From the NCBI RefSeq assembly GCF_947259345.1, contig NZ_CAMYLS010000033.1, forward strand, positions 1 to 64,000: 64,000 nt of DNA, in the 5' to 3' direction. Positions within the stretch are counted from its first letter, which is position 1; every line of letters starts with the position of its first letter. A program made the position numbers and the translations under genes. Below the pieces are notes generated by a model. It had not been told where the DNA came from. It saw nothing but the letters and a program-made list of their open reading frames with translations, and searched no databases. Shown here piece after piece: positions 1 through 64,000 of the stretch. Origin of the DNA: an uncultured Maricaulis sp. GTDB lineage: Bacteria; Pseudomonadota; Alphaproteobacteria; Caulobacterales; Maricaulaceae.

Positions 1-437
1 CCCCTCCGTCTCGCCCCGGCGGGCGATCCACCTCCCCACGGTGTGGGGAGGAAAGGCGGAGCTGATACTCGCCGCCCCATTTTTCCCGGACGCGCCTCGG
101 CGCGATCCGGGATCTACCGGAAACGCTTTGCCTGAAGGGTCGCTCGGTGGGTCCCGGGTCTTCGCCCGGAAAAAATGGGTGGGGGTGGGCGCCGCACCCT
201 CCGATCCGCTGTGCTGCCTTCCTTCTCCCTGGGGAGACGGTGTCGCGGAGCGACGGATGAGGGGGGATCAGCACCCAGGCACCGGGATGTCCCCCTCACC
301 CGGCCTTCGGCCACCCTCTCCCGGGGAAGAGGGATTGGCGGGGCCTCCTTTTTCCCCACAGAGCGGGGAGGAAAGAAGACGCTCAAACCGGCTCGCCATG
401 ATTCCCGAACGCGCGTCGGAATGGGCTTTGCCGAATA
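1..437. repeat. Non-coding region of nested inverted repeats
   Basis: I find no credible gene here; the open frames on both strands are low-complexity GC-rich shadows. The sequence is a set of imperfect inverted repeats. One pair is about 225-268 against 290-333, whose arms both read roughly as CTCCC(T/C)GGGGAGA...GATGAGGGGG. A second pair is about 76-100 against 150-180, built on CCCATTTTTCCCGGA and its complement. A short hairpin CTCCCCACGGTGTGGGGAG lies at 32-50, and a related GC-rich tract near 345-375. This resembles dispersed intergenic palindromic repeats of alphaproteobacteria. The gene upstream of position 1 is outside the window. Confidence 0.6.
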
Positions 438-521
438 GTGCGCATACCCAACCCAAACTTGCACCGCAGCATCAATCCCCTAACCTCGCCTCACCTTGTT
501 GTTTGTGTTGGGGATTCGGTC

Positions 522-1280
522 ATGACGTTGTTTCTTGGGGCTACCAGATCGGCGTCTGTGCCGGTGCATTTGATCGGCTTTCATGTCGCTGCGGACGGGA
601 CCCGGCTTTATGACCGGCTGGCCCTGGTGATCGAGGCCGATGGCCGGGTTTCGGGCCAGGTCGACCGGATTGCCGAGCGTGATGGGGTGCCGCGTCCGGC
701 CGAAGCGCGCGGAATGGTGATGGGTGAACAGCTCGCCCTGATGCTCGAATTTTCCGATGGATCAACGACGACCGAGGCCGGCGTCATGCTCGACCTGGCG
801 CCGGAGGCCCGGCGGCATGGGGCGGCGCTGGTGGGGCGGATTGCCGGTCAAGCGGCGCCCGATGCCTCAAGCGATGGCGAATCCGCCCCCACAGTGCAAC
901 CCTATGTCATGGCCCATGCCCCGGCGGCGCGGCTCGATCGCTCACCCACCCATGGCTGGGGCACGGTGCTGGAATTACCGGTCGCCGCCGGTGAGACGGT
1001 GTTGGGTATATTCGGACCGATCGGTGCGCGCCAGACGCCCTATTCTTTCCGCACCGATGATGATCGCCATGTCGAGCCGACCGGATACGGGCATTTTGTC
1101 AATCATGCCTGCGAGCCGAGCTGCGAGATCGTCTATGACAGCGAGACCGCCCTGCCGACCCTGGTGGCGCTGCGTGATCTGGCGGCGGGTGAGGAAGTGA
1201 CCTTCGACTATACGCGCACGGAAGGCGATCTGGCCGGTGCGTTTGACTGTCGCTGCCCGGCCCTGGTTCACAAGGTCTGA
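522..1280 (+). CDS. SET-domain protein (putative lysine methyltransferase)
   Basis: Small SET-domain protein of 252 residues, presumably an S-adenosylmethionine-dependent protein lysine methyltransferase; its substrate cannot be told. The SET core is in the C-terminal half: NHACEPSC at residues 194-201 (the family NHxCxPN element), GEEVTFDY ending at Y230, and a post-SET-like CxC at C243/C245. The N-terminal half, about 120 residues, has no motif I recognise. The frame is open from 438, but I prefer the ATG at 522 because a GGGGA precedes it and the SET-like protein reads naturally from there. It stands alone, convergent with the DUF6702-like gene downstream. Stand-alone bacterial SET proteins are uncommon but known. 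Family confidence is high, function low. Confidence 0.75.
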   Translation: MTLFLGATRSASVPVHLIGFHVAADGTRLYDRLALVIEADGRVSGQVDRIAERDGVPRPAEARGMVMGEQLALMLEFSDGSTTTEAGVMLDLAPEARRHGAALVGRIAGQAAPDASSDGESAPTVQPYVMAHAPAARLDRSPTHGWGTVLELPVAAGETVLGIFGPIGARQTPYSFRTDDDRHVEPTGYGHFVNHACEPSCEIVYDSETALPTLVALRDLAAGEEVTFDYTRTEGDLAGAFDCRCPALVHKV

Positions 1281-1286
1281 CCCGTC

Positions 1287-1799
1287 TCAGTCGTCGCTGA
1301 AGCGGACGCGGATGGGGGCGCGGCGTCCCGGTCCCTGCATGGCTGTGCGGACCCGTGAATTGAAACGCAGATTGGTCATCATGACCTGATCGTCGAAGGT
1401 TTCGGCGAGCAGGTCATTATCGACGATGAAGCTGGCCTGGTCGGTCGGCACGTCGGCGGTGAAATAGATCCAGGCGAATTCGCCATCGAGCTCGGCACCG
1501 ATATAGCGCAGCTCCACCAAATCGCCCTCACCGCTCGCCATGCGAAAGAGCGGGCCGACATAGGCACCGACCGCGGCCAGACCGGCCTCGGTGGCGAGAT
1601 ATTGCTCGGAATCCTGTTCGGTCCGGCCGAGGGCTTCCATCAGATCATGGGTATAGACGCGATGGATAATCTCCATCTCGTCGGTGCGTTCATTGACGGC
1701 GATCTCGGTGACGCCGGCATGCATGCGATGGGCGAGCGACGGGGCTGTCACAAGCGACAGCCCCGCCAATGCGGTCAGGAGGGTCAGCGTGATACGCAT
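1287..1799 (-). CDS. DUF6702-like secreted protein
   Basis: A 170-residue protein with a typical Sec signal peptide: hydrophobic stretch to about residue 22, then SLAHRMHAG. The rest is a small hydrophilic beta-rich protein with an early His-rich start (HRMHAG) and IIHRVYTHDLMEAL, typical of the DUF6702 family. That family is often found next to M1-type peptidase genes. Here it lies 23 bp downstream of the M1 peptidase on the same strand, so the two are probably co-transcribed and act together in the periplasm. No catalytic residues are recognisable and the molecular function is unknown. Confidence 0.65.
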   Translation of the reverse strand: MRITLTLLTALAGLSLVTAPSLAHRMHAGVTEIAVNERTDEMEIIHRVYTHDLMEALGRTEQDSEQYLATEAGLAAVGAYVGPLFRMASGEGDLVELRYIGAELDGEFAWIYFTADVPTDQASFIVDNDLLAETFDDQVMMTNLRFNSRVRTAMQGPGRRAPIRVRFSDD

Positions 1800-1822
1800 G
1801 CGGCGCTTGCCCTCCCTTTCAC

Positions 1823-4258
1823 CTATTCCGGACGCGTACGGACGCTGTCGCGCGTCACGCGCTGGTCCATATCGTCCATCTGGCTCGACGGGTTGGAGCT
1901 GGAGCGATAGAGCTCCAGACGCGTCGGTTCGATGCGCGGCGGATAGTAATTGTCCGTTCGGTCGGCATCGGCGGTCTCGCGCAGCGGGTCGAGCTCGACC
2001 GAGACGACCTGGCGGTCGGTGACATAGGTCCAGGTGACATTGCGCGGATCATAGCGCCAGACCTCGGCCGGAATGCGGACCAGATCGGTAGTGCCATCCG
2101 CGAAGGTGAATTCGAGGATGATCGGCATCACGACGCCGCCTTCATTGGTAAAGTCGAGATAATAGACGCGGTCACCGCTCTCCAGGATGTCCTGTTCCCA
2201 GTCCTCGATCTCGCCCTGGAAGCGTTCAAAGGCCTCGCGCTGGCGCTCGGTGACCGTGAAGGGGTCATTGCGCGAGTAAAAGTCCTGCACTTCCGGATTG
2301 CGATCGGCATAGGTGACAATGCCCTCTTCCGCATTGCGCTGCGGGGTGAGGTTTTCGCGAATCTCGGTGTCGTCCGCGCGCTCCAGCAAGCTCTCAACAG
2401 CCGGATCCTCGGTGTTGAATGTGCCTTCGATCACGCGGTCGAGCGAGATGTCGACATGGTCCGTGGAGTAGAACCAGCCACGCCAGAACCAGTCGAGATC
2501 AACGCCGGACACTTCTTCCATGGTGCGGAAGAAATCGTAAGGCGTCGGACGACGGAAACGCCAGCGCTCGGAATAGGCGCGGAAGGCGTCGTCGAAGAGC
2601 TCGCGGCCCAGCACCGTCTCGCGCAGCACGACCAGCGCGGTAGCCGGCTTGCCATAGGCGTTGGAGCCGAACTGAAGGATCGAGTCCGACTGGGTCATGA
2701 TCGGCATCTGCGTGCTCGACGCCATGTAGTCCGTCATCAAGTCGGGATCACCGCGGCGGGAGCGGAAGCCCTCTTCCCAGCGCTGCTCGGCCTGGAATTG
2801 CAGGAAGGTGTTGATGCCCTCATCCATCCAGGTCCATTGACGCTCATCCGTATTGACCACCATCGGGAAATAGATGTGGCCGATCTCGTGGATGATCACG
2901 CCGATCAGACCGCGCTTGGCGGTGAGTGAATAGCTCAGATTGCCGTCATCATCGACCATCGGACGGCCATAGGAGCCGCCATTGAAGGTGATCATCGGGT
3001 ATTCCATCCCGCCCTGGGGACCGGCAATCGATTGCGCGACCGGGTAAGGGTAAGGGAAGGCGAACTCGTTATAGACGTCCAGCGTGTGCTCGACGGCGCG
3101 GGTCGAATAGGTCGACCAGAGCGGTTCGCTCTCATTGGGATAAAAAGACATCGCCATGACGAGGTCGGGCGCCTCGCCCATCCCGTCCTGCTCGACACCG
3201 ACCGCGTCCCAGATGAATTTGCGCGAACCGGCCCAGGCAAAATCGCGGACATTCTCGGCCCGGAACTCCCAGGTCGCCATGGACCGGGTGCCGCGGCGCT
3301 CATTGGCGCGGGCTTCCGCCGGCGTGACGATGAAGACCGGCTCGTCAGCCGTGCGGGCCTCTTCCAGGCGCTCACGCTGCGGTTGGGTCAGGACCTCATC
3401 CGGATTCTGAAGCACACCGGTCGCAGAGACGATAAAGTCCTGCGGCACGCTGATCGAGACGTTATAGTCGCCGAATTCCAGACCGAATTCACCGCGACCG
3501 AGGAAAGCCTTGTTGTGCCAGCCCTCATAGTCAGAGAAGACAGCGGCGCGGGGGAACCATTGTGCGATCTGGTAGATGCAGTCAGCACCGGTATCTTCGG
3601 TCTCTTCAAAACATTCCCAGCCAGCCCGGCCACCCACGACACGGGTTTCAACGAGACGGTAATCCCATTCAATGGTGAAGGTGACGCTGTCGCCGGTCTC
3701 CAGGTCCTCAGCGAGGTCGAGGCGCAGGAGCGTGTCGACAATGGTGAAGTCCATCGGCTCGCCATTGGCGTCCGTGACACCGGTGATGTTGAAGCCGTAG
3801 CCATCCTCCTCGAGCATCTGGCGACGCCGCAGGGAGCTGGCGGAGATGCCTTCCGGCATGGAGTCCCCGACACGGCCCGAGGCGCGCCCGCCGCCACCAA
3901 CCGTCTCGGTCATCACGGCGATGGAATCAGGACGGAAGCGGTTCTGATCGAGCAGGAACCACAGGAAGTCCAGCGTGTCCGGGGCGTTATTGGTATAGGT
4001 AACGGTCTCGGTGCCGAAGAGATGCTTGGCCTCTTCATCGAGACGAATGTCGATATCGTAATCGACCTGCTGCTGCCAGTAGTCCGGCCCCGGCGCGCCG
4101 GTGGCGCGGCGCTCCCGGTTCGGCGATGGCCAGTCCTCGTCCTCGAGCTGGCGGAAGGCATCACGCCAGTCATTGACGGTCTGCTCAACAGGCTGGGCGA
4201 CCGCGACGTTGAACGTCGCAGCCGCTGCAGCCAGTGCAATCATGTGAAGTGTACGCAT
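1823..4258 (-). CDS. Secreted M1-family zinc metallopeptidase
   Basis: An 811-residue gluzincin peptidase of the aminopeptidase N (M1) family. An N-terminal signal peptide of about 21 residues ends near VAVAQP, so it acts in the periplasm or outside. The zinc site is plain: HEIGH at residues 457-461 and the distal Glu at E480 in WMDEG, exactly 18 residues after the second His. The exopeptidase loop reads GGMEY (416-420) where classical M1 enzymes have GxMEN. The N-terminal M1 beta-domain precedes it and a long C-terminal region follows. GGGGAAA lies just before the ATG. It is first in a two-gene unit with the DUF6702-like gene. The substrate is unknown. Confidence 0.88.
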   Translation of the reverse strand: MRTLHMIALAAAAATFNVAVAQPVEQTVNDWRDAFRQLEDEDWPSPNRERRATGAPGPDYWQQQVDYDIDIRLDEEAKHLFGTETVTYTNNAPDTLDFLWFLLDQNRFRPDSIAVMTETVGGGGRASGRVGDSMPEGISASSLRRRQMLEEDGYGFNITGVTDANGEPMDFTIVDTLLRLDLAEDLETGDSVTFTIEWDYRLVETRVVGGRAGWECFEETEDTGADCIYQIAQWFPRAAVFSDYEGWHNKAFLGRGEFGLEFGDYNVSISVPQDFIVSATGVLQNPDEVLTQPQRERLEEARTADEPVFIVTPAEARANERRGTRSMATWEFRAENVRDFAWAGSRKFIWDAVGVEQDGMGEAPDLVMAMSFYPNESEPLWSTYSTRAVEHTLDVYNEFAFPYPYPVAQSIAGPQGGMEYPMITFNGGSYGRPMVDDDGNLSYSLTAKRGLIGVIIHEIGHIYFPMVVNTDERQWTWMDEGINTFLQFQAEQRWEEGFRSRRGDPDLMTDYMASSTQMPIMTQSDSILQFGSNAYGKPATALVVLRETVLGRELFDDAFRAYSERWRFRRPTPYDFFRTMEEVSGVDLDWFWRGWFYSTDHVDISLDRVIEGTFNTEDPAVESLLERADDTEIRENLTPQRNAEEGIVTYADRNPEVQDFYSRNDPFTVTERQREAFERFQGEIEDWEQDILESGDRVYYLDFTNEGGVVMPIILEFTFADGTTDLVRIPAEVWRYDPRNVTWTYVTDRQVVSVELDPLRETADADRTDNYYPPRIEPTRLELYRSSSNPSSQMDDMDQRVTRDSVRTRPE

Positions 4259-4367
4259 TTTCCCCGTTACCCCTGTTGTGGGACATTGTTCGGAGATTTA
4301 GCGCGCGGTCCCGGCGAGGTCACCCCCGCCTTTCCGCATTGTCATGATGCGTGGTGCCACCATCCGG

Positions 4368-5666
4368 TCAAACCGCCGCGGATGCCTCCATGGCGGGCGG
4401 CGGAGCCTGACGGCGTTTGCCCAGGGACATGACCCAGGCCCCAAGCCCGATGAAGAGCAGGAAGAAGCCGGCCAGCACGCCCACGCCCGGAAGGGCACCC
4501 AGGGCGGCAAAAACCGCGACGACGACGAAGGTCGACAATAGACGCATGCCCAGGCCGAGGCTGCGTTCCTCCGGCCGGCGATTGAAGATCATGTCGCCAA
4601 CCGCGATCGCACCGAAGCCCATGCACAACAGCATGAAGGGCCAGAAGATGATCCACATGATCGGGATCAGCAGGATGCCGACAACAGTGATGGCCAGGAG
4701 GATGGTCATCATGATCATGAAGATTGGCGACATGGCGAAACTGATGAAGCCGAGAAAGCCGCTGACGACCGGCCGGTCGCGGAAGCGGGCTGCCACCGAA
4801 GCACATCCGCCCGGCGCGATCAGGCAGGCGAAGGCCGCCAGCAGGAAGGCCGCCCCCGGAATGAAAAGGCTGAACACGCCCGTCGGGAAGTCGAAACTCG
4901 GACCGAAATCGACATGTTCCCAATCCTTGGCGCCGAAATTGAAGCGCTCATATTCGTAATCATAACTGCCGAAGGTCGCGCCGTCGGCAATGACCGGATC
5001 GTGCGAGGAACGAATGCGCAACTCACCGGAAATCTGCGTGCCGTCGAGAACATAGACCTCTTCCGCCAGGACTTCGACATCACCCAGAAAGGTGCCGGAG
5101 AGGTGGATTTCGCCGCCTTCGATATCGACTGCGCCACCGATCTGGCCCTCCAGGTGAACTTCACCACCGACGATCTCGGCCTCGCCGGCGATATTGCTGG
5201 TGCGACCGGTTTCGATATAGCCGCCTGCCAGTTTGGCATCCCCGCCAATCTGGGCTGTGACTTCAAGATGACCGGATGCGGCGTTCAGCATGCCGCCAAT
5301 TGTCCCGCCGACACGGCTGTCGCCACCGGCGAAATTGGCATCGCCGGTTACACGGGCGTCGGAATCAACCTCGCCGCCGGCAACATCAAGATCATTGCCG
5401 ATCGTCCCGGAGACATCGATTTCGCCGCCGACCAGCTGTACCGAACCGCTGACATCGGCATCGACCTGGATGCTTCCGGCAATGCCTTTGATGTCGCCAT
5501 CAATCTGGCCGCGGACATCCATTTCGCCACCCAGGAAGATGACGTCATGACTGCTGCCTTCGACATTCACCTCGCCGCCGATGACCTGAGCGGTCGCGGC
5601 ACCGGTGAAAAGGGTAATGGCCAGCCCCCCGGCCATTACCATTCTTCGCATCATATTGATGTTCAT
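4368..5666 (-). CDS. Bactofilin-like beta-solenoid protein with C-terminal membrane domain
   Basis: A 432-residue envelope protein. A signal peptide (to about residue 26, ATAQV) is followed by roughly 200 residues of short repeats of the kind GGEIDVSGTIGNDLDVAGG, the pattern of right-handed beta-solenoids related to bactofilin/polymer-forming domains. The segment LAEEVYVLDG closes the solenoid and resembles HAEEIRFTG in the next gene upstream. From about residue 265 come four or more hydrophobic segments, including FSLFIPGAAFLLAAFACLIA, and a short basic tail. The solenoid is therefore probably periplasmic and anchored in the inner membrane. It lies 63 bp downstream of a related lipoprotein gene, likely in one transcript. 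Function unknown; scaffold or envelope-stress roles are guesses. Confidence 0.7.
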   Translation of the reverse strand: MNINMMRRMVMAGGLAITLFTGAATAQVIGGEVNVEGSSHDVIFLGGEMDVRGQIDGDIKGIAGSIQVDADVSGSVQLVGGEIDVSGTIGNDLDVAGGEVDSDARVTGDANFAGGDSRVGGTIGGMLNAASGHLEVTAQIGGDAKLAGGYIETGRTSNIAGEAEIVGGEVHLEGQIGGAVDIEGGEIHLSGTFLGDVEVLAEEVYVLDGTQISGELRIRSSHDPVIADGATFGSYDYEYERFNFGAKDWEHVDFGPSFDFPTGVFSLFIPGAAFLLAAFACLIAPGGCASVAARFRDRPVVSGFLGFISFAMSPIFMIMMTILLAITVVGILLIPIMWIIFWPFMLLCMGFGAIAVGDMIFNRRPEERSLGLGMRLLSTFVVVAVFAALGALPGVGVLAGFFLLFIGLGAWVMSLGKRRQAPPPAMEASAAV

Positions 5667-5729
5667 TGTTAAATCTCCCTGCGCCCCCCGGCGATCAGGT
5701 CAGGATCAAAACGTTCAAACTGCGCGGAT

Positions 5730-6503
5730 TCAGTCGCCGGTCAAGTCGTCGCAATCGCGACCATTCCGTGGCTGGTAGTCAAGCCCGGAAACCTGCGCAC
5801 CGGATCGTGTGACTGGCGGATTTTCCGACCAGACTGTCAGGCTTCCGCGAACCCGGGCCGTTTCAGTGAAAACGACGTCGATCGCGCAGATCCGGCCGCC
5901 ATTTTCCAGCGACCCGCTGATCTCGACCTGGCCACGATCCCGGTTTCGCCGATTACGGTTGAGCTCCTTGGCAGAGACAAATGTGACCGGTCCGGTGGCT
6001 TCACCTGTGAAACGGATTTCTTCAGCGTGGGCGTGAAGTTCGTCCCCGAACCAGCCACCGACCGTCATCTCGCCGGCAGCCAGGGCCGCCTCGCCATCAA
6101 CACGACCGGAAAACTCGATTTCGCCACCGGCCAGATTGAGGTCGTCACCGACATCGGCCGCAAAGGTAATTTGGCCACCGGCAATCGAGGCCTCGCGACC
6201 GATACGGCCGGAATAATTGATATCGCCACCGGCAATGGAAACATCGCCGCCGACTTCGAGGTCATCGGCATCAATATCGCCAGCCACCAGGCTGAGATCG
6301 CCGCCAATGCGGCCACGCAAATTCATGTCGCCAGCGAGCCGACTGTAATCTCCGTCACGGTCCAGGACGACATAGCCGTCGACAGTCCGTGCGCCATGGC
6401 CACGCAGCATTTTGCTGTCATCTTCACCATCGACCACGATTACGCAGCCTGATGTCATCAGCGCGGTGGTCAGGGCCGAAGCGGCCAGCAGGACCTTTTG
6501 CAT
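5730..6503 (-). CDS. Bactofilin-like beta-solenoid lipoprotein
   Basis: A 257-residue predicted lipoprotein. The frame opens earlier, but the ATG at 6503 has GGGAG seven bases upstream and gives a clean signal peptide ending in a lipobox (LMTSGC). The body is a tandem of about 18-residue repeats with recurring AGG (SIAGGDINYSGRIGREASIAGG), followed by a conserved tail: HAEEIRF, a basic linker, GGRICAID, and GRDCDDL at the C terminus. Two cysteines of the tail match cysteines in the lipoprotein at 8578-9240, suggesting a conserved disulfide. It precedes the membrane-anchored homologue at 4368. Divergent from the AMP-ligase gene; a perfect palindrome sits in the shared upstream region. Confidence 0.7.
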   Translation of the reverse strand: MQKVLLAASALTTALMTSGCVIVVDGEDDSKMLRGHGARTVDGYVVLDRDGDYSRLAGDMNLRGRIGGDLSLVAGDIDADDLEVGGDVSIAGGDINYSGRIGREASIAGGQITFAADVGDDLNLAGGEIEFSGRVDGEAALAAGEMTVGGWFGDELHAHAEEIRFTGEATGPVTFVSAKELNRNRRNRDRGQVEISGSLENGGRICAIDVVFTETARVRGSLTVWSENPPVTRSGAQVSGLDYQPRNGRDCDDLTGD

Positions 6504-6577
6504 GTCAGTCTCCCGTTTAGGTCGGGGCATTCGAAACCCCGGTCAGACGCTCCCCAGCGTTGAGTGGAAGCTTACAT

Positions 6578-6592
6578 TATCGAATTTCGATA
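6578..6592. promoter_or_regulatory. Palindromic operator candidate
   Basis: A perfect inverted repeat, TATCGAA-T-TTCGATA, lies in the 253-bp divergent region between the beta-solenoid lipoprotein gene and the AMP-ligase gene. An extra TTCGATA half-site follows at 6612-6618. This AT-rich patch stands out in a GC-rich genome. The symmetry and location suggest a dimeric repressor site acting on one or both genes; the regulator is not identified. Confidence 0.45.
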
Positions 6593-6756
6593 TCAACCAC
6601 TTTTTCCGTTTTTCGATAAATTATTTCCGTATATCGCGATGTCGCCTGTGCCAAAGCGATGTGAATCATTCCTCCCCCTTCCCTATGCGTCAGCCAGGCG
6701 TAATATCCGTGATCAAGCAAGCGCTCACGCAAGATGAGCGTTGATGGGAGGATTAT

Positions 6757-8424
6757 ATGGCTGACATGACAGCCGCCGGCGACATGCCGGCCAGAACCGC
6801 TGCAACGGACCCCAATGGTCCGGAAACTGGTGCGGTTTTCAACGGACCTGACTTCAACCTCAACAGAATCCGGAAATCGGTTTTTGCCGCCCTGCTTGAT
6901 TCAAAGCGCCGGTACGGCAGCAAGAAACTCGCTGCCGTCGATGCGGACGGTCGCGAACTGACCTTCGGAGACCTGACCAAGGCCGTCTTCGCGCTCGGCC
7001 ACGCCCTCAAGGCCGGAACTGAAAAAGGCGAAGCGGTGGGCGTGCTGCTGCCCACCGGTGTCGGCGCCATCATCTCCTTCTATGCCGTGTCCGCCTACGG
7101 ACGCGTCCCCGCCATGCTCAATTTCACCGCTGGTGAGCGGGCGCTGAAGGCCGCCTGCCGTGCCTGCAAGGCCAAGCGGATCGTGACAGCGCGCCGTTTC
7201 ATCGAACTCGGTGAACTCGAGGAGCTGGAAGCGGCACTGAAGGAAGATCACGAACTGATCTATCTGGAAGATGTGCGCGAAAACCTGTCGATGATGGACA
7301 AGGTCGCCGCCGCCATTGGCATGGTTGCCCCTTTCCTGGTGCGCGCCCATCCCGATCCGGACAGCCCGGCCGTCTATCTCTTCACCTCCGGCACGGAAGG
7401 TGACCCCAAGGGTGTCGTCCTCAGCCATGCCAATCTTCTGGCCAATGTGGAACAGGTGCGCGACCATATCCGCATCCTCCCCACCGATATCCTGTTCAAC
7501 CCGCTACCGACCTTCCACTGCTTCGGGCTGACCGGCGGGGTTCTGGTGCCGCTCGGCCTCGGCGTGCCGGCAATCTGTCACCCCACCCCGCTCCAGGCGA
7601 AAACGATCGTCAAACGGATTGCCGAGACCAAGGCGACCATCCTGTTCGCCACCGACACCTTCATGAACCAGTATGCGCGCGCCGCCGATGAGAATGATTT
7701 GTCATCCCTGCGCATGGCGGTGTGTGGAGCGGAGCGGGTAAAGGACGAGACCCGGTCCTCACTGCGTCGGCGCTTCAACCTCGAGATCGTCGAAGGCTAT
7801 GGCCTGACAGAGGCGGCGCCCGTCTTTTCGGTCAATCAGCCGGATAATAACCGCCCTGGCACAGTCGGTCAGATCATGCCTGGCTGTCAGGCCAAACTGG
7901 TGAAGGTCGACGGCATCAGTGAGGGCGGACAGCTCCACATCAAGGGCCCGAACATCATGAAGGGCTATATCCGCCCGGATGCCCCGCTTGTGCTCGACCC
8001 GCCGGCCGATGGCTGGCACGACACGGGCGATATCGTCTCGATTGACGAGGATGGGTATATCTCCATACGCGGTCGCGTGAAACGCTTCGCCAAGCTGGGT
8101 GGCGAAATGGTGTCGCTGGCCGTCGTCGAGAATTGCGCCACCTCACTCTGGCCGGACAATATGCATGCCGCGGCGGCGATCCCCGACAAGCGCAAGGGCG
8201 AGCAGGTCATCCTTCTGACCGATTACGCCAAGGCCGATCGCGCCGATCTTGTCGCTTTTGCGCGCAATCACGGCATTTCCGACCTGGCCATTCCGCGCAA
8301 GATCATCCAGGTCGAGAGCATTCCTGTCCTCGGGACTGGGAAGACCGATTACGGCACGGTCCAGAAAACCGTCGAGGCCCTGATGGCTGAAGACGCCAAA
8401 CCCGTGCCCGAACCGGCTGAATAG
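6757..8424 (+). CDS. AMP-dependent acyl-CoA/acyl-ACP synthetase family protein
   Basis: A 555-residue member of the ANL adenylating superfamily. The phosphate-binding loop is SGTEGDPKG from S211, followed by GYGLTEAAPV, the hinge-region DTGD and GRVKRFAKLGGE, and a catalytic Lys near the end (GTGKTDYG). The layout resembles the synthetase domain of Aas (acyl-ACP synthetase/2-acylglycerophosphoethanolamine acyltransferase) without the acyltransferase part. It would activate fatty acids with ATP, perhaps to recycle membrane acyl chains. The ATG follows GGGAGGATTAT, a strong ribosome binding site. The first 40 residues are a low-complexity extension. It sits between genes for related beta-solenoid lipoproteins, which may hint at an envelope role. 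The exact substrate is not determinable. Confidence 0.8.
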   Translation: MADMTAAGDMPARTAATDPNGPETGAVFNGPDFNLNRIRKSVFAALLDSKRRYGSKKLAAVDADGRELTFGDLTKAVFALGHALKAGTEKGEAVGVLLPTGVGAIISFYAVSAYGRVPAMLNFTAGERALKAACRACKAKRIVTARRFIELGELEELEAALKEDHELIYLEDVRENLSMMDKVAAAIGMVAPFLVRAHPDPDSPAVYLFTSGTEGDPKGVVLSHANLLANVEQVRDHIRILPTDILFNPLPTFHCFGLTGGVLVPLGLGVPAICHPTPLQAKTIVKRIAETKATILFATDTFMNQYARAADENDLSSLRMAVCGAERVKDETRSSLRRRFNLEIVEGYGLTEAAPVFSVNQPDNNRPGTVGQIMPGCQAKLVKVDGISEGGQLHIKGPNIMKGYIRPDAPLVLDPPADGWHDTGDIVSIDEDGYISIRGRVKRFAKLGGEMVSLAVVENCATSLWPDNMHAAAAIPDKRKGEQVILLTDYAKADRADLVAFARNHGISDLAIPRKIIQVESIPVLGTGKTDYGTVQKTVEALMAEDAKPVPEPAE

Positions 8425-8437
8425 GCAATACAGGAAA

Positions 8438-8522
8438 CCGGGGCCTGCCACACACCGCCGGAACAAGAGGGAGCTGGACCCGGCGGGCCTTCCTCGCGGA
8501 AAGCATGTGTGACAGACCCCGG
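8438..8522. repeat. Long inverted repeat between convergent genes
   Basis: Arms CCGGGGCCTGCCACACA (8438-8454) and TGTGTGACAGACCCCGG (8506-8522) pair with two mismatches. Inside, CCGCCGG pairs with the CCGGCGGG region, so the element could fold into one long hairpin. It lies between the ends of two convergent genes, where it may act as a transcription barrier. No T-run follows directly. Confidence 0.55.
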
Positions 8523-8528
8523 AGGGGC

Positions 8529-8565
8529 ATGCCGGCATTGATCAGAAAAACGCCGGCATATCTTT
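8529..8565. terminator. Possible hairpin terminator
   Basis: ATGCCGGC (8529-8536) and GCCGGCAT (8552-8559) form a perfect 8-bp stem with a 15-base loop, followed on the plus strand by ATCTTTG. It lies 105 bp after the AMP-ligase stop and before the end of the convergent lipoprotein gene. The T-tract is weak, so terminator function is tentative. Confidence 0.35.
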
Positions 8566-8577
8566 GAAAACCTTGTC

Positions 8578-9240
8578 CTAGAGGTGGTCGCAATCGCGAC
8601 CGGCAAGCGCCTCATAGGTGAAGCCCTCACCATCCGGGCGACGATCAGAGATCACGCGCAATTCGCCTTCGATGCGTGCGCCGCGCCGTATCTCGACTTC
8701 CGCGGCGCAAATGGTGCCGCCCTGCTGCAGTCGCCCGGACAGTTCTACCCGGCCATTACCGCGATCGCCCCGACCATGCCCGCGCACATGAACCGGGCCG
8801 GCAATGTCCGCCCGGAGCGTCATGCGGCCGCCATCCATTTCCAGGCCACCGCCAATATCGCCGTCCAATGTGATGCGCCCGGCAGCCACGACGACATCAC
8901 CGCGAATGATGGCATCCACATAGCCGGTACCGGCCTCAATCGCGGCATCGCCATCCACTTCACCGGTAAAGCGCACGCGCCCCCCGGCTGCGCTCAGATT
9001 GCCGCCGACGCGGGCATTGGAACGCACGCTGGCGCCGGCCAGGTCGAGATCACCGCCGACACGGCCATCTGCGCCGACCAGCATGCCGGCAAATTCGGCA
9101 TTGCCTGGGACATCCACATTGCGGGAGGCCACCAGGCCCGCCGATTCAACAGAACGCCCCTCCCCTTGCCCGGACACCGAATAGGTGCAGGCAGACAGTG
9201 CGATGGCCGCGGTGGCGGAAAGCAGAATTCGGGTCAGCAT
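8578..9240 (-). CDS. Bactofilin-like beta-solenoid lipoprotein (second copy)
   Basis: A 220-residue predicted lipoprotein, starting at the ATG at 9240, which has GAGGAT just upstream and opens a signal peptide with lipobox LSAC. The mature part has the same repeat texture as the genes at 4368 and 5730 (VGGDLDLAGASVRSNARVGG and following) and the same C-terminal plan: an ICA cysteine motif, a short beta stretch (GARIEGELRV) and a final GRDCDHL. The two lipoproteins are thus paralogues; this one is shorter and lacks the HAEEIRF element. It converges on the AMP-ligase gene. Function unknown; an envelope-bound scaffold or polymer is plausible by fold only. Confidence 0.68.
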   Translation of the reverse strand: MLTRILLSATAAIALSACTYSVSGQGEGRSVESAGLVASRNVDVPGNAEFAGMLVGADGRVGGDLDLAGASVRSNARVGGNLSAAGGRVRFTGEVDGDAAIEAGTGYVDAIIRGDVVVAAGRITLDGDIGGGLEMDGGRMTLRADIAGPVHVRGHGRGDRGNGRVELSGRLQQGGTICAAEVEIRRGARIEGELRVISDRRPDGEGFTYEALAGRDCDHL

Positions 9241-9323
9241 GGCATCCTCGCTTGGGCTGTGTTGACCCTTGGATGCTGCGCCGATGCTGATTGGATGCAA
9301 TCAGGCGATAATTATTTCAGCCG

Positions 9324-10724
9324 TCAGATGTGAAGGGCCCGTCCATAAGCGTCGAGCACGCTCTCATGCATCATCTCCGACAGGGTCGGATGCGGGAAAA
9401 CGGTGTGCATGAGCTCGGCCTCGGTGGTCTCGAGCTGGCGCCCGACCACATAGCCCTGGATCATTTCGGTGACTTCCGGGCCGACCATATGGGCACCCAG
9501 GAGCTCGCCGGTCTTGGCATCAAAAACGGTTTTCACCAGACCCTGGTCATCACCCAGTGCGATGGCCTTGCCATTGCCCACAAAGGGAAAGAGTCCGACT
9601 TTCACATCATGCCCGGCTTCCTTCGCCTTGGCCTCTGTCAACCCGACCGACGCGACCTGCGGGTGGCAATAGGTGCAGCCGGGAATATTTCCGGTCTCGA
9701 AGGCATGCACATCCTCGCCGGCGATCTTCTCGATACACACGACGCCCTCATGGCTCGCCTTGTGCGCCAGCCAGGGCGGGCCGGCGACATCACCGATGGC
9801 GTAAAGACCTTTGACATTGGTGCGGCCAAACCCGTCATTGACGACATGGCCGCGCTCGATTTTCACGCCGAGCTTGTCCAGGCCCATATCCTCGACATTG
9901 GCAACAATGCCGACCGCCATGATCACCTTCTCGACCTCGATCATCTCGACCTTGCCCTTGCCGTTCTTGACGTGGACCTTGACGGTCTTGGCCGTTTTCT
10001 CGAGCTTTTCGACCTGGGCCGATACCATCAGGTTCAGACCCTGCTTCTTGAAGCTCTTGGCGGCAAAGGCCGAGATTTCCTCGTCTTCCACCGGCAGAAC
10101 GCGATCCATCATCTCGACCACGGTCACCTCAGCACCCATCGTCTTGTAGAAGCTGGCAAACTCGATGCCGATCGCGCCGGATCCGATGACCAGAAGCGAT
10201 TTCGGCATGGAGTCCGGCACCATGGCTTCGCGATAGGTCCATATCTTGTCGCCATCCGGCTCGAGGCCAGCCTGGGGAATCGTCCGGGCGCGGGCCCCGG
10301 TGGCGAGAATGACGTGTTTGGCGGTGTATGTGTCCTTGCCGACCACGACGGTCGGCGCGTCCGTGCCCTTTTCCAGGGCGGCGCTGCCTTCAATCACCGT
10401 GATCTTGTGCTTCTTCATCAGGCCCCCAATGCCGCCGGTGAGCCGCGAGGAGACCTTGCGAGAGCGCTGCACGACCGCCTTGATGTCGAACCCGACCTTT
10501 TCCGCCGACAGTCCGAAATCAGCCGCATTCTGCATGAGGTGATAGACTTCGGCAGAGCGCAGCAGCGCCTTGGTGGGGATGCAGCCCCAATTGAGGCAGA
10601 TGCCGCCGAGATTGTCGCGCTCGACGACCGCGGTCTTCATGCCCAGCTGTGCGGCGCGGATCGCTGCCACATAGCCGCCGGGCCCACCGCCGATTACGAT
10701 CACGTCGAAAGCGCCTGCGCTCAT
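9324..10724 (-). CDS. lpdA: Dihydrolipoyl dehydrogenase (E3)
   Basis: A 466-residue FAD-dependent E3 subunit that reoxidises dihydrolipoyl groups of 2-oxoacid dehydrogenases and makes NADH. Visible features: the N-terminal FAD motif VIVIGGGPGG, the redox disulfide C43/C48 in GGICLNWGCIPTK, an NAD-binding GSGAIGIEFASF, the second FAD motif GLYAIGDVAG, and the catalytic HPTLSE near the C terminus. The frame extends 16 codons further upstream, but the ATG at 10724 has GAGGAT at good spacing and matches the family start. It lies at the downstream end of the pdh region, separated from pdhC by several unrelated genes on both strands, so it probably has its own promoter. Confidence 0.95.
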   Translation of the reverse strand: MSAGAFDVIVIGGGPGGYVAAIRAAQLGMKTAVVERDNLGGICLNWGCIPTKALLRSAEVYHLMQNAADFGLSAEKVGFDIKAVVQRSRKVSSRLTGGIGGLMKKHKITVIEGSAALEKGTDAPTVVVGKDTYTAKHVILATGARARTIPQAGLEPDGDKIWTYREAMVPDSMPKSLLVIGSGAIGIEFASFYKTMGAEVTVVEMMDRVLPVEDEEISAFAAKSFKKQGLNLMVSAQVEKLEKTAKTVKVHVKNGKGKVEMIEVEKVIMAVGIVANVEDMGLDKLGVKIERGHVVNDGFGRTNVKGLYAIGDVAGPPWLAHKASHEGVVCIEKIAGEDVHAFETGNIPGCTYCHPQVASVGLTEAKAKEAGHDVKVGLFPFVGNGKAIALGDDQGLVKTVFDAKTGELLGAHMVGPEVTEMIQGYVVGRQLETTEAELMHTVFPHPTLSEMMHESVLDAYGRALHI

Positions 10725-10839
10725 GGCATCCTCATTTATTTCGCTAGCGAACCAAATTGGGTTCCGGTCCAAGCGGGATACCAGTCAGACCGGTTTGGAT
10801 CAATCCGCCAAGAAGCGCGCCTGCGCGGAACTGTGGCAG

Positions 10840-11445
10840 CTATTCCGCCGCTGTCTCGGCAGCGGCATAGACCGACGCCTTCGGCGCGGCCAGAACACGC
10901 CGGACCATGGGCTCGAAAAAGGAGAGCGGCTCGCTGTCATAATCAGCCGCAAACGCGGCCTGATCGTATTTGGCGCAAAATTCCTCACAGGCCGCAAAAT
11001 GCGGATGATCCCGAAACTGCTCGCGCATATCCCGGTCAGCACCGATATGATGGAAGAAGTAATAGCCCTGGAAAATCCCGTGATGGGCCACGATCCAGTG
11101 GTTTTCCTCACTGATGAAGGGTTTGAGGATGGCCGCGGCAATATCGGGGTGATTATAGCTGCCGAGCGTGTCTCCAATGTCATGCAGCAAAGCCATGACG
11201 ACATATTCCTCGTCGCGCCCGTCGCGATGAGCGCGGGTCGCGGTCTGCAGGGAGTGCTGCAGACGGTCGATCGGAAATCCGCCAAAATCGCCGTCGAGCA
11301 GCCGCAGATGGTCCAGCACCCGCTCTGGAAGTTTCTTCGCAAACGGACCGAATTGGCTGGCGATGACACCCCAGTCTTCCGCCGTCCCCTCCTCCATCGC
11401 AGCGAATTTGGCGCGCGGTGCCTTGTCATTATTCATCGACATCAT
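10840..11445 (-). CDS. HD-domain protein, PhnZ/inositol-oxygenase-like
   Basis: A 201-residue HD-superfamily protein. Metal ligands appear in order: His in RLQHSLQTA, the HD pair in ALLHDIGD, His in NHPDIAA, His in VAHHGIF and Asp in AKYDQAA. This set, and the compact single-domain size, fits the PhnZ/myo-inositol oxygenase type of diiron HD proteins rather than a phosphodiesterase. The reaction is not known. Three closely spaced Met codons (11445, 11442, 11436) could start it; GGGAGG lies nearest to the first two. It is followed upstream on the same strand by a cupin gene about 56 bp away, which may be a functional partner, also being a likely metal-binding oxygenase-type fold. Confidence 0.65.
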   Translation of the reverse strand: MMSMNNDKAPRAKFAAMEEGTAEDWGVIASQFGPFAKKLPERVLDHLRLLDGDFGGFPIDRLQHSLQTATRAHRDGRDEEYVVMALLHDIGDTLGSYNHPDIAAAILKPFISEENHWIVAHHGIFQGYYFFHHIGADRDMREQFRDHPHFAACEEFCAKYDQAAFAADYDSEPLSFFEPMVRRVLAAPKASVYAAAETAAE

Positions 11446-11501
11446 GACCTCCCGTTTGCCATACCCTGACCTCGAATGCCGGGAAGGACAAGGCGCAGCG
11501 A

Positions 11502-11873
11502 CTAGATGTCCTCGATCGTCTGGGTCAGGTCACTGTCCGGATTATCGCCGGTATTGGTAACGCCGGCTTTTTCGATCAGCAGGATATGCACGGTCTCGGT
11601 CTGGGTGACCGGACGGTGCCTCACCCCTTTTGGAATGACACAGAGCTCGCCCGGGCCGAGGATGACCGCGTCCTGGCCTTCAATCTCGATCCGCAGGACG
11701 CCCTGGGTGACCAGAAAGAGCTCGTCTTCCTCGACATGGCTGTGCCAGTCAAAAGCCCCTTCACCCTTGGCGAGTTTGAGCTCGTAATTGTCCAGCCTGG
11801 CGATACGCTTGGGCGACCAGACATCGTCAAATTGGCTGTGTTTTTCGACCAGTGAGATGGCTTCAACGGTCAT
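11502..11873 (-). CDS. Small cupin-domain protein
   Basis: A 123-residue single-cupin protein. The first cupin motif is visible as WHSHVEEDELFLVTQG and the second as the LGPGELCVIPKGVRHRP segment, giving the two-His, Glu, His metal set. It starts at the ATG at 11873, with GGGGAG seven bases upstream; nine extra codons in frame lack a better signal. Such proteins bind a metal and act as small dioxygenases, isomerases or sensors; which applies here is open. It lies upstream of the HD-domain gene on the same strand and is divergent from the ACT-domain gene, 79 bp away. Confidence 0.75.
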   Translation of the reverse strand: MTVEAISLVEKHSQFDDVWSPKRIARLDNYELKLAKGEGAFDWHSHVEEDELFLVTQGVLRIEIEGQDAVILGPGELCVIPKGVRHRPVTQTETVHILLIEKAGVTNTGDNPDSDLTQTIEDI

Positions 11874-11952
11874 CGCTTTCTCCCCGACATCGCGACTCAC
11901 GTATCACTGTCGCCTGTTGCAACGACCCTACCCGCTGAACGGAGCCAGCCAA

Positions 11953-12369
11953 ATGACCGGTATCAGTGATCTCGGCACCTTGCTCGCCGGTCTGCGTCCG
12001 GAACCGGATCCGGTGCGCTATGGCTTTGTCACCGGGCCCGACGCAAGCCTCGCGCCTCATGCCGGATCTGCGCTGATGCGCTTTGTCGAAGCAGAAGGCA
12101 CAACCCTCATCCTGCCCTTCGACACGGCCGAGGCGGCGGGACTGGAGCCGGTCTTCCCCTGTCGGCGCATCACGCTGGCAGTCCACTCTTCGCTTGAGGC
12201 GGTGGGCTTCATGGCCAGGATTGCCGCGACACTGGCCGCCGAAGGGATTGGCTGCAATCCGGTGGCCGGCTATTTCCACGACCATGTCTTCGTGCCTGAG
12301 GATCGGCTGGGCGACGCACTGGCGGCGCTGAAGGCCCTTGCCCGCGCCAGCGGGCGCGAATTCGATTGA
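11953..12369 (+). CDS. ACT-domain protein
   Basis: A 138-residue protein of the small ACT-domain family (DUF2241 type). Recognisable pieces are ITLAVHSSLEAVGFMARIA, AEGIGCNPVAGYFHDHVFV and a C-terminal helix with LAALKALA, typical of an ACT-like beta-alpha-beta fold. The proteins are thought to bind amino acids or other small ligands, but no activity is established. The ATG at 11953 has GGAG eight bases upstream; the upstream extension of the frame lies in the divergent promoter region and is discarded. The 2OG-oxygenase gene follows on the same strand, close enough for an operon. Confidence 0.7.
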   Translation: MTGISDLGTLLAGLRPEPDPVRYGFVTGPDASLAPHAGSALMRFVEAEGTTLILPFDTAEAAGLEPVFPCRRITLAVHSSLEAVGFMARIAATLAAEGIGCNPVAGYFHDHVFVPEDRLGDALAALKALARASGREFD

Positions 12370-12424
12370 CCCCGGCCGTGGGTGGTCGTACCAGCGCGCA
12401 CCCTGATTGATCGGACCGCAACGC

Positions 12425-13099
12425 GTGAGTCTTCTCCCTTCCGGCCTGACCGGCCTGCCCGCCTTCGACATCGACACAGTCTGCGAGGCCCTCGCCGGCC
12501 CCGGATACGTCGCTGTGCGCCTGACCGACACCGAGATGCTGGCCGCGTTGCGCCAGGAAGCCGAAGCCCTCTGGACCGAAGACGCCCTGACACCGGCCGG
12601 CATCGGCCGCGCCGAGGATCACGAGCTGATCGCCCGCGTCCGCCGCGACAAGACGAAATGGCTGGACGGCTCGAGCCTTGGGCAGATCGCCTATCTCGCC
12701 TTTGCCGAAGCCCTGCGCCGAGACATCAATGCGCAGCTCATGCTCGGCTTGTTCGCCTTCGAGGCCCATTTCGCAGTCTATGAATCAGGCGGTTTCTACA
12801 AACGCCATGTCGACAGTTTTCGCGGCGCCCGGAACCGGGTCCTGTCAACGGTGCTATACCTCAACCCGGATTGGCGCGCGGGCGATGGCGGGCATTTGCG
12901 GATATTTGGCGCGGGCAAGGAAATCCTGACCGAGCTGCGTCCGGAATTCGGGACGCTCGCCGTCTTCCTGTCCGAAGACATTCCGCACGAGGTCACGATC
13001 TCGCACCGTGAGCGTTTCTCGATTGCCGGTTGGCATCGCTGCAATGATCGCGGCCTCGCGCCGGCACTTCAGGTCCGCGCCCTACCGATTGCGCCCTAG
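12425..13099 (+). CDS. 2OG-Fe(II) oxygenase family protein
   Basis: A 224-residue protein of the 2-oxoglutarate and Fe(II)-dependent oxygenase superfamily (SM-20/prolyl-hydroxylase-like). The iron ligands are HVD in FYKRHVDSF and the distal His in SEDIPHEV; the 2-oxoglutarate-binding Arg follows in RFSIAGWHR. It may hydroxylate a protein or small molecule. The start is uncertain: GTG at 12425 gives a family-like N terminus (VSLLPSGL), while an in-frame TTG at 12407 is also possible. It is 55 bp downstream of the ACT-domain gene and converges on the thioesterase gene with a 4-bp overlap of stop regions. Confidence 0.75.
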   Translation: MSLLPSGLTGLPAFDIDTVCEALAGPGYVAVRLTDTEMLAALRQEAEALWTEDALTPAGIGRAEDHELIARVRRDKTKWLDGSSLGQIAYLAFAEALRRDINAQLMLGLFAFEAHFAVYESGGFYKRHVDSFRGARNRVLSTVLYLNPDWRAGDGGHLRIFGAGKEILTELRPEFGTLAVFLSEDIPHEVTISHRERFSIAGWHRCNDRGLAPALQVRALPIAP

Positions 13100-13878
13100 C
13101 CGAGTGCCTTGGCCCGCGTTGGCTTGCCGTCAGCGTCGAGCGCGACCATGACATAGTCCGCCTCACCAACCTTGCGGCGTTCACCGGTCATCAAATCCTC
13201 GGCTTCTGCCAGGACCGCAATCGTCATGGATGTCCGGCCTACCGAGGCAATCGTGGCGATGACATCGAGCATCTCGCCCTCCCGGGTCGGGGCAATGAAA
13301 TCGATCTTGTCCGACGCCGCCATACCGACATCACAGCGGGTATGCCGGGAGGCAGCGATATAGGCCGCCTTGCCCATGATCGACATGGCATTGCCACCAA
13401 AGAGTTGTCCGAGATGATTGGTGTCGCCGGGGAAAACGAGTTGCAGCGTGCGGGCGTAACCGGGTGGGCTGGCCGCGAATTCCGGCTTGGCGTCCGGCGA
13501 TGGCGGCAGCCGGTCGGGATTGGTCTTGCGATCGGCCGCGACCATGGTGAAAGCCCCACGTGTGCAGACATGGCGGACCCCGGTCAGCAGGTTTTCGGCG
13601 GCCAGTTCGACATCGACGATCATTGACGTCCGGCCGATCATGCGAACCTGGCCGGTCAACTCGACCAGATCACCGACATGGGCCGGGGCGACAAAATCCA
13701 GCTTGTCGCAAGACGCCGTCACAAAGGGCCGTCGGGCGTGTCGGGCTGCAATGAGAAAGGCGATCTTGTCCATCTCGGCCATGGCCGCGCCGCCGAAATA
13801 ACTGCCCTGGTGATTGGTCTAGTGCGGGAAGACCAGGTCGGCGTGACGGATCTCGGCGAGGTGGCGGGGCTGGGTCAT
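13096..13878 (-). pseudogene. Acyl-CoA thioesterase, two hotdog domains, amber stop at codon 20
   Basis: A cytosolic acyl-CoA hydrolase with two tandem hotdog domains, each carrying the LVFP..TNH.G..FGG signature. The natural start is the ATG at 13878, with AAGGAG nine bases before it, giving MTQPRHLAEIRHADLVFPH and then TAG (13819-13821) in frame. The sequence continues TNHQGSYFGG, so one codon of the signature is replaced by a stop, most simply CAG to TAG (Gln). The remaining 240 codons are intact. Without readthrough, only restart at Met around 13782 could give a product lacking the first active-site signature. Possible causes are a recent nonsense mutation, suppression or a base-call error. 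The second domain (VFPGDTNHLGQLFGG) is complete. Confidence 0.72.
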
Positions 13879-13950
13879 GGGCAGATACTCCTTGCGCCTG
13901 TCGGTGCGCGGATTCTGCTGCCAGGGCCAGCCCCGCCCTTGTGACGGACG

Positions 13951-15033
13951 TTAGTCGTCGGACATGGACGCTGCCGTCACGGCGCGAAGGATGCTGGTGT
14001 AATCGCGCCCCCCCATGCGGGGTCCGTCAGGGATGTCGGTATTCATCCGGTTGACGATGACAAGATCGAGACTGGGGATGACGGTGACATACTGGCCGCC
14101 ATAACCGGCCCCAGTATACATGTCCGCTGCGAGCCCGTGATCGTCTGCGACCTGGGCATCGGCCGGACGCCACCACATATAGCCATATCCGCCCATCCAG
14201 GGACCGGGCCATCCGGTGTCGGAATAATCAGCCGTGCTCTCCCGCACCCAGTCCGCGGAGAGGATCTGCTCGCCCTCCCATTCGCCCTCTTGCAGGAAGA
14301 GCTGGCCGAACAGAGCCGTATCCCGCGCAGAAAGCCGCATGTGATAGGCCGAGAACATCGTTCCCGGCGCGTGTTGGCGATGGGTCTCGAAAACGTCGAA
14401 ATCGGGCATACAGAGTGGCTCCGCGAAGACACGCAGGAAGGCCGAGTCGTAATTGCGGCCGGAGGCGCGCTCGAAAATATGGCCGGCGACGTTGAAGTCC
14501 CAATTATTGTAATACCAGTGCTCACCGGGGGCGAATTCGCCGCGCTCGGGACGCGATTCACGCATCTGCGGGGTTTCGGCGGCAGACGGGATATAAACGC
14601 CAGACCGGGCCATGATCACATCGCGCACCGTGGCCGAGCGTTCCTGCTCGCTCAGGCCCACCAGATCATCAATCCCGAGATCTGCAAGACTGGCATCCAG
14701 CGATAGTGCTCCGGCATCAACGAGCACCCCGATCATCGCGCTCATCAGGGATTTGCGCAGGGAGTGCACCATGATCAGGCGATCCGTCTCGCCATGCTCG
14801 AACACGACCTGTCCGCTCTGGACAACCATCAGGGCCGTCGAGTTGAGTTCATTGGCCAGCGCGTCGAGACTCGCGAGTTCTTCCACTGTCCAGCCCAACT
14901 CAGCCGGTGCTGTCGCGGTAGGCAGCGGGTAGGTTTCGCAACGATCATCCTGCGCATGCGCCGTTGCCGTCAATCCGAGTGAAAGCAGGCCGAGCCCTGC
15001 AACCGAGCCGGTCATCAATTTCCTGAATGTCAT
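13951..15033 (-). CDS. Serine hydrolase, class C beta-lactamase family
   Basis: A 360-residue exported member of the beta-lactamase/D-Ala-D-Ala-carboxypeptidase-like serine hydrolase family. A signal peptide ends near AHAQD. The nucleophile motif SxxK is SLRK in MVHSLRKSLMSA, and the YxN-type motif is YNN in WYYNNWDFNVAG; a C-terminal GGQYVTVIPSLDLVIV strand provides the third element region. Substrates of these proteins range from peptides to esters; resistance function is unlikely to be inferred. It lies 72 bp upstream of the thioesterase gene on the same strand and 132 bp after pdhC, so it is probably transcribed separately from the pdh genes. Confidence 0.82.
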   Translation of the reverse strand: MTFRKLMTGSVAGLGLLSLGLTATAHAQDDRCETYPLPTATAPAELGWTVEELASLDALANELNSTALMVVQSGQVVFEHGETDRLIMVHSLRKSLMSAMIGVLVDAGALSLDASLADLGIDDLVGLSEQERSATVRDVIMARSGVYIPSAAETPQMRESRPERGEFAPGEHWYYNNWDFNVAGHIFERASGRNYDSAFLRVFAEPLCMPDFDVFETHRQHAPGTMFSAYHMRLSARDTALFGQLFLQEGEWEGEQILSADWVRESTADYSDTGWPGPWMGGYGYMWWRPADAQVADDHGLAADMYTGAGYGGQYVTVIPSLDLVIVNRMNTDIPDGPRMGGRDYTSILRAVTAASMSDD

Positions 15034-15165
15034 CTATTCCCCCATTTGGTGTGCCGACCGGTCCGGCTGCCGGACAGGTCCTGAGGGTAGAATACGCACC
15101 GCGTCCAACGAGAAGTTGGCCGGAAGATTGACCTTCGGTTAGGTGGGGTCTGGGCGCTGACCCCC

Positions 15166-16506
15166 CTACATCAGCATCGTCATCGGGTCTTCGACATAGG
15201 TCTTGAAGGCCTGCAGCCATTTCGCGCCTGTGGCGCCATCGACGACACGGTGATCGCAGGTCAGCGTGACCGTCATCACCATGGCAATCGCCAGCGCGTC
15301 ATCCTTGACGACCGGACGCTTTTCGCCAGCACCGACCGACAGGATCATGCCCTGGGGCGGATTGATGATGGAGGCAAAGCTGTCGATCCCGAACATGCCC
15401 AGATTGGACAGGGAGAAGGTCCCGCCCTGGAATTCCTCCGGCTTCAGCTTGCGATCGCGGGCCCGCGTCGCGAGATCTTTCGACTCGCGGGAAATCTGCA
15501 CCAGGCCCTTCTGGTCGGCATCGGTGATGATCGGGGTGATCAGCCCGCCCTCAATAGCCACGGCCATGGAAACATCGGCATGCTTGTGGCGGGCAATCAT
15601 GCCGCCCTCGATCCAGGACGAATTCGCCGCCGGCACCTTCTTCAGCGCCAGGCCCGAGGCCTTGATCAGGATGTCATTGACCGAAACCTTGTCGCCATCC
15701 TTCTCGGCGGCGGCATTTACGCGCTTGCGGAAATCCATCAGCGCGTCGATGCGACAATCCACGGTGAGGGGGAAATGCGGGATGTCGCGGAAGCTCTCCG
15801 ACAGACGCTTGGCCGAGATCTTGGTGATCCCGTCGGCCTTCTCCACATCGTAACGGTCGCGGGCAATGCCATAGGCCGCCAGCGGATCGTCCATGTCGAC
15901 CGGCTTGGCCGCGGGGGCCTCGGTGGCCGTGGACGCAGAGGCCTTGGACGGTTGCGCATTCTCGACATCGCGCTTCACGATCCGGCCATAGGGACCTGAT
16001 CCATCGATGGTTTTGAGATCCAGGCCCTTGTCGGCGGCGATCCGTTTGGCGAGCGGGCTGGCCTTGATGCGGTCGCCGTCACGCCTGGACGCACTTTCTG
16101 ATTTGGCCGGCTTTTTCGGCTCGGACGTGTCCGATTTACCAGTCGCAGATTTACCCTCATCAGGTTTGGCTGACTTGGAATCGGCCTGATCGGCCTTCTT
16201 GTTGTCCTTGGCCGGTGCGTCGGATTTTGATGAGCTCGCCTTGTCGAGCGCGCTCTCGTCCTCACCCTCTTCCAGCAGCACGGCGATCACGGCATTGACC
16301 TTCACGCCTTCGGCGCCTTCCTCGACCAGTATCTTGCCGACCTTGCCCTCGTCGACCGCTTCAACTTCCATCGTCGCCTTGTCGGTCTCGATCTCGGCAA
16401 TGACGTCACCGCTCTCTACGGTATCGCCTTCCTTGACGTGCCATTTGGCAAGCGTGCCCTCTTCCATGGTGGGCGACAGGGCGGGCATCAGGATTTCAAT
16501 CGACAT
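15166..16506 (-). CDS. pdhC: Pyruvate dehydrogenase E2, dihydrolipoamide acetyltransferase
   Basis: A 446-residue E2 core subunit of the pyruvate dehydrogenase complex. Domains in order: one lipoyl domain (residues 1-80, lipoyl Lys K43 in [12 protein letters not shown]), a charged Ala/Lys/Ser/Asp-rich linker, the E3-binding domain (ASPLAKRIA to [11 protein letters not shown]), a second linker, and the acetyltransferase domain ending in [14 protein letters not shown] with catalytic H419. It transfers acetyl groups to CoA. The start is the ATG at 16506. Upstream on the strand is a GFA-family gene, then pdhB; the first 51 residues differ from those of PdhB at only two positions. Confidence 0.96.
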
Positions 16507-16521
16507 GTTTCAGTCCTCGCC

Positions 16522-16941
16522 TCAGGCGTCATTGGCGCCCGGTGGGGCCAGTTCAGGGTTGATCTTGGAGACGTTCGTTTCCCAGTTCGCGCCGTCGAAT
16601 TCTTCGAACCGCAGCTGCAAATTGGCGTCGGCGTCGAGGGCGCGCAGATTGACGCTCCAGCCATCGGGATGCGAGCGCGGCACATAGAAGCTCTTCACGC
16701 CGCATTTCGAGCAGAACATGTGTTTGGCTTCATGCGTGCCGAATGTGTAATTCGTCAGGCTCTCCGCCCCGCGTTCGATCTTGAAATCACCCTTCTCGAC
16801 AATGAGATGGATGAAGCCGGTCTTGGTGCAGATCGAGCAATTGCACGACAGGGCGACGACACTGTCCGGCAGGTTCACGGCAAAGCCGACCTCGCCGCAA
16901 TGACACTCGCCGTGACGCCAGGATTTCGCTGGAGACGCCAT
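16522..16941 (-). CDS. GFA/CENP-V family zinc protein
   Basis: A 139-residue protein of the Gfa-like family (glutathione-dependent formaldehyde-activating enzyme/CENP-V fold). Zinc-binding cysteines appear as CHCGEV, CNCSICTKTG and CSKCGVKSFYV, the typical Gfa pattern. The family role in formaldehyde-glutathione chemistry is poorly proven, so the call stays at family level. It sits between pdhB and pdhC with tiny gaps (5 and 15 bp), so it must be co-transcribed with the dehydrogenase genes, an unusual insertion for this operon. Confidence 0.82.
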   Translation of the reverse strand: MASPAKSWRHGECHCGEVGFAVNLPDSVVALSCNCSICTKTGFIHLIVEKGDFKIERGAESLTNYTFGTHEAKHMFCSKCGVKSFYVPRSHPDGWSVNLRALDADANLQLRFEEFDGANWETNVSKINPELAPPGANDA

Positions 16942-16946
16942 GGACC

Positions 16947-18371
16947 CTACTCCGCGTAGCAGACAGCCTTGGCTGCCTTCACGATATCATCCACGCCCGG
17001 CAGGGAGAGCTTTTCCAGATTGCCGGCATAGGGCAGCGGGACGTCTTCCTGGTGGACGCGGGCGGGCGGGGCGTCGAGATAGTCGAAGGCCTCGGCGGTG
17101 ACGACGGCCGCGATTTCCGCGCCGACCCCCATCCGGCCCCAGCCCTCTTCGGCACAGACGATGCGATTGGTTTTCTTGACCGATTCCACGACCGTATCGG
17201 TGTCGAGCGGACGCAAAGTGCGCAGATCGATGATCTCGGCAGAGATACCGTCCTTGGCCAGGATTTCGGCGGCCTCGAGGGCATAGCCGACCATGCGGCT
17301 GTGAGCCGTGATGGTGACGTCCGTGCCTTCGCGGCGCACCTTGGCCTTGCCGATCGGCAGGACCCAGTCCTCCATCTCCGGCACGTCAAAGCTCTCGCCA
17401 TAGATCAACTCATGCTCGAGGAAGACGACGGGGTTGGGGTCGCGGATGGCGGCTTTCAGGAGACCCTTGGCGTCGGCGGCATCATAGGGCGCGATCACCT
17501 TGAGGCCCGGCACATTGGCATACCAGGAGGAATAGTCGTGGGAGTGCTGGGCACCGACGCGGCTCGCTGCGCCATTGGGACCGCGGAAGACGATCGGACA
17601 ACCCATCTGGCCACCGGACATGTAGAGCGTCTTGGCCGCGGAATTGATGATGTGGTCGATCGCCTGCATGGCGAAGTTGAAAGTCATGAATTCCACGACC
17701 GGCTTGAGACCATTGAAGGCCGCGCCCACACCCAGACCGGCAAAGCCGTGCTCGGTGATCGGCGTGTCGACGACGCGTTTGGGCCCGAATTCGGCCAGCA
17801 GACCCCGTGTGACCTTGTAGGCGCCTTCATACTCGGCGACTTCCTCACCCATCACGAAGACCGTGTCGTCGCGGCGCATCTCCTCGGCCATTGCATCGCG
17901 CAGGGCGTCGCGGACCGTGGTTGAAACCATATCGGTGCCGGACGGAATATCCGGGTCAGAGGCATCCGGATTGGCATAGTCGATGACCGTCGGCTCGCCG
18001 GTTTCGCCAGCATCGTCGTCGCCGTCATCGGCCTCATTGTCACCGGCGGCCTCTGCCTCCTTCGCGGCCTCATCCTTGGACGTGTCAGCGCTATCGGCTT
18101 TCGGCGCTTCGACCGCGCTGGCGTCCTCACCCTCCTCGGCCAGGATGGCGATCGGCGAATTGACCTTCACATTCTCGGTGCCTTCCGCGACCAGGATTTT
18201 GGCGACCACGCCCTCCTCGACCGCTTCGACTTCCATCGTGGCCTTGTCGGTCTCGATCTCGGCAATCACGTCACCGCTCTCGACGGTGTCGCCTTCCTTG
18301 ATATTCCACTTGGCGAGCGTGCCCTCTTCCATGGTGGGAGAAAGGGCCGGCATAAGGATTTCAATCGACAT
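16947..18371 (-). CDS. pdhB: Pyruvate dehydrogenase E1 beta with N-terminal lipoyl domain
   Basis: A 474-residue E1 beta subunit. Residues 1-80 are a lipoyl domain (K43 in [12 protein letters not shown]) joined by an acidic Ala/Asp/Glu linker of about 60 residues to the transketolase-type beta subunit ([46 protein letters not shown]). With PdhA it binds thiamine diphosphate and decarboxylates pyruvate. Lipoyl-bearing E1 beta is known from alphaproteobacteria such as Zymomonas and rhizobia. The domain nearly duplicates that of pdhC, indicating duplication or gene conversion. A SnoaL-like gene and a small membrane-protein gene separate it from pdhA. Confidence 0.96.
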
Positions 18372-18424
18372 GGCTCTACCTGTCCTGTGTCAAATCTTGC
18401 AAAGCGCCGAAGACCGGCACGGCA

Positions 18425-18835
18425 TCAGCCGTTGGCGGCTTCGGGTTTGTAACGCAGCGCGTGCTCGCGCATCTTTCCGGCGAATTCCATCAACGTGTTC
18501 ATCGGCCGGATCAGCACTTCGATTCGGGCCATCTGGCCGTCATCATCGAGGGTGATCTTGTCGATCCCGACGAGCCCCTTGCCCTCCACCGTGCCGGTGA
18601 ATTCGAGCATGAGCTCGTTGCCGTCGACCCATTCCTGGCGATAGTCGAAGCCTTCAACCACCGTGATCACGCCCATCAGGATGTGCAGCAGATAATGCTT
18701 GTCCGCCGACGGCTTCCACACGACCGGCGAATGCAGCTCGCAGCCCTCAGCGATGATCGAGGACAGGCGATTGGCATCACGCTCCCGCACCGCCCGGTGC
18801 CAATTGTCGAGGAAGTGTTTCACTTGCGGTGTCAT
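18425..18835 (-). CDS. SnoaL-like (NTF2-fold) small protein
   Basis: A 136-residue protein starting MTPQVKHFLDNWHRAVRERD, with the helix and curved-sheet pattern of the NTF2/SnoaL-like superfamily: an early aromatic-rich helix, a FDYRQEWVDGNELMLEFTG sheet region and KGLVGIDKITLDDDG. Members are isomerases, ketosteroid enzymes or ligand-binding proteins; nothing here identifies a substrate. It lies 53 bp upstream of pdhB and 16 bp downstream of the small membrane-protein gene on the same strand, so it belongs to the pdh transcript by position. No connection of its function to pyruvate oxidation is evident. Confidence 0.68.
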   Translation of the reverse strand: MTPQVKHFLDNWHRAVRERDANRLSSIIAEGCELHSPVVWKPSADKHYLLHILMGVITVVEGFDYRQEWVDGNELMLEFTGTVEGKGLVGIDKITLDDDGQMARIEVLIRPMNTLMEFAGKMREHALRYKPEAANG

Positions 18836-18851
18836 TGAATTTCTTTCTTGG

Positions 18852-19169
18852 TCAGGTCAGACGCGCATTGAGCACAAAGCCAAACGGCAGCGCAATGAAG
18901 CCCAAAACCAGCCATCCCACGAGTGTTTTCCAAGCGAGCTTTACCTGGGATCGGGAATGAAGCAGCGAAACGGCATCTGCATCACCAGCTTCGGCCATGG
19001 CCTTTAGTGTTTCTCCAGGCGCGACACTCCAGGTCCAGACCGGCGCGGGAACAAGCGCGCTCTTCTCAGACAGGCGTTTTTGAACGAGCCAGCTCCTCAG
19101 CATGAAAAAGCCGGTAGCCAGCCAGATCAGTGCCCCGAGGCCCAGATATGCCGCAACCCAGTAGGGCAA
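18852..19169 (-). CDS. Small two-TM membrane protein
   Basis: A 105-residue protein with a hydrophobic N-terminal segment (WVAAYLGLGALIWLATGFFM) and a second near the C terminus (LVGWLVLGFIALPFGFVL), with a hydrophilic middle. The start codon appears to be TTG at 19169, supported by GGAGG ten bases upstream, itself overlapping the end of pdhA; no ATG is better placed. I do not recognise a family. It is sandwiched between pdhA and the SnoaL-like gene with very short gaps and so is likely translated from the pdh mRNA. Confidence 0.55.
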   Translation of the reverse strand: MPYWVAAYLGLGALIWLATGFFMLRSWLVQKRLSEKSALVPAPVWTWSVAPGETLKAMAEAGDADAVSLLHSRSQVKLAWKTLVGWLVLGFIALPFGFVLNARLT

Positions 19170-19174
19170 TGCCG

Positions 19175-20191
19175 CTACACCTCCACCAGCACATCCGTGT
19201 AGAGCTCCGACGGATCGGGCTCGGGGCTCTCCTTGGCGAATTCGGCGGCGTCGCCGACGATCTTCTTCACATCCTTGTCGAGCGCCTTGAGCTCGTCTTC
19301 GGATGCGTGCTTGCCCTCGATCAAGCGCTTCTTGATCAGGTCTATCGGGTCATGATGCGAGCGGATATCGTCGACTTCCTCGCGGGTGCGGTATTTGGCC
19401 GGATCGGACATGGAGTGGCCGCGATAGCGATAGGTCTTCATTTCCAGAATATAGGGGCCCTTGCCCTCGCGCGCGTGCTTGACGGCCTTCTCGGCGGCGC
19501 GCTTGACCGCTTCGACATCCATCCCATCGACTTCCTCGCCGGGAATGCCAAAGGAGATGCCGCGCTTGTGCAGCGCCGTCTCCGAGGAAGCGCGCTTGAC
19601 CGAGGTGCCCATGGCGTACTGGTTGTTCTCGATCACATAGACGACCGGCAGGTCCCAGAGCTTGGCCATGTTGAAGCTCTCATAGACCTGACCCTGATTG
19701 GCTGCGCCATCGCCGAAATAGGCCACGGCAACCTTCTTGTTCTCCTTGTAGCGATCGGCAAAGGCGAGGCCCGTGCCCAGCGCCACCTGGGCGCCGACAA
19801 TGCCGTGACCGCCATAGAATTGCTTGTCGCGGGAGAACATGTGCATGGAGCCGCCCTTGCCGCGCGAATAGCCACCTTCACGGCCGGTCAGCTCGGCCAT
19901 GACGCCATTCGGGTCCATGCCACAGGCCAGCATATGAGCGTGGTCGCGATAGCCGGTGATGACCTGGTCACCCTCCTCCAGCGCGGCCTGGATGCCGGTG
20001 ACGACCGCTTCCTGGCCGATATAGAGGTGACAGAAGCCTGCAATCAGCCCCATGCCGTAGAGCTGACCCGCCTTTTCCTCGAAACGGCGCATCATCAACA
20101 TCTCGCGATAGTATTGAAGCAGCTCGTCTTTTCCGGCGCCCTTGGCGGCGGATTTCGAGGTGGTGGTCTTGCTTGTGCGCTTGCTAGCCAT
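19175..20191 (-). CDS. pdhA: Pyruvate dehydrogenase E1 alpha
   Basis: A 338-residue E1 alpha subunit that, with PdhB, decarboxylates pyruvate using thiamine diphosphate. It shows GFCHLYIGQEAVVTG, the GGSMHMF and GDGAANQGQVYESF pieces of the cofactor-binding motif (GDG...N), and the RYRGHSMSDPAKYRT phosphorylation-loop region. The frame is open from 20260, but the ATG at 20191 starts a basic Ser/Thr/Lys-rich family-type N terminus. The next upstream gene is ftsB, then eno, an order seen throughout alphaproteobacteria. Downstream genes follow closely on the strand. Confidence 0.95.
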   Translation of the reverse strand: MASKRTSKTTTSKSAAKGAGKDELLQYYREMLMMRRFEEKAGQLYGMGLIAGFCHLYIGQEAVVTGIQAALEEGDQVITGYRDHAHMLACGMDPNGVMAELTGREGGYSRGKGGSMHMFSRDKQFYGGHGIVGAQVALGTGLAFADRYKENKKVAVAYFGDGAANQGQVYESFNMAKLWDLPVVYVIENNQYAMGTSVKRASSETALHKRGISFGIPGEEVDGMDVEAVKRAAEKAVKHAREGKGPYILEMKTYRYRGHSMSDPAKYRTREEVDDIRSHHDPIDLIKKRLIEGKHASEDELKALDKDVKKIVGDAAEFAKESPEPDPSELYTDVLVEV

Positions 20192-20328
20192 TAATTCGCA
20201 CGCGAAATAAAACCTTCGCGCTCCCATCTGACGTTCCTCGCCGCATAGCAGATGCCGCACCGCAGGGGCAAGCGATGAAGCGGAAATTCAATCAGATGGA
20301 GAAATGGCGAGAGCACCGGAACCCGTCG

Positions 20329-20634
20329 CTAGCGACGGGCCTCCGGTTCAATCTCGACGATGAATTCACGCGGGTGGGCGACATTAAGAATGTCGCGGGC
20401 GCGTTCCTCGACATAGTCGAGATCGAGACTGTCGGAGCGCAGGCGGGCGGCGGTGACTTCCAGGGCCTCACGCTCGGCGCGGGCGATGGCCAGTTCGGCT
20501 TCGGCTTCGGAGATCTCGGTCTTCACGACGATCCAGTTCAGCACGCCCTGCTCGCCCGTCAGTGCGTGATAGCCGAAATAGGCAATCGCGACGGTAAGCA
20601 ATGCTGTCGTGGAAAAGCGCTTGATCGCGTCCAA
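20329..20634 (-). CDS. ftsB: FtsB/DivIC-type septum protein
   Basis: A 101-residue single-pass inner-membrane protein of the septum formation initiator family. A cytoplasmic start, one TM helix (about residues 9-26, TTALLTVAIAYFGYHAL), then a coiled-coil region (VVKTEISEAEAELAIARAER) and a periplasmic end. FtsB joins FtsL and FtsQ in the divisome. The position between eno and pdhA is the usual one in alphaproteobacteria and strengthens the call. A 118-bp palindromic repeat element lies between it and eno. Confidence 0.85.
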   Translation of the reverse strand: MDAIKRFSTTALLTVAIAYFGYHALTGEQGVLNWIVVKTEISEAEAELAIARAEREALEVTAARLRSDSLDLDYVEERARDILNVAHPREFIVEIEPEARR

Positions 20635-20780
20635 ACCCGTTCACCCTTGTTGAGACCGGCGCTCATACGCCGTGTTCTTCTACAGCGGTGATTCAACACG
20701 ATCACACTTTAGGAGTCGTGAATCCGGGATTCAGGACTGGGTAAGGGATTGGACTCAAATGGGGCGAAAACACCCTGTTT

Positions 20781-20898
20781 TGTCATCCCCGCGGAATGTC
20801 CGGCGAAGGCCGGACGCACGGCGGGGACCTATGTGATTGCAGGCATTTCGGTCCCTGACTTGCGCCCCGCCTGCGCGGGGCCTCCATCAGGGATGACA
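20781..20898. repeat. Dispersed palindromic repeat, copy A
   Basis: Starts TGTCATCCCCG and ends GGGATGACA, so the ends are inverted. The left part contains GTCCGGCGAAGGCCGGAC and the right part a GC-rich arm, so each half can form its own hairpin. It matches the element at 26661-26777 in both ends and much of the left half. It lies between eno and ftsB in the same orientation as both genes, so it is probably part of a transcript. Confidence 0.75.
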
Positions 20899-20909
20899 AA
20901 TCTGAGTGA

Positions 20910-22319
<1,410 letters not shown>

Positions 22320-23990
22320 CTAGAACAGCCCCTCGACCTCGCCATCCGCATTGAGATGGATGTCCAGCGCCGCCGGTTTCCGCGGCAGGCCGGGCATGGT
22401 CATGATCGAACCGCAGACGGCGACCACGAAACCGGCGCCGGCGGACAGCCGGACTTCGCGCACCGGCAGCTCATGGCCTTCCGGCGCCCCGATCAGGGCC
22501 GGGTCAGCGGAGAAGGAGTACTGGGTCTTGGCCATGCACACGGGCAGATGTCCGTATCCGGCCTCCTGCCAGCGCTCCAGCTGCAAGCGGGCCGATCGCT
22601 CGAAGGTGACCGCACCGGCGCGGTAGATTGTACGGGCAATCGTCTCGATCTTGTCGACGAGGGAGAGATCATCGCCATAAAGCGGCGCAAACCGGCTGGT
22701 CCCGGCCTCCACGAGCTCACTGACGGCCTCGGCGAGCGCTTCGGTCCCCTTCCCGCCCTCGGCCCAGTGGCGCGCCAGCACGGCCTTCACGCCGCGCGCC
22801 TCGCAATAGGCCTGGACGGCAGCCACCTCGGCCTCGCTGTCCACGGTGAAGTGATTGATCGCCACCACGACAGGTACACCGAACTTGGCCAGGTTCTCGA
22901 TATGACGGCCCAGATTGGCGCACCCGGCCTCGACCGCGGCGACATTCTCGGTGCCGAGCTGATCCTTGGCGACCCCACCATTCATCTTGAGCGCCCGGAT
23001 TGTCGCCACCAGCACCGCCGCTGACGGCTCCAGCCCGCCCTTGCGGCATTTGATGTCGAAGAATTTCTCCGCGCCCAGATCAGCGCCGAAGCCAGCCTCG
23101 GTAACCACATAGTCAGCCAGGCGCAGGGCCGTGTCGGTCGCGACCAGCGTATTGCAGCCATGGGCAATATTGGCGAAGGGGCCGCCATGGATGAAGGTGG
23201 GCGTGTGTTCGAGCGTCTGCACCAGGTTGGGCTGGAAGGCATCCTTGAGAAGCACCGTCATCGCGCCGGCCGCGCCGATATCGGCCGCCGTGACACGGGT
23301 CCGGTCGGCACGCTCGCCAATAACGATCTTGCCGAGGCGGTCCTCCAGATCGGCCAGATCACGCGCCAGACACAGAATTGCCATGACCTCGGAGGCAACC
23401 GTGATGTCAAACCCGCCTTCGCGCGGTGTGCCATGGGCCGGGCCGCCCAGCCCGGTGACCAGATTGCGCAGGGAGCGGTCATTCATGTCGATGACCCGCT
23501 TGAGGGCGATGCGGCGGGTGTCGATCTCCTGCTCATTGCCCCAATGCACATGATTGTCGATCAGCGCGGCGAGCAGGTTGTGGGCGGAGGTGATGGCGTG
23601 AAAATCGCCGGTGAAGTGGAGATTGATATCCTCCATCGGCACGACCTGGGCCTTGCCACCGCCGGCCGCTCCGCCCTTCATCCCGAAACACGGACCCAGC
23701 GAGGGCTCGCGCAGGCAGATGGCGACCTTCTTGCCGATCCGGGACAGGCCATCGCCCAGACCGACCGTCGTCGTGGTCTTGCCCTCGCCGGCCGGGGTCG
23801 GGCTGATCGCGGTCACGAGGACCAGCTTGCCGCGCGGGCGATCCTGAAGGGTCGCGATATAATCCCCGGAGAGCTTGGCCTTGGAGCGGCCGAAGGGAAT
23901 GATGGCGTCGTCGGGGATGCCCAGCGAAGCAGCAATCTCGGCCATGGGCTTCAGGCTCGCTGCGCGAGCGATTTCGATGTCGCTGGTCAT
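22320..23990 (-). CDS. fhs: Formate-tetrahydrofolate ligase
   Basis: A 556-residue ATP-dependent enzyme making 10-formyltetrahydrofolate from formate. The ATP/P-loop region is [19 protein letters not shown], followed by [20 protein letters not shown] and [20 protein letters not shown], all strongly conserved in the family, and [19 protein letters not shown] further on. Length is normal. It is monocistronic or nearly so, divergently spaced from nothing: the rpmF terminator lies before its promoter region (23991-24093). It supplies one-carbon units and detoxifies or uses formate. Confidence 0.95.
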
Positions 23991-24093
23991 GTCATCCCCT
24001 GTGTTTGCTGTTCAGGCAGTGTGGGGATGTTGAACACGCTTGCAAGCTGTCGAAGATTTCGCCCGGGACGTAGACTTTCAAAGCCATCGAGAC

Positions 24094-24135
24094 AAAGAAA
24101 AACGCGCCGGGTGATGACCTGGCGCGTTTTCTTTT
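24094..24135 (-). terminator. Rho-independent terminator of rpmF
   Basis: On the minus strand AAAACGCGCC pairs with GGCGCGTTTT around a short loop, followed by a T-rich CGTTTTTCTTT. It lies 40 bp after the rpmF stop and is a textbook intrinsic terminator. Confidence 0.85.
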
Positions 24136-24174
24136 CAGACCTGTCGACCGGCGAACCGGTCAGCCGGAAACGAC

Positions 24175-24357
24175 TCAGTCGTCCTTCGGCTCGAGGATCT
24201 GGCGACCGCGATACATGCCCGACTTCAGGTCGACATGATGCGGACGGCGCAGTTCACCGCTGTCCTTGTCTTCGATATAGACCGGGCTCGACAGGGCGTC
24301 GTGGGCCCGGCGCATGCCGCGTTTGCTCGGCGTCGTTTTTCTTTTAGGGACGGCCAT
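24175..24357 (-). CDS. rpmF: Ribosomal protein bL32
   Basis: A 60-residue large-subunit protein with the family start [20 protein letters not shown] and the core [16 protein letters not shown]. It lacks the four cysteines of zinc-binding L32 forms, as in other alphaproteobacteria. It is flanked by its own promoter (24421-24449) and terminator, so it is a single-gene unit. Confidence 0.97.
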
Positions 24358-24420
24358 TGAGCCTCTCCAGCGCTATGAATCAGTGGTCGGGCCAGCTTTC
24401 ACCAACCGTTCGAGCCGCGC

Positions 24421-24449
24421 CGTATACAGGCTTAATTGACCCGTTGCAA
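24421..24449 (-). promoter_or_regulatory. rpmF housekeeping promoter
   Basis: On the minus strand TTGCAA, a 17-base spacer and TATACG give a good sigma-70-type promoter about 60 bp before the rpmF start. The spacing is exact and the position fits. Confidence 0.65.
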
Positions 24450-24490
24450 GCATGGCGGGCGACCTCTTGCAGGCCGTCGCCACCTGATTG

Positions 24491-25147
24491 TCAGCCGCGC
24501 CCGGAAAAGCCGACCGATCCACCCATCGTGCTGCGAGAATGCTGACGGGTCGGATTGCCCTCAACCCGGATCGAGGCGCCCATGGATGCCGACGCATCCG
24601 CCGCTTCGCTCGCATGCACGGACAGGCTCGCCCCGGTAGACGCATCGGCTTCGACACGCTCACAAATGAGGCTGGCGGCGCGCAGGCTGGCGCCGGTCGA
24701 GGCGTCATATTCGACCTCACCGCAAACACCGCTCAGGCGCGCGCTGGCACCGGTGGAGATGTCGACATCGAGCACCGGCGTGTCGATGCCGCTGACCTCC
24801 GCACTGATACCACGGCCAAATTCCAACTCGCGCATGGCGGCGGGTATCGTCACCTGCACGACCACATCCAGGCTGTGGCGGCGCGAGAACCATCCGCTGT
24901 CCTGGTCGAGCTCGAGCTTGCTGCCATCGACCTCGGCTTCGATCTCACCGAAATCATCGGCATCGCCGATCAGTTCGACCGACCAGGTATCGCCGGCAAC
25001 CACGACCAGCTCATAGCCGCCATTCGCGTCAATGGAGTCAAAACCGCTCAACTCGCGGACTTCGCGATCCTGGGCGAGCCCGGGTGCAGCCAGACACAAG
25101 GCGGCCAATGAGGCGCCAGCCAGCTGGGTGAGACGATGTGTGCGCAT
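24491..25147 (-). CDS. Secreted DUF2807-like (head GIN domain) protein
   Basis: A 218-residue exported protein; the ATG at 25147 has AGGAG upstream and a signal peptide ends near PGLAQD. The body begins LSGFDSIDANGGYELVVVAGD, the typical start of DUF2807 (auto-transporter adhesin head GIN) domains, and ends in several repeats around D(A/I)STGAS (four occurrences between about residues 130 and 195), a beta-solenoid texture with cysteines in two adjacent repeats (VCGEV, LICERV). These proteins are periplasmic or surface proteins of unknown function. Similar in style to the beta-solenoid genes at 4368-9240, but a different family. Divergent from the PLP decarboxylase gene. Confidence 0.72.
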   Translation of the reverse strand: MRTHRLTQLAGASLAALCLAAPGLAQDREVRELSGFDSIDANGGYELVVVAGDTWSVELIGDADDFGEIEAEVDGSKLELDQDSGWFSRRHSLDVVVQVTIPAAMRELEFGRGISAEVSGIDTPVLDVDISTGASARLSGVCGEVEYDASTGASLRAASLICERVEADASTGASLSVHASEAADASASMGASIRVEGNPTRQHSRSTMGGSVGFSGRG

Positions 25148-25265
25148 GGAATTCTCCTGATCTGCCCCGCCTGACAAATAGCGGAATTTCTCCTTCGATG
25201 CGCGTGACAATCGGTTTAGATGCAAACGGGCACACACCAGTGCAGCGCGATGCGAGGGTCACAGC

Positions 25266-26657
25266 ATGAAGACCGACGAGTTTCGGACCTGGTCACGACG
25301 CATCGCGGACTGGACGGCAGACTACCTGGCCGGCTTGCGCGACCGGCCGGTACGCGCCCGGGCGCAACCGGGCGAGGTCTTCGATGCCTTGCCCGCGACG
25401 CCGCCGGAGACGCCGGTGGAGATGACCGAGATCTTTGCCGATTTCGAACGCCTCGTCCCCGATGCCATGACCCATTGGCAACACCCGCGCTTCTTTGCCT
25501 ATTTCCCCGCAAATGCCGCACCGGCCTCCATGCTGGCCGAACAGCTCGTCACCGCGATGGCGGCACAATGCATGCTCTGGCAGACCTCACCGGCGGCGAC
25601 CGAGATGGAAACCCGCATGATCGACTGGCTGCGCCAGGCACTTGGCCTGCCGGAGGGCTGGCGCGGGGTGATCCAGGACAGTGCGTCTTCGGCGACCCTC
25701 TCCGCCGTCATGACGATGCGGGAGCGGGCACTGGACTGGCGCGGCATCCGGGCAGGCCTCAGCGGCGAACCCGCGCCACGCATCTATGCCTCGGCGCAAA
25801 CGCATTCCTCGGTCGACAAGGCGTGCTGGGTCGCCGGGATCGGACAGGACAATCTGGTCAAGATTGCCACGACGGACGATTACGGCATGGATCCGGACGC
25901 CCTGCGGGCCGCGATCCAGGCCGACCGGGCAGCCGGGCACCTCCCCGCCGGTATCGTGATCTGTGTGGGTGGCACCTCCATTGGCGCCAGCGACCCGATT
26001 GCGGCCATAATCGAAGTTGCGCGCGAGGAAGGCCTCTACACCCATATCGATGCCGCCTGGGCCGGCTCTGCGATGATTTGCCCGGAATTGCGGCCCATCT
26101 GGGCCGGGGCCGAGCAGGCCGACTCAATCGTTTTCAATCCGCACAAATGGCTCGGCGCCCAGTTTGATTGTTCGGTGCAATTCCTGAAGGACCCAACCGG
26201 CCAGCTCAAATCCCTCACCCTGCGTCCGGATTATCTCGAAACGCCGGGCATGGATGATGCGGTCAATTATTCCGAATGGACCATCCCGCTCGGCCGCCGT
26301 TTCCGGGCCCTCAAACTCTGGTTCCTGATCCGCGCCTACGGGCTGGAGGGCCTGCGCCAGCGCATCCGCAACCATATCGCCTGGTCAAACGAGGCCTGCG
26401 AAGCCATCCGCGCCCTGCCCGGCCTCGAGATCGTCACCGAGCCCCGCTTCAGCCTGTTCAGCTTTGCTTGTGTGGCGGGCGATGAAGCGACCGCGGCCCT
26501 GCTGGAACGCATTAACGCCGACGGCCGCACCTACCTCACCCAGACCCGCCATGACGGCCGCTATGTGATCCGCTTCCAGGTCGGGCAGTTTGACTGCACG
26601 CAGGCGGATGTGATGACGGCTGTGCGGGTGATCGGGGAGTTGGGGGGAGAAGACTAA
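25266..26657 (+). CDS. PLP-dependent group II decarboxylase (aromatic amino acid type)
   Basis: A 463-residue pyridoxal-phosphate enzyme of the DDC/TDC group. The start region has RTWSRRIADWTADYLAGL, then THWQHPRFFAYFPANAAPAS and WQTSPAATEMETRMIDWLR, which are near-invariant in aromatic-L-amino-acid decarboxylases; the PLP lysine lies in SIVFNPHKWLGAQFD. It would decarboxylate an aromatic amino acid (Trp, Tyr or Phe type); which one cannot be read. It is alone on its strand, followed directly by a palindromic repeat and the convergent pyrG. Confidence 0.9.
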   Translation: MKTDEFRTWSRRIADWTADYLAGLRDRPVRARAQPGEVFDALPATPPETPVEMTEIFADFERLVPDAMTHWQHPRFFAYFPANAAPASMLAEQLVTAMAAQCMLWQTSPAATEMETRMIDWLRQALGLPEGWRGVIQDSASSATLSAVMTMRERALDWRGIRAGLSGEPAPRIYASAQTHSSVDKACWVAGIGQDNLVKIATTDDYGMDPDALRAAIQADRAAGHLPAGIVICVGGTSIGASDPIAAIIEVAREEGLYTHIDAAWAGSAMICPELRPIWAGAEQADSIVFNPHKWLGAQFDCSVQFLKDPTGQLKSLTLRPDYLETPGMDDAVNYSEWTIPLGRRFRALKLWFLIRAYGLEGLRQRIRNHIAWSNEACEAIRALPGLEIVTEPRFSLFSFACVAGDEATAALLERINADGRTYLTQTRHDGRYVIRFQVGQFDCTQADVMTAVRVIGELGGED

Positions 26658-26660
26658 CCT

Positions 26661-26777
26661 TGTCATCCCCGTCGGATGTCCGGCGAAGGCCGGACGCAGG
26701 ACGGGGATCTAACTCTCAGATAGATATAGGTCCCGGACTTGCACCCGGCCTTCGCCGGACATCCATCCGGGATGACA
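26661..26777. repeat. Dispersed palindromic repeat, copy B
   Basis: Starts TGTCATCCCCG and ends GGGATGACA, with GTCCGGCGAAGGCCGGAC in the left half and CCGGCCTTCGCCGGAC in the right half, so the two halves are inverted copies. It matches the copy at 20781-20898 at both ends and over most of the left half. It lies immediately after the decarboxylase stop and before the convergent pyrG end. Confidence 0.8.
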
Positions 26778-26802
26778 ATCCAGGGCGTGAGGCGCCCGGC
26801 CC

Positions 26803-28846
<2,044 letters not shown>

Positions 28847-28924
28847 GTGTCAGGCCGCACCGCCCGGTCAGGCGGCTCGGCCGTGGATATAGGGAGTTTC
28901 CGGAGCGGTGTCAGCACCGCCCGG

Positions 28925-29974
28925 TCACATGGCGGCGCGTTTTATATCAGGCGCACCGTCTTGGCCAGCATCGTCTGCGGTTTCCGCTGCGGCCTGTTGC
29001 GCGGCGATCTCGGCCTTTCGCTTGGCGGCTTCGGCGCGAGCCTGCAGGCGCTTGCGCAGATTGGAGACTGTGCGGCCGATCTCGTCCTTCGAGCGCTCGA
29101 TCGTGTCGCCATTGGCAAAGGCGGCATAGGTACCCATGGCCAATTCCTTGACCAGTTTCAGAACCCCCGAGTCGGCATTGCGACCATCCCCAAGGACAGC
29201 AATCTGATCGATCAGGGCCGCAGCGACTTCTGTCGCCTCGCGGCGCCCCGCGCGCAGGACATGGGCTCTCAACTCACGCGCCGCCCGCTCGAGATCCTTG
29301 ACGTCGAGGGCAACCGGAACCTTGCCCTGCTCGCTATTCTTCGAGGCTTCCAACTCGACCGAGATGACAATGCGCATGGCCACGCGGCGCACGCGCTCGG
29401 CCGTAACGGCTTCACGCGCTTCGCGCACCCATTGCTGGCCGTTGTTCAGCGCCTCTTCATCGTTCTCGACGGTCGCTTTCAGGAAATTCGGGACGGTAAT
29501 CGGCGGAGCGTCCGTTGCGCGCTCAGTGTCCTTGCGGCGATCCGGGCCGATATAGTCGGAAGTGACGATGAAGTCCTTGCGGCCCTTGATCAGGGTCTTG
29601 ACCCGCTCTTCGGCGAACATGGTCGAGAATGGGCGGACGATGACATCGTCGGCACCGCATTCAATCGCCTTGCGGATATGGCCCGTATCGCGACTCCAGG
29701 TCGTCAGGAGCAGCACGACGAAGGGGTTAGAGCCCACCTCGCCCCGACGGATCGATCGCACCAGGTTGAATATGTCCGTATCGGTCGCGCTCGATTCCGC
29801 GACGATCAGGGTGTGAGCGCCCTCCGCGATTCCATTCTTGAAATCGGTCAGGGACGCGACGCACTCGATCTGGCGAAAGCCGATCTCGAAGAGCGCGTAT
29901 CGCGTCGTCCGCTGATTGACGTGAATGGGGTCGAAAAGCAGGACGGAAGCCCGGGTGTAGTCGATATCGGCCAT
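28925..29974 (-). CDS. Atypical receiver-domain protein
   Basis: A 349-residue protein whose first 125 residues have the receiver (REC) fold: VLLFDPIHVN at beta-1 with D15, LIVAES at beta-3, VVLLLTTWS at beta-4 and VIVRPFS at beta-5. The phospho-acceptor position holds Glu (E60) instead of Asp and the invariant Lys is Arg (R114), so classic phosphorylation is unlikely and a constitutive, phosphomimetic state is possible. After a linker comes an alpha-helical region (about 165-300) and a charged coiled-coil tail (RLQARAEAAKRKAEIAAQQA). No DNA-binding or enzymatic output domain is seen. It lies between tpiA and secG on the same strand. Function unknown. Confidence 0.7.
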   Translation of the reverse strand: MADIDYTRASVLLFDPIHVNQRTTRYALFEIGFRQIECVASLTDFKNGIAEGAHTLIVAESSATDTDIFNLVRSIRRGEVGSNPFVVLLLTTWSRDTGHIRKAIECGADDVIVRPFSTMFAEERVKTLIKGRKDFIVTSDYIGPDRRKDTERATDAPPITVPNFLKATVENDEEALNNGQQWVREAREAVTAERVRRVAMRIVISVELEASKNSEQGKVPVALDVKDLERAARELRAHVLRAGRREATEVAAALIDQIAVLGDGRNADSGVLKLVKELAMGTYAAFANGDTIERSKDEIGRTVSNLRKRLQARAEAAKRKAEIAAQQAAAETADDAGQDGAPDIKRAAM

Positions 29975-30049
29975 ACTCGGTTCGGCTCCACAAGCGGCGA
30001 AACAGGAAACTAGGAATATCGACCCTGCCGCAAATAGGTTTCGATCCGC

Positions 30050-30802
30050 TTACCGAAGTGGTTCGGATTTGCGACTGACGGCCGCGATAATGGCTGAAAA
30101 ATCAATGGATTTCAGGCTTGCGCCACCCACAAGCGCGCCGTCCACATCGTCCAGGCCCAACAAGTCTGCGGCATTTCCGGGCTTCACCGAACCACCATAT
30201 AAAATACAAGTAGTTAGTGGGTCAGGCAGGCATTCCCGAATGGCTGAATGCATGTTCGCGACATCGTCAACCGAAGCGGTCAAACCGGTCCCGATCGCCC
30301 ACACCGGCTCATAAGCTATGACCAGAGGCATATCGCGCGACTTTTCTGGCAAGGAACCGGCCAGCTGGCTGGCGACCACCTCGACTGCGCGGCCGGCTTC
30401 CCGCTCCTCGCGCGTTTCACCCACGCAAATCACCGGTACCAGTCCGGCCTCGAGAGCGGCCTCTGACTTCGCGCGCACCAGCGCGTCTGTCTCGCCGTGA
30501 TCTGCCCGGCGCTCGGAATGACCGACAATCACATGACTCGCGCCAGCTTCACGCAACATGGGGGCGGAAATATCACCTGTATGGGCACCGGATTGTCGGG
30601 CATGGCAATCCTGGCCACCAACGCGGATACCACTGCCGGCACAGGCCTGGGCCGCCTGGTAGAGCAAGGTGCTGGGCGGGCAGATCAGGATTTCGGCTTG
30701 AGAATTCCTCGCGGCCGGCGCGATGGCATCAAAGAAGTCGAGCGATGAGACCGACCCGTTCATTTTCCAATTGCCTGCGATAAGTGTGCGACGCGCCATC
30801 AT
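30050..30802 (-). CDS. tpiA: Triosephosphate isomerase
   Basis: A TIM-barrel enzyme of about 250 residues interconverting dihydroxyacetone phosphate and glyceraldehyde 3-phosphate. Active-site Lys is in GNWKMNG, catalytic His in VGHSERR, catalytic Glu in AYEPVWAIGTG, and the phosphate-binding loop GGSVKPGNA. Two adjacent ATG codons (30802 and 30799) can start it; a GGGGA lies just before. The upstream frame to 30892 is not used. It is divergent from ppiD and begins a minus-strand run towards pyrG. Confidence 0.95.
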   Translation of the reverse strand: MMARRTLIAGNWKMNGSVSSLDFFDAIAPAARNSQAEILICPPSTLLYQAAQACAGSGIRVGGQDCHARQSGAHTGDISAPMLREAGASHVIVGHSERRADHGETDALVRAKSEAALEAGLVPVICVGETREEREAGRAVEVVASQLAGSLPEKSRDMPLVIAYEPVWAIGTGLTASVDDVANMHSAIRECLPDPLTTCILYGGSVKPGNAADLLGLDDVDGALVGGASLKSIDFSAIIAAVSRKSEPLR

Positions 30803-30974
30803 GCTTCCCCGACTGGCTGATCCCATCCCCACGATGGGCGGCAGGAGTAATCGCCAAATCCGGGCTTCGCAACGGGTCGAACGGACAATCACAGATCAAC
30901 CGCCCCTCGTGCTTGCGACCACTTGACCGCGCCGCTACCTTCCGCGCGACGTTTTTCAAAGGCATTCCACTTCC

Positions 30975-32912
30975 ATGCTGTCCAATTTCCGGTCTTTCGC
31001 CCAGTCGCCCTTCGCGCTGGTCATCATTGTTCTTCTCGTCCTGGCCTTTGCCATTGCCCTGCCCGGCAGCGGCGGCATCTTCACCGGTAGCGGTGATGCC
31101 GTGGTCACGGTGGGCCCGGAACGGATCAGCCAACGCGAACTGGCCAGCGCCTTCAATGGCGAGGTCCGCCGCCTGCAGGAACAGGATTCCTCGATCACTG
31201 CCGAACAGGCGCGATCCCAGGGCCTTGGACAACAAGTCTTGCAACAGCAAATCACGCTCGCGGCATTTGCGGCTCGAGCGCGGGAGCTTGGGCTGGAAGT
31301 ATCCAACCAGGCCATCGTGCGCGAGGTCGCCGATATTCCGGCCTTTCTCAATCCGGTGACCGAAGAGTTCGATCGCGATTCAATGGTGGCGGCCCTGCGG
31401 CGCGTCGGCATGAGCGAGGATCAGTTCGCCGACAATATCGAGGGTGATCTGCTGCGCAGTCAGCTCATTGCCACCCTGGCCGGTTTTTCCGGCTCGCCCG
31501 CCCAGATGGCCCAGACACGATATCTCGTGGCGGAAGAGCGCCGCCGCGTGACAGGCTTGCTCATCGATGCGTCGACCGCCGATGAAATCCCCGATCCCAG
31601 CGACGCGGAATTGGAGACCTTCATCGCCGAGACGCCCGGCCAGAACGGTCAGCCACTCTTCACCCGACCTGAATTTCGCGCCTTCACCCTGGTCCGCCTG
31701 CAACTCCAGGACTTCATACGCGACGTCGCGATCGACGAGGACTTCCTGCGTGAGACCTATGAATATGAGCTGGCCACCGGTCGGCTTGGCAGCCCGGCAC
31801 TGCGCAGCTTCGCCCAGTTGACCACTCCGGATGAAGCCACCGCCCAGGCCGCTGCCGCGCGTCTGGAATCCGGCGAGTCGCCGGCCGCTGTTGCCGCAGC
31901 GCTCGGTCTGGATGCCCCGCTGGTACAGGACGACGTCGAGATCGACGATATCCCGGACAGCCAGCTGGCGGCGGCCGTGTTCGCCATGGCGGCCGATTCT
32001 GCGGCAGCTGTGGAAGGCCGTTTCGCCTGGAATGCAATCCTCGTCACCGCCGCCGAGGAGGCTGTCGTCCCGACATTCGAAGACGAGCGTGATCGCCTGC
32101 AGACTGAAGCCGCCCGGGCCCAGGCCACCGACGACCTTTATGATGCTGTGGAACGCTTGGAGACAGCACGGGCCGACGGCGCTTCACTCGAGTCTGCCGC
32201 GGAAACCGCGGGCGTCCCGCTGGAAATCTATCAGCCGCTGGCCTTGAACTCGTTTGATGAGGATCTTGAATTTGATCCTGCCCGCTATCAGGCCCTCGCT
32301 CCGGAACTCCTCCCTGCCGTTTTCGACGCGGTTGAAGGCTTTGCGATTGACCTGCGCACGTTCAATGACACGGACTTCTATACCCTGCGCGTTGACCGGA
32401 TCATTCCGAGTCGGCCGTTCGAGCTGGACGAAGTCCGTGAACAGGCCGAAAGCCGCTGGCGTTCGATCCAAGTCGACACCCAGCTCCGCGCCCGCGCCGA
32501 GGAAGCGCTCGCACAACTGGAATCCGGCGACGACATGGAAATCGTATCGCTGACGTCGGGCGGCCGCACCGAGACCTCGACCCTGCAGCGCGGACAGACC
32601 GCCGGCGCCTTCAATCAGCTGGCCGTTTCGACCGCGTTCAACATGAATGTCGGTGACATCGAGATGCTTCCGGTCGGTGAAGGTCGTTATCTGCTGCTGA
32701 CCGTCAATGAGATCATTCCGGCCGATATCGCCGAGGCACCGGCCTCCGACCTCGCCGGGATCAGCGCTGACATCGACGCCCAGCTTGGCAATGATGTCCT
32801 TCAGGCAACGCGCGAATATCTGATCCGGGAGTACGGTATCACCGATGAATCCGTCGATGCCCGCCTGTTCTCGCTGGCCATTGGCGAGACCGACCCCAAC
32901 GCGCCGCGATGA
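30975..32912 (+). CDS. ppiD: PpiD-like periplasmic folding factor (SurA-N/parvulin family)
   Basis: A 645-residue protein with one N-terminal TM helix (PFALVIIVLLVLAFAIALP) and a large periplasmic part. It has the SurA-N-like chaperone domain (VGPERISQRELASAFNGE onward) and a diverged parvulin-type central region; coiled helices follow. As in PpiD it would help newly exported outer-membrane proteins fold near SecYEG. Catalytic parvulin residues are not clear, so prolyl isomerase activity may be lost. It directly precedes trpE with a four-base overlap (ATGA), the conserved alphaproteobacterial order. The gene symbol is by analogy. Confidence 0.8.
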   Translation: MLSNFRSFAQSPFALVIIVLLVLAFAIALPGSGGIFTGSGDAVVTVGPERISQRELASAFNGEVRRLQEQDSSITAEQARSQGLGQQVLQQQITLAAFAARARELGLEVSNQAIVREVADIPAFLNPVTEEFDRDSMVAALRRVGMSEDQFADNIEGDLLRSQLIATLAGFSGSPAQMAQTRYLVAEERRRVTGLLIDASTADEIPDPSDAELETFIAETPGQNGQPLFTRPEFRAFTLVRLQLQDFIRDVAIDEDFLRETYEYELATGRLGSPALRSFAQLTTPDEATAQAAAARLESGESPAAVAAALGLDAPLVQDDVEIDDIPDSQLAAAVFAMAADSAAAVEGRFAWNAILVTAAEEAVVPTFEDERDRLQTEAARAQATDDLYDAVERLETARADGASLESAAETAGVPLEIYQPLALNSFDEDLEFDPARYQALAPELLPAVFDAVEGFAIDLRTFNDTDFYTLRVDRIIPSRPFELDEVREQAESRWRSIQVDTQLRARAEEALAQLESGDDMEIVSLTSGGRTETSTLQRGQTAGAFNQLAVSTAFNMNVGDIEMLPVGEGRYLLLTVNEIIPADIAEAPASDLAGISADIDAQLGNDVLQATREYLIREYGITDESVDARLFSLAIGETDPNAPR

Positions 32913-34414
32913 CACCTCACGCGCCGATCGCACCCGATTTCCGGACGGTCGCCGAGTGTCTGGAAAAGGGTGAGACCTGCGTCCTGCAGGCGCGGCGTGT
33001 GGATGACCTCCTGACGCCGGTGGCGGCTTATCTGCGCCTTTCTACCAACCAGCCGAACAGCTTCCTTCTGGAGTCCGTTGAAGGCGGCGCCTGGCGCGGC
33101 CGCTACTCGGCCATCGGACTCGATCCGGACCTGATCTGGCAGTGCCGCGACGGTGTTGTCTCGCAGGCCACCGGAATGGATGTCGCGGCGCGCCGGTTCA
33201 CGCCGATCGACACGGAACCCATGACCGCGCTGCGGGAGGCCATAGAGGCCGCGCACTGTCCCCTCCCCGACGACGCGCCGCCGCTCGCATCCGGACTTTT
33301 CGGCTATGTCGGGTATGACATGGTCCGTTACCTTGAGCGCCTGCCCGAGGGGGCAGCTCCGGATCCGCTTGGCTTGCCCGAATCCGTCCTCCTGCGACCT
33401 CAAACCATGATCGTCTTCGATGCGCTGAAGCAGGAAATTCAGGTATATTGCCCGGTCCGTCCCGGCGAGTATTCCGCCCGGGAGGCCTATGACGCGGCCG
33501 TCGAGCGCCTGCAGACAACATTGCAGCGGCTGGCCGGTAGCACGCCCGAGCTCGCTCGTCCCGTCGGCGCGCTGGGAGAACGCCAATCCAACCGCTCGCC
33601 GGAGGATTACCGCGCGGCAGTGGACACCGCCCGCGACTATATTCGCGCCGGAGACGCCTTCCAGGTGGTACCCAGCCAGCGCTTCTCGGCCGATTATCCG
33701 GGCGATCCTTTCTGGGTCTATCGTTCCCTGCGACGGCTTAACCCGTCGCCCTTCCTGTTCTTTTTCCGTTTCGACGGCTTTGAAGTGGTGGGCTCCAGCC
33801 CGGAAATCCTGGTCCGACTGCGCGATGATGTCGTGACCATCCGGCCGATTGCCGGCACCCGTCCGCGCGGGCAGACGCCGGCCGAGGACGATGCCCATGA
33901 GGCAGACCTGCTGGCCGATCCGAAGGAACGCTCGGAACATCTCATGCTGCTGGATCTGGGCCGCAATGATGTCGGCCGTATCGCCAAGCCCGGAACGGTG
34001 CGCATTACTGCGCGCGAGATCGTTGAACGCTACAGCCACGTCATGCACATCGTATCCAATGTCGAGGGCGATCTGGCCGACAAGGAAGACGTGGTTTCAG
34101 CCCTGTTTGCCGGCTTCCCGGCCGGCACGGTCTCCGGCGCGCCCAAGGTCAGGGCGATGGAGATCATCGACGAGCTGGAACCACACCGGCGCGGCGTCTA
34201 TGCCGGTGCTGTTGGCTATTTCAGCGCGGATGGCGGCATGGACACGGCGATCGCCTTGCGCACCGCCGTGTTCAAGGATGGCCGCATGTACGTCCAGGCT
34301 GGCGCTGGCGTGGTGCTCGACAGTGATCCGGAGTCCGAACGCGTGGAGACGGTCAACAAGGCGGCCGCCCTGTTCCGCGCGGCGGAAGACTCACTCGGTC
34401 AGCGAGGCCTGTAG
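32909..34414 (+). CDS. trpE: Anthranilate synthase component I
   Basis: A 501-residue chorismate-using enzyme of tryptophan synthesis. Typical features: the N-terminal feedback region with LLESVEGG, the chorismate-binding core with VGSSPEIL, IRPIAGTRPRG, DLGRNDVGR and the C-terminal GYFSADGGMDTAIALRT. It pairs with TrpG for glutamine-derived ammonia. No leader peptide or attenuator can precede it because it overlaps ppiD by four bases. Its last 24 bp overlap the end of a convergent deacetylase gene, which separates it from trpG. Confidence 0.96.
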   Translation: MTPHAPIAPDFRTVAECLEKGETCVLQARRVDDLLTPVAAYLRLSTNQPNSFLLESVEGGAWRGRYSAIGLDPDLIWQCRDGVVSQATGMDVAARRFTPIDTEPMTALREAIEAAHCPLPDDAPPLASGLFGYVGYDMVRYLERLPEGAAPDPLGLPESVLLRPQTMIVFDALKQEIQVYCPVRPGEYSAREAYDAAVERLQTTLQRLAGSTPELARPVGALGERQSNRSPEDYRAAVDTARDYIRAGDAFQVVPSQRFSADYPGDPFWVYRSLRRLNPSPFLFFFRFDGFEVVGSSPEILVRLRDDVVTIRPIAGTRPRGQTPAEDDAHEADLLADPKERSEHLMLLDLGRNDVGRIAKPGTVRITAREIVERYSHVMHIVSNVEGDLADKEDVVSALFAGFPAGTVSGAPKVRAMEIIDELEPHRRGVYAGAVGYFSADGGMDTAIALRTAVFKDGRMYVQAGAGVVLDSDPESERVETVNKAAALFRAAEDSLGQRGL

Positions 34415-35422
34415 GCCGGGCTCCGCGGCGAAGAGCCGGTCTGCCAGCGCCCCCGTGGTGACGAATTCCAGGTCCGAGACCGCATCGCTTGCCAGCCAGG
34501 CTTCCAGCACATCCAGCGTCAGATCATGCGGATGCCCGATCATGACAGCATAGCCGTTATCGCGGGCCCGCTGGGCAGCTTCCTCGAGCCGGGCCTGGAT
34601 CGCGGCGTGGTCGAGATCATGGTCCAGGAAGATATCGCGCGCGAGCGTGCGCAATCCCAGACCGGCCGCAACCGCACCGCCGCGGCTATTCGCCGTAGTC
34701 AGACTGTCGAGAAAAACCGGGTTTTCGTGCGAGATGGCCGAAAGTGCGACCCGCAGCGCCCTCGGGTCGGCTGTGAAGCGACTGCCCATGTGGTTATTGA
34801 GCCCAACCGCGCCCGGCACTTGGGCCATGGCCCAGCGCATGCGGGCCTGCAGATCGACATCACTCAGGCCGATCCGCAGGGCATTCGGCCCCGGATCCGC
34901 CAGGCCGATCGGTTCCATGGGCATATGCAGGAGCACATCATGACCCGCTTGCCGCGCCAGCGCCGCCAGCGGTGTCGCAGCTTCGGCATAGGGCAGGATC
35001 GCCACGGTGACCGGGACCGGCAAGGCCAGAACCCGTTGCGCAGCATCCACGTCGAGCCCGACATCATCAATGACCAGCACCAGACGTGCCTTGTCGGTGG
35101 CGGGCGTCGGCGCGTTGTCAGGGGCCATGACAACAGGGCTCATATTTGATGCAGTATTGTCGATCGGCGCCGCGAGCACCGCGGTTTCCACGCTTGGCGC
35201 TTCCGATTCGAGCGAATCGAAATTGCGTGCCCCGGTGACCCGAATGCCCTGGTGGCGGGACGGCACCTCCGCCGAGGCGCTGGCCGGCGCTGGAAGCGCG
35301 CCATTGCTGGCGGCGGAAAACACAACAGCACCAAGCAGATAGGCTGCAGCTGCCAATGCCCCGGCGAAAGCGGGGATGGCGGAGTGGCGAGCCTTAAGGG
35401 ATGTGCGGCGCAAGGAAGACAT
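34391..35422 (-). CDS. Divergent polysaccharide deacetylase family protein
   Basis: A 343-residue exported or membrane-anchored protein of the divergent polysaccharide deacetylase (YibQ-type) family. An N-terminal hydrophobic segment (about residues 18-40) is followed by a linker and the domain with ARLVLVIDDVGLD, PVPVTVAILPYA, HDVLLHMPMEP, LNNHMGSRFT and GHPHDLTLDVLEAW. The DD and HxxxH-like pieces place it in the NodB-like barrel; classic deacetylase residues are partly changed. It may act on peptidoglycan or polysaccharide. It lies on the opposite strand between trpE and trpG and overlaps the end of trpE by 24 bp. Confidence 0.83.
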   Translation of the reverse strand: MSSLRRTSLKARHSAIPAFAGALAAAAYLLGAVVFSAASNGALPAPASASAEVPSRHQGIRVTGARNFDSLESEAPSVETAVLAAPIDNTASNMSPVVMAPDNAPTPATDKARLVLVIDDVGLDVDAAQRVLALPVPVTVAILPYAEAATPLAALARQAGHDVLLHMPMEPIGLADPGPNALRIGLSDVDLQARMRWAMAQVPGAVGLNNHMGSRFTADPRALRVALSAISHENPVFLDSLTTANSRGGAVAAGLGLRTLARDIFLDHDLDHAAIQARLEEAAQRARDNGYAVMIGHPHDLTLDVLEAWLASDAVSDLEFVTTGALADRLFAAEPGLQASLTE

Positions 35423-35520
35423 GCCCCCAGCTCGCGCGAACGCGGTTAATCAGGCGTTAATGCGCTGGCGGGATTGGCGAAACCGGATGGCCTGACTAGT
35501 TTGGCGGCAGGGAGATCGCC

Positions 35521-36111
35521 ATGCTGCTCATCATCGACAATTACGACAGCTTCACCTTCAACCTCGTCCACTATTTCCAGGAATTGGGCGCAGAGACGAC
35601 GGTGATCCGCAATGATGCCATGAGCGCAGCCGAGGCGCTGGGCCTGGGCGCGACCGGGATCGTGCTCTCGCCCGGGCCCTGTGACCCGGATCGCGCCGGG
35701 ATCTGCCTCGAGGTGATCGCACAGGCTCCCCAAGATCTGCCAATTCTCGGTGTTTGTCTGGGCCATCAATCCATCGGCCAGGTCTTTGGCGGCGAAGTTG
35801 TCTCCGCCAAGGCGATCATGCATGGCAAGACCAGCCCGGTGACCCATGATGGCAGCGGCCTGTTTACCGGCCTGCCAAGCCCCTTCACCGCGACACGCTA
35901 CCACTCCCTCGCGGTGCGGCCGGAAAGCGTGCCGGAAATATTGATCGCCAATGCCCACACCGCCGATGGTGAAATCATGGGCCTGAGGCATCGCGACCGT
36001 CCCATTCACGGGGTCCAGTTTCACCCTGAATCCATCGCGTCGGAACACGGACACGCCCTGCTGCGCAACTTCCTCGACCTGACCGGTCTCCCCCGCGCAG
36101 CCGCGGCCTGA
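35521..36111 (+). CDS. trpG: Anthranilate synthase component II (glutamine amidotransferase)
   Basis: A 196-residue class I glutamine amidotransferase. Start [29 protein letters not shown]; catalytic Cys in [13 protein letters not shown]; catalytic His and Glu in [12 protein letters not shown]. It provides ammonia to TrpE. The deacetylase gene is divergent with a 98-bp gap, so trpG probably has its own promoter in this organism. trpD follows after 299 bp. Confidence 0.95.
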
Positions 36112-36410
36112 GCCGACACCTGTCCAGGCCGGCAGCGGGTGATCGTTGAATTGCCGCAGCGCCCGCGCTAACTCGTGGGGGTTCGCTTTGTTCAACCCGG
36201 TGACAGGTATGCCGTCCTTGCCCGCTCCACATCCGATTTTGCCGGTGCCTTGCGCCGAGCGCTTGGCTGTCTGCGGCGCGACGCGCGTTCGATACACTCA
36301 ACCGGCAGGCCGATGGCGCAGGGATCATCGATGGCGCCTTCTCGCGTCCTGACCGACCGGTAAGCGGCCATTAGGGCCGTGCTTGATCCTGCCCAGCGAA
36401 ACGACAGACC
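36112..36410. other. 299-bp gap between trpG and trpD, no clear gene
   Basis: Several short open frames exist on both strands (up to about 180 residues on the minus strand), but none has a recognisable family, a good ribosome binding site or neighbourhood support. The gap is larger than usual between these two trp genes. It might hold a remnant or a small unrecognised gene; I cannot say more. Confidence 0.4.
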
Positions 36411-37430
36411 ATGCAAAACATTTCCGAATGCCTGACCGCCTTTGCCCGCGGTGACTTTCCTGCCGACGCGGCGATCGCGGGCGCTTTTGACGAACTGATG
36501 TCGGGCGATGTTCCCGACGCCGCGATCGGCGGCTTCCTGATCGGCCTCGCAGCCCTCGGCGAGCGCCCGAGTGATATCGCCTCCGGGGCCCGCGCCCTGC
36601 GCAGCCGCATGACCCGCATCACCGCACCGGACGGCGCCATCGACACCTGCGGCACAGGCGGCGATGGAAAGGGCGCGTGGAACATCTCCACTACCGCGGC
36701 CATAATCGCGGCCGGCGCCGGCGCGACGGTCGCCAAGCACGGCAATCGTGCCGCCTCATCCAAATCCGGATCCTCGGATGTCCTTGCCCAGCTCGGCGTC
36801 AAGCTCGACTGTCCGCCTGCGGCAGTGGTACGCTCCCTCGCCGAGGCGCGGGTTGGCTTTCTCTATGCCCCGGCTCACCATGCTGCCGTGCGCCATGTCG
36901 GCCCGGCGCGCCAGGCGCTCAAGGTCCGAACCGTCTTCAACCTGCTTGGTCCCCTCTCCAATCCGGCCGGTGTGAAACGGCAATTGCTGGGCGTCTACGA
37001 CAAGCGCTGGTTGTCTCCGATCGCTGAAGCCCTGCGTGATCTGGGATGCGAGCATGCGGTGGTCATCTGCGGCCAGGATGGCATGGACGAACTGACGACA
37101 ACGACCGGCTCGGACATTGCCGAGCTCAAGCACGGCGAGATCCGCACTTACAGTTTCCATCCGGAGGAGGCCGGTCTTCCGACTGTCGACGCAGCGGCCC
37201 TGCAAGGCGGAACGCCCGAGCGCAATGCGGAGGCCATCCGGGCCTTGCTCGATGGCGAAGCGGGTCCCTTCCGCGATATCGCGGTGCTCAATGCCGGGGC
37301 TGCCCTGATGCTGGCTGGCCTCGCGGACACCATTCCGGCCGGTACCCGGCTGGCCGAGGCCGCAATTGATGACGGGCGGGCGAAGGCCGCGCTCGAGCGC
37401 ATGGTTGCCATATCCCGCGGCGAGGCCTGA
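36411..37430 (+). CDS. trpD: Anthranilate phosphoribosyltransferase
   Basis: A 339-residue enzyme that joins anthranilate to phosphoribosyl pyrophosphate. Signature DTCGTGGDGKGAWNISTTAA, then AKHGNRAASSKSGSSDVLAQLG, and the NLLGPLSNPAGVKRQLLGVY stretch. Length and order are normal. It lies three bases upstream of trpC, so the two are translated from the same message. Confidence 0.96.
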   Translation: MQNISECLTAFARGDFPADAAIAGAFDELMSGDVPDAAIGGFLIGLAALGERPSDIASGARALRSRMTRITAPDGAIDTCGTGGDGKGAWNISTTAAIIAAGAGATVAKHGNRAASSKSGSSDVLAQLGVKLDCPPAAVVRSLAEARVGFLYAPAHHAAVRHVGPARQALKVRTVFNLLGPLSNPAGVKRQLLGVYDKRWLSPIAEALRDLGCEHAVVICGQDGMDELTTTTGSDIAELKHGEIRTYSFHPEEAGLPTVDAAALQGGTPERNAEAIRALLDGEAGPFRDIAVLNAGAALMLAGLADTIPAGTRLAEAAIDDGRAKAALERMVAISRGEA

Positions 37431-37433
37431 CCC

Positions 37434-38240
37434 ATGAGTACAACGCCCGACACACTGAACCGGATCGGCGCCTACAAGCGCGAGCATATCGAGGCCTGCA
37501 AATCCGCCCGGGCCTACGGAGAAATCGCCGCGGCGGCGCGCGATGCATCGCCAGTCCGTGGTTTTGCCTGTGCGCTCGCCAAAGCGCCAGGCGGGCTGGG
37601 CCTGATCGCGGAGATCAAGAAAGCCAGCCCGTCGAAGGGGTTGATCCGGGCGGACTTCGACCCGCCAGCCCTCGCTCGCGCCTATGAAGCCGGCGGTGCC
37701 GATTGCCTCTCAGTCCTGACCGACAGCCCAAGCTTTCAGGGGGCGGACAGCTTTCTCGCCGCCGCCCGGAATGCGGTCTCCCTGCCAGCTTTGCGCAAGG
37801 ACTTCATGTATGACACCTACCAGGTCGCCGAGGCTCGCCTGCTCGGCGCCGATGCCATCTTGGTCATCATGGCGGCGGTCGATGATGACACCGCTCGCGC
37901 CCTGATCGAGGAAGCGGCGCTCTGGTCGATGGATGTCCTGGTTGAAGTTCATGACGCGCCGGAGATGGAGCGGGCCCTGGCGCTCGACGTGCCTCTTCTG
38001 GGCATCAACAACCGGAATCTGCGTACATTCGAGACCAGCCTCGACACATTTGACGCCCTCGCCCCCATGGTCGGTGAGGATCATATACTGGTCGCCGAAA
38101 GCGGGATTTTCACTCCCGAGGACGCCGCCCGCGTCAAGGAGGCTGGCGCTCGGGCGCTTCTGGTCGGCGAGAGCCTGATGCGTCAGGACGATGTCGAAGC
38201 GGCAACACGCACGCTCATGGGGCCGAGCGCGGGCGCTTGA
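37434..38240 (+). CDS. trpC: Indole-3-glycerol phosphate synthase
   Basis: A 268-residue TIM-barrel enzyme of tryptophan synthesis. Visible: [16 protein letters not shown] (active-site Lys), [49 protein letters not shown] and the VAESGI motif with G/L near the end. It ends just upstream of lexA, with moaC and moeA, which usually stand between trpC and lexA in alphaproteobacteria, absent here. The lexA promoter begins inside the trpC stop region. Confidence 0.96.
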
Positions 38241-38265
38241 CGGCCTCACAGAACACTTGTAGAAC
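38237..38265 (+). promoter_or_regulatory. lexA promoter with LexA (SOS) box
   Basis: TTGACG (38237-38242), 17-base spacer, TAGAAC (38260-38265) form the promoter. The LexA box GAACacttgtaGAAC (38251-38265) is the alphaproteobacterial direct-repeat operator GAAC-N7-GAAC and covers the spacer and the -10 region, as expected for autorepression. The same promoter geometry (TTGACG-N17-TAGAAC) is found before the small SOS-type gene at 62932. Confidence 0.85.
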
Positions 38266-38336
38266 AAAACCTCCTATTCCTGATTTGTTCCCGCGACACT
38301 GAGTCGGATTCAGGGAATGCGAACAAGGGGGTTGCC

Positions 38337-39035
38337 TTGCTGACGCGGAAACAGAACGAGCTTTTGCTCTTCATCCATCAACGCATCAAGGAAACCGGCG
38401 TTTCGCCCTCCTTCGACGAAATGAAGGCGGCGCTGCAATTGGCCTCGAAATCTGGCGTCCACCGCCTGATCACGGCGCTGGAAGAGCGCGGTTTCATCCG
38501 CCGTCTCGCCCATCGCGCCCGGGCGCTGGAAGTCCTCAAACTGCCGGAATCGGCTGCTGCCATGGACAATCCGGCCATCCCCAAGGGCGATCTCGGTCCC
38601 AACGTAGTCCGCGGGAATTTTGCCAAGCCTGGTGGTGAGGACCGCGAGACGACCGTAGACATCCCAATCCTTGGTCGCATTGCCGCCGGCGTCCCGATTT
38701 CGGCTATCCAGCACGAGACTGATCGCATGCCGGTCCCCGCCGACATGGTGACGGGCGGCGAGCATTTTGCGCTCGAGGTCAAGGGCGATTCCATGATTGA
38801 AGCGGGCATCATGGACGGAGATACCGTCCTGATCCGCCGCTGCCAGTCGGCCGAGTCTGGCGATATTGTTGTCGCCCTCGTCGATGATGAGGAAGCGACG
38901 CTGAAACGCCTGCGCAAGAAGGGCGGCTCCATCGCCCTCGAAGCCGCCAACCCGGAGTACGAGACCCGCATTTTCGGACCGGACCGCGTCAAGGTGCAGG
39001 GCCGCCTGGTGGGCCTGATCCGCCGCTACCATTAA
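38337..39035 (+). CDS. lexA: SOS repressor LexA
   Basis: A 232-residue repressor-protease. The N-terminal winged-helix domain ([39 protein letters not shown]) binds the direct-repeat operator; the C-terminal S24 domain has the cleavage site region around GRIAAGVPI, catalytic Ser in [10 protein letters not shown] and Lys in [11 protein letters not shown]. The start is a TTG at 38337, supported by AAGGGGG just upstream. It lies downstream of trpC with an SOS box in its promoter. Confidence 0.95.
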
Positions 39036-39315
39036 GCCGGCTATTCTCGGATCGATAAGCGCGATTACCGATTCATCGCCCGGCGCGCGCGTGGCGCGAA
39101 TGCACGGCTACGCCGCCAGTATTGGCCTGTGGACGGGCCTGAGGTCTCGCCTGAGCCTTCGCGAGCGATCCCCATGGTCATTGCGTGAGGCCGGAAGACT
39201 CCATGCCAGTCCGCGCCGCCCGTACCACTAACGCTTGCTGGTGACGGAACGGCCCCCGAATTGCGATCGCGCCCTGACGCGCATCTCCCTATCCAGCCCG
39301 CGCCCATCACACCCG
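39036..39315. other. 280-bp convergent gap between lexA and comEC
   Basis: No gene, hairpin with T-run or recognisable repeat is seen here. The two genes converge. Weak internal GC-rich inverted segments are present but nothing definable as a terminator. Confidence 0.5.
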
Positions 39316-41418
39316 TTATCCCGACCAGGGCCGATTCCGGTTTCGTGGACGCGCACTGCGCCAGCTGCGGATCGATCCATTCTCCAGGCGCAGGGTCTGG
39401 CTGCCCCGACGGGCCAAGGTGTCCGCATCAATGAGCTCTGCCCGACACTGTGACGCGATCCGGGGCGAAACAGTCAGGCGGGTAATGATCAGATCAGCGC
39501 GGGCGCAGTCCGTCGCCCAGTCATCCAGACGCTCCAATACAGTCAGGCGAACGCCCTCAATCTCCGCCCCGCAGCCCAGACCATCGCAACGCGCCGCCCA
39601 TCGTGCCGGCCGCAGTCCCGGCTCTCCCCGCGCCTCCAGGAAGACACGGGCTGCAAAGCGCGAGCGTCGGCGGTCACTGGCGACCCACTCACCACTTGCG
39701 TCCCGCGCCAGCACGACGCCGGTATCCGAGATCAGGAGATTGGGTTGCGGCAGGACAACCCAGCTCAGTCCGGCCGCCAGCATGACAACGCCGCCAACCA
39801 TGCGAGCCGGTCCGCGCACCAGCAGAGTCAGGACAAACCCTGCCGCGAACAGGCCCAGTACCAGCCCGGGCGCCGCAACGACCGGGCGAAGGGCGCCCGG
39901 CCAGGCGGCGACCTGCGCCGCCAGGTCCAGCATCACGCCGAGGCCGGCCTCCATGACCGCGAAGGGCAAGGCGTCCAGCCCGAGTGGAATCAGCACGAGG
40001 CCGATCACGCCGGCGGGCATCACGATCAGCGAGAAAATGGGCATGACCAGCAGATTGCCCGCCAAGCCCCAGCTCGCGATGCGGTGAAAGTGAAAGGCCG
40101 CGAAGCCCGCTGTGGCGCTGCCGGCGACGAGGCTGGTCGTACCGAGGCCGGAAACGAAGAGCCGGACTTGCGAGAAAGCCCCGCGCCCGGCGCCGGTTTG
40201 TCGGCGGGCCTGCCAGAGACGCGCGACGACGATGAGGGCGGACGCGGCGGAGAAGGACATCTGGAAGCCCGGCGTGATGACCGCTTGCGGCTGGATCGCC
40301 AACACAGCAAGGACAGCAATGGCCAAAGTGTGCAGAGACAAGGCCCGGCGGCGCAGGAGCACGGCACCCAGGACGGATACAGTCATGATGAAGGCCCGCT
40401 GGGTGGGAATTCCGGCCCCCGACATCACCAGATAGCCCGCGGCAAACGCCAGCGCGACCCAGGCGGCCGGCATGGCGGCATCATGCCGCCGTGCCCAGGC
40501 GCTGAAACCTGACAGACAAAGGCGCACCGCGAAGAAGACACCGCCTGCCAGCAGCGCCATATGCATGCCGGAAATGGCCAGTACATGCCCAAGACCGGAT
40601 TGGCGCAGAGCGTCCACATCGCGCGGCGCAATATGGGCCCGATCACCGGTCAGGAGCGCGGCAGCCAACCCACCAGGGCGCGGCGCCATGCGCTGGCGGA
40701 TATGGCTGGACAGCGACGCCCGCAGCCTGACCAGGCGTCGCACCATTCGGTCCTGCCCGATTGCCGGACCAGGCACGGCTGTCTCGACCGCGAACCCTGT
40801 CGCCCCTATGTCCGAAAAGGCCGCGTGAAAGGCAAAATCATAACCGCCAGGCACAGCCGCCGGGCGCGGTGGCGCCAACACGGCACGAATGCGGATCGGA
40901 TCACCCGGATACACCTCACCCGGGTCACCCAGAACCCGGATCCGGTTCCGGCGCGCACCCGCGTCATCGCGTAAGGTCGTCCGGATCAGGAGCCGCGTTC
41001 GCCCGGACCCGCTGCGCTCGATCGCTTCGAGCCAGCCCTCGACACTGACCGCATCGCGGTAGCTGTCGACCCCTTCCCGATCCGCATGGTGCGCCAGCGT
41101 GTGACTTTGCGCGCGCCAGGCAAATGCCGCCCCGATCAGCAGGACCAGGGCAGTTATCCCCATCAGGCGCGAAACCCGTTTTCTGCTCTCAGGGGAAAAG
41201 CGAGCCGCCAGCGCCAAGGCCCCCGCCAGGGTGATCAGCCCGACGAAGAAGTTGTGTGACGGCTCTTCGGGAACAGAAAAATAGAGCCCGCAGCCGATAA
41301 TCGCGGCCAACGCGGCGAGAATGGTGGGTTTGAATTCCACAAGAGGATCAACCGGCTTGGCTGATTTCTTCGTCCGATTTGCTGCCAGGTGCGGCAGGAT
41401 TGCGTCAGGTTGAAGCAC
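39316..41418 (-). CDS. comEC: ComEC/Rec2-type membrane protein
   Basis: A 700-residue multi-spanning protein with N-terminal DUF4131-like segment and the central competence domain: ALLTGDRAHIAPRDVDALRQ, GLGHVLAISGMHMALLAGG and several TM helices, typical of DNA-uptake channels. The C-terminal 140 residues lack the HxHxDH motif of the metallo-beta-lactamase-like nuclease domain of full ComEC and seem degenerate. It starts at a GTG at 41418, divergent from gltX, and converges on lexA. Location between lexA and gltX is the usual alphaproteobacterial one. Whether it still takes up DNA is unclear. Confidence 0.88.
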   Translation of the reverse strand: MLQPDAILPHLAANRTKKSAKPVDPLVEFKPTILAALAAIIGCGLYFSVPEEPSHNFFVGLITLAGALALAARFSPESRKRVSRLMGITALVLLIGAAFAWRAQSHTLAHHADREGVDSYRDAVSVEGWLEAIERSGSGRTRLLIRTTLRDDAGARRNRIRVLGDPGEVYPGDPIRIRAVLAPPRPAAVPGGYDFAFHAAFSDIGATGFAVETAVPGPAIGQDRMVRRLVRLRASLSSHIRQRMAPRPGGLAAALLTGDRAHIAPRDVDALRQSGLGHVLAISGMHMALLAGGVFFAVRLCLSGFSAWARRHDAAMPAAWVALAFAAGYLVMSGAGIPTQRAFIMTVSVLGAVLLRRRALSLHTLAIAVLAVLAIQPQAVITPGFQMSFSAASALIVVARLWQARRQTGAGRGAFSQVRLFVSGLGTTSLVAGSATAGFAAFHFHRIASWGLAGNLLVMPIFSLIVMPAGVIGLVLIPLGLDALPFAVMEAGLGVMLDLAAQVAAWPGALRPVVAAPGLVLGLFAAGFVLTLLVRGPARMVGGVVMLAAGLSWVVLPQPNLLISDTGVVLARDASGEWVASDRRRSRFAARVFLEARGEPGLRPARWAARCDGLGCGAEIEGVRLTVLERLDDWATDCARADLIITRLTVSPRIASQCRAELIDADTLARRGSQTLRLENGSIRSWRSARPRNRNRPWSG

Positions 41419-41488
41419 GAAGCAGCCTACGGTCTATCGCAAAAGCTGATATTCATGCTAACACGCTTTTCCCTTCTCGCAGTGCAGC

Positions 41489-42928
41489 ATGAATTCGCAA
41501 TTGCAAAACAACGCCAAGATGATCCGCACGCGCTTCGCGCCTTCGCCCACCGGCTTCCTCCATATCGGGGGAGCGCGGACGGCTTTGTTCAATTGGTTGC
41601 TGGCCAAGCGCCTTGGTGGTGAATTCCTTCTGCGTATCGAAGACACGGACCGCGCCCGCTCGACCCAGGCCGCGATCGACGCGATTCTCGACGGTCTGAG
41701 CTGGATGGGACTGAGCTGGACTGGCGACGCCATCTCCCAGTTCGAGCGTGCAGATCGCCATGCGGAGGTGGCCTACGCCCTGCTCGAGGCCGGGCACGCC
41801 TTCAAATGCTATTGCACGCCGGACGAGGTCCAGGCGTTGCGCGATGAAGCCTTCGCCGCCGGGCGCGCCTTGCGCTCGCCCTGGCGCGACCGCGACCCGG
41901 CCGACGCTCCCGACGACACGCCTTTCACCGTCCGCTTCAAGGCTCCTGATACGGACGTCGTGCTCGAGGACGCCGTCCAGGGCCGGGTTCGCTGGGCCGC
42001 CAAGGAATTCGACGATCTCATCCTGCTGCGCTCGGACGGCAATCCCACCTATAATCTCGCCGTCGTCGTCGATGATCATGACATGGACATTACCCATATT
42101 GTGCGCGGCGATGATCATCTGGTGAATGCCGGTCGCCAGAGCCAGATTTATGATGCCATGGGGTGGGAACGTCCGGTCTTTGCCCATGTCCCGCTGATCC
42201 ACGGCCAGGACGGCAAGAAGCTGTCCAAGCGCCACGGAGCGCTCGGGGCCGAGGCCTATCGCGATATGGGCTACCTGCCTGAAGGGCTGCGCAACTACCT
42301 CCTGCGGCTCGGCTGGTCCCATGGCGACCAGGAATTATTCAGTGATGCAGAGGCCATTGCGGCTTTCGATCTCGCCGGGCTGAACAAGGCCCCGGCCCGC
42401 ATGGACATGGACAAGCTGAACCATATCAATGGTCATCATCTGTCTCTGGCCGATGACAAGCGGCTGGTTGAACTGGTGACGCCATTCCTCGATGGCCTTG
42501 AAGATCGTATCCCGGAAGCCGATATCACGCAGGAACGACTACTGGCCGCCATGCCGGTTCTCAAGACCCGAGCCGCGACACTGGAAGAACTGGCAGGCCA
42601 GAGCTACTTTCTGCTGAAACCGCGCCCGTTCCGGATCGAGGGCAAGGCTGCCAAGCCGCTCAAAGATGACGAAGCCCGCGCCCGGCTTTACCGCCTGTTC
42701 ACGCATCTCGGCGATTTGGATGCTTGGACAGATGGTGCGTTGTCGGACGCGCTCAAGGAATTCGCCGAGGCCGAACAGGTCGGGTTCGGCAAAATTGGTC
42801 AGCCGCTGCGTGCAGCCCTGACCGGCGGAGCACCCGCTCCCGACCTGGCTCTGGTGATGACCTTTCTTGGTCGTGACGAGGCGCTGGCTCGTATCAAGGA
42901 TCAGATGACGCCGGCTGCCTCCGCGTAG
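41489..42928 (+). CDS. gltX: Glutamyl-tRNA synthetase
   Basis: A 479-residue class I aminoacyl-tRNA synthetase. The HIGH-type motif is HIGG at residues 25-28 in [19 protein letters not shown] and the KMSKS-type motif is KKLSKRHG; it charges tRNA-Glu and in many alphaproteobacteria also tRNA-Gln. An alternative start is the in-frame ATG at 41519, which would give [12 protein letters not shown]; neither has a convincing ribosome binding site. A weak TTGAAG-N17-TCTATC promoter lies upstream, at 41411-41439. It precedes gltA by 23 bp. Confidence 0.95.
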
Positions 42929-42951
42929 CCGCGAACCATGGGGATGACGTG

Positions 42952-44256
42952 ATGGAAAACAAAGCCAAACCGAACGGATCGGCCACGCTCAGCTATAATG
43001 GCCAATCGCTGGAACTCCCGGTTTATTCCGGCGAGATCGGTCCGGATGTTCTCGATATCCGCAAGCTGTATGCCCAGACCGGCATGTTCACCTATGATCC
43101 GGGTTTCACCTCGACCGCGAGCTGTGAGAGCCAGATCACCTATATCGACGGTGACAAAGGCACCCTGCTCTATCGCGGCTACCCGATCGATCAACTGGCC
43201 GACAGCTCCTCCTTTATCGAGGTCTGCTATCTGCTGATGAATGGCGAGCTGCCGTCAGCTGGCGAATTGGAAACCTTCGACTGGACGATTCGTCGCCACT
43301 CGATGTTGCACGACCAGTTCGATCAGTTCTTCCGGGGCTTCCGCCGCGACGCCCATCCGATGGCCATCATGGTCGGCACGGTCGGCGCACTGTCCGCCTT
43401 CTACCACGACTCCACGGACATCAATGATCCGGAAGCGCGCACGATTGCCAGCCATCGCATGATCGCCAAGATGCCGACGATTGCCGCCCGGGCCTATAAA
43501 TACGCCATCGGACAGCCCTTCATCAGCCCGCGCAATGATCTCGACTATGCCGCCAACTTCCTGCGCATGTGTTTCGCGGTCCCTGCCGAGGATTATGAGA
43601 GCAACAAGGTCCTCGCCAAGGCGATGGACAAGATCTTCATCCTGCATGCCGACCACGAGCAAAACGCCTCGACCTCGACCGTTCGCCTTGCCGGTTCTTC
43701 GGGCGCCAACCCGTTTGCCTGTATCGCGGCCGGTATTGCCTCGCTCTGGGGTCCGGCACATGGCGGCGCGAATGAAGCTGCGCTGAATATGCTCAACGAG
43801 ATCGGCTCGGTCGACAAGATTCCCGAATATGTCGCCAAGGCGAAAGACAAGTCGGACCCGTTCCGCCTGATGGGCTTCGGTCACCGCGTCTACAAGAATT
43901 ACGACCCGCGCGCCAAGGTCATGCGGGACACTTGCCACGAAGTCCTCGACGTCCTTGGCGTCCGCAACGACCCAACCCTCCAGGTCGCCATGGAACTCGA
44001 GCGCATCGCGCTGGAAGACCCCTATTTCGTTGAGAAGAAGCTGTATCCGAATATCGACTTCTATTCAGGCATCACGCTCAAGGCGATGGGCTTCCCGACC
44101 GAAATGTTCACCGTCCTCTTCGCCCTGGCCCGCACGGTCGGCTGGATTGCGCAATGGTCGGAAATGCTGGAGGACCCAAGTCAGAAAATCGGCCGCCCGC
44201 GCCAGCTCTTCACCGGCGCCACGCCGCGCGATTATGTCGATCTATCCAAGCGCTGA
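42952..44256 (+). CDS. gltA: Citrate synthase
   Basis: A 434-residue type II citrate synthase, entry point of the TCA cycle. Catalytic residues are visible: His in the ADHEQNAST segment, His in the [15 protein letters not shown] segment, and Asp in the SGITLKAMG region. I prefer the ATG at 42952 over the GTG one codon earlier because GGGGA spacing fits it. It is co-directional with gltX and ends before a strong terminator. Confidence 0.96.
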
Positions 44257-44278
44257 TCGGTCCGGTTCGAACAAGGAC

Positions 44279-44312
44279 AAAGGCCGCTCCCATCGGAGCG
44301 GCCTTTTTTCTT
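44279..44312 (+). terminator. Rho-independent terminator after gltA
   Basis: AGGCCGCTCC and GGAGCGGCCT (44281-44290 and 44295-44304) form a perfect 10-bp stem with a CATC loop, followed by TTTTTTCTT on the plus strand. It separates gltA from the convergent lpxB. Confidence 0.9.
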
Positions 44313-44316
44313 CCGA

Positions 44317-45474
44317 TCAACCCAAGCCGGCCAGCACAGCCTCGGCAGCGCGGCGGCTGGCCTGTCCCGAGCCCCGCATTCTCGTGGTCACCGCTTTGAG
44401 CCGTTCCGAGATCACTGCGCGCCCTTGCGCATCGCACAGCAAGCTCTCCACCTCGCGCGCGAGCACCTTGCCGGTACAATTGAGCTGGATGATTTCCGGA
44501 ACCAGGCGGGTATCCGCGGCAATATTCACCAAAGAAATATGCTGCGTTTTCAACAAGTTGAATGCGCGCACCAAAGCCCAGGTGATCCAGCCCAGCTTGT
44601 AGCTTGCGATCGTCGGCACGCCGGCCGTTGCCAATTCCGTCACAACGGTGCCCGAACAGGCCAGCGCCAGGTCAGCGGCGGCAAAGGCGTCCGCCTTTTC
44701 CGCTTCTCCCACGCGAATGGCGGCTCGCAGGACAGGGTGCTCGGCAATCGCAGCATCGACGAGATCGGCAACCGGATCCGCTACCGGTAGGACGAGACGC
44801 AAATCACCATGATCGCGCACCAGTCGATTGAGACCATTTATGAAGGGGGGCACCATGCGCCGGATCTCGGAGGGCCGGCTGCCCGGAAGAACAACAAGGA
44901 CCGGCTCGTCGGCCCGAACCGCGTGACGGGTCCGAAAGGCCGCCCCATCCCCCGTCGGCAGGCGTTCCAGCGTTGGATTGCCGACAAAGGTCACTGGCAG
45001 GCCATGAGCCTCATAATAAGGCGCATCGAAGCTCAAGATCGTCAGGAGTTCGTCCACCGAAGCCGCGAGCGTAGCCGCTCGCCCGGGGCGGGTCGCAAAA
45101 ACCTGTGGCCCCACATATTTGACCAGTCGGATGGAGGGGTCCGCCGCGCGAACACCACGGGCGACACGCAGGGTGAAGCCCCAGGAATCGATCAGCACGA
45201 CCACATCCGGCTTGGACGTCAGGATCGCTTCCACGGCTTCCGACACAGCCTGTTTGACGCGCTTGTAGGCCTTGAGCCCATCGATCCAGCCGAGAATATT
45301 CAGGCCCTCAATACTGGTCGCGCTGACGATGCCCTGCTCCGCCATGGCGCTCCCGCCAATACCGGACAGCCTGACATCCCCCGCCGTCAATGCCTTGAGC
45401 TCGCGCGCCAGTCCAGCGCCCAACAGGTCACCGGAGCGCTCAGCCGCGACCAGAAAGACATGCGGGACACTCAT
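44317..45474 (-). CDS. lpxB: Lipid-A-disaccharide synthase
   Basis: A 385-residue glycosyltransferase that condenses lipid X and UDP-diacylglucosamine. The N terminus VFLVAAERSGDLLGAGLARE is the family signature (GExSGD-like, here AERSGD); LPGSRPSEIRRMVPPFINGL and CSGTVVTELA follow. Its start overlaps the stop of lpxI by four bases. It is the last gene of the long minus-strand lipid A/outer-membrane run. Confidence 0.94.
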   Translation of the reverse strand: MSVPHVFLVAAERSGDLLGAGLARELKALTAGDVRLSGIGGSAMAEQGIVSATSIEGLNILGWIDGLKAYKRVKQAVSEAVEAILTSKPDVVVLIDSWGFTLRVARGVRAADPSIRLVKYVGPQVFATRPGRAATLAASVDELLTILSFDAPYYEAHGLPVTFVGNPTLERLPTGDGAAFRTRHAVRADEPVLVVLPGSRPSEIRRMVPPFINGLNRLVRDHGDLRLVLPVADPVADLVDAAIAEHPVLRAAIRVGEAEKADAFAAADLALACSGTVVTELATAGVPTIASYKLGWITWALVRAFNLLKTQHISLVNIAADTRLVPEIIQLNCTGKVLAREVESLLCDAQGRAVISERLKAVTTRMRGSGQASRRAAEAVLAGLG

Positions 45475-46313
45475 GAGGCCGCCTCGACCAGAAGGAACAA
45501 GCCATGGGTCGCCAGGGCCGCCTTGACACCCTCCCGGTCGACGATCAGTGCGCCATCAGCCTCCAGAACAATCCCGGCCAGCCCCGCAGCCGCGCACCGC
45601 GCGACGGTATCAACGCCGATGGTCGGAAGATCGACCCGTCTTTCCTGGATCGGCTTGGGTCGCTTGGCGAGGACGCCGCGGCGCGCCTCGGGCGTGCCAC
45701 GCAGCGCCGGTGGCAGGCCCGCCACGCGCTCCAGCATGGCATTGGTACCCTCTTGCGCCTCAACCGCCAGAACGACCCCACCGACCACGACAGCGCCCTG
45801 GCCGATATCAAGTCGACCGATCTCCGCGGCGACCGCCATGGCTTTCGCGGCATCGGCGCGTTGAGCGGAATCGGGTTCAACCGAACCGATCAGGCCGGCT
45901 GGCAACCCCTCCTGCCCGAGCAAGCTGTCGGCGCCAACCACCTTGAATCCGGCTTGCTCGAACTCGCTCACAACCACGCGGATCACGGCATCATCGCCCT
46001 TGCGGCCTGCCGCCAGAGCCTTGGGAACCATGATCAGGCCATGCCCATCCATTTTGAGCGAAGACAGATCCGGCCGGGAAACATAGCCGGCGAAGCAAAC
46101 CGCATCACAGCCAGCAACGCGCAGATCCCGGATCATGCCGCCAATCTCGCCCACCGAGCGTGATGTCGTCTCGTAGGCGGCATAGTCCCGATCCGCGAAG
46201 CCCCGAAGCACCACAACATGAACCGGGCGTTCGGTCTGCGCCTTGAGTATCTCCAGCGGCAAATCCCCGCCGCCGGCCAGCAGGCCAAGCTTTGTCCAGC
46301 CCGTCTCAGTCAT
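45471..46313 (-). CDS. lpxI: UDP-2,3-diacylglucosamine pyrophosphatase LpxI
   Basis: A 280-residue enzyme of the LpxI type, which replaces LpxH in alphaproteobacteria and cleaves UDP-diacylglucosamine to lipid X. Features: [15 protein letters not shown] at the N terminus, [30 protein letters not shown], and the C-terminal [15 protein letters not shown] stretch with DUF1009 character. The correct start is the ATG at 46313, which overlaps the end of lpxA by eight bases; the frame is open for a further 67 codons inside lpxA. Translationally coupled on both sides. Confidence 0.93.
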
Positions 46314-47103
46314 CCGGCATGCAGATCGAACGTTTGGCGTCGGTGCGAATGAAATCGATAATCTCCGCAATCGGCGCATTGCCGGAATAGAGCTGGGCCA
46401 CATCATCAACCCGCTCGTCAAATGTTCCCTCCTGCGCGAACAGAAGCCGATAGGCGGCTCGCAGTTCACGCAAGGTCTCACGGGGCATGCCGCGGCGCTT
46501 GAGACCAACCACATTCAGCCCGGCCAGATGAGCGTGATTGCCGATGACTGAGCCATAGGGAATGACGTCGGCCGTCACCATGGCCATGGCACCGATGAAG
46601 GCGTGACGCCCCACCCGGCTTTTCTGGTGAATACCGGCATACCCCCCGAGAATGGCGTGATCGGCAATGATGGTTTCCCCGCCGATTGCCGCACAATTCG
46701 CGAAAACAACCCGATCCCCGACGATGCAGTCATGGGCGACATGGGAGCCGACCATGAAATAACCATCACTCCCGATCACCGTGCGGCCACGGGCAAATGT
46801 GGTGCCCGGATGCATGGTCACATTCTCGCGCAGGATATTGCGTGGGCCGATAATGAGCTCCGTATCCTCGCCCTGGTATTTGAAATCCTGGGGTGGATGC
46901 CCGATCTGGGCGCCCGGGTAGAGGACGCAATCCTCTCCCAGCGTCGTGTTGCCGGCGATCGTGACATGGGAAATCACCCGCACGCGGTCCTTCAGTACCA
47001 CTTTCGGGCCGATGATGCTGAACGGGCCGATCTCGACCCCGTCACCGATCTGGGCAGCCGGATCGACAATCGCCGTGGAATGAATCTGGGTAGACTGGGT
47101 CAT
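46306..47103 (-). CDS. lpxA: UDP-N-acetylglucosamine acyltransferase
   Basis: A 265-residue left-handed beta-helix acyltransferase performing the first step of lipid A synthesis, using hydroxyacyl-ACP. Hexapeptide repeats run through the first two thirds ([40 protein letters not shown]); the catalytic His is in the SHVAHD segment. The C-terminal helical domain includes [16 protein letters not shown]. Its start overlaps the end of fabZ by four bases. Confidence 0.95.
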
Positions 47104-47546
47104 GGATTCTCGATGGCCTTGGCGGAAAACTCAGCCTGTACCGCACGCTTCCCGTCGGCCCAGACTTCGCCCTTGAACTTGAAGACACCATGGCGCGCCG
47201 CAGTCACCGTGACCGGCATGCGCAACATCATGCCGGGGCGCACGGGCGCGCGGAAACGAACCTTGTCCGCGCCCATGAAGAAGACCGTCGCACTGTCCGG
47301 CGAGGCGCCCAGGGTCTTGTACATCAAAACGGCGCCCGCCTGCGCCATCGCTTCGATCATGAGCACACCCGGCATGACCGGGTTGCCGGGAAAATGCCCG
47401 GGAAAGAAGGGCTCATTGGCGGTTACGCCCTTGATGCCCACAATGGATGTGCCGGCCACGTAATCTTCAGCGGCATCTATCAGCAAGAACGGGTAGCGGT
47501 GCGGAAGCAGGGTCTGGATTTCCGCGTTTTCGATGCGTTCTGACAC
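47100..47546 (-). CDS. fabZ: 3-hydroxyacyl-ACP dehydratase FabZ
   Basis: A 148-residue hotdog-fold dehydratase of fatty-acid elongation. Signature [13 protein letters not shown], catalytic His in [20 protein letters not shown] with the adjacent Glu, and the helix [10 protein letters not shown]. The start codon is GTG (47546). It sits between lpxD and lpxA, as usual, linking acyl supply to lipid A. The start codon and short gap to lpxD indicate one operon. Confidence 0.95.
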
Positions 47547-47551
47547 GCTGA

Positions 47552-48586
47552 TCAGCCTTTCTTCGGGGACTTGTTATCCGGGCGCGCCATGCGTCGGATG
47601 ATCGCCATCTCGCGCATATACTGCCGCATGGGTTGCGCCGGATTGCCAACCCAGAATTCACCGGCCGGAACGTCACGATTGGCTGCCGAGTTCGCGCCCA
47701 CCTGCGCCCCCTTGCCGATCCGAACATGATCATAAATTCCAACACGCCCGGCCAGGACCGCATTGTCCTCCAGGGTCACACTACCTGCGAGACCGGAATA
47801 GCCGGCCATCACGACCTGCTCGCCGATCTGCGCGTTATGCCCGATATGGCAGAGATTATCGATTTTCGTGCCACGCCCGATGCGGGTGGCACCAAATAGG
47901 CCTCGATCAATCGCCGTATTGGCCCCTATGGTAACGTCATCGCCGATGACTACAGTCCCCAAATGCAGAATGTCGGTATTAGATCCTTCGAATATTGCGA
48001 CACCGAAGCCGTCCTCGCCAATCACGGCTCCCGCAAGAATATTGCAATCTTCCCCGATATCCGTGCACAGCAGGCTGACGCGCGCGGCCAGTCGTGTCCC
48101 CGCGCCGATCCGGCAACCGGGTCCAATGACGCTGTGAGGTCCAATTTCACAGCCCGTGCCGATCTCTGCCCCCTCACCCACGACAACGCCAGCTGCCAGG
48201 CGCGCTTCGGGATCAATCCGGGCATCGGGATGGAGGAAGCAAGCGTCGTCGAACCCGCGCAAGCGGAACAAGTGTGGCAGGAGGGTTGCAAACGCGGTAC
48301 GCGGCGCCTGGTGGGTCAGAACGACCCCGCCTAGCTCGCGCGCGGCTTCGGCCGCGGCCTCGGGGCAGATGATGACGCGCCCCGTCAGGGCCCCTCCGGG
48401 TGCGCCCTTGAAGAGTTTGCCATTTTCGGCATAGCACAAGGCCCCCGGGCTTGCCTCCGCGAGCGATGCCACAGTCGTCACGGACACTCCGGCCTGGGCA
48501 GAATCAGAAATCGCCGCACCCGAAAGCGCGGCGATCTCTTGCAGGGAAAGCGGGCCAAGCCGGTCGAAGAAACGCGGATCCGCCAC
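47552..48586 (-). CDS. lpxD: UDP-3-O-acylglucosamine N-acyltransferase
   Basis: A 344-residue left-handed beta-helix enzyme of lipid A synthesis, adding the N-linked hydroxyacyl chain. N-terminal uridine-binding domain (LGPLSLQEIAALSGA), then hexapeptide repeats (IDPEARLAAGVVVGEGAEIG); the catalytic His is in DNLCHIGHNAQIGEQ. It starts at a GTG at 48586. fabZ follows five bases downstream, ompH lies upstream. Confidence 0.95.
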   Translation of the reverse strand: MADPRFFDRLGPLSLQEIAALSGAAISDSAQAGVSVTTVASLAEASPGALCYAENGKLFKGAPGGALTGRVIICPEAAAEAARELGGVVLTHQAPRTAFATLLPHLFRLRGFDDACFLHPDARIDPEARLAAGVVVGEGAEIGTGCEIGPHSVIGPGCRIGAGTRLAARVSLLCTDIGEDCNILAGAVIGEDGFGVAIFEGSNTDILHLGTVVIGDDVTIGANTAIDRGLFGATRIGRGTKIDNLCHIGHNAQIGEQVVMAGYSGLAGSVTLEDNAVLAGRVGIYDHVRIGKGAQVGANSAANRDVPAGEFWVGNPAQPMRQYMREMAIIRRMARPDNKSPKKG

Positions 48587-48609
48587 TCTTGCCCCCTGAG
48601 GTTCAGCGA

Positions 48610-49200
48610 TTACTGCGGCTGCTGCTGGCCAGCGCCGTTCTGCGGCAAACGCACACGGGTCACCGGAACCGTCGGCAGGCGCGTGTTGAGCAGCGCAATC
48701 ACGTCATCGGAAATATCGAGATCCGGCGATGCAAAGACCAGATTGGACCGGTCAACCAGCATGTCGATACCCTGGGCCTCGACGACCTCTTCCAGGATCG
48801 GGCCGAGTGCTTCGTAAACCGGGCGCATGGCCTGACGTTCGGTCTGGACGATTTCCTGCTGACGGGCGCGACGCACGACCTCAAACTGCTGGGCCTGCTG
48901 ATTGAGCGTCTGGATACGGCTCATCAGGTCCGGACGCTCCTGGATCGCCTGCTGCGTCATGGACGCGGTCTCGGCGTTGAGACGTTCGGTTTCCTGCTGG
49001 ATCGGCTGGCTCATGGCCTGGAGTTCGCTATCGATCTCCTGCGCGATTTCCTGCATGCGCGCGGCGATATGCTGACCGGCGGCACTTTCGCGCAGGACGC
49101 GCTCTTCGTTGAGGACGGCAATATTCGCCTGTGCCATCGCCGGGGCGGCAATGCCGGCCACGAGGACCGGAAGGAGCAGAAGCGTTTTAAGCAGTTTCAT
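48610..49200 (-). CDS. ompH: OmpH/Skp-family periplasmic chaperone
   Basis: A 196-residue exported protein with signal peptide ending AMAQA and the Skp-type coiled coil (ARMQEIAQEIDSELQAMSQ, RRARQQEIVQTERQAMR). Skp proteins are trimers with tentacle-like helices that keep outer-membrane proteins soluble on their way to BamA. The true start is the ATG at 49200; the longer frame runs into bamA. It lies four bases downstream of the bamA stop, the expected partner gene. Confidence 0.88.
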   Translation of the reverse strand: MKLLKTLLLLPVLVAGIAAPAMAQANIAVLNEERVLRESAAGQHIAARMQEIAQEIDSELQAMSQPIQQETERLNAETASMTQQAIQERPDLMSRIQTLNQQAQQFEVVRRARQQEIVQTERQAMRPVYEALGPILEEVVEAQGIDMLVDRSNLVFASPDLDISDDVIALLNTRLPTVPVTRVRLPQNGAGQQQPQ

Positions 49201-49204
49201 GGTT

Positions 49205-51592
49205 TTAGAACCCTGTTCGCGTGCTGAACCGGAAGAATTCGGCCCTGTCATAGTCTTCCCGAATGAAAGCCTGCGCAAAGTCGAACCGGACCGGTCCAAA
49301 TGGTGAATCCCAGAAGATGCTCAGGCCGGCTGACGCGCGAAGCGCCAGATCGTCAACCGTGAACACCGCGTTTGTTCCCTCGTCTACCTGATCCGCGGAG
49401 TCGAGCATGCCAAGCGTGCCGAACTCCGTGAACAAGCTCCCTCTCACCCCGTATTGCTCGGGCAAACCGAGCGGGAATGAGACTTCCAGTGCGCCCACTG
49501 CATAAAGCCTGCCACCCAGGGCATCACCCCGGATCAATTCGCCTGTATCCGGGTCGCGTGAGACAGCGCGCGGACCGATACCGGCCACTTCAAAGCCCCG
49601 GAAAGAGTTGCCGCCCTTGAAGAAGCGGTCATTGATACGCACCGAGTCGCCGCCCCAAGGCAGGACAAATCCGCCATTCATGGTGAAGCTGGCAACGACA
49701 TCATCGCCCAGAAGCCCCGGGAAGAAGGGCCGATAGACGGCACCATTGAACTCGGAGCGCACATAGCGGACATCCCCACCGATACCGGCAAAACCCTGTG
49801 TGAACTGCAAGCGATAACCATTGCTCGGCTCGATCGGGTCATTCAGACGCGACCAGTTCAGCGTGTAGGTCAGCACCGATGTATTGCGGCTGCCAGCCTG
49901 GTTCAGCAAGGCCGAGGAGGCCGAGGAAAAGACCAGCACGTTATCCGTACGATAGGTGTAGCCAAGCTGCAGATTGGTGGAGGCCGTCACAGGAAAGCCG
50001 AGCCGCAAGCTCGCACCGGTCGACTCGGTCTGGAAGGAGGCTTCCGACAGGAAGTCCGAATTGACCCGGAAGAGGTCGAAGCCGGCGGCCAGGTTGCGAT
50101 CCAGAAAACGCGGTTCGGTGAAGCGAATATCCAGCGATTCACGATTCGACGAGGCGGAGATCCGGAAGCGAAGGAATTGGCCGCGGCCCCGCAGATTGCG
50201 CTCCGAGATCGAGAGATCGACCAGGAAGGAATCTGTGGAAGAGAAACCGGCACCAAAAGCCAGCTCGCCGGTCGGTTGTTCGGACACCGACACATTCACC
50301 CGTGCGCGGTCCGGCGCTGAGCCCGGTGTTTCCTCGACTTCGACTTCCTCGAAGAAGCCAAGACGACGGACATTATTGCGCGAACGGTCAATCAGGACCT
50401 GGTTGAAGGCATCGCCCTCGACAATGTCCAGCTCACGCCGAATGACGCGGTCCAGGGTCCGGGTATTCCCGGCAATGTCGATGCGTTCGATATAGACGCG
50501 CGGCCCTTCATCGATGACGAATTCAACATCAACGGTGCGGTCTTCGCGATTGCGCGAGGTCAGCGGGCGGATATTGACGAAGGCATAGCCCGCCGCGCCG
50601 GCCGAGAAGGTCAACGCATCAATACTGTCCTCGATCAGCTGACCCTGGAAGAGATCGCCTTCCTGGACCGGCAGGATGGCGCGCAGGAAGTCCGGATTGA
50701 GGTCCGGAATCTCGGTGGTCACATTGACCTCGCCGAAATTATAGACCTCACCCTCATCAATGGTGATGGTGATGTAGAAATCGCGCTGGTCCGGCGTCAG
50801 CTCGGCCACAGCCGACAGGACGCGGAAATTCGCATAACCCTGGTTTGAATAGAATTGACGCAGCAATTCGCGGTCATATTCCAGACGATCCGGGTCATAA
50901 TTGTCGTTCGACGAAAAGAACCGCCACCAACGCGATTCGCGCGTCACCAGCTCGCGGCGCAGGCGACGGTCGGAATAGCTCTCATTGCCGATGAAATTGA
51001 TGCGGCGAACCCCGGTAACCGGGCCTTCCGATATCTCGAAGATCAGATCGACGCGATTCTGGGCCTGCTCGACAATCTTGGGCGTCACGGTCGCGGCAAA
51101 CCGGCCGGAGCGGCGATAGACCTCAATGATGCGCTGGACATCCGACTGAACCCGCGAGCGCGTGAAGATCGCGCGTGGCTGGGCCTGGATCTCGTCGGTG
51201 ATCTTTTCGTCATCAATCGCGCTATTCCCCTCAAGGATGACGCGGTTGATGATCGGGTTTTCCTGGACTCGAACAATCACGATCTCGCCGCGATCCTCGA
51301 ACTGGGCGTCCGAGAACAGACCCGTCGCAAACAGGGTCTGGATCGACAAATTCACCAGGCGCTCGTCAAAGGGCTGGCCCGGTTGAATCAGCAAGTAGGA
51401 CAACACCGTGTCCGCCTCGACCCGCTGATTGCCCTCGACCAGGATTTGCCGGATCACCGGTGCAGGTGCGGGTTGTTGCACCTCTTGCTGGGTCGTCGCG
51501 GGAACTTCCGCACCCGATTGTTGTGCCGAGGCTATAGCCGACACAGTCACAGTCATCAGGGCTGCGAAGAGCACACGCAGAACACTCGCCAT
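49205..51592 (-). CDS. bamA: Outer-membrane assembly factor BamA
   Basis: A 795-residue outer-membrane protein. A signal peptide ends near SAIASAQQ; five POTRA domains follow in the first half (starting around IRQILVEGNQRVEADTVLSY) and a 16-strand barrel in the second half, with the L6-type motif region VRINDRF and RGF in FRGFEVAG, and a C-terminal Phe. It inserts beta-barrel proteins. The operon order rseP-bamA-ompH-lpxD is conserved. Confidence 0.95.
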   Translation of the reverse strand: MASVLRVLFAALMTVTVSAIASAQQSGAEVPATTQQEVQQPAPAPVIRQILVEGNQRVEADTVLSYLLIQPGQPFDERLVNLSIQTLFATGLFSDAQFEDRGEIVIVRVQENPIINRVILEGNSAIDDEKITDEIQAQPRAIFTRSRVQSDVQRIIEVYRRSGRFAATVTPKIVEQAQNRVDLIFEISEGPVTGVRRINFIGNESYSDRRLRRELVTRESRWWRFFSSNDNYDPDRLEYDRELLRQFYSNQGYANFRVLSAVAELTPDQRDFYITITIDEGEVYNFGEVNVTTEIPDLNPDFLRAILPVQEGDLFQGQLIEDSIDALTFSAGAAGYAFVNIRPLTSRNREDRTVDVEFVIDEGPRVYIERIDIAGNTRTLDRVIRRELDIVEGDAFNQVLIDRSRNNVRRLGFFEEVEVEETPGSAPDRARVNVSVSEQPTGELAFGAGFSSTDSFLVDLSISERNLRGRGQFLRFRISASSNRESLDIRFTEPRFLDRNLAAGFDLFRVNSDFLSEASFQTESTGASLRLGFPVTASTNLQLGYTYRTDNVLVFSSASSALLNQAGSRNTSVLTYTLNWSRLNDPIEPSNGYRLQFTQGFAGIGGDVRYVRSEFNGAVYRPFFPGLLGDDVVASFTMNGGFVLPWGGDSVRINDRFFKGGNSFRGFEVAGIGPRAVSRDPDTGELIRGDALGGRLYAVGALEVSFPLGLPEQYGVRGSLFTEFGTLGMLDSADQVDEGTNAVFTVDDLALRASAGLSIFWDSPFGPVRFDFAQAFIREDYDRAEFFRFSTRTGF

Positions 51593-51629
51593 GGAAGATC
51601 GCCGCTTGCTGGGCTCAGTCAGATAATTG

Positions 51630-53072
51630 TCAGAATATCTGTCCGAGCAAATAATTCAGGTCATTCCAGGTCGCTACAAGCATCATACCGAGCACGAAAA
51701 CAAGCCCCACCCGGAAACCGAGTGCTTGTGCCTTCATGCTCAGCGGACGTCGTGCCACCGCTTCATAGGCGTAATACACCAAATGCCCGCCGTCGAGGAT
51801 GGGTATCGGTAGAAGATTGACCAATCCCAGTCCGACCGACAGGACACCAGCCAGATTTATCAGGTTTATAAGCAAGGAACGTGCAGCATTGAAGGCATTG
51901 TCATGGCCGTCGATCGAGCGCTGGGCGACCTGTCCCGCTGCGGTGGCAATTCCAAGCGGACCGTTCAAAAGCTCCGGGGACGCCTGCCCCGTCACGATAT
52001 TGCCGACATAGTCAACCGTGGTGGAAACCACGGCACCGGTCTGCTGGAAGCCATACCCTATCGCCTCAATCGGATTGAAGCGTCGGTAATCAACCATGAG
52101 ACCCATCGAAACCAGGCCTAGCCGGCTGAAGGCTGGCGAAGTGGTTCCGGGCGTTTCGGTCGGCGGCCCCACATCCGTGCCGATGATCCGGTTTTCGCCA
52201 TCACGAACGATTTCGACTTCGACACGCTCGGCGGCACCATCGATCCGGTTGGCAAATTCCTGGAAACTGCGTACCGGCGCACCGTCGACCGCGAGAATGC
52301 GATCGCCCGCTTCGAATCCGGCTGCATGGGCCGGGCTGCCCTGAACAACGCCGCCGATGACCGGATCGGAATAGGCCTGCACGCCCAGCTGCGGCAAGCG
52401 CCGCGATCCGCCGAATTCATCTTCAACATTATTGCGCTGGGCGACGATCTGCAGCGAAATCGGGCTGCCATCACGCTCGATCACCACATCGAGCTCACTG
52501 GATCCGCCGGATATCACCATGCGCATGATATCGTTGAACGTATCCACATCGCGCCCGTCTATCGACACGAAACGATCCCCGATTTCGATCCCCGCCTCTG
52601 CGGCCGCCGAATTCGGAACCACAGCGCCCACGACCGGCTGGAGCTCACGATTACCCAGGGTCAGCACGAGCGATGCAAAAATGAAGATCGCAAGGATGAA
52701 ATTGGCGATCGGGCCCGCCGCCGTAATGAAGGCTCGCTGCCAGATCGGCTTGAAATGGTAACAGCGATCCGCCGCCGCACCCATCTGGGCACGGAGCTGG
52801 TCCAGCTTGTCGGAATCCGGCTCGCTGGCGGCGCCGGCATCGCCGAGAAACTTCACATACCCACCCAGCGGAAAGGCCGCGACACGCCAGACGGTGCCGC
52901 GTTTGTCCCGCCAGGAGACCAGGGTCGGGCCAAAGCCCATGGAGAAGGCTTCCGCGTGAACGCCGCAGGCGCGCCCTGCCCAATAATGCCCAAGCTCATG
53001 AATCACGACGACAATCGAGATCAGGAAAACAAAGGAGAAAATGGTCAGGAAACCGCTGCCGATCAGGTCCAT
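51630..53072 (-). CDS. rseP: Site-2 intramembrane protease RseP
   Basis: A 480-residue inner-membrane zinc protease. HELGH at residues 25-29 (H25, E26, H29) is the catalytic motif; two PDZ domains occupy the periplasmic middle (PVVGAVVPNSAAAEAGIEIG, GGVVQGSPAHAAGFEAG); the third zinc ligand lies in NLLPIPILDGGHLV near the C terminus. It releases envelope-stress sigma factors by cutting their anti-sigma partners. It lies between dxr and bamA on the same strand. Confidence 0.93.
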   Translation of the reverse strand: MDLIGSGFLTIFSFVFLISIVVVIHELGHYWAGRACGVHAEAFSMGFGPTLVSWRDKRGTVWRVAAFPLGGYVKFLGDAGAASEPDSDKLDQLRAQMGAAADRCYHFKPIWQRAFITAAGPIANFILAIFIFASLVLTLGNRELQPVVGAVVPNSAAAEAGIEIGDRFVSIDGRDVDTFNDIMRMVISGGSSELDVVIERDGSPISLQIVAQRNNVEDEFGGSRRLPQLGVQAYSDPVIGGVVQGSPAHAAGFEAGDRILAVDGAPVRSFQEFANRIDGAAERVEVEIVRDGENRIIGTDVGPPTETPGTTSPAFSRLGLVSMGLMVDYRRFNPIEAIGYGFQQTGAVVSTTVDYVGNIVTGQASPELLNGPLGIATAAGQVAQRSIDGHDNAFNAARSLLINLINLAGVLSVGLGLVNLLPIPILDGGHLVYYAYEAVARRPLSMKAQALGFRVGLVFVLGMMLVATWNDLNYLLGQIF

Positions 53073-53088
53073 GAAAAATTGCCTGTGA

Positions 53089-54276
53089 TTATGGAAGTGT
53101 CTGGCGCTCGACCATCAAGTCCCGTGCCATCTGGCGCGCCCGACCATCAATGGCGAAAACATCTTCAAAAGCCGTTAGCGCCTGCGGCATGTCCGCATCC
53201 GACAGGCTGCGCTCGAGAACCTCTTCAACACCCGCAGCGATGTCAAGGAAACGGATGCGATCCGCGAGGAAGGCTTCGACCGCGATTTCATTGGCAGCAT
53301 TGAGCACAGCCGGCGCGATACCGCCGGCCTGGATCGCCTCACGCGCGAGACGAATGGCCGGAAACCGGGTCAGGTCCGGTGGCTGGAAATCAAGCCGCCC
53401 GATCTCCGTCAGGCGCAGCCGTTCAACCGGTGCCGGCATCCGTTTCGGCCAGGCCAGCGCGCTGGCGATCGGTGTACGCATGTCCGGTGACCCAAGCTGG
53501 GCCAGAAGCGAACCGTCGGCATACTCGACCAGGCCATGAACGATGGACTGCGGATGGACCACGACGTCGACCTGGTCGGGTGGAAGATCGAACAGCCAGC
53601 AGGCTTCGATGACTTCCAGCCCCTTATTCATCATGGTGGCGCTGTCGATGGTGATCTTGGCGCCCATCTCCCAGGTCGGGTGCGCGAGGGCGTCGGCCCG
53701 CGAGGCGCGCGCCATCATCTCGTGGCTGGCCTCGCGGAAAGGCCCGCCTGAGGCCGTCAGCGTGATCGAACGAATGGTGTCGCGCTGGGCCGGGTCAAAA
53801 ACCTGGAAGACGGCGTTGTGCTCGCTGTCGACCGGGAGGAGCGTCGTGCCGCAGCGCGCCGCCTCATCCATGAAGAGCGCGCCGGCGCAGACCAGGCATT
53901 CCTTGTTGGCAAAGGCCAGCGACCTGCCCTGCCGCAGGGCTGCCAGGGTCGGCTTGAGACCGGCAGCGCCGACAATCGCGGCCATCACCCAATCGGCATC
54001 ACGGGCCGCCATTTCGCAGACCGCCGCCTCGCCCACACCGATCTCGATACCCGGATGGTCCCTGAGCGCGGCTTGCAGAGCCTTCGCCGCAGCCGGATCG
54101 GCGATGGCCACACATTCAGCATTGAAGCGGATCGCCTGCCGTGCCAGCTCGGCGGCATTGGTCTTCGCCGTCAGGGCAACGATCTTGTACGCACCCGGCG
54201 CCGCGCGTCCGATCAGGTCCAGCGTGGCCAAGCCAACCGACCCCGTGGCGCCCAGGATGGAGATCCGGCGTGACAT
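53089..54276 (-). CDS. dxr: 1-deoxy-D-xylulose 5-phosphate reductoisomerase
   Basis: A 395-residue NADPH enzyme of the non-mevalonate isoprenoid pathway. NADPH motif ISILGATGSVGLATLDLI; the substrate and metal site around LLPVDSEHNAVFQ (E and D ligands) and the SGGPFR segment; MNKGLEVIEACWLFD near residue 210. It begins one base within the stop of cdsA. Order uppS-cdsA-dxr-rseP is standard. Confidence 0.96.
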   Translation of the reverse strand: MSRRISILGATGSVGLATLDLIGRAAPGAYKIVALTAKTNAAELARQAIRFNAECVAIADPAAAKALQAALRDHPGIEIGVGEAAVCEMAARDADWVMAAIVGAAGLKPTLAALRQGRSLAFANKECLVCAGALFMDEAARCGTTLLPVDSEHNAVFQVFDPAQRDTIRSITLTASGGPFREASHEMMARASRADALAHPTWEMGAKITIDSATMMNKGLEVIEACWLFDLPPDQVDVVVHPQSIVHGLVEYADGSLLAQLGSPDMRTPIASALAWPKRMPAPVERLRLTEIGRLDFQPPDLTRFPAIRLAREAIQAGGIAPAVLNAANEIAVEAFLADRIRFLDIAAGVEEVLERSLSDADMPQALTAFEDVFAIDGRARQMARDLMVERQTLP

Positions 54277-55079
54277 CAGCTCGCCTCCCAGCCCAGCGGC
54301 CAGACGCGCATGGCCAGCACCGCGCCGATCACGGCCAGCATCAGCGCATCGACCCGGTCGAGCACGCCGCCATGGCCCGGTATGAGCGTACCGGAATCCT
54401 TGACCCCGAAACTGCGCTTGAACACCGACATGGCCAAATCGCCACCGACCGAAGCCAGCGCAACGACAAGCGCAAAGGGAAGCACTCGAACCGGATCAAG
54501 TCCGAACAAGCCCCCTGCTGCCCAGCCCGCCGCGCCGCCCGCTACGATACCGGCCAGGAAGCCGGACCAGGTTTTCTTCGGACTGGCCCGGGGCAGAAGC
54601 TTGGGCCCGCCGATCCAGGTGCCAACGAGATAGGCAAGGCTGTCCGCCGCCCAGACAATCGCGAAGAGGAGGATAACGGCTTTCAATCCATGTTCCGGCT
54701 CGGCGCGCATGGCGGCCAGCAGGGCTGCACTGAGCGAGACGTAAAGAATGCCCAGCACTTCGCTTGACCAACCGCGGCGCCAGCGCTCGATACCACTGGC
54801 CAAGGTCCCTGCTGCGCCCCAGGCGAGTGCGTCCATGACACTGGTCTGACCGGCAAGAAGAACCGTGCCCGATGCTGTCGCACAGGCAATCGCATAAGCG
54901 ACCGGCGGTGCGTCCTGGTCGGACATGTGGATCCATTCCCAGGCCATCGCAGCCGCGAAGGCCGCCACCCAGGCTGTGAAAGCGAGATCACCAACCCAGA
55001 GCAATGCGACCGCCAGCGGGCCGAGGATAAGCGCAGAGATCAGACGACGCCGGAAGACCGGATCACGCGGCGCCGACAT
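54276..55079 (-). CDS. cdsA: Phosphatidate cytidylyltransferase
   Basis: A 267-residue integral membrane enzyme making CDP-diacylglycerol from phosphatidate and CTP. Multiple TM helices and the C-terminal family signature with SVGGDLAMSVFKRSFGVKDS and GHGGVLDRVDALM. It overlaps the end of uppS by 17 bp and the dxr start by one base, so translation is coupled. Confidence 0.95.
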   Translation of the reverse strand: MSAPRDPVFRRRLISALILGPLAVALLWVGDLAFTAWVAAFAAAMAWEWIHMSDQDAPPVAYAIACATASGTVLLAGQTSVMDALAWGAAGTLASGIERWRRGWSSEVLGILYVSLSAALLAAMRAEPEHGLKAVILLFAIVWAADSLAYLVGTWIGGPKLLPRASPKKTWSGFLAGIVAGGAAGWAAGGLFGLDPVRVLPFALVVALASVGGDLAMSVFKRSFGVKDSGTLIPGHGGVLDRVDALMLAVIGAVLAMRVWPLGWEAS

Positions 55080-55800
55080 CTACGCCTCCATAACGACGGC
55101 TGCGCTGACGATAAGTGTCGATGGCCCGGGCCAGATCCTGGCGATCGAAATCCGGCCAAAGCACCTCCAGGAAGACAAGCTCGGCATAGGCGGCCTGCCA
55201 GAGCAAGAAATTCGAGATGCGTTGCTCGCCACTGGTGCGGATCATCAGGTCGACATCCGGCAGGTCAGCGGTGTCGAGGAAGCCGGACAGCACTGTCTCA
55301 TCCAGCTGGTCCGGATCAAGCGCGCCACTCGCGGCGGCGCGCGCGATGGCCTGGCTGGCGCGCCGCAATTCATCGCGTCCGCCGTAATTGAAAGCGATGG
55401 TCAGATGAAAGTCGGTATTCTCGCATGTGCGGGCCTCGGCGCGATCAATGATCGCCACCAGGTCCGGCCCCAGATTGTCGCGTCGGCCAATGATGCGAAT
55501 CCGGACCCCGCGCTGGGCAAGCCCTTCCAGGTCGGCCTCGACATAATGCTTGAGCAGTTCGAAAAGCGCTCCGACTTCATCTGCCGGTCGGCTCCAATTC
55601 TCTGTCGAAAAAGAGAACAGGGTCAGATAGCGCACACCCAGATCACCAGCGTCCTCGACGGTGCGCCGCACCGTTTCAACCCCGCGCTTATGCCCGAAGG
55701 AGCGTGGCCGGCCGCGGGATTTCGCCCAGCGGCCATTGCCGTCCATGATAATGGCTGCGTGCCTCGGACCGGGCTGGTCAGCGGAAGCGTCGTCACTCAT
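55063..55800 (-). CDS. uppS: Undecaprenyl diphosphate synthase
   Basis: A 245-residue cis-prenyltransferase that makes the lipid carrier for peptidoglycan. It shows IIMDGNGRWAKSRGRPR with the catalytic Asp, TLFSFSTENWSRP, and the C-terminal RTSGEQRISNFLLWQAAYAE region. It sits after frr and before cdsA. Overlap with cdsA is 17 bp. Confidence 0.96.
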   Translation of the reverse strand: MSDDASADQPGPRHAAIIMDGNGRWAKSRGRPRSFGHKRGVETVRRTVEDAGDLGVRYLTLFSFSTENWSRPADEVGALFELLKHYVEADLEGLAQRGVRIRIIGRRDNLGPDLVAIIDRAEARTCENTDFHLTIAFNYGGRDELRRASQAIARAAASGALDPDQLDETVLSGFLDTADLPDVDLMIRTSGEQRISNFLLWQAAYAELVFLEVLWPDFDRQDLARAIDTYRQRSRRYGGVDVGAA

Positions 55801-55825
55801 TCTTTCGCTCCGCCAAACGGGATGA

Positions 55826-56386
55826 TCAGACCTGCATGATCTCGTCTTGCTTGGCCTTCAGGCTCTCATCAATCCGCTTGATGGCCTCATCGGTGAGTTT
55901 CTGGACGTCCTCGGAGAAGGCCTTCAACTCGTCCTCGGACAGGTCGCCATCCTTCTCCATCTTCTTGAGCGCGTCCATGCCGTCACGGCGCACATTGCGG
56001 ACCGCGACGCGGGCATGCTCGGCATAATTGCCGGCCAGCTTGGCGATCTCGGCGCGGCGCTCTTCGTTCAGCGGCGGAATCGGAATGCGCAGAAGCTGGC
56101 CTTCAACGACCGGATTCAGACCAATACCCGAATTGCGGATCGCCTTGTCGACCACCGCGACGAGCCCTTTGTCCCAGACATTGAGCGTGATCATGCGCGG
56201 CTCGGGCACCGAAACGGTTCCAACCTGGCTGATCGGGGTCGGTGTGCCATACGCCTCAACCTTGATCGGATCCAGAAGGCCGGCGCTGGCCCGGCCAGTC
56301 CGCAGACCGCCGAATTCCTTGCGCAGGGCTTCAATGGCGCCGTCCATGCGCCGCTTCAGATCATTCTCGTCATACTCGTCGCTCAT
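55826..56386 (-). CDS. frr: Ribosome recycling factor
   Basis: A 186-residue translation factor that, with EF-G, splits post-termination ribosomes. The N-terminal helix and [20 protein letters not shown], and the C-terminal helices with [20 protein letters not shown] are characteristic. It lies between pyrH and uppS, 23 bp after pyrH. Confidence 0.96.
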
Positions 56387-56409
56387 GGCGTTCTTGCTCT
56401 TTCCTGTTG

Positions 56410-57201
56410 TCAGCCGGCTGACGCGTCAGTCTTCATCTTGCCGATCATGGTGCACAGGCCCTCCCCGGCCAGCACACGCGCAAGACCATTGGTCTTGTGA
56501 ATGTCGAATACGACAATCGGTATCGCATTTTCACGCATCAGCGTCACCGCCGAGGCATCCATCACGCGCAGGTCCCGCGTAAGGACATCCAGATAGTCGA
56601 GCTGGTCATAGCGCTCGGCATCAGGATTGGTACGCGGATCGTCGGAATAGACCCCGTCCACCTGCGTCCCCTTCAAGAGGGCATCGCAATTCATCTCGGC
56701 AGCGCGAAGGGCAGCCGCTGTATCGGTGGTGAAGAAGGGATTGCCAGTACCGGCGGCGAAGATCACGACCCGGCCCTTTTCCATATGCCGCGTGGCGCGG
56801 CGGCGGATATAGGGTTCGCAGACCGTGGTCATGGGAATGGCCGACTGGACGCGCGTCTGGACGCCAATACGCTCGAGGGCGGTCTGCATGGCCAGCGCGT
56901 TCATCACGGTCGCCAGCATGCCCATGTAATCGGCCGCGGCGCGGTCCATGCCCTTCGCGGCACCGGAAAGACCGCGGAAGATATTGCCACCGCCAATGAC
57001 GAGGCACATCTCCGTCCCGGCAGCCACGGCTGCGGCGACTTCGCGCGCGATCCGGTCAGCGGTATCGATGTCGATGCCATAATTCTGGGAGCCCATGAGG
57101 GCTTCACCAGAAACTTTGAGCAGGACCCGCCGAAATTTCGGCGTTCCCGCATGGCCGTCAGCCGGCCCGGATGCAGATGAATCAGTCACGGCGTGCAGCA
57201 T
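56410..57201 (-). CDS. pyrH: UMP kinase
   Basis: A 263-residue amino-acid-kinase-fold enzyme phosphorylating [16 protein letters not shown] at about residue 25-37, [29 protein letters not shown] and [20 protein letters not shown] are visible. The N terminus is extended by about 23 residues ([15 protein letters not shown]) relative to most homologues; GTG at 57189 is an alternative start. No clear ribosome binding site is found for either. A GC-rich terminator-like hairpin lies before it, after tsf. Confidence 0.94.
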
Positions 57202-57204
57202 ATA

Positions 57205-57240
57205 GAAAGCGGCGGCGCTGGGAAGCGCCGCCGCTTGTTG
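57205..57240 (-). terminator. GC-rich hairpin between tsf and pyrH
   Basis: AAGCGGCGGCGC (minus strand, 57236 down) pairs perfectly with GCGCCGCCGCTT around a six-base loop, then TTTCTATAT follows. It lies 14 bp after the tsf stop (on the minus strand) and just before pyrH, so it could partly end the rpsB-tsf transcript. Confidence 0.6.
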
Positions 57241-57249
57241 TCAGAAGAA

Positions 57250-58185
57250 TCAGGACTGGCCAGTTGCAGCTGCAACTTCGGCCGCGAAATCTTCTTCTTT
57301 CTTCTCGACGCCTTCACCCAGCGCCATGCGGACGAAACCGGAGATCTCGACCGGAGCGCCGAGGTCCTTGGCAGCCGCTTCGAGCACCTGCTCGATGGTC
57401 TTGTCCGGATCCATCACGAAAGCCTGCTTCAGGAGCACGACTTCCTCGAAGAATTTGCGCATCCGACCTTCCACCATCTTCTCGACGATGTTTTCCGGCT
57501 TGCCGGACTGGCGCGCCTGGTCAGCAAAGACTTCGCGTTCCTTGTCGGCGATGGCGCTGTCGACACCGTCAACATCGACCGAGACTGCCACGGCCGGCGA
57601 ACCGGCAGCCACGTGCATGGCGATCTTGCGACCCAGCTCAGCGAGCTTGTCCTTGTCACCATCCGACTTCAGACCGACCAGAACGCCGATGGCGCCCATG
57701 TCGGCGACAGCCGGGTTGTGGACGTAGGAGGCAACCACGCCCGGCTCAGCCGTCACGACGGCGGCACGGCGCAGGGACATGTTCTCACCAATCGTGGCGA
57801 TCAGATTGGTGAGGTGATCCTCAACACTGTCACCGGAGGCCAGCTTGGCGGCCTTGATGGCGTCGACATCGGCGCCTGCGCTGATGGTCAGCGCCGCGAT
57901 TTCCTTCACGGCCGACTGGAACTTTTCGTTCCGGGCCACGAAGTCGGTTTCCGAATTCACTTCAACCACGGCACCCTTGCCACCATCGGTGGACACGGCG
58001 ACGAGGCCCTCAGAGGCGACACGGTCGGCCTTCTTGGCAGCCTTGGACAGGCCCTTCTTGCGCAACCAATCGACAGCGGCTTCGAAGTCGCCATCATTCT
58101 CGTTGAGCGCCTTCTTGCAGTCCATCATGCCTACGCCGGTTTTTTCGCGCAGTTCCTTCACGAGAGCAGCGGTAATGGCAGCCAT
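57250..58185 (-). CDS. tsf: Elongation factor Ts
   Basis: A 311-residue guanine-nucleotide exchange factor for EF-Tu. The N-terminal UBA-like module and signature [19 protein letters not shown], then the core domains with [20 protein letters not shown] and the coiled C-terminal part. Conserved partner of rpsB, 34 bp downstream of it. Confidence 0.96.
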
Positions 58186-58219
58186 CGGTTTCTCCTGGAT
58201 TTCGATTTGGATCGAAGCG

Positions 58220-59104
58220 TTACGCTTCGGTCTTGTCAGATTCAGATGACGTATCCGTGGCAGCGGCCTCGGCTTCTGCAGCCGGAGCCTCTTCAGCCTT
58301 GGCCTCTTCGGCCGGAGCCGCTTCAGCCTTGGCTTCCTCTGCCGGCGCGGCGTCGACCAGGGTCTCGACCGGCGCTTCGGCTTCGCCCAGATCCATGCCC
58401 ATCGCCATCTGGCTGTCGCTCATGCCGTCCAGAACCGCATCCGCGATCAGGTCGCAATAGAGCGAGATGGCGCGCGAGGCGTCGTCATTGCCCGGGATCG
58501 GGAAGTCGATCAGGTCCGGATCGCAATTCGTGTCGACCACGGCGATGACCGGAATGCCAAGCTTCTTGGCTTCCTGGATGGCGATGCCTTCCTTGTTCGT
58601 GTCGATCACGAACATCAGGTCCGGCGTGCCACCCATGTCCTTGATACCGCCGAGCGAGCGATCAAGCTTCTCACGCTCCCGGGTCAGCATCAGCTGTTCT
58701 TTCTTGGTCAGACCGGCCAGGCCGCCCTCACCTTCAAACATGCTTTCCAGCTCGCGCAGGCGGGCGATGGAGTTGGAGATGGTGCGCCAATTGGTCAGCG
58801 TGCCGCCGAGCCAGCGCTGGTTCATGTAATACTGGGCGCAACGACCGGCGGCAGCGGCCAGCGGCTCCGAAGCCTGGCGCTTGGTGCCGACGAAGAGGAC
58901 GCGACCGCCCTTGGCAGCCGTCTCGCGCACTTTCACCAGGGCCTGGTGCAGCAGCGGAACGGTTTGCGAGAGGTCGATGATGTGAATGTTGGACCGCTCA
59001 CCAAAGATGAAATCCTTCATCTTCGGGTTCCAGCGGTGGGTCTGGTGTCCAAAGTGACAACCAGCTTCAAGCAGCTGACGCATGCTGAAATCAGGGAGAG
59101 CCAT
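58220..59104 (-). CDS. rpsB: Ribosomal protein uS2 with acidic C-terminal tail
   Basis: A 294-residue S2 protein. The core (to about residue 235) has [20 protein letters not shown] and [20 protein letters not shown], then [19 protein letters not shown]. The tail is an Ala/Glu/Lys-rich repeat (several EEAKAE units) not needed for the S2 fold. The start is the ATG at 59104; the frame open to 59245 covers the leader. It is the first gene of rpsB-tsf. Confidence 0.95.
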
Positions 59105-59141
59105 CGATTTTTCCTTTTCCGGTTGGCCTCCACGGAGCGGA

Positions 59142-59163
59142 GTCACCTGCACCTGCAAGTGAC
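59142..59163 (-). promoter_or_regulatory. Stem-loop in the rpsB leader
   Basis: On the minus strand GTCACTTGCA and TGCAGGTGAC (one G-U pair) form a 10-bp stem about 40 bases before the rpsB start. S2 is known to control its own synthesis in other bacteria, so this could be the leader element; no direct evidence here. Confidence 0.4.
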
Positions 59164-59216
59164 ACCGGAGCGTCAGGTCAAAGACCGGACGTAGCCCCGT
59201 GTGCGTAATGGCGCGG

Positions 59217-59245
59217 CTTATAGGCTTGCAAGGGCGTGTTGGCAA
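59217..59245 (-). promoter_or_regulatory. rpsB promoter
   Basis: TTGCCA, 17-base spacer and TATAAG on the minus strand form a strong sigma-70-type promoter about 115 bp before rpsB, giving a leader of roughly 105 bases that contains the stem-loop. Position and spacing fit well. Confidence 0.75.
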
Positions 59246-59296
59246 GCGGGCAGACCCGCCGGAATTGCAGTGCTGGCATGCGATGCCGGACCGCGA

Positions 59297-62740
<3,444 letters not shown>

Positions 62741-62836
62741 GCGTCGCTCCTGAAGTCCGGCCTCGAAACTGATCCTGCCCTGCCCCGACCGCCGCCACGG
62801 GCGGCGACGTCGAGTCAGGCCATCAGTCTAGCCGCT

Positions 62837-62932
62837 TCAGGCCGCGCCGAGAACCGATCCCCACATGGCAATCATCCAGGCGAAGCCGAGAACGGCAGTC
62901 GCAGCAGACACATCTTGAACAACACGGCGCAT
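62837..62932 (-). CDS. SOS-induced small membrane peptide, SidA-like
   Basis: A 31-residue peptide below normal ORF cut-offs. It begins MRRVVQDVSAATAVLGF and ends in a hydrophobic stretch with FAWMIAMWGSVLGAA, so a short basic N terminus and one TM helix. The ATG at 62932 has GGGGAG seven bases upstream, a strong ribosome binding site. The promoter TTGACG-N17-TAGAAC and a LexA box GAAC-N7-GAAC lie directly upstream. Size, topology and control fit SidA of Caulobacter, a 29-residue inner-membrane SOS inhibitor of the divisome. I cannot confirm sequence homology, so the name is by analogy. It precedes dnaE by 96 bp and follows lolD. Confidence 0.72.
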   Translation of the reverse strand: MRRVVQDVSAATAVLGFAWMIAMWGSVLGAA

Positions 62933-62952
62933 AACGCTCTCCCCAATCGCGA

Positions 62953-62992
62953 GTTCTGCTTTTGTTCTATTGCGGCACAACGCAGGCGTCAA
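62953..62992 (-). promoter_or_regulatory. SOS promoter and LexA box of the small peptide gene
   Basis: Minus-strand TTGACG (62992-62987), 17-base spacer, TAGAAC (62969-62964), then GAACaaaagcaGAAC (62967-62953) as a perfect alphaproteobacterial LexA operator that shares its first half-site with the -10 element. Repression in the uninduced state and release after DNA damage are expected. The lexA promoter has the same -35, spacer and -10. Confidence 0.85.
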
Positions 62993-62999
62993 GAGGAAT

Positions 63000-63025
63000 G
63001 TTCCAATTTTGTTCTCATGCAGTTC
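63000..63025. promoter_or_regulatory. Tandem triple GTTC half-sites (overlapping LexA boxes)
   Basis: Plus-strand GTTC at 63000, 63011 and 63022, each spaced by seven bases, form two overlapping GTTC-N7-GTTC operators just upstream of the small-gene promoter and 11 bp before the end of lolD. The 11-bp period equals one helical turn, suitable for co-operative LexA binding. Confidence 0.7.
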
Positions 63026-63036
63026 GCGCAGGCTGA

Positions 63037-63726
63037 TCAGTCAGGGATGTAGGGCGTGAGATGCCCGTCCGCGAAGGTCAGGATTCGGTCCATCCGTCCG
63101 GCAAGCTCGTGATTATGGGTGGCCACCAGGGCCGCCGCGCCTTCTGCCTTCACCGTTTGGCGAAAAGCATCAAACACGGTCTCGGAGGTTGTCGGATCCA
63201 GATTGCCGGTCGGCTCGTCGGCCAACAGGACATGGGGCGCATTGGCCAGGGCTCGGGCTATGGCGACACGTTGCTGCTCGCCACCGGACAATTGCGACGG
63301 CTGGTGCAGGAGGCGGTCCGCCAGACCGAGCTGTGTGAGGAGCATTTCCGCCCGCTCCCGCGCTTTGCGCGACGGCACGCCTGCGATCAGTTGCGGCAGG
63401 ACGATATTTTCCAGCGCATCAAACTCGGGCAGGAGATGGTGGAATTGGTAGACGAAGCCGATCTCGCGGCGACGGATGGCGGTGCGCTCGCGGTCCGACA
63501 GGTCGACCGTGGCCCGCCCCCTCACCCGCACTTCACCGGCATTGGGACGCTCAAGCAAACCGGCTGCATGCAGGAGCGAGGATTTGCCGGAACCGGACGG
63601 ACCAACCAGACCGACAATCTCGCCCGGTGACAGGGCCAGGCTGGCGCCCTGCAGAACCGGGAGCTCGCCCGCATCGGTGACATAAGTCCGGTCGATGGCA
63701 TCAAGTTCGAGGACGAAATCACTCAT
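63037..63726 (-). CDS. lolD: Lipoprotein-releasing ABC transporter ATPase LolD
   Basis: A 229-residue ABC ATPase. Walker A GPSGSGKSS (residues 42-50), signature LSGGEQQRVAIARAL, Walker B with VLLADEPTGNLD, and the His switch in LVATHNHEL. With LolC/E it extracts lipoproteins from the inner membrane for the outer membrane. Its start overlaps the end of the permease gene by eight bases. The small SOS gene lies downstream. Confidence 0.93.
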   Translation of the reverse strand: MSDFVLELDAIDRTYVTDAGELPVLQGASLALSPGEIVGLVGPSGSGKSSLLHAAGLLERPNAGEVRVRGRATVDLSDRERTAIRRREIGFVYQFHHLLPEFDALENIVLPQLIAGVPSRKARERAEMLLTQLGLADRLLHQPSQLSGGEQQRVAIARALANAPHVLLADEPTGNLDPTTSETVFDAFRQTVKAEGAAALVATHNHELAGRMDRILTFADGHLTPYIPD

Positions 63727-64000
63727 AGCGCAGCGCCTCCACCGGATCGAGACGCGCAGCCCGCCAGGCCGGCGGCAGGGTCACAACCAGGGAGATGATC
63801 AGGCCGAAGATCGAGATGAAGCCCACCTCGCCCCAGTCCAGCTGAGCGGGAATGCGATAGAGGTAGTAAACCGTCGGATCCCAGACCTGGGCGCCCGTCG
63901 TCCAGGTGATGAAATCCTGGATCGGTCCGATATTCACGACGAAGAGGATGCCCAGCATCAGCCCGGCAAAAGTCCCGGCCATGCCGATACTGGCGCCCAC
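63719..64000 (-). CDS. LolC/E permease, C-terminal part
   Basis: The last 93 codons of a FtsX-family permease, running out of the window at its 5' side; the codon at the window edge is not a real start. It contains two TM helices (GMAGTFAGLMLGILFVVNIG, FISIFGLIISLVVTLPPAW) with the C-terminal LDPVEALRYE that is typical of LolC/LolE. It is the membrane partner of LolD and precedes it in the operon. LolC or LolE cannot be told apart from this piece. Confidence 0.88.
   Translation of the reverse strand: MGASIGMAGTFAGLMLGILFVVNIGPIQDFITWTTGAQVWDPTVYYLYRIPAQLDWGEVGFISIFGLIISLVVTLPPAWRAARLDPVEALRYE

What the first reader, a model, noticed from the sequence alone, without database searches (positions are those of the whole stretch)
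62837..62992. Unannotated 31-residue SOS peptide gene upstream of dnaE (SidA-like)
The sequence shows a 31-codon frame with GGGGAG ribosome binding site, a TM-like peptide, a TTGACG-N17-TAGAAC promoter and a perfect GAAC-N7-GAAC LexA box over the -10. Established: Caulobacter SidA is a very small SOS-induced inner-membrane inhibitor of division. Inference: this is the same type of checkpoint peptide here, and dnaE may be partly SOS-controlled by readthrough from its promoter.
Basis: partly seen in the sequence, partly recalled or inferred. Interest (0 to 1): 0.87.

Follow-up and report, generated by a model that had tools for sequence, protein, structure and literature searches.

The report
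SOS division-inhibitor micropeptide gene, sidA ortholog
A 31-residue membrane peptide gene next to the main DNA polymerase gene is very probably this bacterium's version of Caulobacter SidA, a DNA-damage brake on cell division, and look-alikes under the same damage switch occur in many other alphaproteobacteria.

Summary
On the minus strand, 62840-62932 encode MRRVVQDVSAATAVLGFAWMIAMWGSVLGAA, preceded by GGGGAG, a TTGACG-N17-TAGAAC promoter and an exact GAAC-N7-GAAC LexA box; two more exact boxes lie just upstream. The frame is found in 18 of 19 genomes of the genus (pN/pS 0.24), each time with a LexA box. It is the positional ortholog of Caulobacter sidA: a peptide at the same place before dnaE in Caulobacter matches NCBIfam's SidA model, and the two sides' profiles match (E 3e-7), while the model itself misses the window peptide. 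The organism's own lexA (in the window), recA and uvrA carry the same box. Further out, among 110 dnaE loci sampled from the class, LexA-boxed transmembrane micropeptides precede dnaE in 12 other families, and as a set match the order-level profile; of 11 further profile hits inspected, 9 had a box (7 exact). Seven searches of one open library listed no title or abstract describing this wider family. Division inhibition via FtsW/FtsN is inferred from Caulobacter, not shown here. SOS readthrough into dnaE is undecided.

The parts
62837..62932 (-). sidA ortholog, 31 codons plus stop (MRRVVQDVSAATAVLGFAWMIAMWGSVLGAA)
   Evidence: hydropathy maximum 1.69 over 17 residues
62939..62944 (-). ribosome binding site GGGGAG, six bases before the ATG
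   Evidence: GGGAG in 16 of 18 genus loci (counted by eye)
62953..62967 (-). proximal LexA box GAACAAAAGCAGAAC, overlapping the -10
   Evidence: a box in 18 of 18 genus loci
62964..62969 (-). -10 element TAGAAC
   Evidence: TAGAAC in 14, AAGAAC in 4 of 18, by eye
62987..62992 (-). -35 element TTGACG
   Evidence: TTGAC in 17 of 18, by eye
63000..63014 (-). distal LexA box, 47 bp above the proximal one
63011..63025 (-). second distal LexA box, 58 bp above the proximal one, sharing a GAAC with the former
59297..62740 (-). dnaE, DNA polymerase III alpha subunit
   Evidence: NF004226, 1452.6 bits, cut-off 1002
62741..62836 (-). sidA-dnaE spacer, able to form a strong hairpin
   Evidence: -46.9 kcal/mol, z -2.23, 5 of 200 shuffles as good
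63037..63726 (-). lolD-like ABC transporter ATPase upstream of sidA
   Evidence: TIGR02211 247.7 bits, under its cut-off of 307.75
38337..39035 (+). lexA, the presumed repressor
   Evidence: TIGR00498 185.4 bits, cut-off 110.95
38251..38265 (+). LexA box upstream of lexA (presumed autoregulation)

Best explanation
This is the sidA gene of this bacterium: a LexA-repressed gene for a 31-residue, single-pass inner-membrane peptide that stops division during DNA repair. Shown from sequence: a conserved coding frame, a ribosome binding site, a promoter whose -10 lies inside a LexA box, extra LexA boxes upstream, position before dnaE as in Caulobacter, and profile similarity to SidA. Inferred: RecA-stimulated LexA cleavage frees the promoter; the peptide inserts with its basic N-terminus in the cytoplasm and holds the FtsW/FtsI/FtsN complex inactive, as Caulobacter SidA is thought to do, until LexA recovers.
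For: Frame in 18 of 19 genus genomes, the miss being 65% complete; pN/pS 0.24 over 153 pairs of 18 distinct CDSs. LexA box in 18 of 18. Of 69 order-level dnaE-upstream loci (73 taken, 4 dropped for lack of a dnaE motif), 58 carry a TM micropeptide + RBS + box of at most one mismatch (37 exact); reverse strand 0 of 69, shuffles 0 of 1380. A peptide from this place in G038 scores 59.7 bits with NF033228 SidA, cut-off 35; G038's contig has the length of a contig titled Caulobacter sp.. Of 80 named-collection loci kept of 175 found, mostly titled Caulobacter or Phenylobacterium and two Caulobacter vibrioides, 79 have dnaE downstream and 79 a box with at most one mismatch, 56 exact. Profile of window-side peptides (A1, 10 rows) against Caulobacteraceae-side peptides (A2, 11 rows): probability 93, E 3.2e-7; 36 overlapping FtsW membrane segments reached at most 29. 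The same box precedes the genome's lexA, recA and uvrA. [quoted passage not shown] PMC4211646, passages).
Against: NCBIfam's SidA equivalog model does not match the window peptide at E up to 1, nor anything in its genome. FtsW residue 31, site of another suppressor mutation in PMC4211646, is V rather than A. The lolD gene next to sidA here is seen within 1.2 kb upstream in only 29 of the 80 named-collection loci, so only the dnaE side of the neighbourhood is shared throughout. No expression, localisation or interaction data were found for this organism. In the class at large 85 of 110 loci examined showed no such peptide at dnaE.
Confidence: 0.85

Rival explanations
1. An SOS-induced membrane toxin of the TisB/DinQ type: the peptide depolarises the inner membrane and induces dormancy instead of binding the divisome.
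For: Size, hydrophobicity and LexA control would fit equally.
Against: Position and profile agree with SidA; no Pfam or NCBIfam match. Antisense control was not examined.
Confidence: 0.07
2. The reading frame is mainly a leader for dnaE: its translation or its promoter tunes dnaE expression in the SOS response, and the peptide is secondary.
For: Adjacency to dnaE recurs in many families; no terminator-like site in between; strong hairpin in the spacer.
Against: Peptide sequence is conserved; spacing to dnaE varies from 47 to 1268 bases within the genus; lolD is visible upstream of dnaE with or without the peptide (16 of 25 and 42 of 85 loci), so adjacency may be inherited; some LexA-boxed homologs show no dnaE within the stretch held.
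Confidence: 0.06
3. A chance ORF beside a real LexA-controlled dnaE promoter.
For: The LexA motif alone is barely commoner genome-wide than its control (67 against 57).
Against: pN/pS 0.24, 18 of 19 genomes, 0 of 1380 shuffles.
Confidence: 0.01

Closest known systems
SidA of Caulobacter crescentus (CCNA_02004; NCBIfam NF033228)
   Same: Length (29 against 31 aa), one hydrophobic segment, M-x-R-x3-D/E start and FxWM core, LexA box in the promoter region, dnaE next downstream.
   Different: Below detection by the NCBIfam model; a second tryptophan and a WGSVLG tail; LexA boxes 46-48 or 58-59 bp apart, where many Caulobacter loci have two imperfect boxes 17-18 bp apart.
DidA of Caulobacter crescentus
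   Same: Small membrane peptide acting on FtsW/I/N (PMC4211646, passages).
   Different: DidA is SOS-independent, induced by DriD; here a LexA box is conserved. No sequence comparison was made.
YneA, DivS, ChiZ and SosA of Gram-positive bacteria
   Same: SOS-induced division inhibitors (PMC4211646 passages; abstract starts for YneA and SosA).
   Different: PMC4211646 calls yneA, divS, chiZ and sidA unrelated genes; no sequence relation was tested here.
TisB and DinQ of Escherichia coli
   Same: SOS-regulated single-pass membrane peptides (DinQ: abstract start; TisB recalled).
   Different: The window peptide matches no Pfam or NCBIfam family; no antisense partner was looked for.

Membership tests
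SidA (functional family) | Very short single-pass membrane peptide | tested here: met
   31 aa, hydropathy 1.69 over 17 residues; membrane localisation itself not tested
SidA (functional family) | LexA box in the promoter | tested here: met
   consensus GTTC-N7-GTTC in PMC12700426 (passage)
SidA (functional family) | Same chromosomal place as Caulobacter sidA, next to dnaE | tested here: met
   79 of 80 named-collection loci; window
SidA (functional family) | Profile similarity above unrelated membrane segments | tested here: met
NCBIfam NF033228 div_inhib_SidA (equivalog model) | Score over the curated cut-off of 35 bits | tested here: not met
   no match for the window peptide at E up to 1; none in G000. 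Not filed under this model
SidA (functional family) | Induced by DNA damage through LexA | not testable with these tools
   needs transcript data
SidA (functional family) | Blocks division by interacting with FtsW/FtsN | not testable with these tools
   FtsW present, F145 and A246 kept, A31 is V
TisB/DinQ-type SOS toxins | Sequence family match | tested here: not met
   no Pfam or NCBIfam family matches; whether those libraries hold TisB or DinQ was not checked
TisB/DinQ-type SOS toxins | Antisense RNA control and membrane depolarisation | not tested
   not searched

The most novel reading that the evidence does not exclude
Caulobacter SidA is one branch of an ancient, class-wide family of LexA-controlled transmembrane micropeptides kept beside dnaE, so a LexA-to-micropeptide-to-septal-synthesis checkpoint is ancestral to much of the Alphaproteobacteria and fills the role that SulA has in gammaproteobacteria.
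Probability: 0.6. Interest if true: 0.78.

Novelty: new member of a known kind. Interest (0 to 1): 0.62.

Why it matters
[quoted passage not shown] The window peptide shows that sidA reaches outside the part of the order in which NCBI's model can see it. The wider set (LexA-boxed micropeptides before dnaE in 12 other families among 110 loci sampled, with a matching overall profile) gives a concrete, testable list of candidate checkpoint peptides, and a reason to ask why the gene stays next to the replicative polymerase.

Tried and rejected
Generic promoter and terminator scan: no hits either way. Pfam and NCBIfam with the window peptide: nothing. NF033228 across 398 order genomes: over cut-off in 42, the listed ones all in family f3, and mostly weak short hits elsewhere, so not useful outside that family. 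Raw LexA motif counts: 67 against 57 in the control, so I relied on conservation. First drafts of the locus script were wrong (ignored locus orientation; one search miscounted the offset) and were replaced. The FtsW row L210 was picked in a wrong frame and dropped. The original sidA paper (10.1101/gad.2038911) and a second paper looked up by DOI (10.1128/JB.01419-07) are not held, so what they say on SidA conservation was not seen. No structure prediction was run: a lone 31-residue helix would add little.

Full report
What is there. On the minus strand, between a lolD-like ABC ATPase gene (63037-63726) and dnaE (59297-62740), lies a 31-codon frame, 62840-62932, with stop at 62837-62839. Upstream, in order: GGGGAG six bases before ATG, a LexA box GAACAAAAGCAGAAC (62953-62967), the -10 TAGAAC that shares its GAAC with that box, a 17-base spacer, TTGACG, and two further overlapping exact boxes, 63000-63014 and 63011-63025. 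TAGAAC departs from the E. coli -10, which is why the generic scan is empty; it fits the Caulobacter -10 as I recall it. In the genus alignment TTGAC is kept in 17 of 18 and (T/A)AGAAC in 18 of 18 (counted by eye).

The box is a LexA box in this organism. The consensus in Caulobacter is GTTC-N7-GTTC, the same motif read on the other strand (PMC12700426, passage; PMC3323433 says the same of alphaproteobacteria, passage). The genome's lexA gene is itself in the window, 38337-39035, with a box at 38251-38265; exact boxes begin 130 bases before the matched part of recA and 82 before that of uvrA. The motif alone is weak: 67 exact copies in the genome against 57 in a backwards control.

It is a gene. 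The peptide is found in 18 of 19 genomes of the genus; the exception is a 65%-complete assembly. The 18 coding sequences are all distinct, third codon positions vary most (24 of 29 columns against 17 and 6), and pN/pS is 0.24. All 18 have a LexA box that begins 34-59 bases before the ATG. Fourteen of 18 have a second exact box, either 46-48 or 58-59 bases above the first, about one helical turn apart; the window has both. PMC12700426 reports that about 97% of Caulobacter SOS promoters have one box (passage), so the doubled arrangement is a local feature worth a footprint.

It is sidA by place and profile. Upstream of dnaE in other genomes of the order the same arrangement recurs. I took 73 loci outside the genus from the best-scoring dnaE hits listed (387 of 398 genomes matched; near relatives are over-represented, family f2 is absent and f5 has one locus). 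Four had no recognisable dnaE motif (L078, L079, L114, L118); 58 of the remaining 69 had a 26-34-residue hydrophobic frame with a ribosome binding site and a box with at most one mismatch, 37 of them exact. The picking rule favours boxed frames, so I ran it on the opposite strand (0 of 69) and on 1380 shuffles (0). The 11 without are L068, L100-L108 and L112; ten are of family f4, and L068 has an exact box but no frame that passes. In G038 the peptide at this place is 29 residues and scores 59.7 bits with NCBIfam's SidA model, cut-off 35. G038, G220 and G145 contigs have the lengths of contigs titled Caulobacter sp. (two) and Phenylobacterium sp., which ties the unnamed family f3 to Caulobacteraceae. 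Of 175 relatives found in the named collection the best 80 were kept, mostly titled Caulobacter or Phenylobacterium, some only by order, class or less; 79 have dnaE downstream, 56 an exact box within 120 bases and 79 a box with at most one mismatch; lolD is visible in 29; two are titled Caulobacter vibrioides, one with an exact and one with one-mismatch boxes. Among 14 named control genomes one passes the SidA cut-off; C. vibrioides is among the seven that ring. The window-side profile (10 rows, genus, family and one f4 sequence) matches the Caulobacteraceae-side profile (11 rows) at probability 93, E 3.2e-7; 36 overlapping membrane segments of four FtsW sequences gave at most probability 29. 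The NCBIfam model itself matches neither the window peptide nor anything in its genome, so I do not file it under that model; the claim is orthology by place, promoter and profile.

What it does (inferred). [quoted passage not shown] mutations in ftsW or ftsI suppress it (PMC4211646, passages, not the whole paper). CCNA_02004 is its locus tag (PMC11034885, passage). Here FtsW is present; F145 and A246, where mutations suppress both SidA and DidA, are the same as in the Caulobacter sequences, and A31, site of a further suppressor, is V (numbering by the FtsW of G278, in which all three letters agree with the paper's). The most likely working is LexA cleavage, expression of the peptide, and a hold on the FtsW/FtsI/FtsN complex.

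The dnaE idea. There is no terminator-like site, so readthrough is possible. Against taking it for granted: the 96-base spacer folds into a strong hairpin (-46.9 kcal/mol, z -2.23); a TANNNT element directly after the sidA stop is kept in 14 of 18 congeners and could be dnaE's own -10 (counted by eye, my reading); in G017 1268 bases, with open frames on the other strand, separate the two genes. Undecided.

A wider family. A profile of 30 order-level peptides, run over 385 genomes drawn from the class, matched 45 at E up to 0.1, most of them weakly. Of 8 loci outside the order that I inspected, 6 had a boxed peptide and 5 of these dnaE downstream; 2 had neither. I then took dnaE starts over the class with a profile built from the window and those five loci (367 of 385 genomes matched) and examined 110 of the listed loci; this choice leans towards relatives of the seeds. 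Twenty-two of 110, the window included, have the peptide with box (21 exact), in 12 other families (session labels f8, f9, f14, f46, f62, f86, f95, f120, f125, f127, f130, f141); the opposite strand gave 0 of 110. Of 25 loci with any such hydrophobic frame, 22 have the box, whereas of 1100 shuffles 42 have a frame and 0 a box; an exact box in the other orientation lies within 400 bases in 8 of 110. Twenty class-level peptides (a few trimmed by me, and including those found with the order profile, so partly circular) match the order-level profile at probability 96.8, E 2.5e-10, against at most 17.9 for the membrane-segment controls. Single members are diverse and some may not belong. A cleaner test: a combined peptide profile (28 rows) found matches by protein alone in 43 of 367 genomes at E up to 0.05. 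I inspected 15 of its loci; 4 were known already from the box search. Of the other 11, 9 have a LexA box (7 exact, 2 with one mismatch, the latter weak evidence) and 2 do not; dnaE follows in 6 of the 11. They lie in f14, f74, f86, f95 and f130. Three of them are among the 110, which makes 25 of 110 loci with a peptide; they had missed the first rule by length or distance. The lolD neighbourhood is visible upstream in 16 of these 25 and in 42 of the other 85 (80 of the stretches reach only 900 bases), so the dnaE linkage may partly be inherited neighbourhood.

Print. Seven searches of the open-licence PubMed Central library showed no title or abstract start that describes SidA outside Caulobacter or a LexA-controlled peptide upstream of dnaE in other alphaproteobacteria. 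I saw listings, plus passages of PMC4211646, PMC12700426, PMC13384398, PMC11034885 and PMC3323433. The original SidA paper is not held. The comparative LexA study PMC3323433, in the passages seen, names dnaE2 but no such peptide.

Judgement. A well-supported orthology for the window itself, and a more surprising, still partly sampled, extension of the SidA kind across the class.

Noticed in passing
window 38251-39035 (+): lexA lies in the same window, with one exact LexA box 72-86 bases before its TTG start; the repressor and its presumed target sidA are about 24 kb apart.
   Followed up: yes
window 63000-63025 (-): Three GAAC half-sites at 11-base steps make two overlapping distal LexA boxes, 47 and 58 bases above the proximal one; 14 of 18 genus loci keep an exact distal box in one register or the other.
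   Followed up: partly
window 62741-62836 (-): The sidA-dnaE spacer folds strongly (z -2.23) and begins with a TAGACT element whose TANNNT form is kept in 14 of 18 congeners (by eye), a possible promoter of dnaE itself.
   Followed up: partly
L006 (G017) 1597-2864: In one congener 1.27 kb, starting with a long inverted repeat and with open frames on the other strand, separates sidA from dnaE.
   Followed up: no
L100-L108, L112: Ten loci of family f4 have no SidA-like frame upstream of dnaE, although the f4 genus g10 has one with an exact box (L109, L110).
   Followed up: no
L133-L147 and other named-collection loci, about -60 to -30 from the sidA ATG: Many Caulobacter sidA promoters have two imperfect boxes 17-18 bases apart (GAAC-N7-GAAT, then GAAC-N7-CAAC).
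   Followed up: no
L363 (G757), L373 (G600), L378 (G628), L380 (G711): Boxed SidA-like peptides with no dnaE seen downstream in the stretch held; moved genes or contig ends.
   Followed up: no
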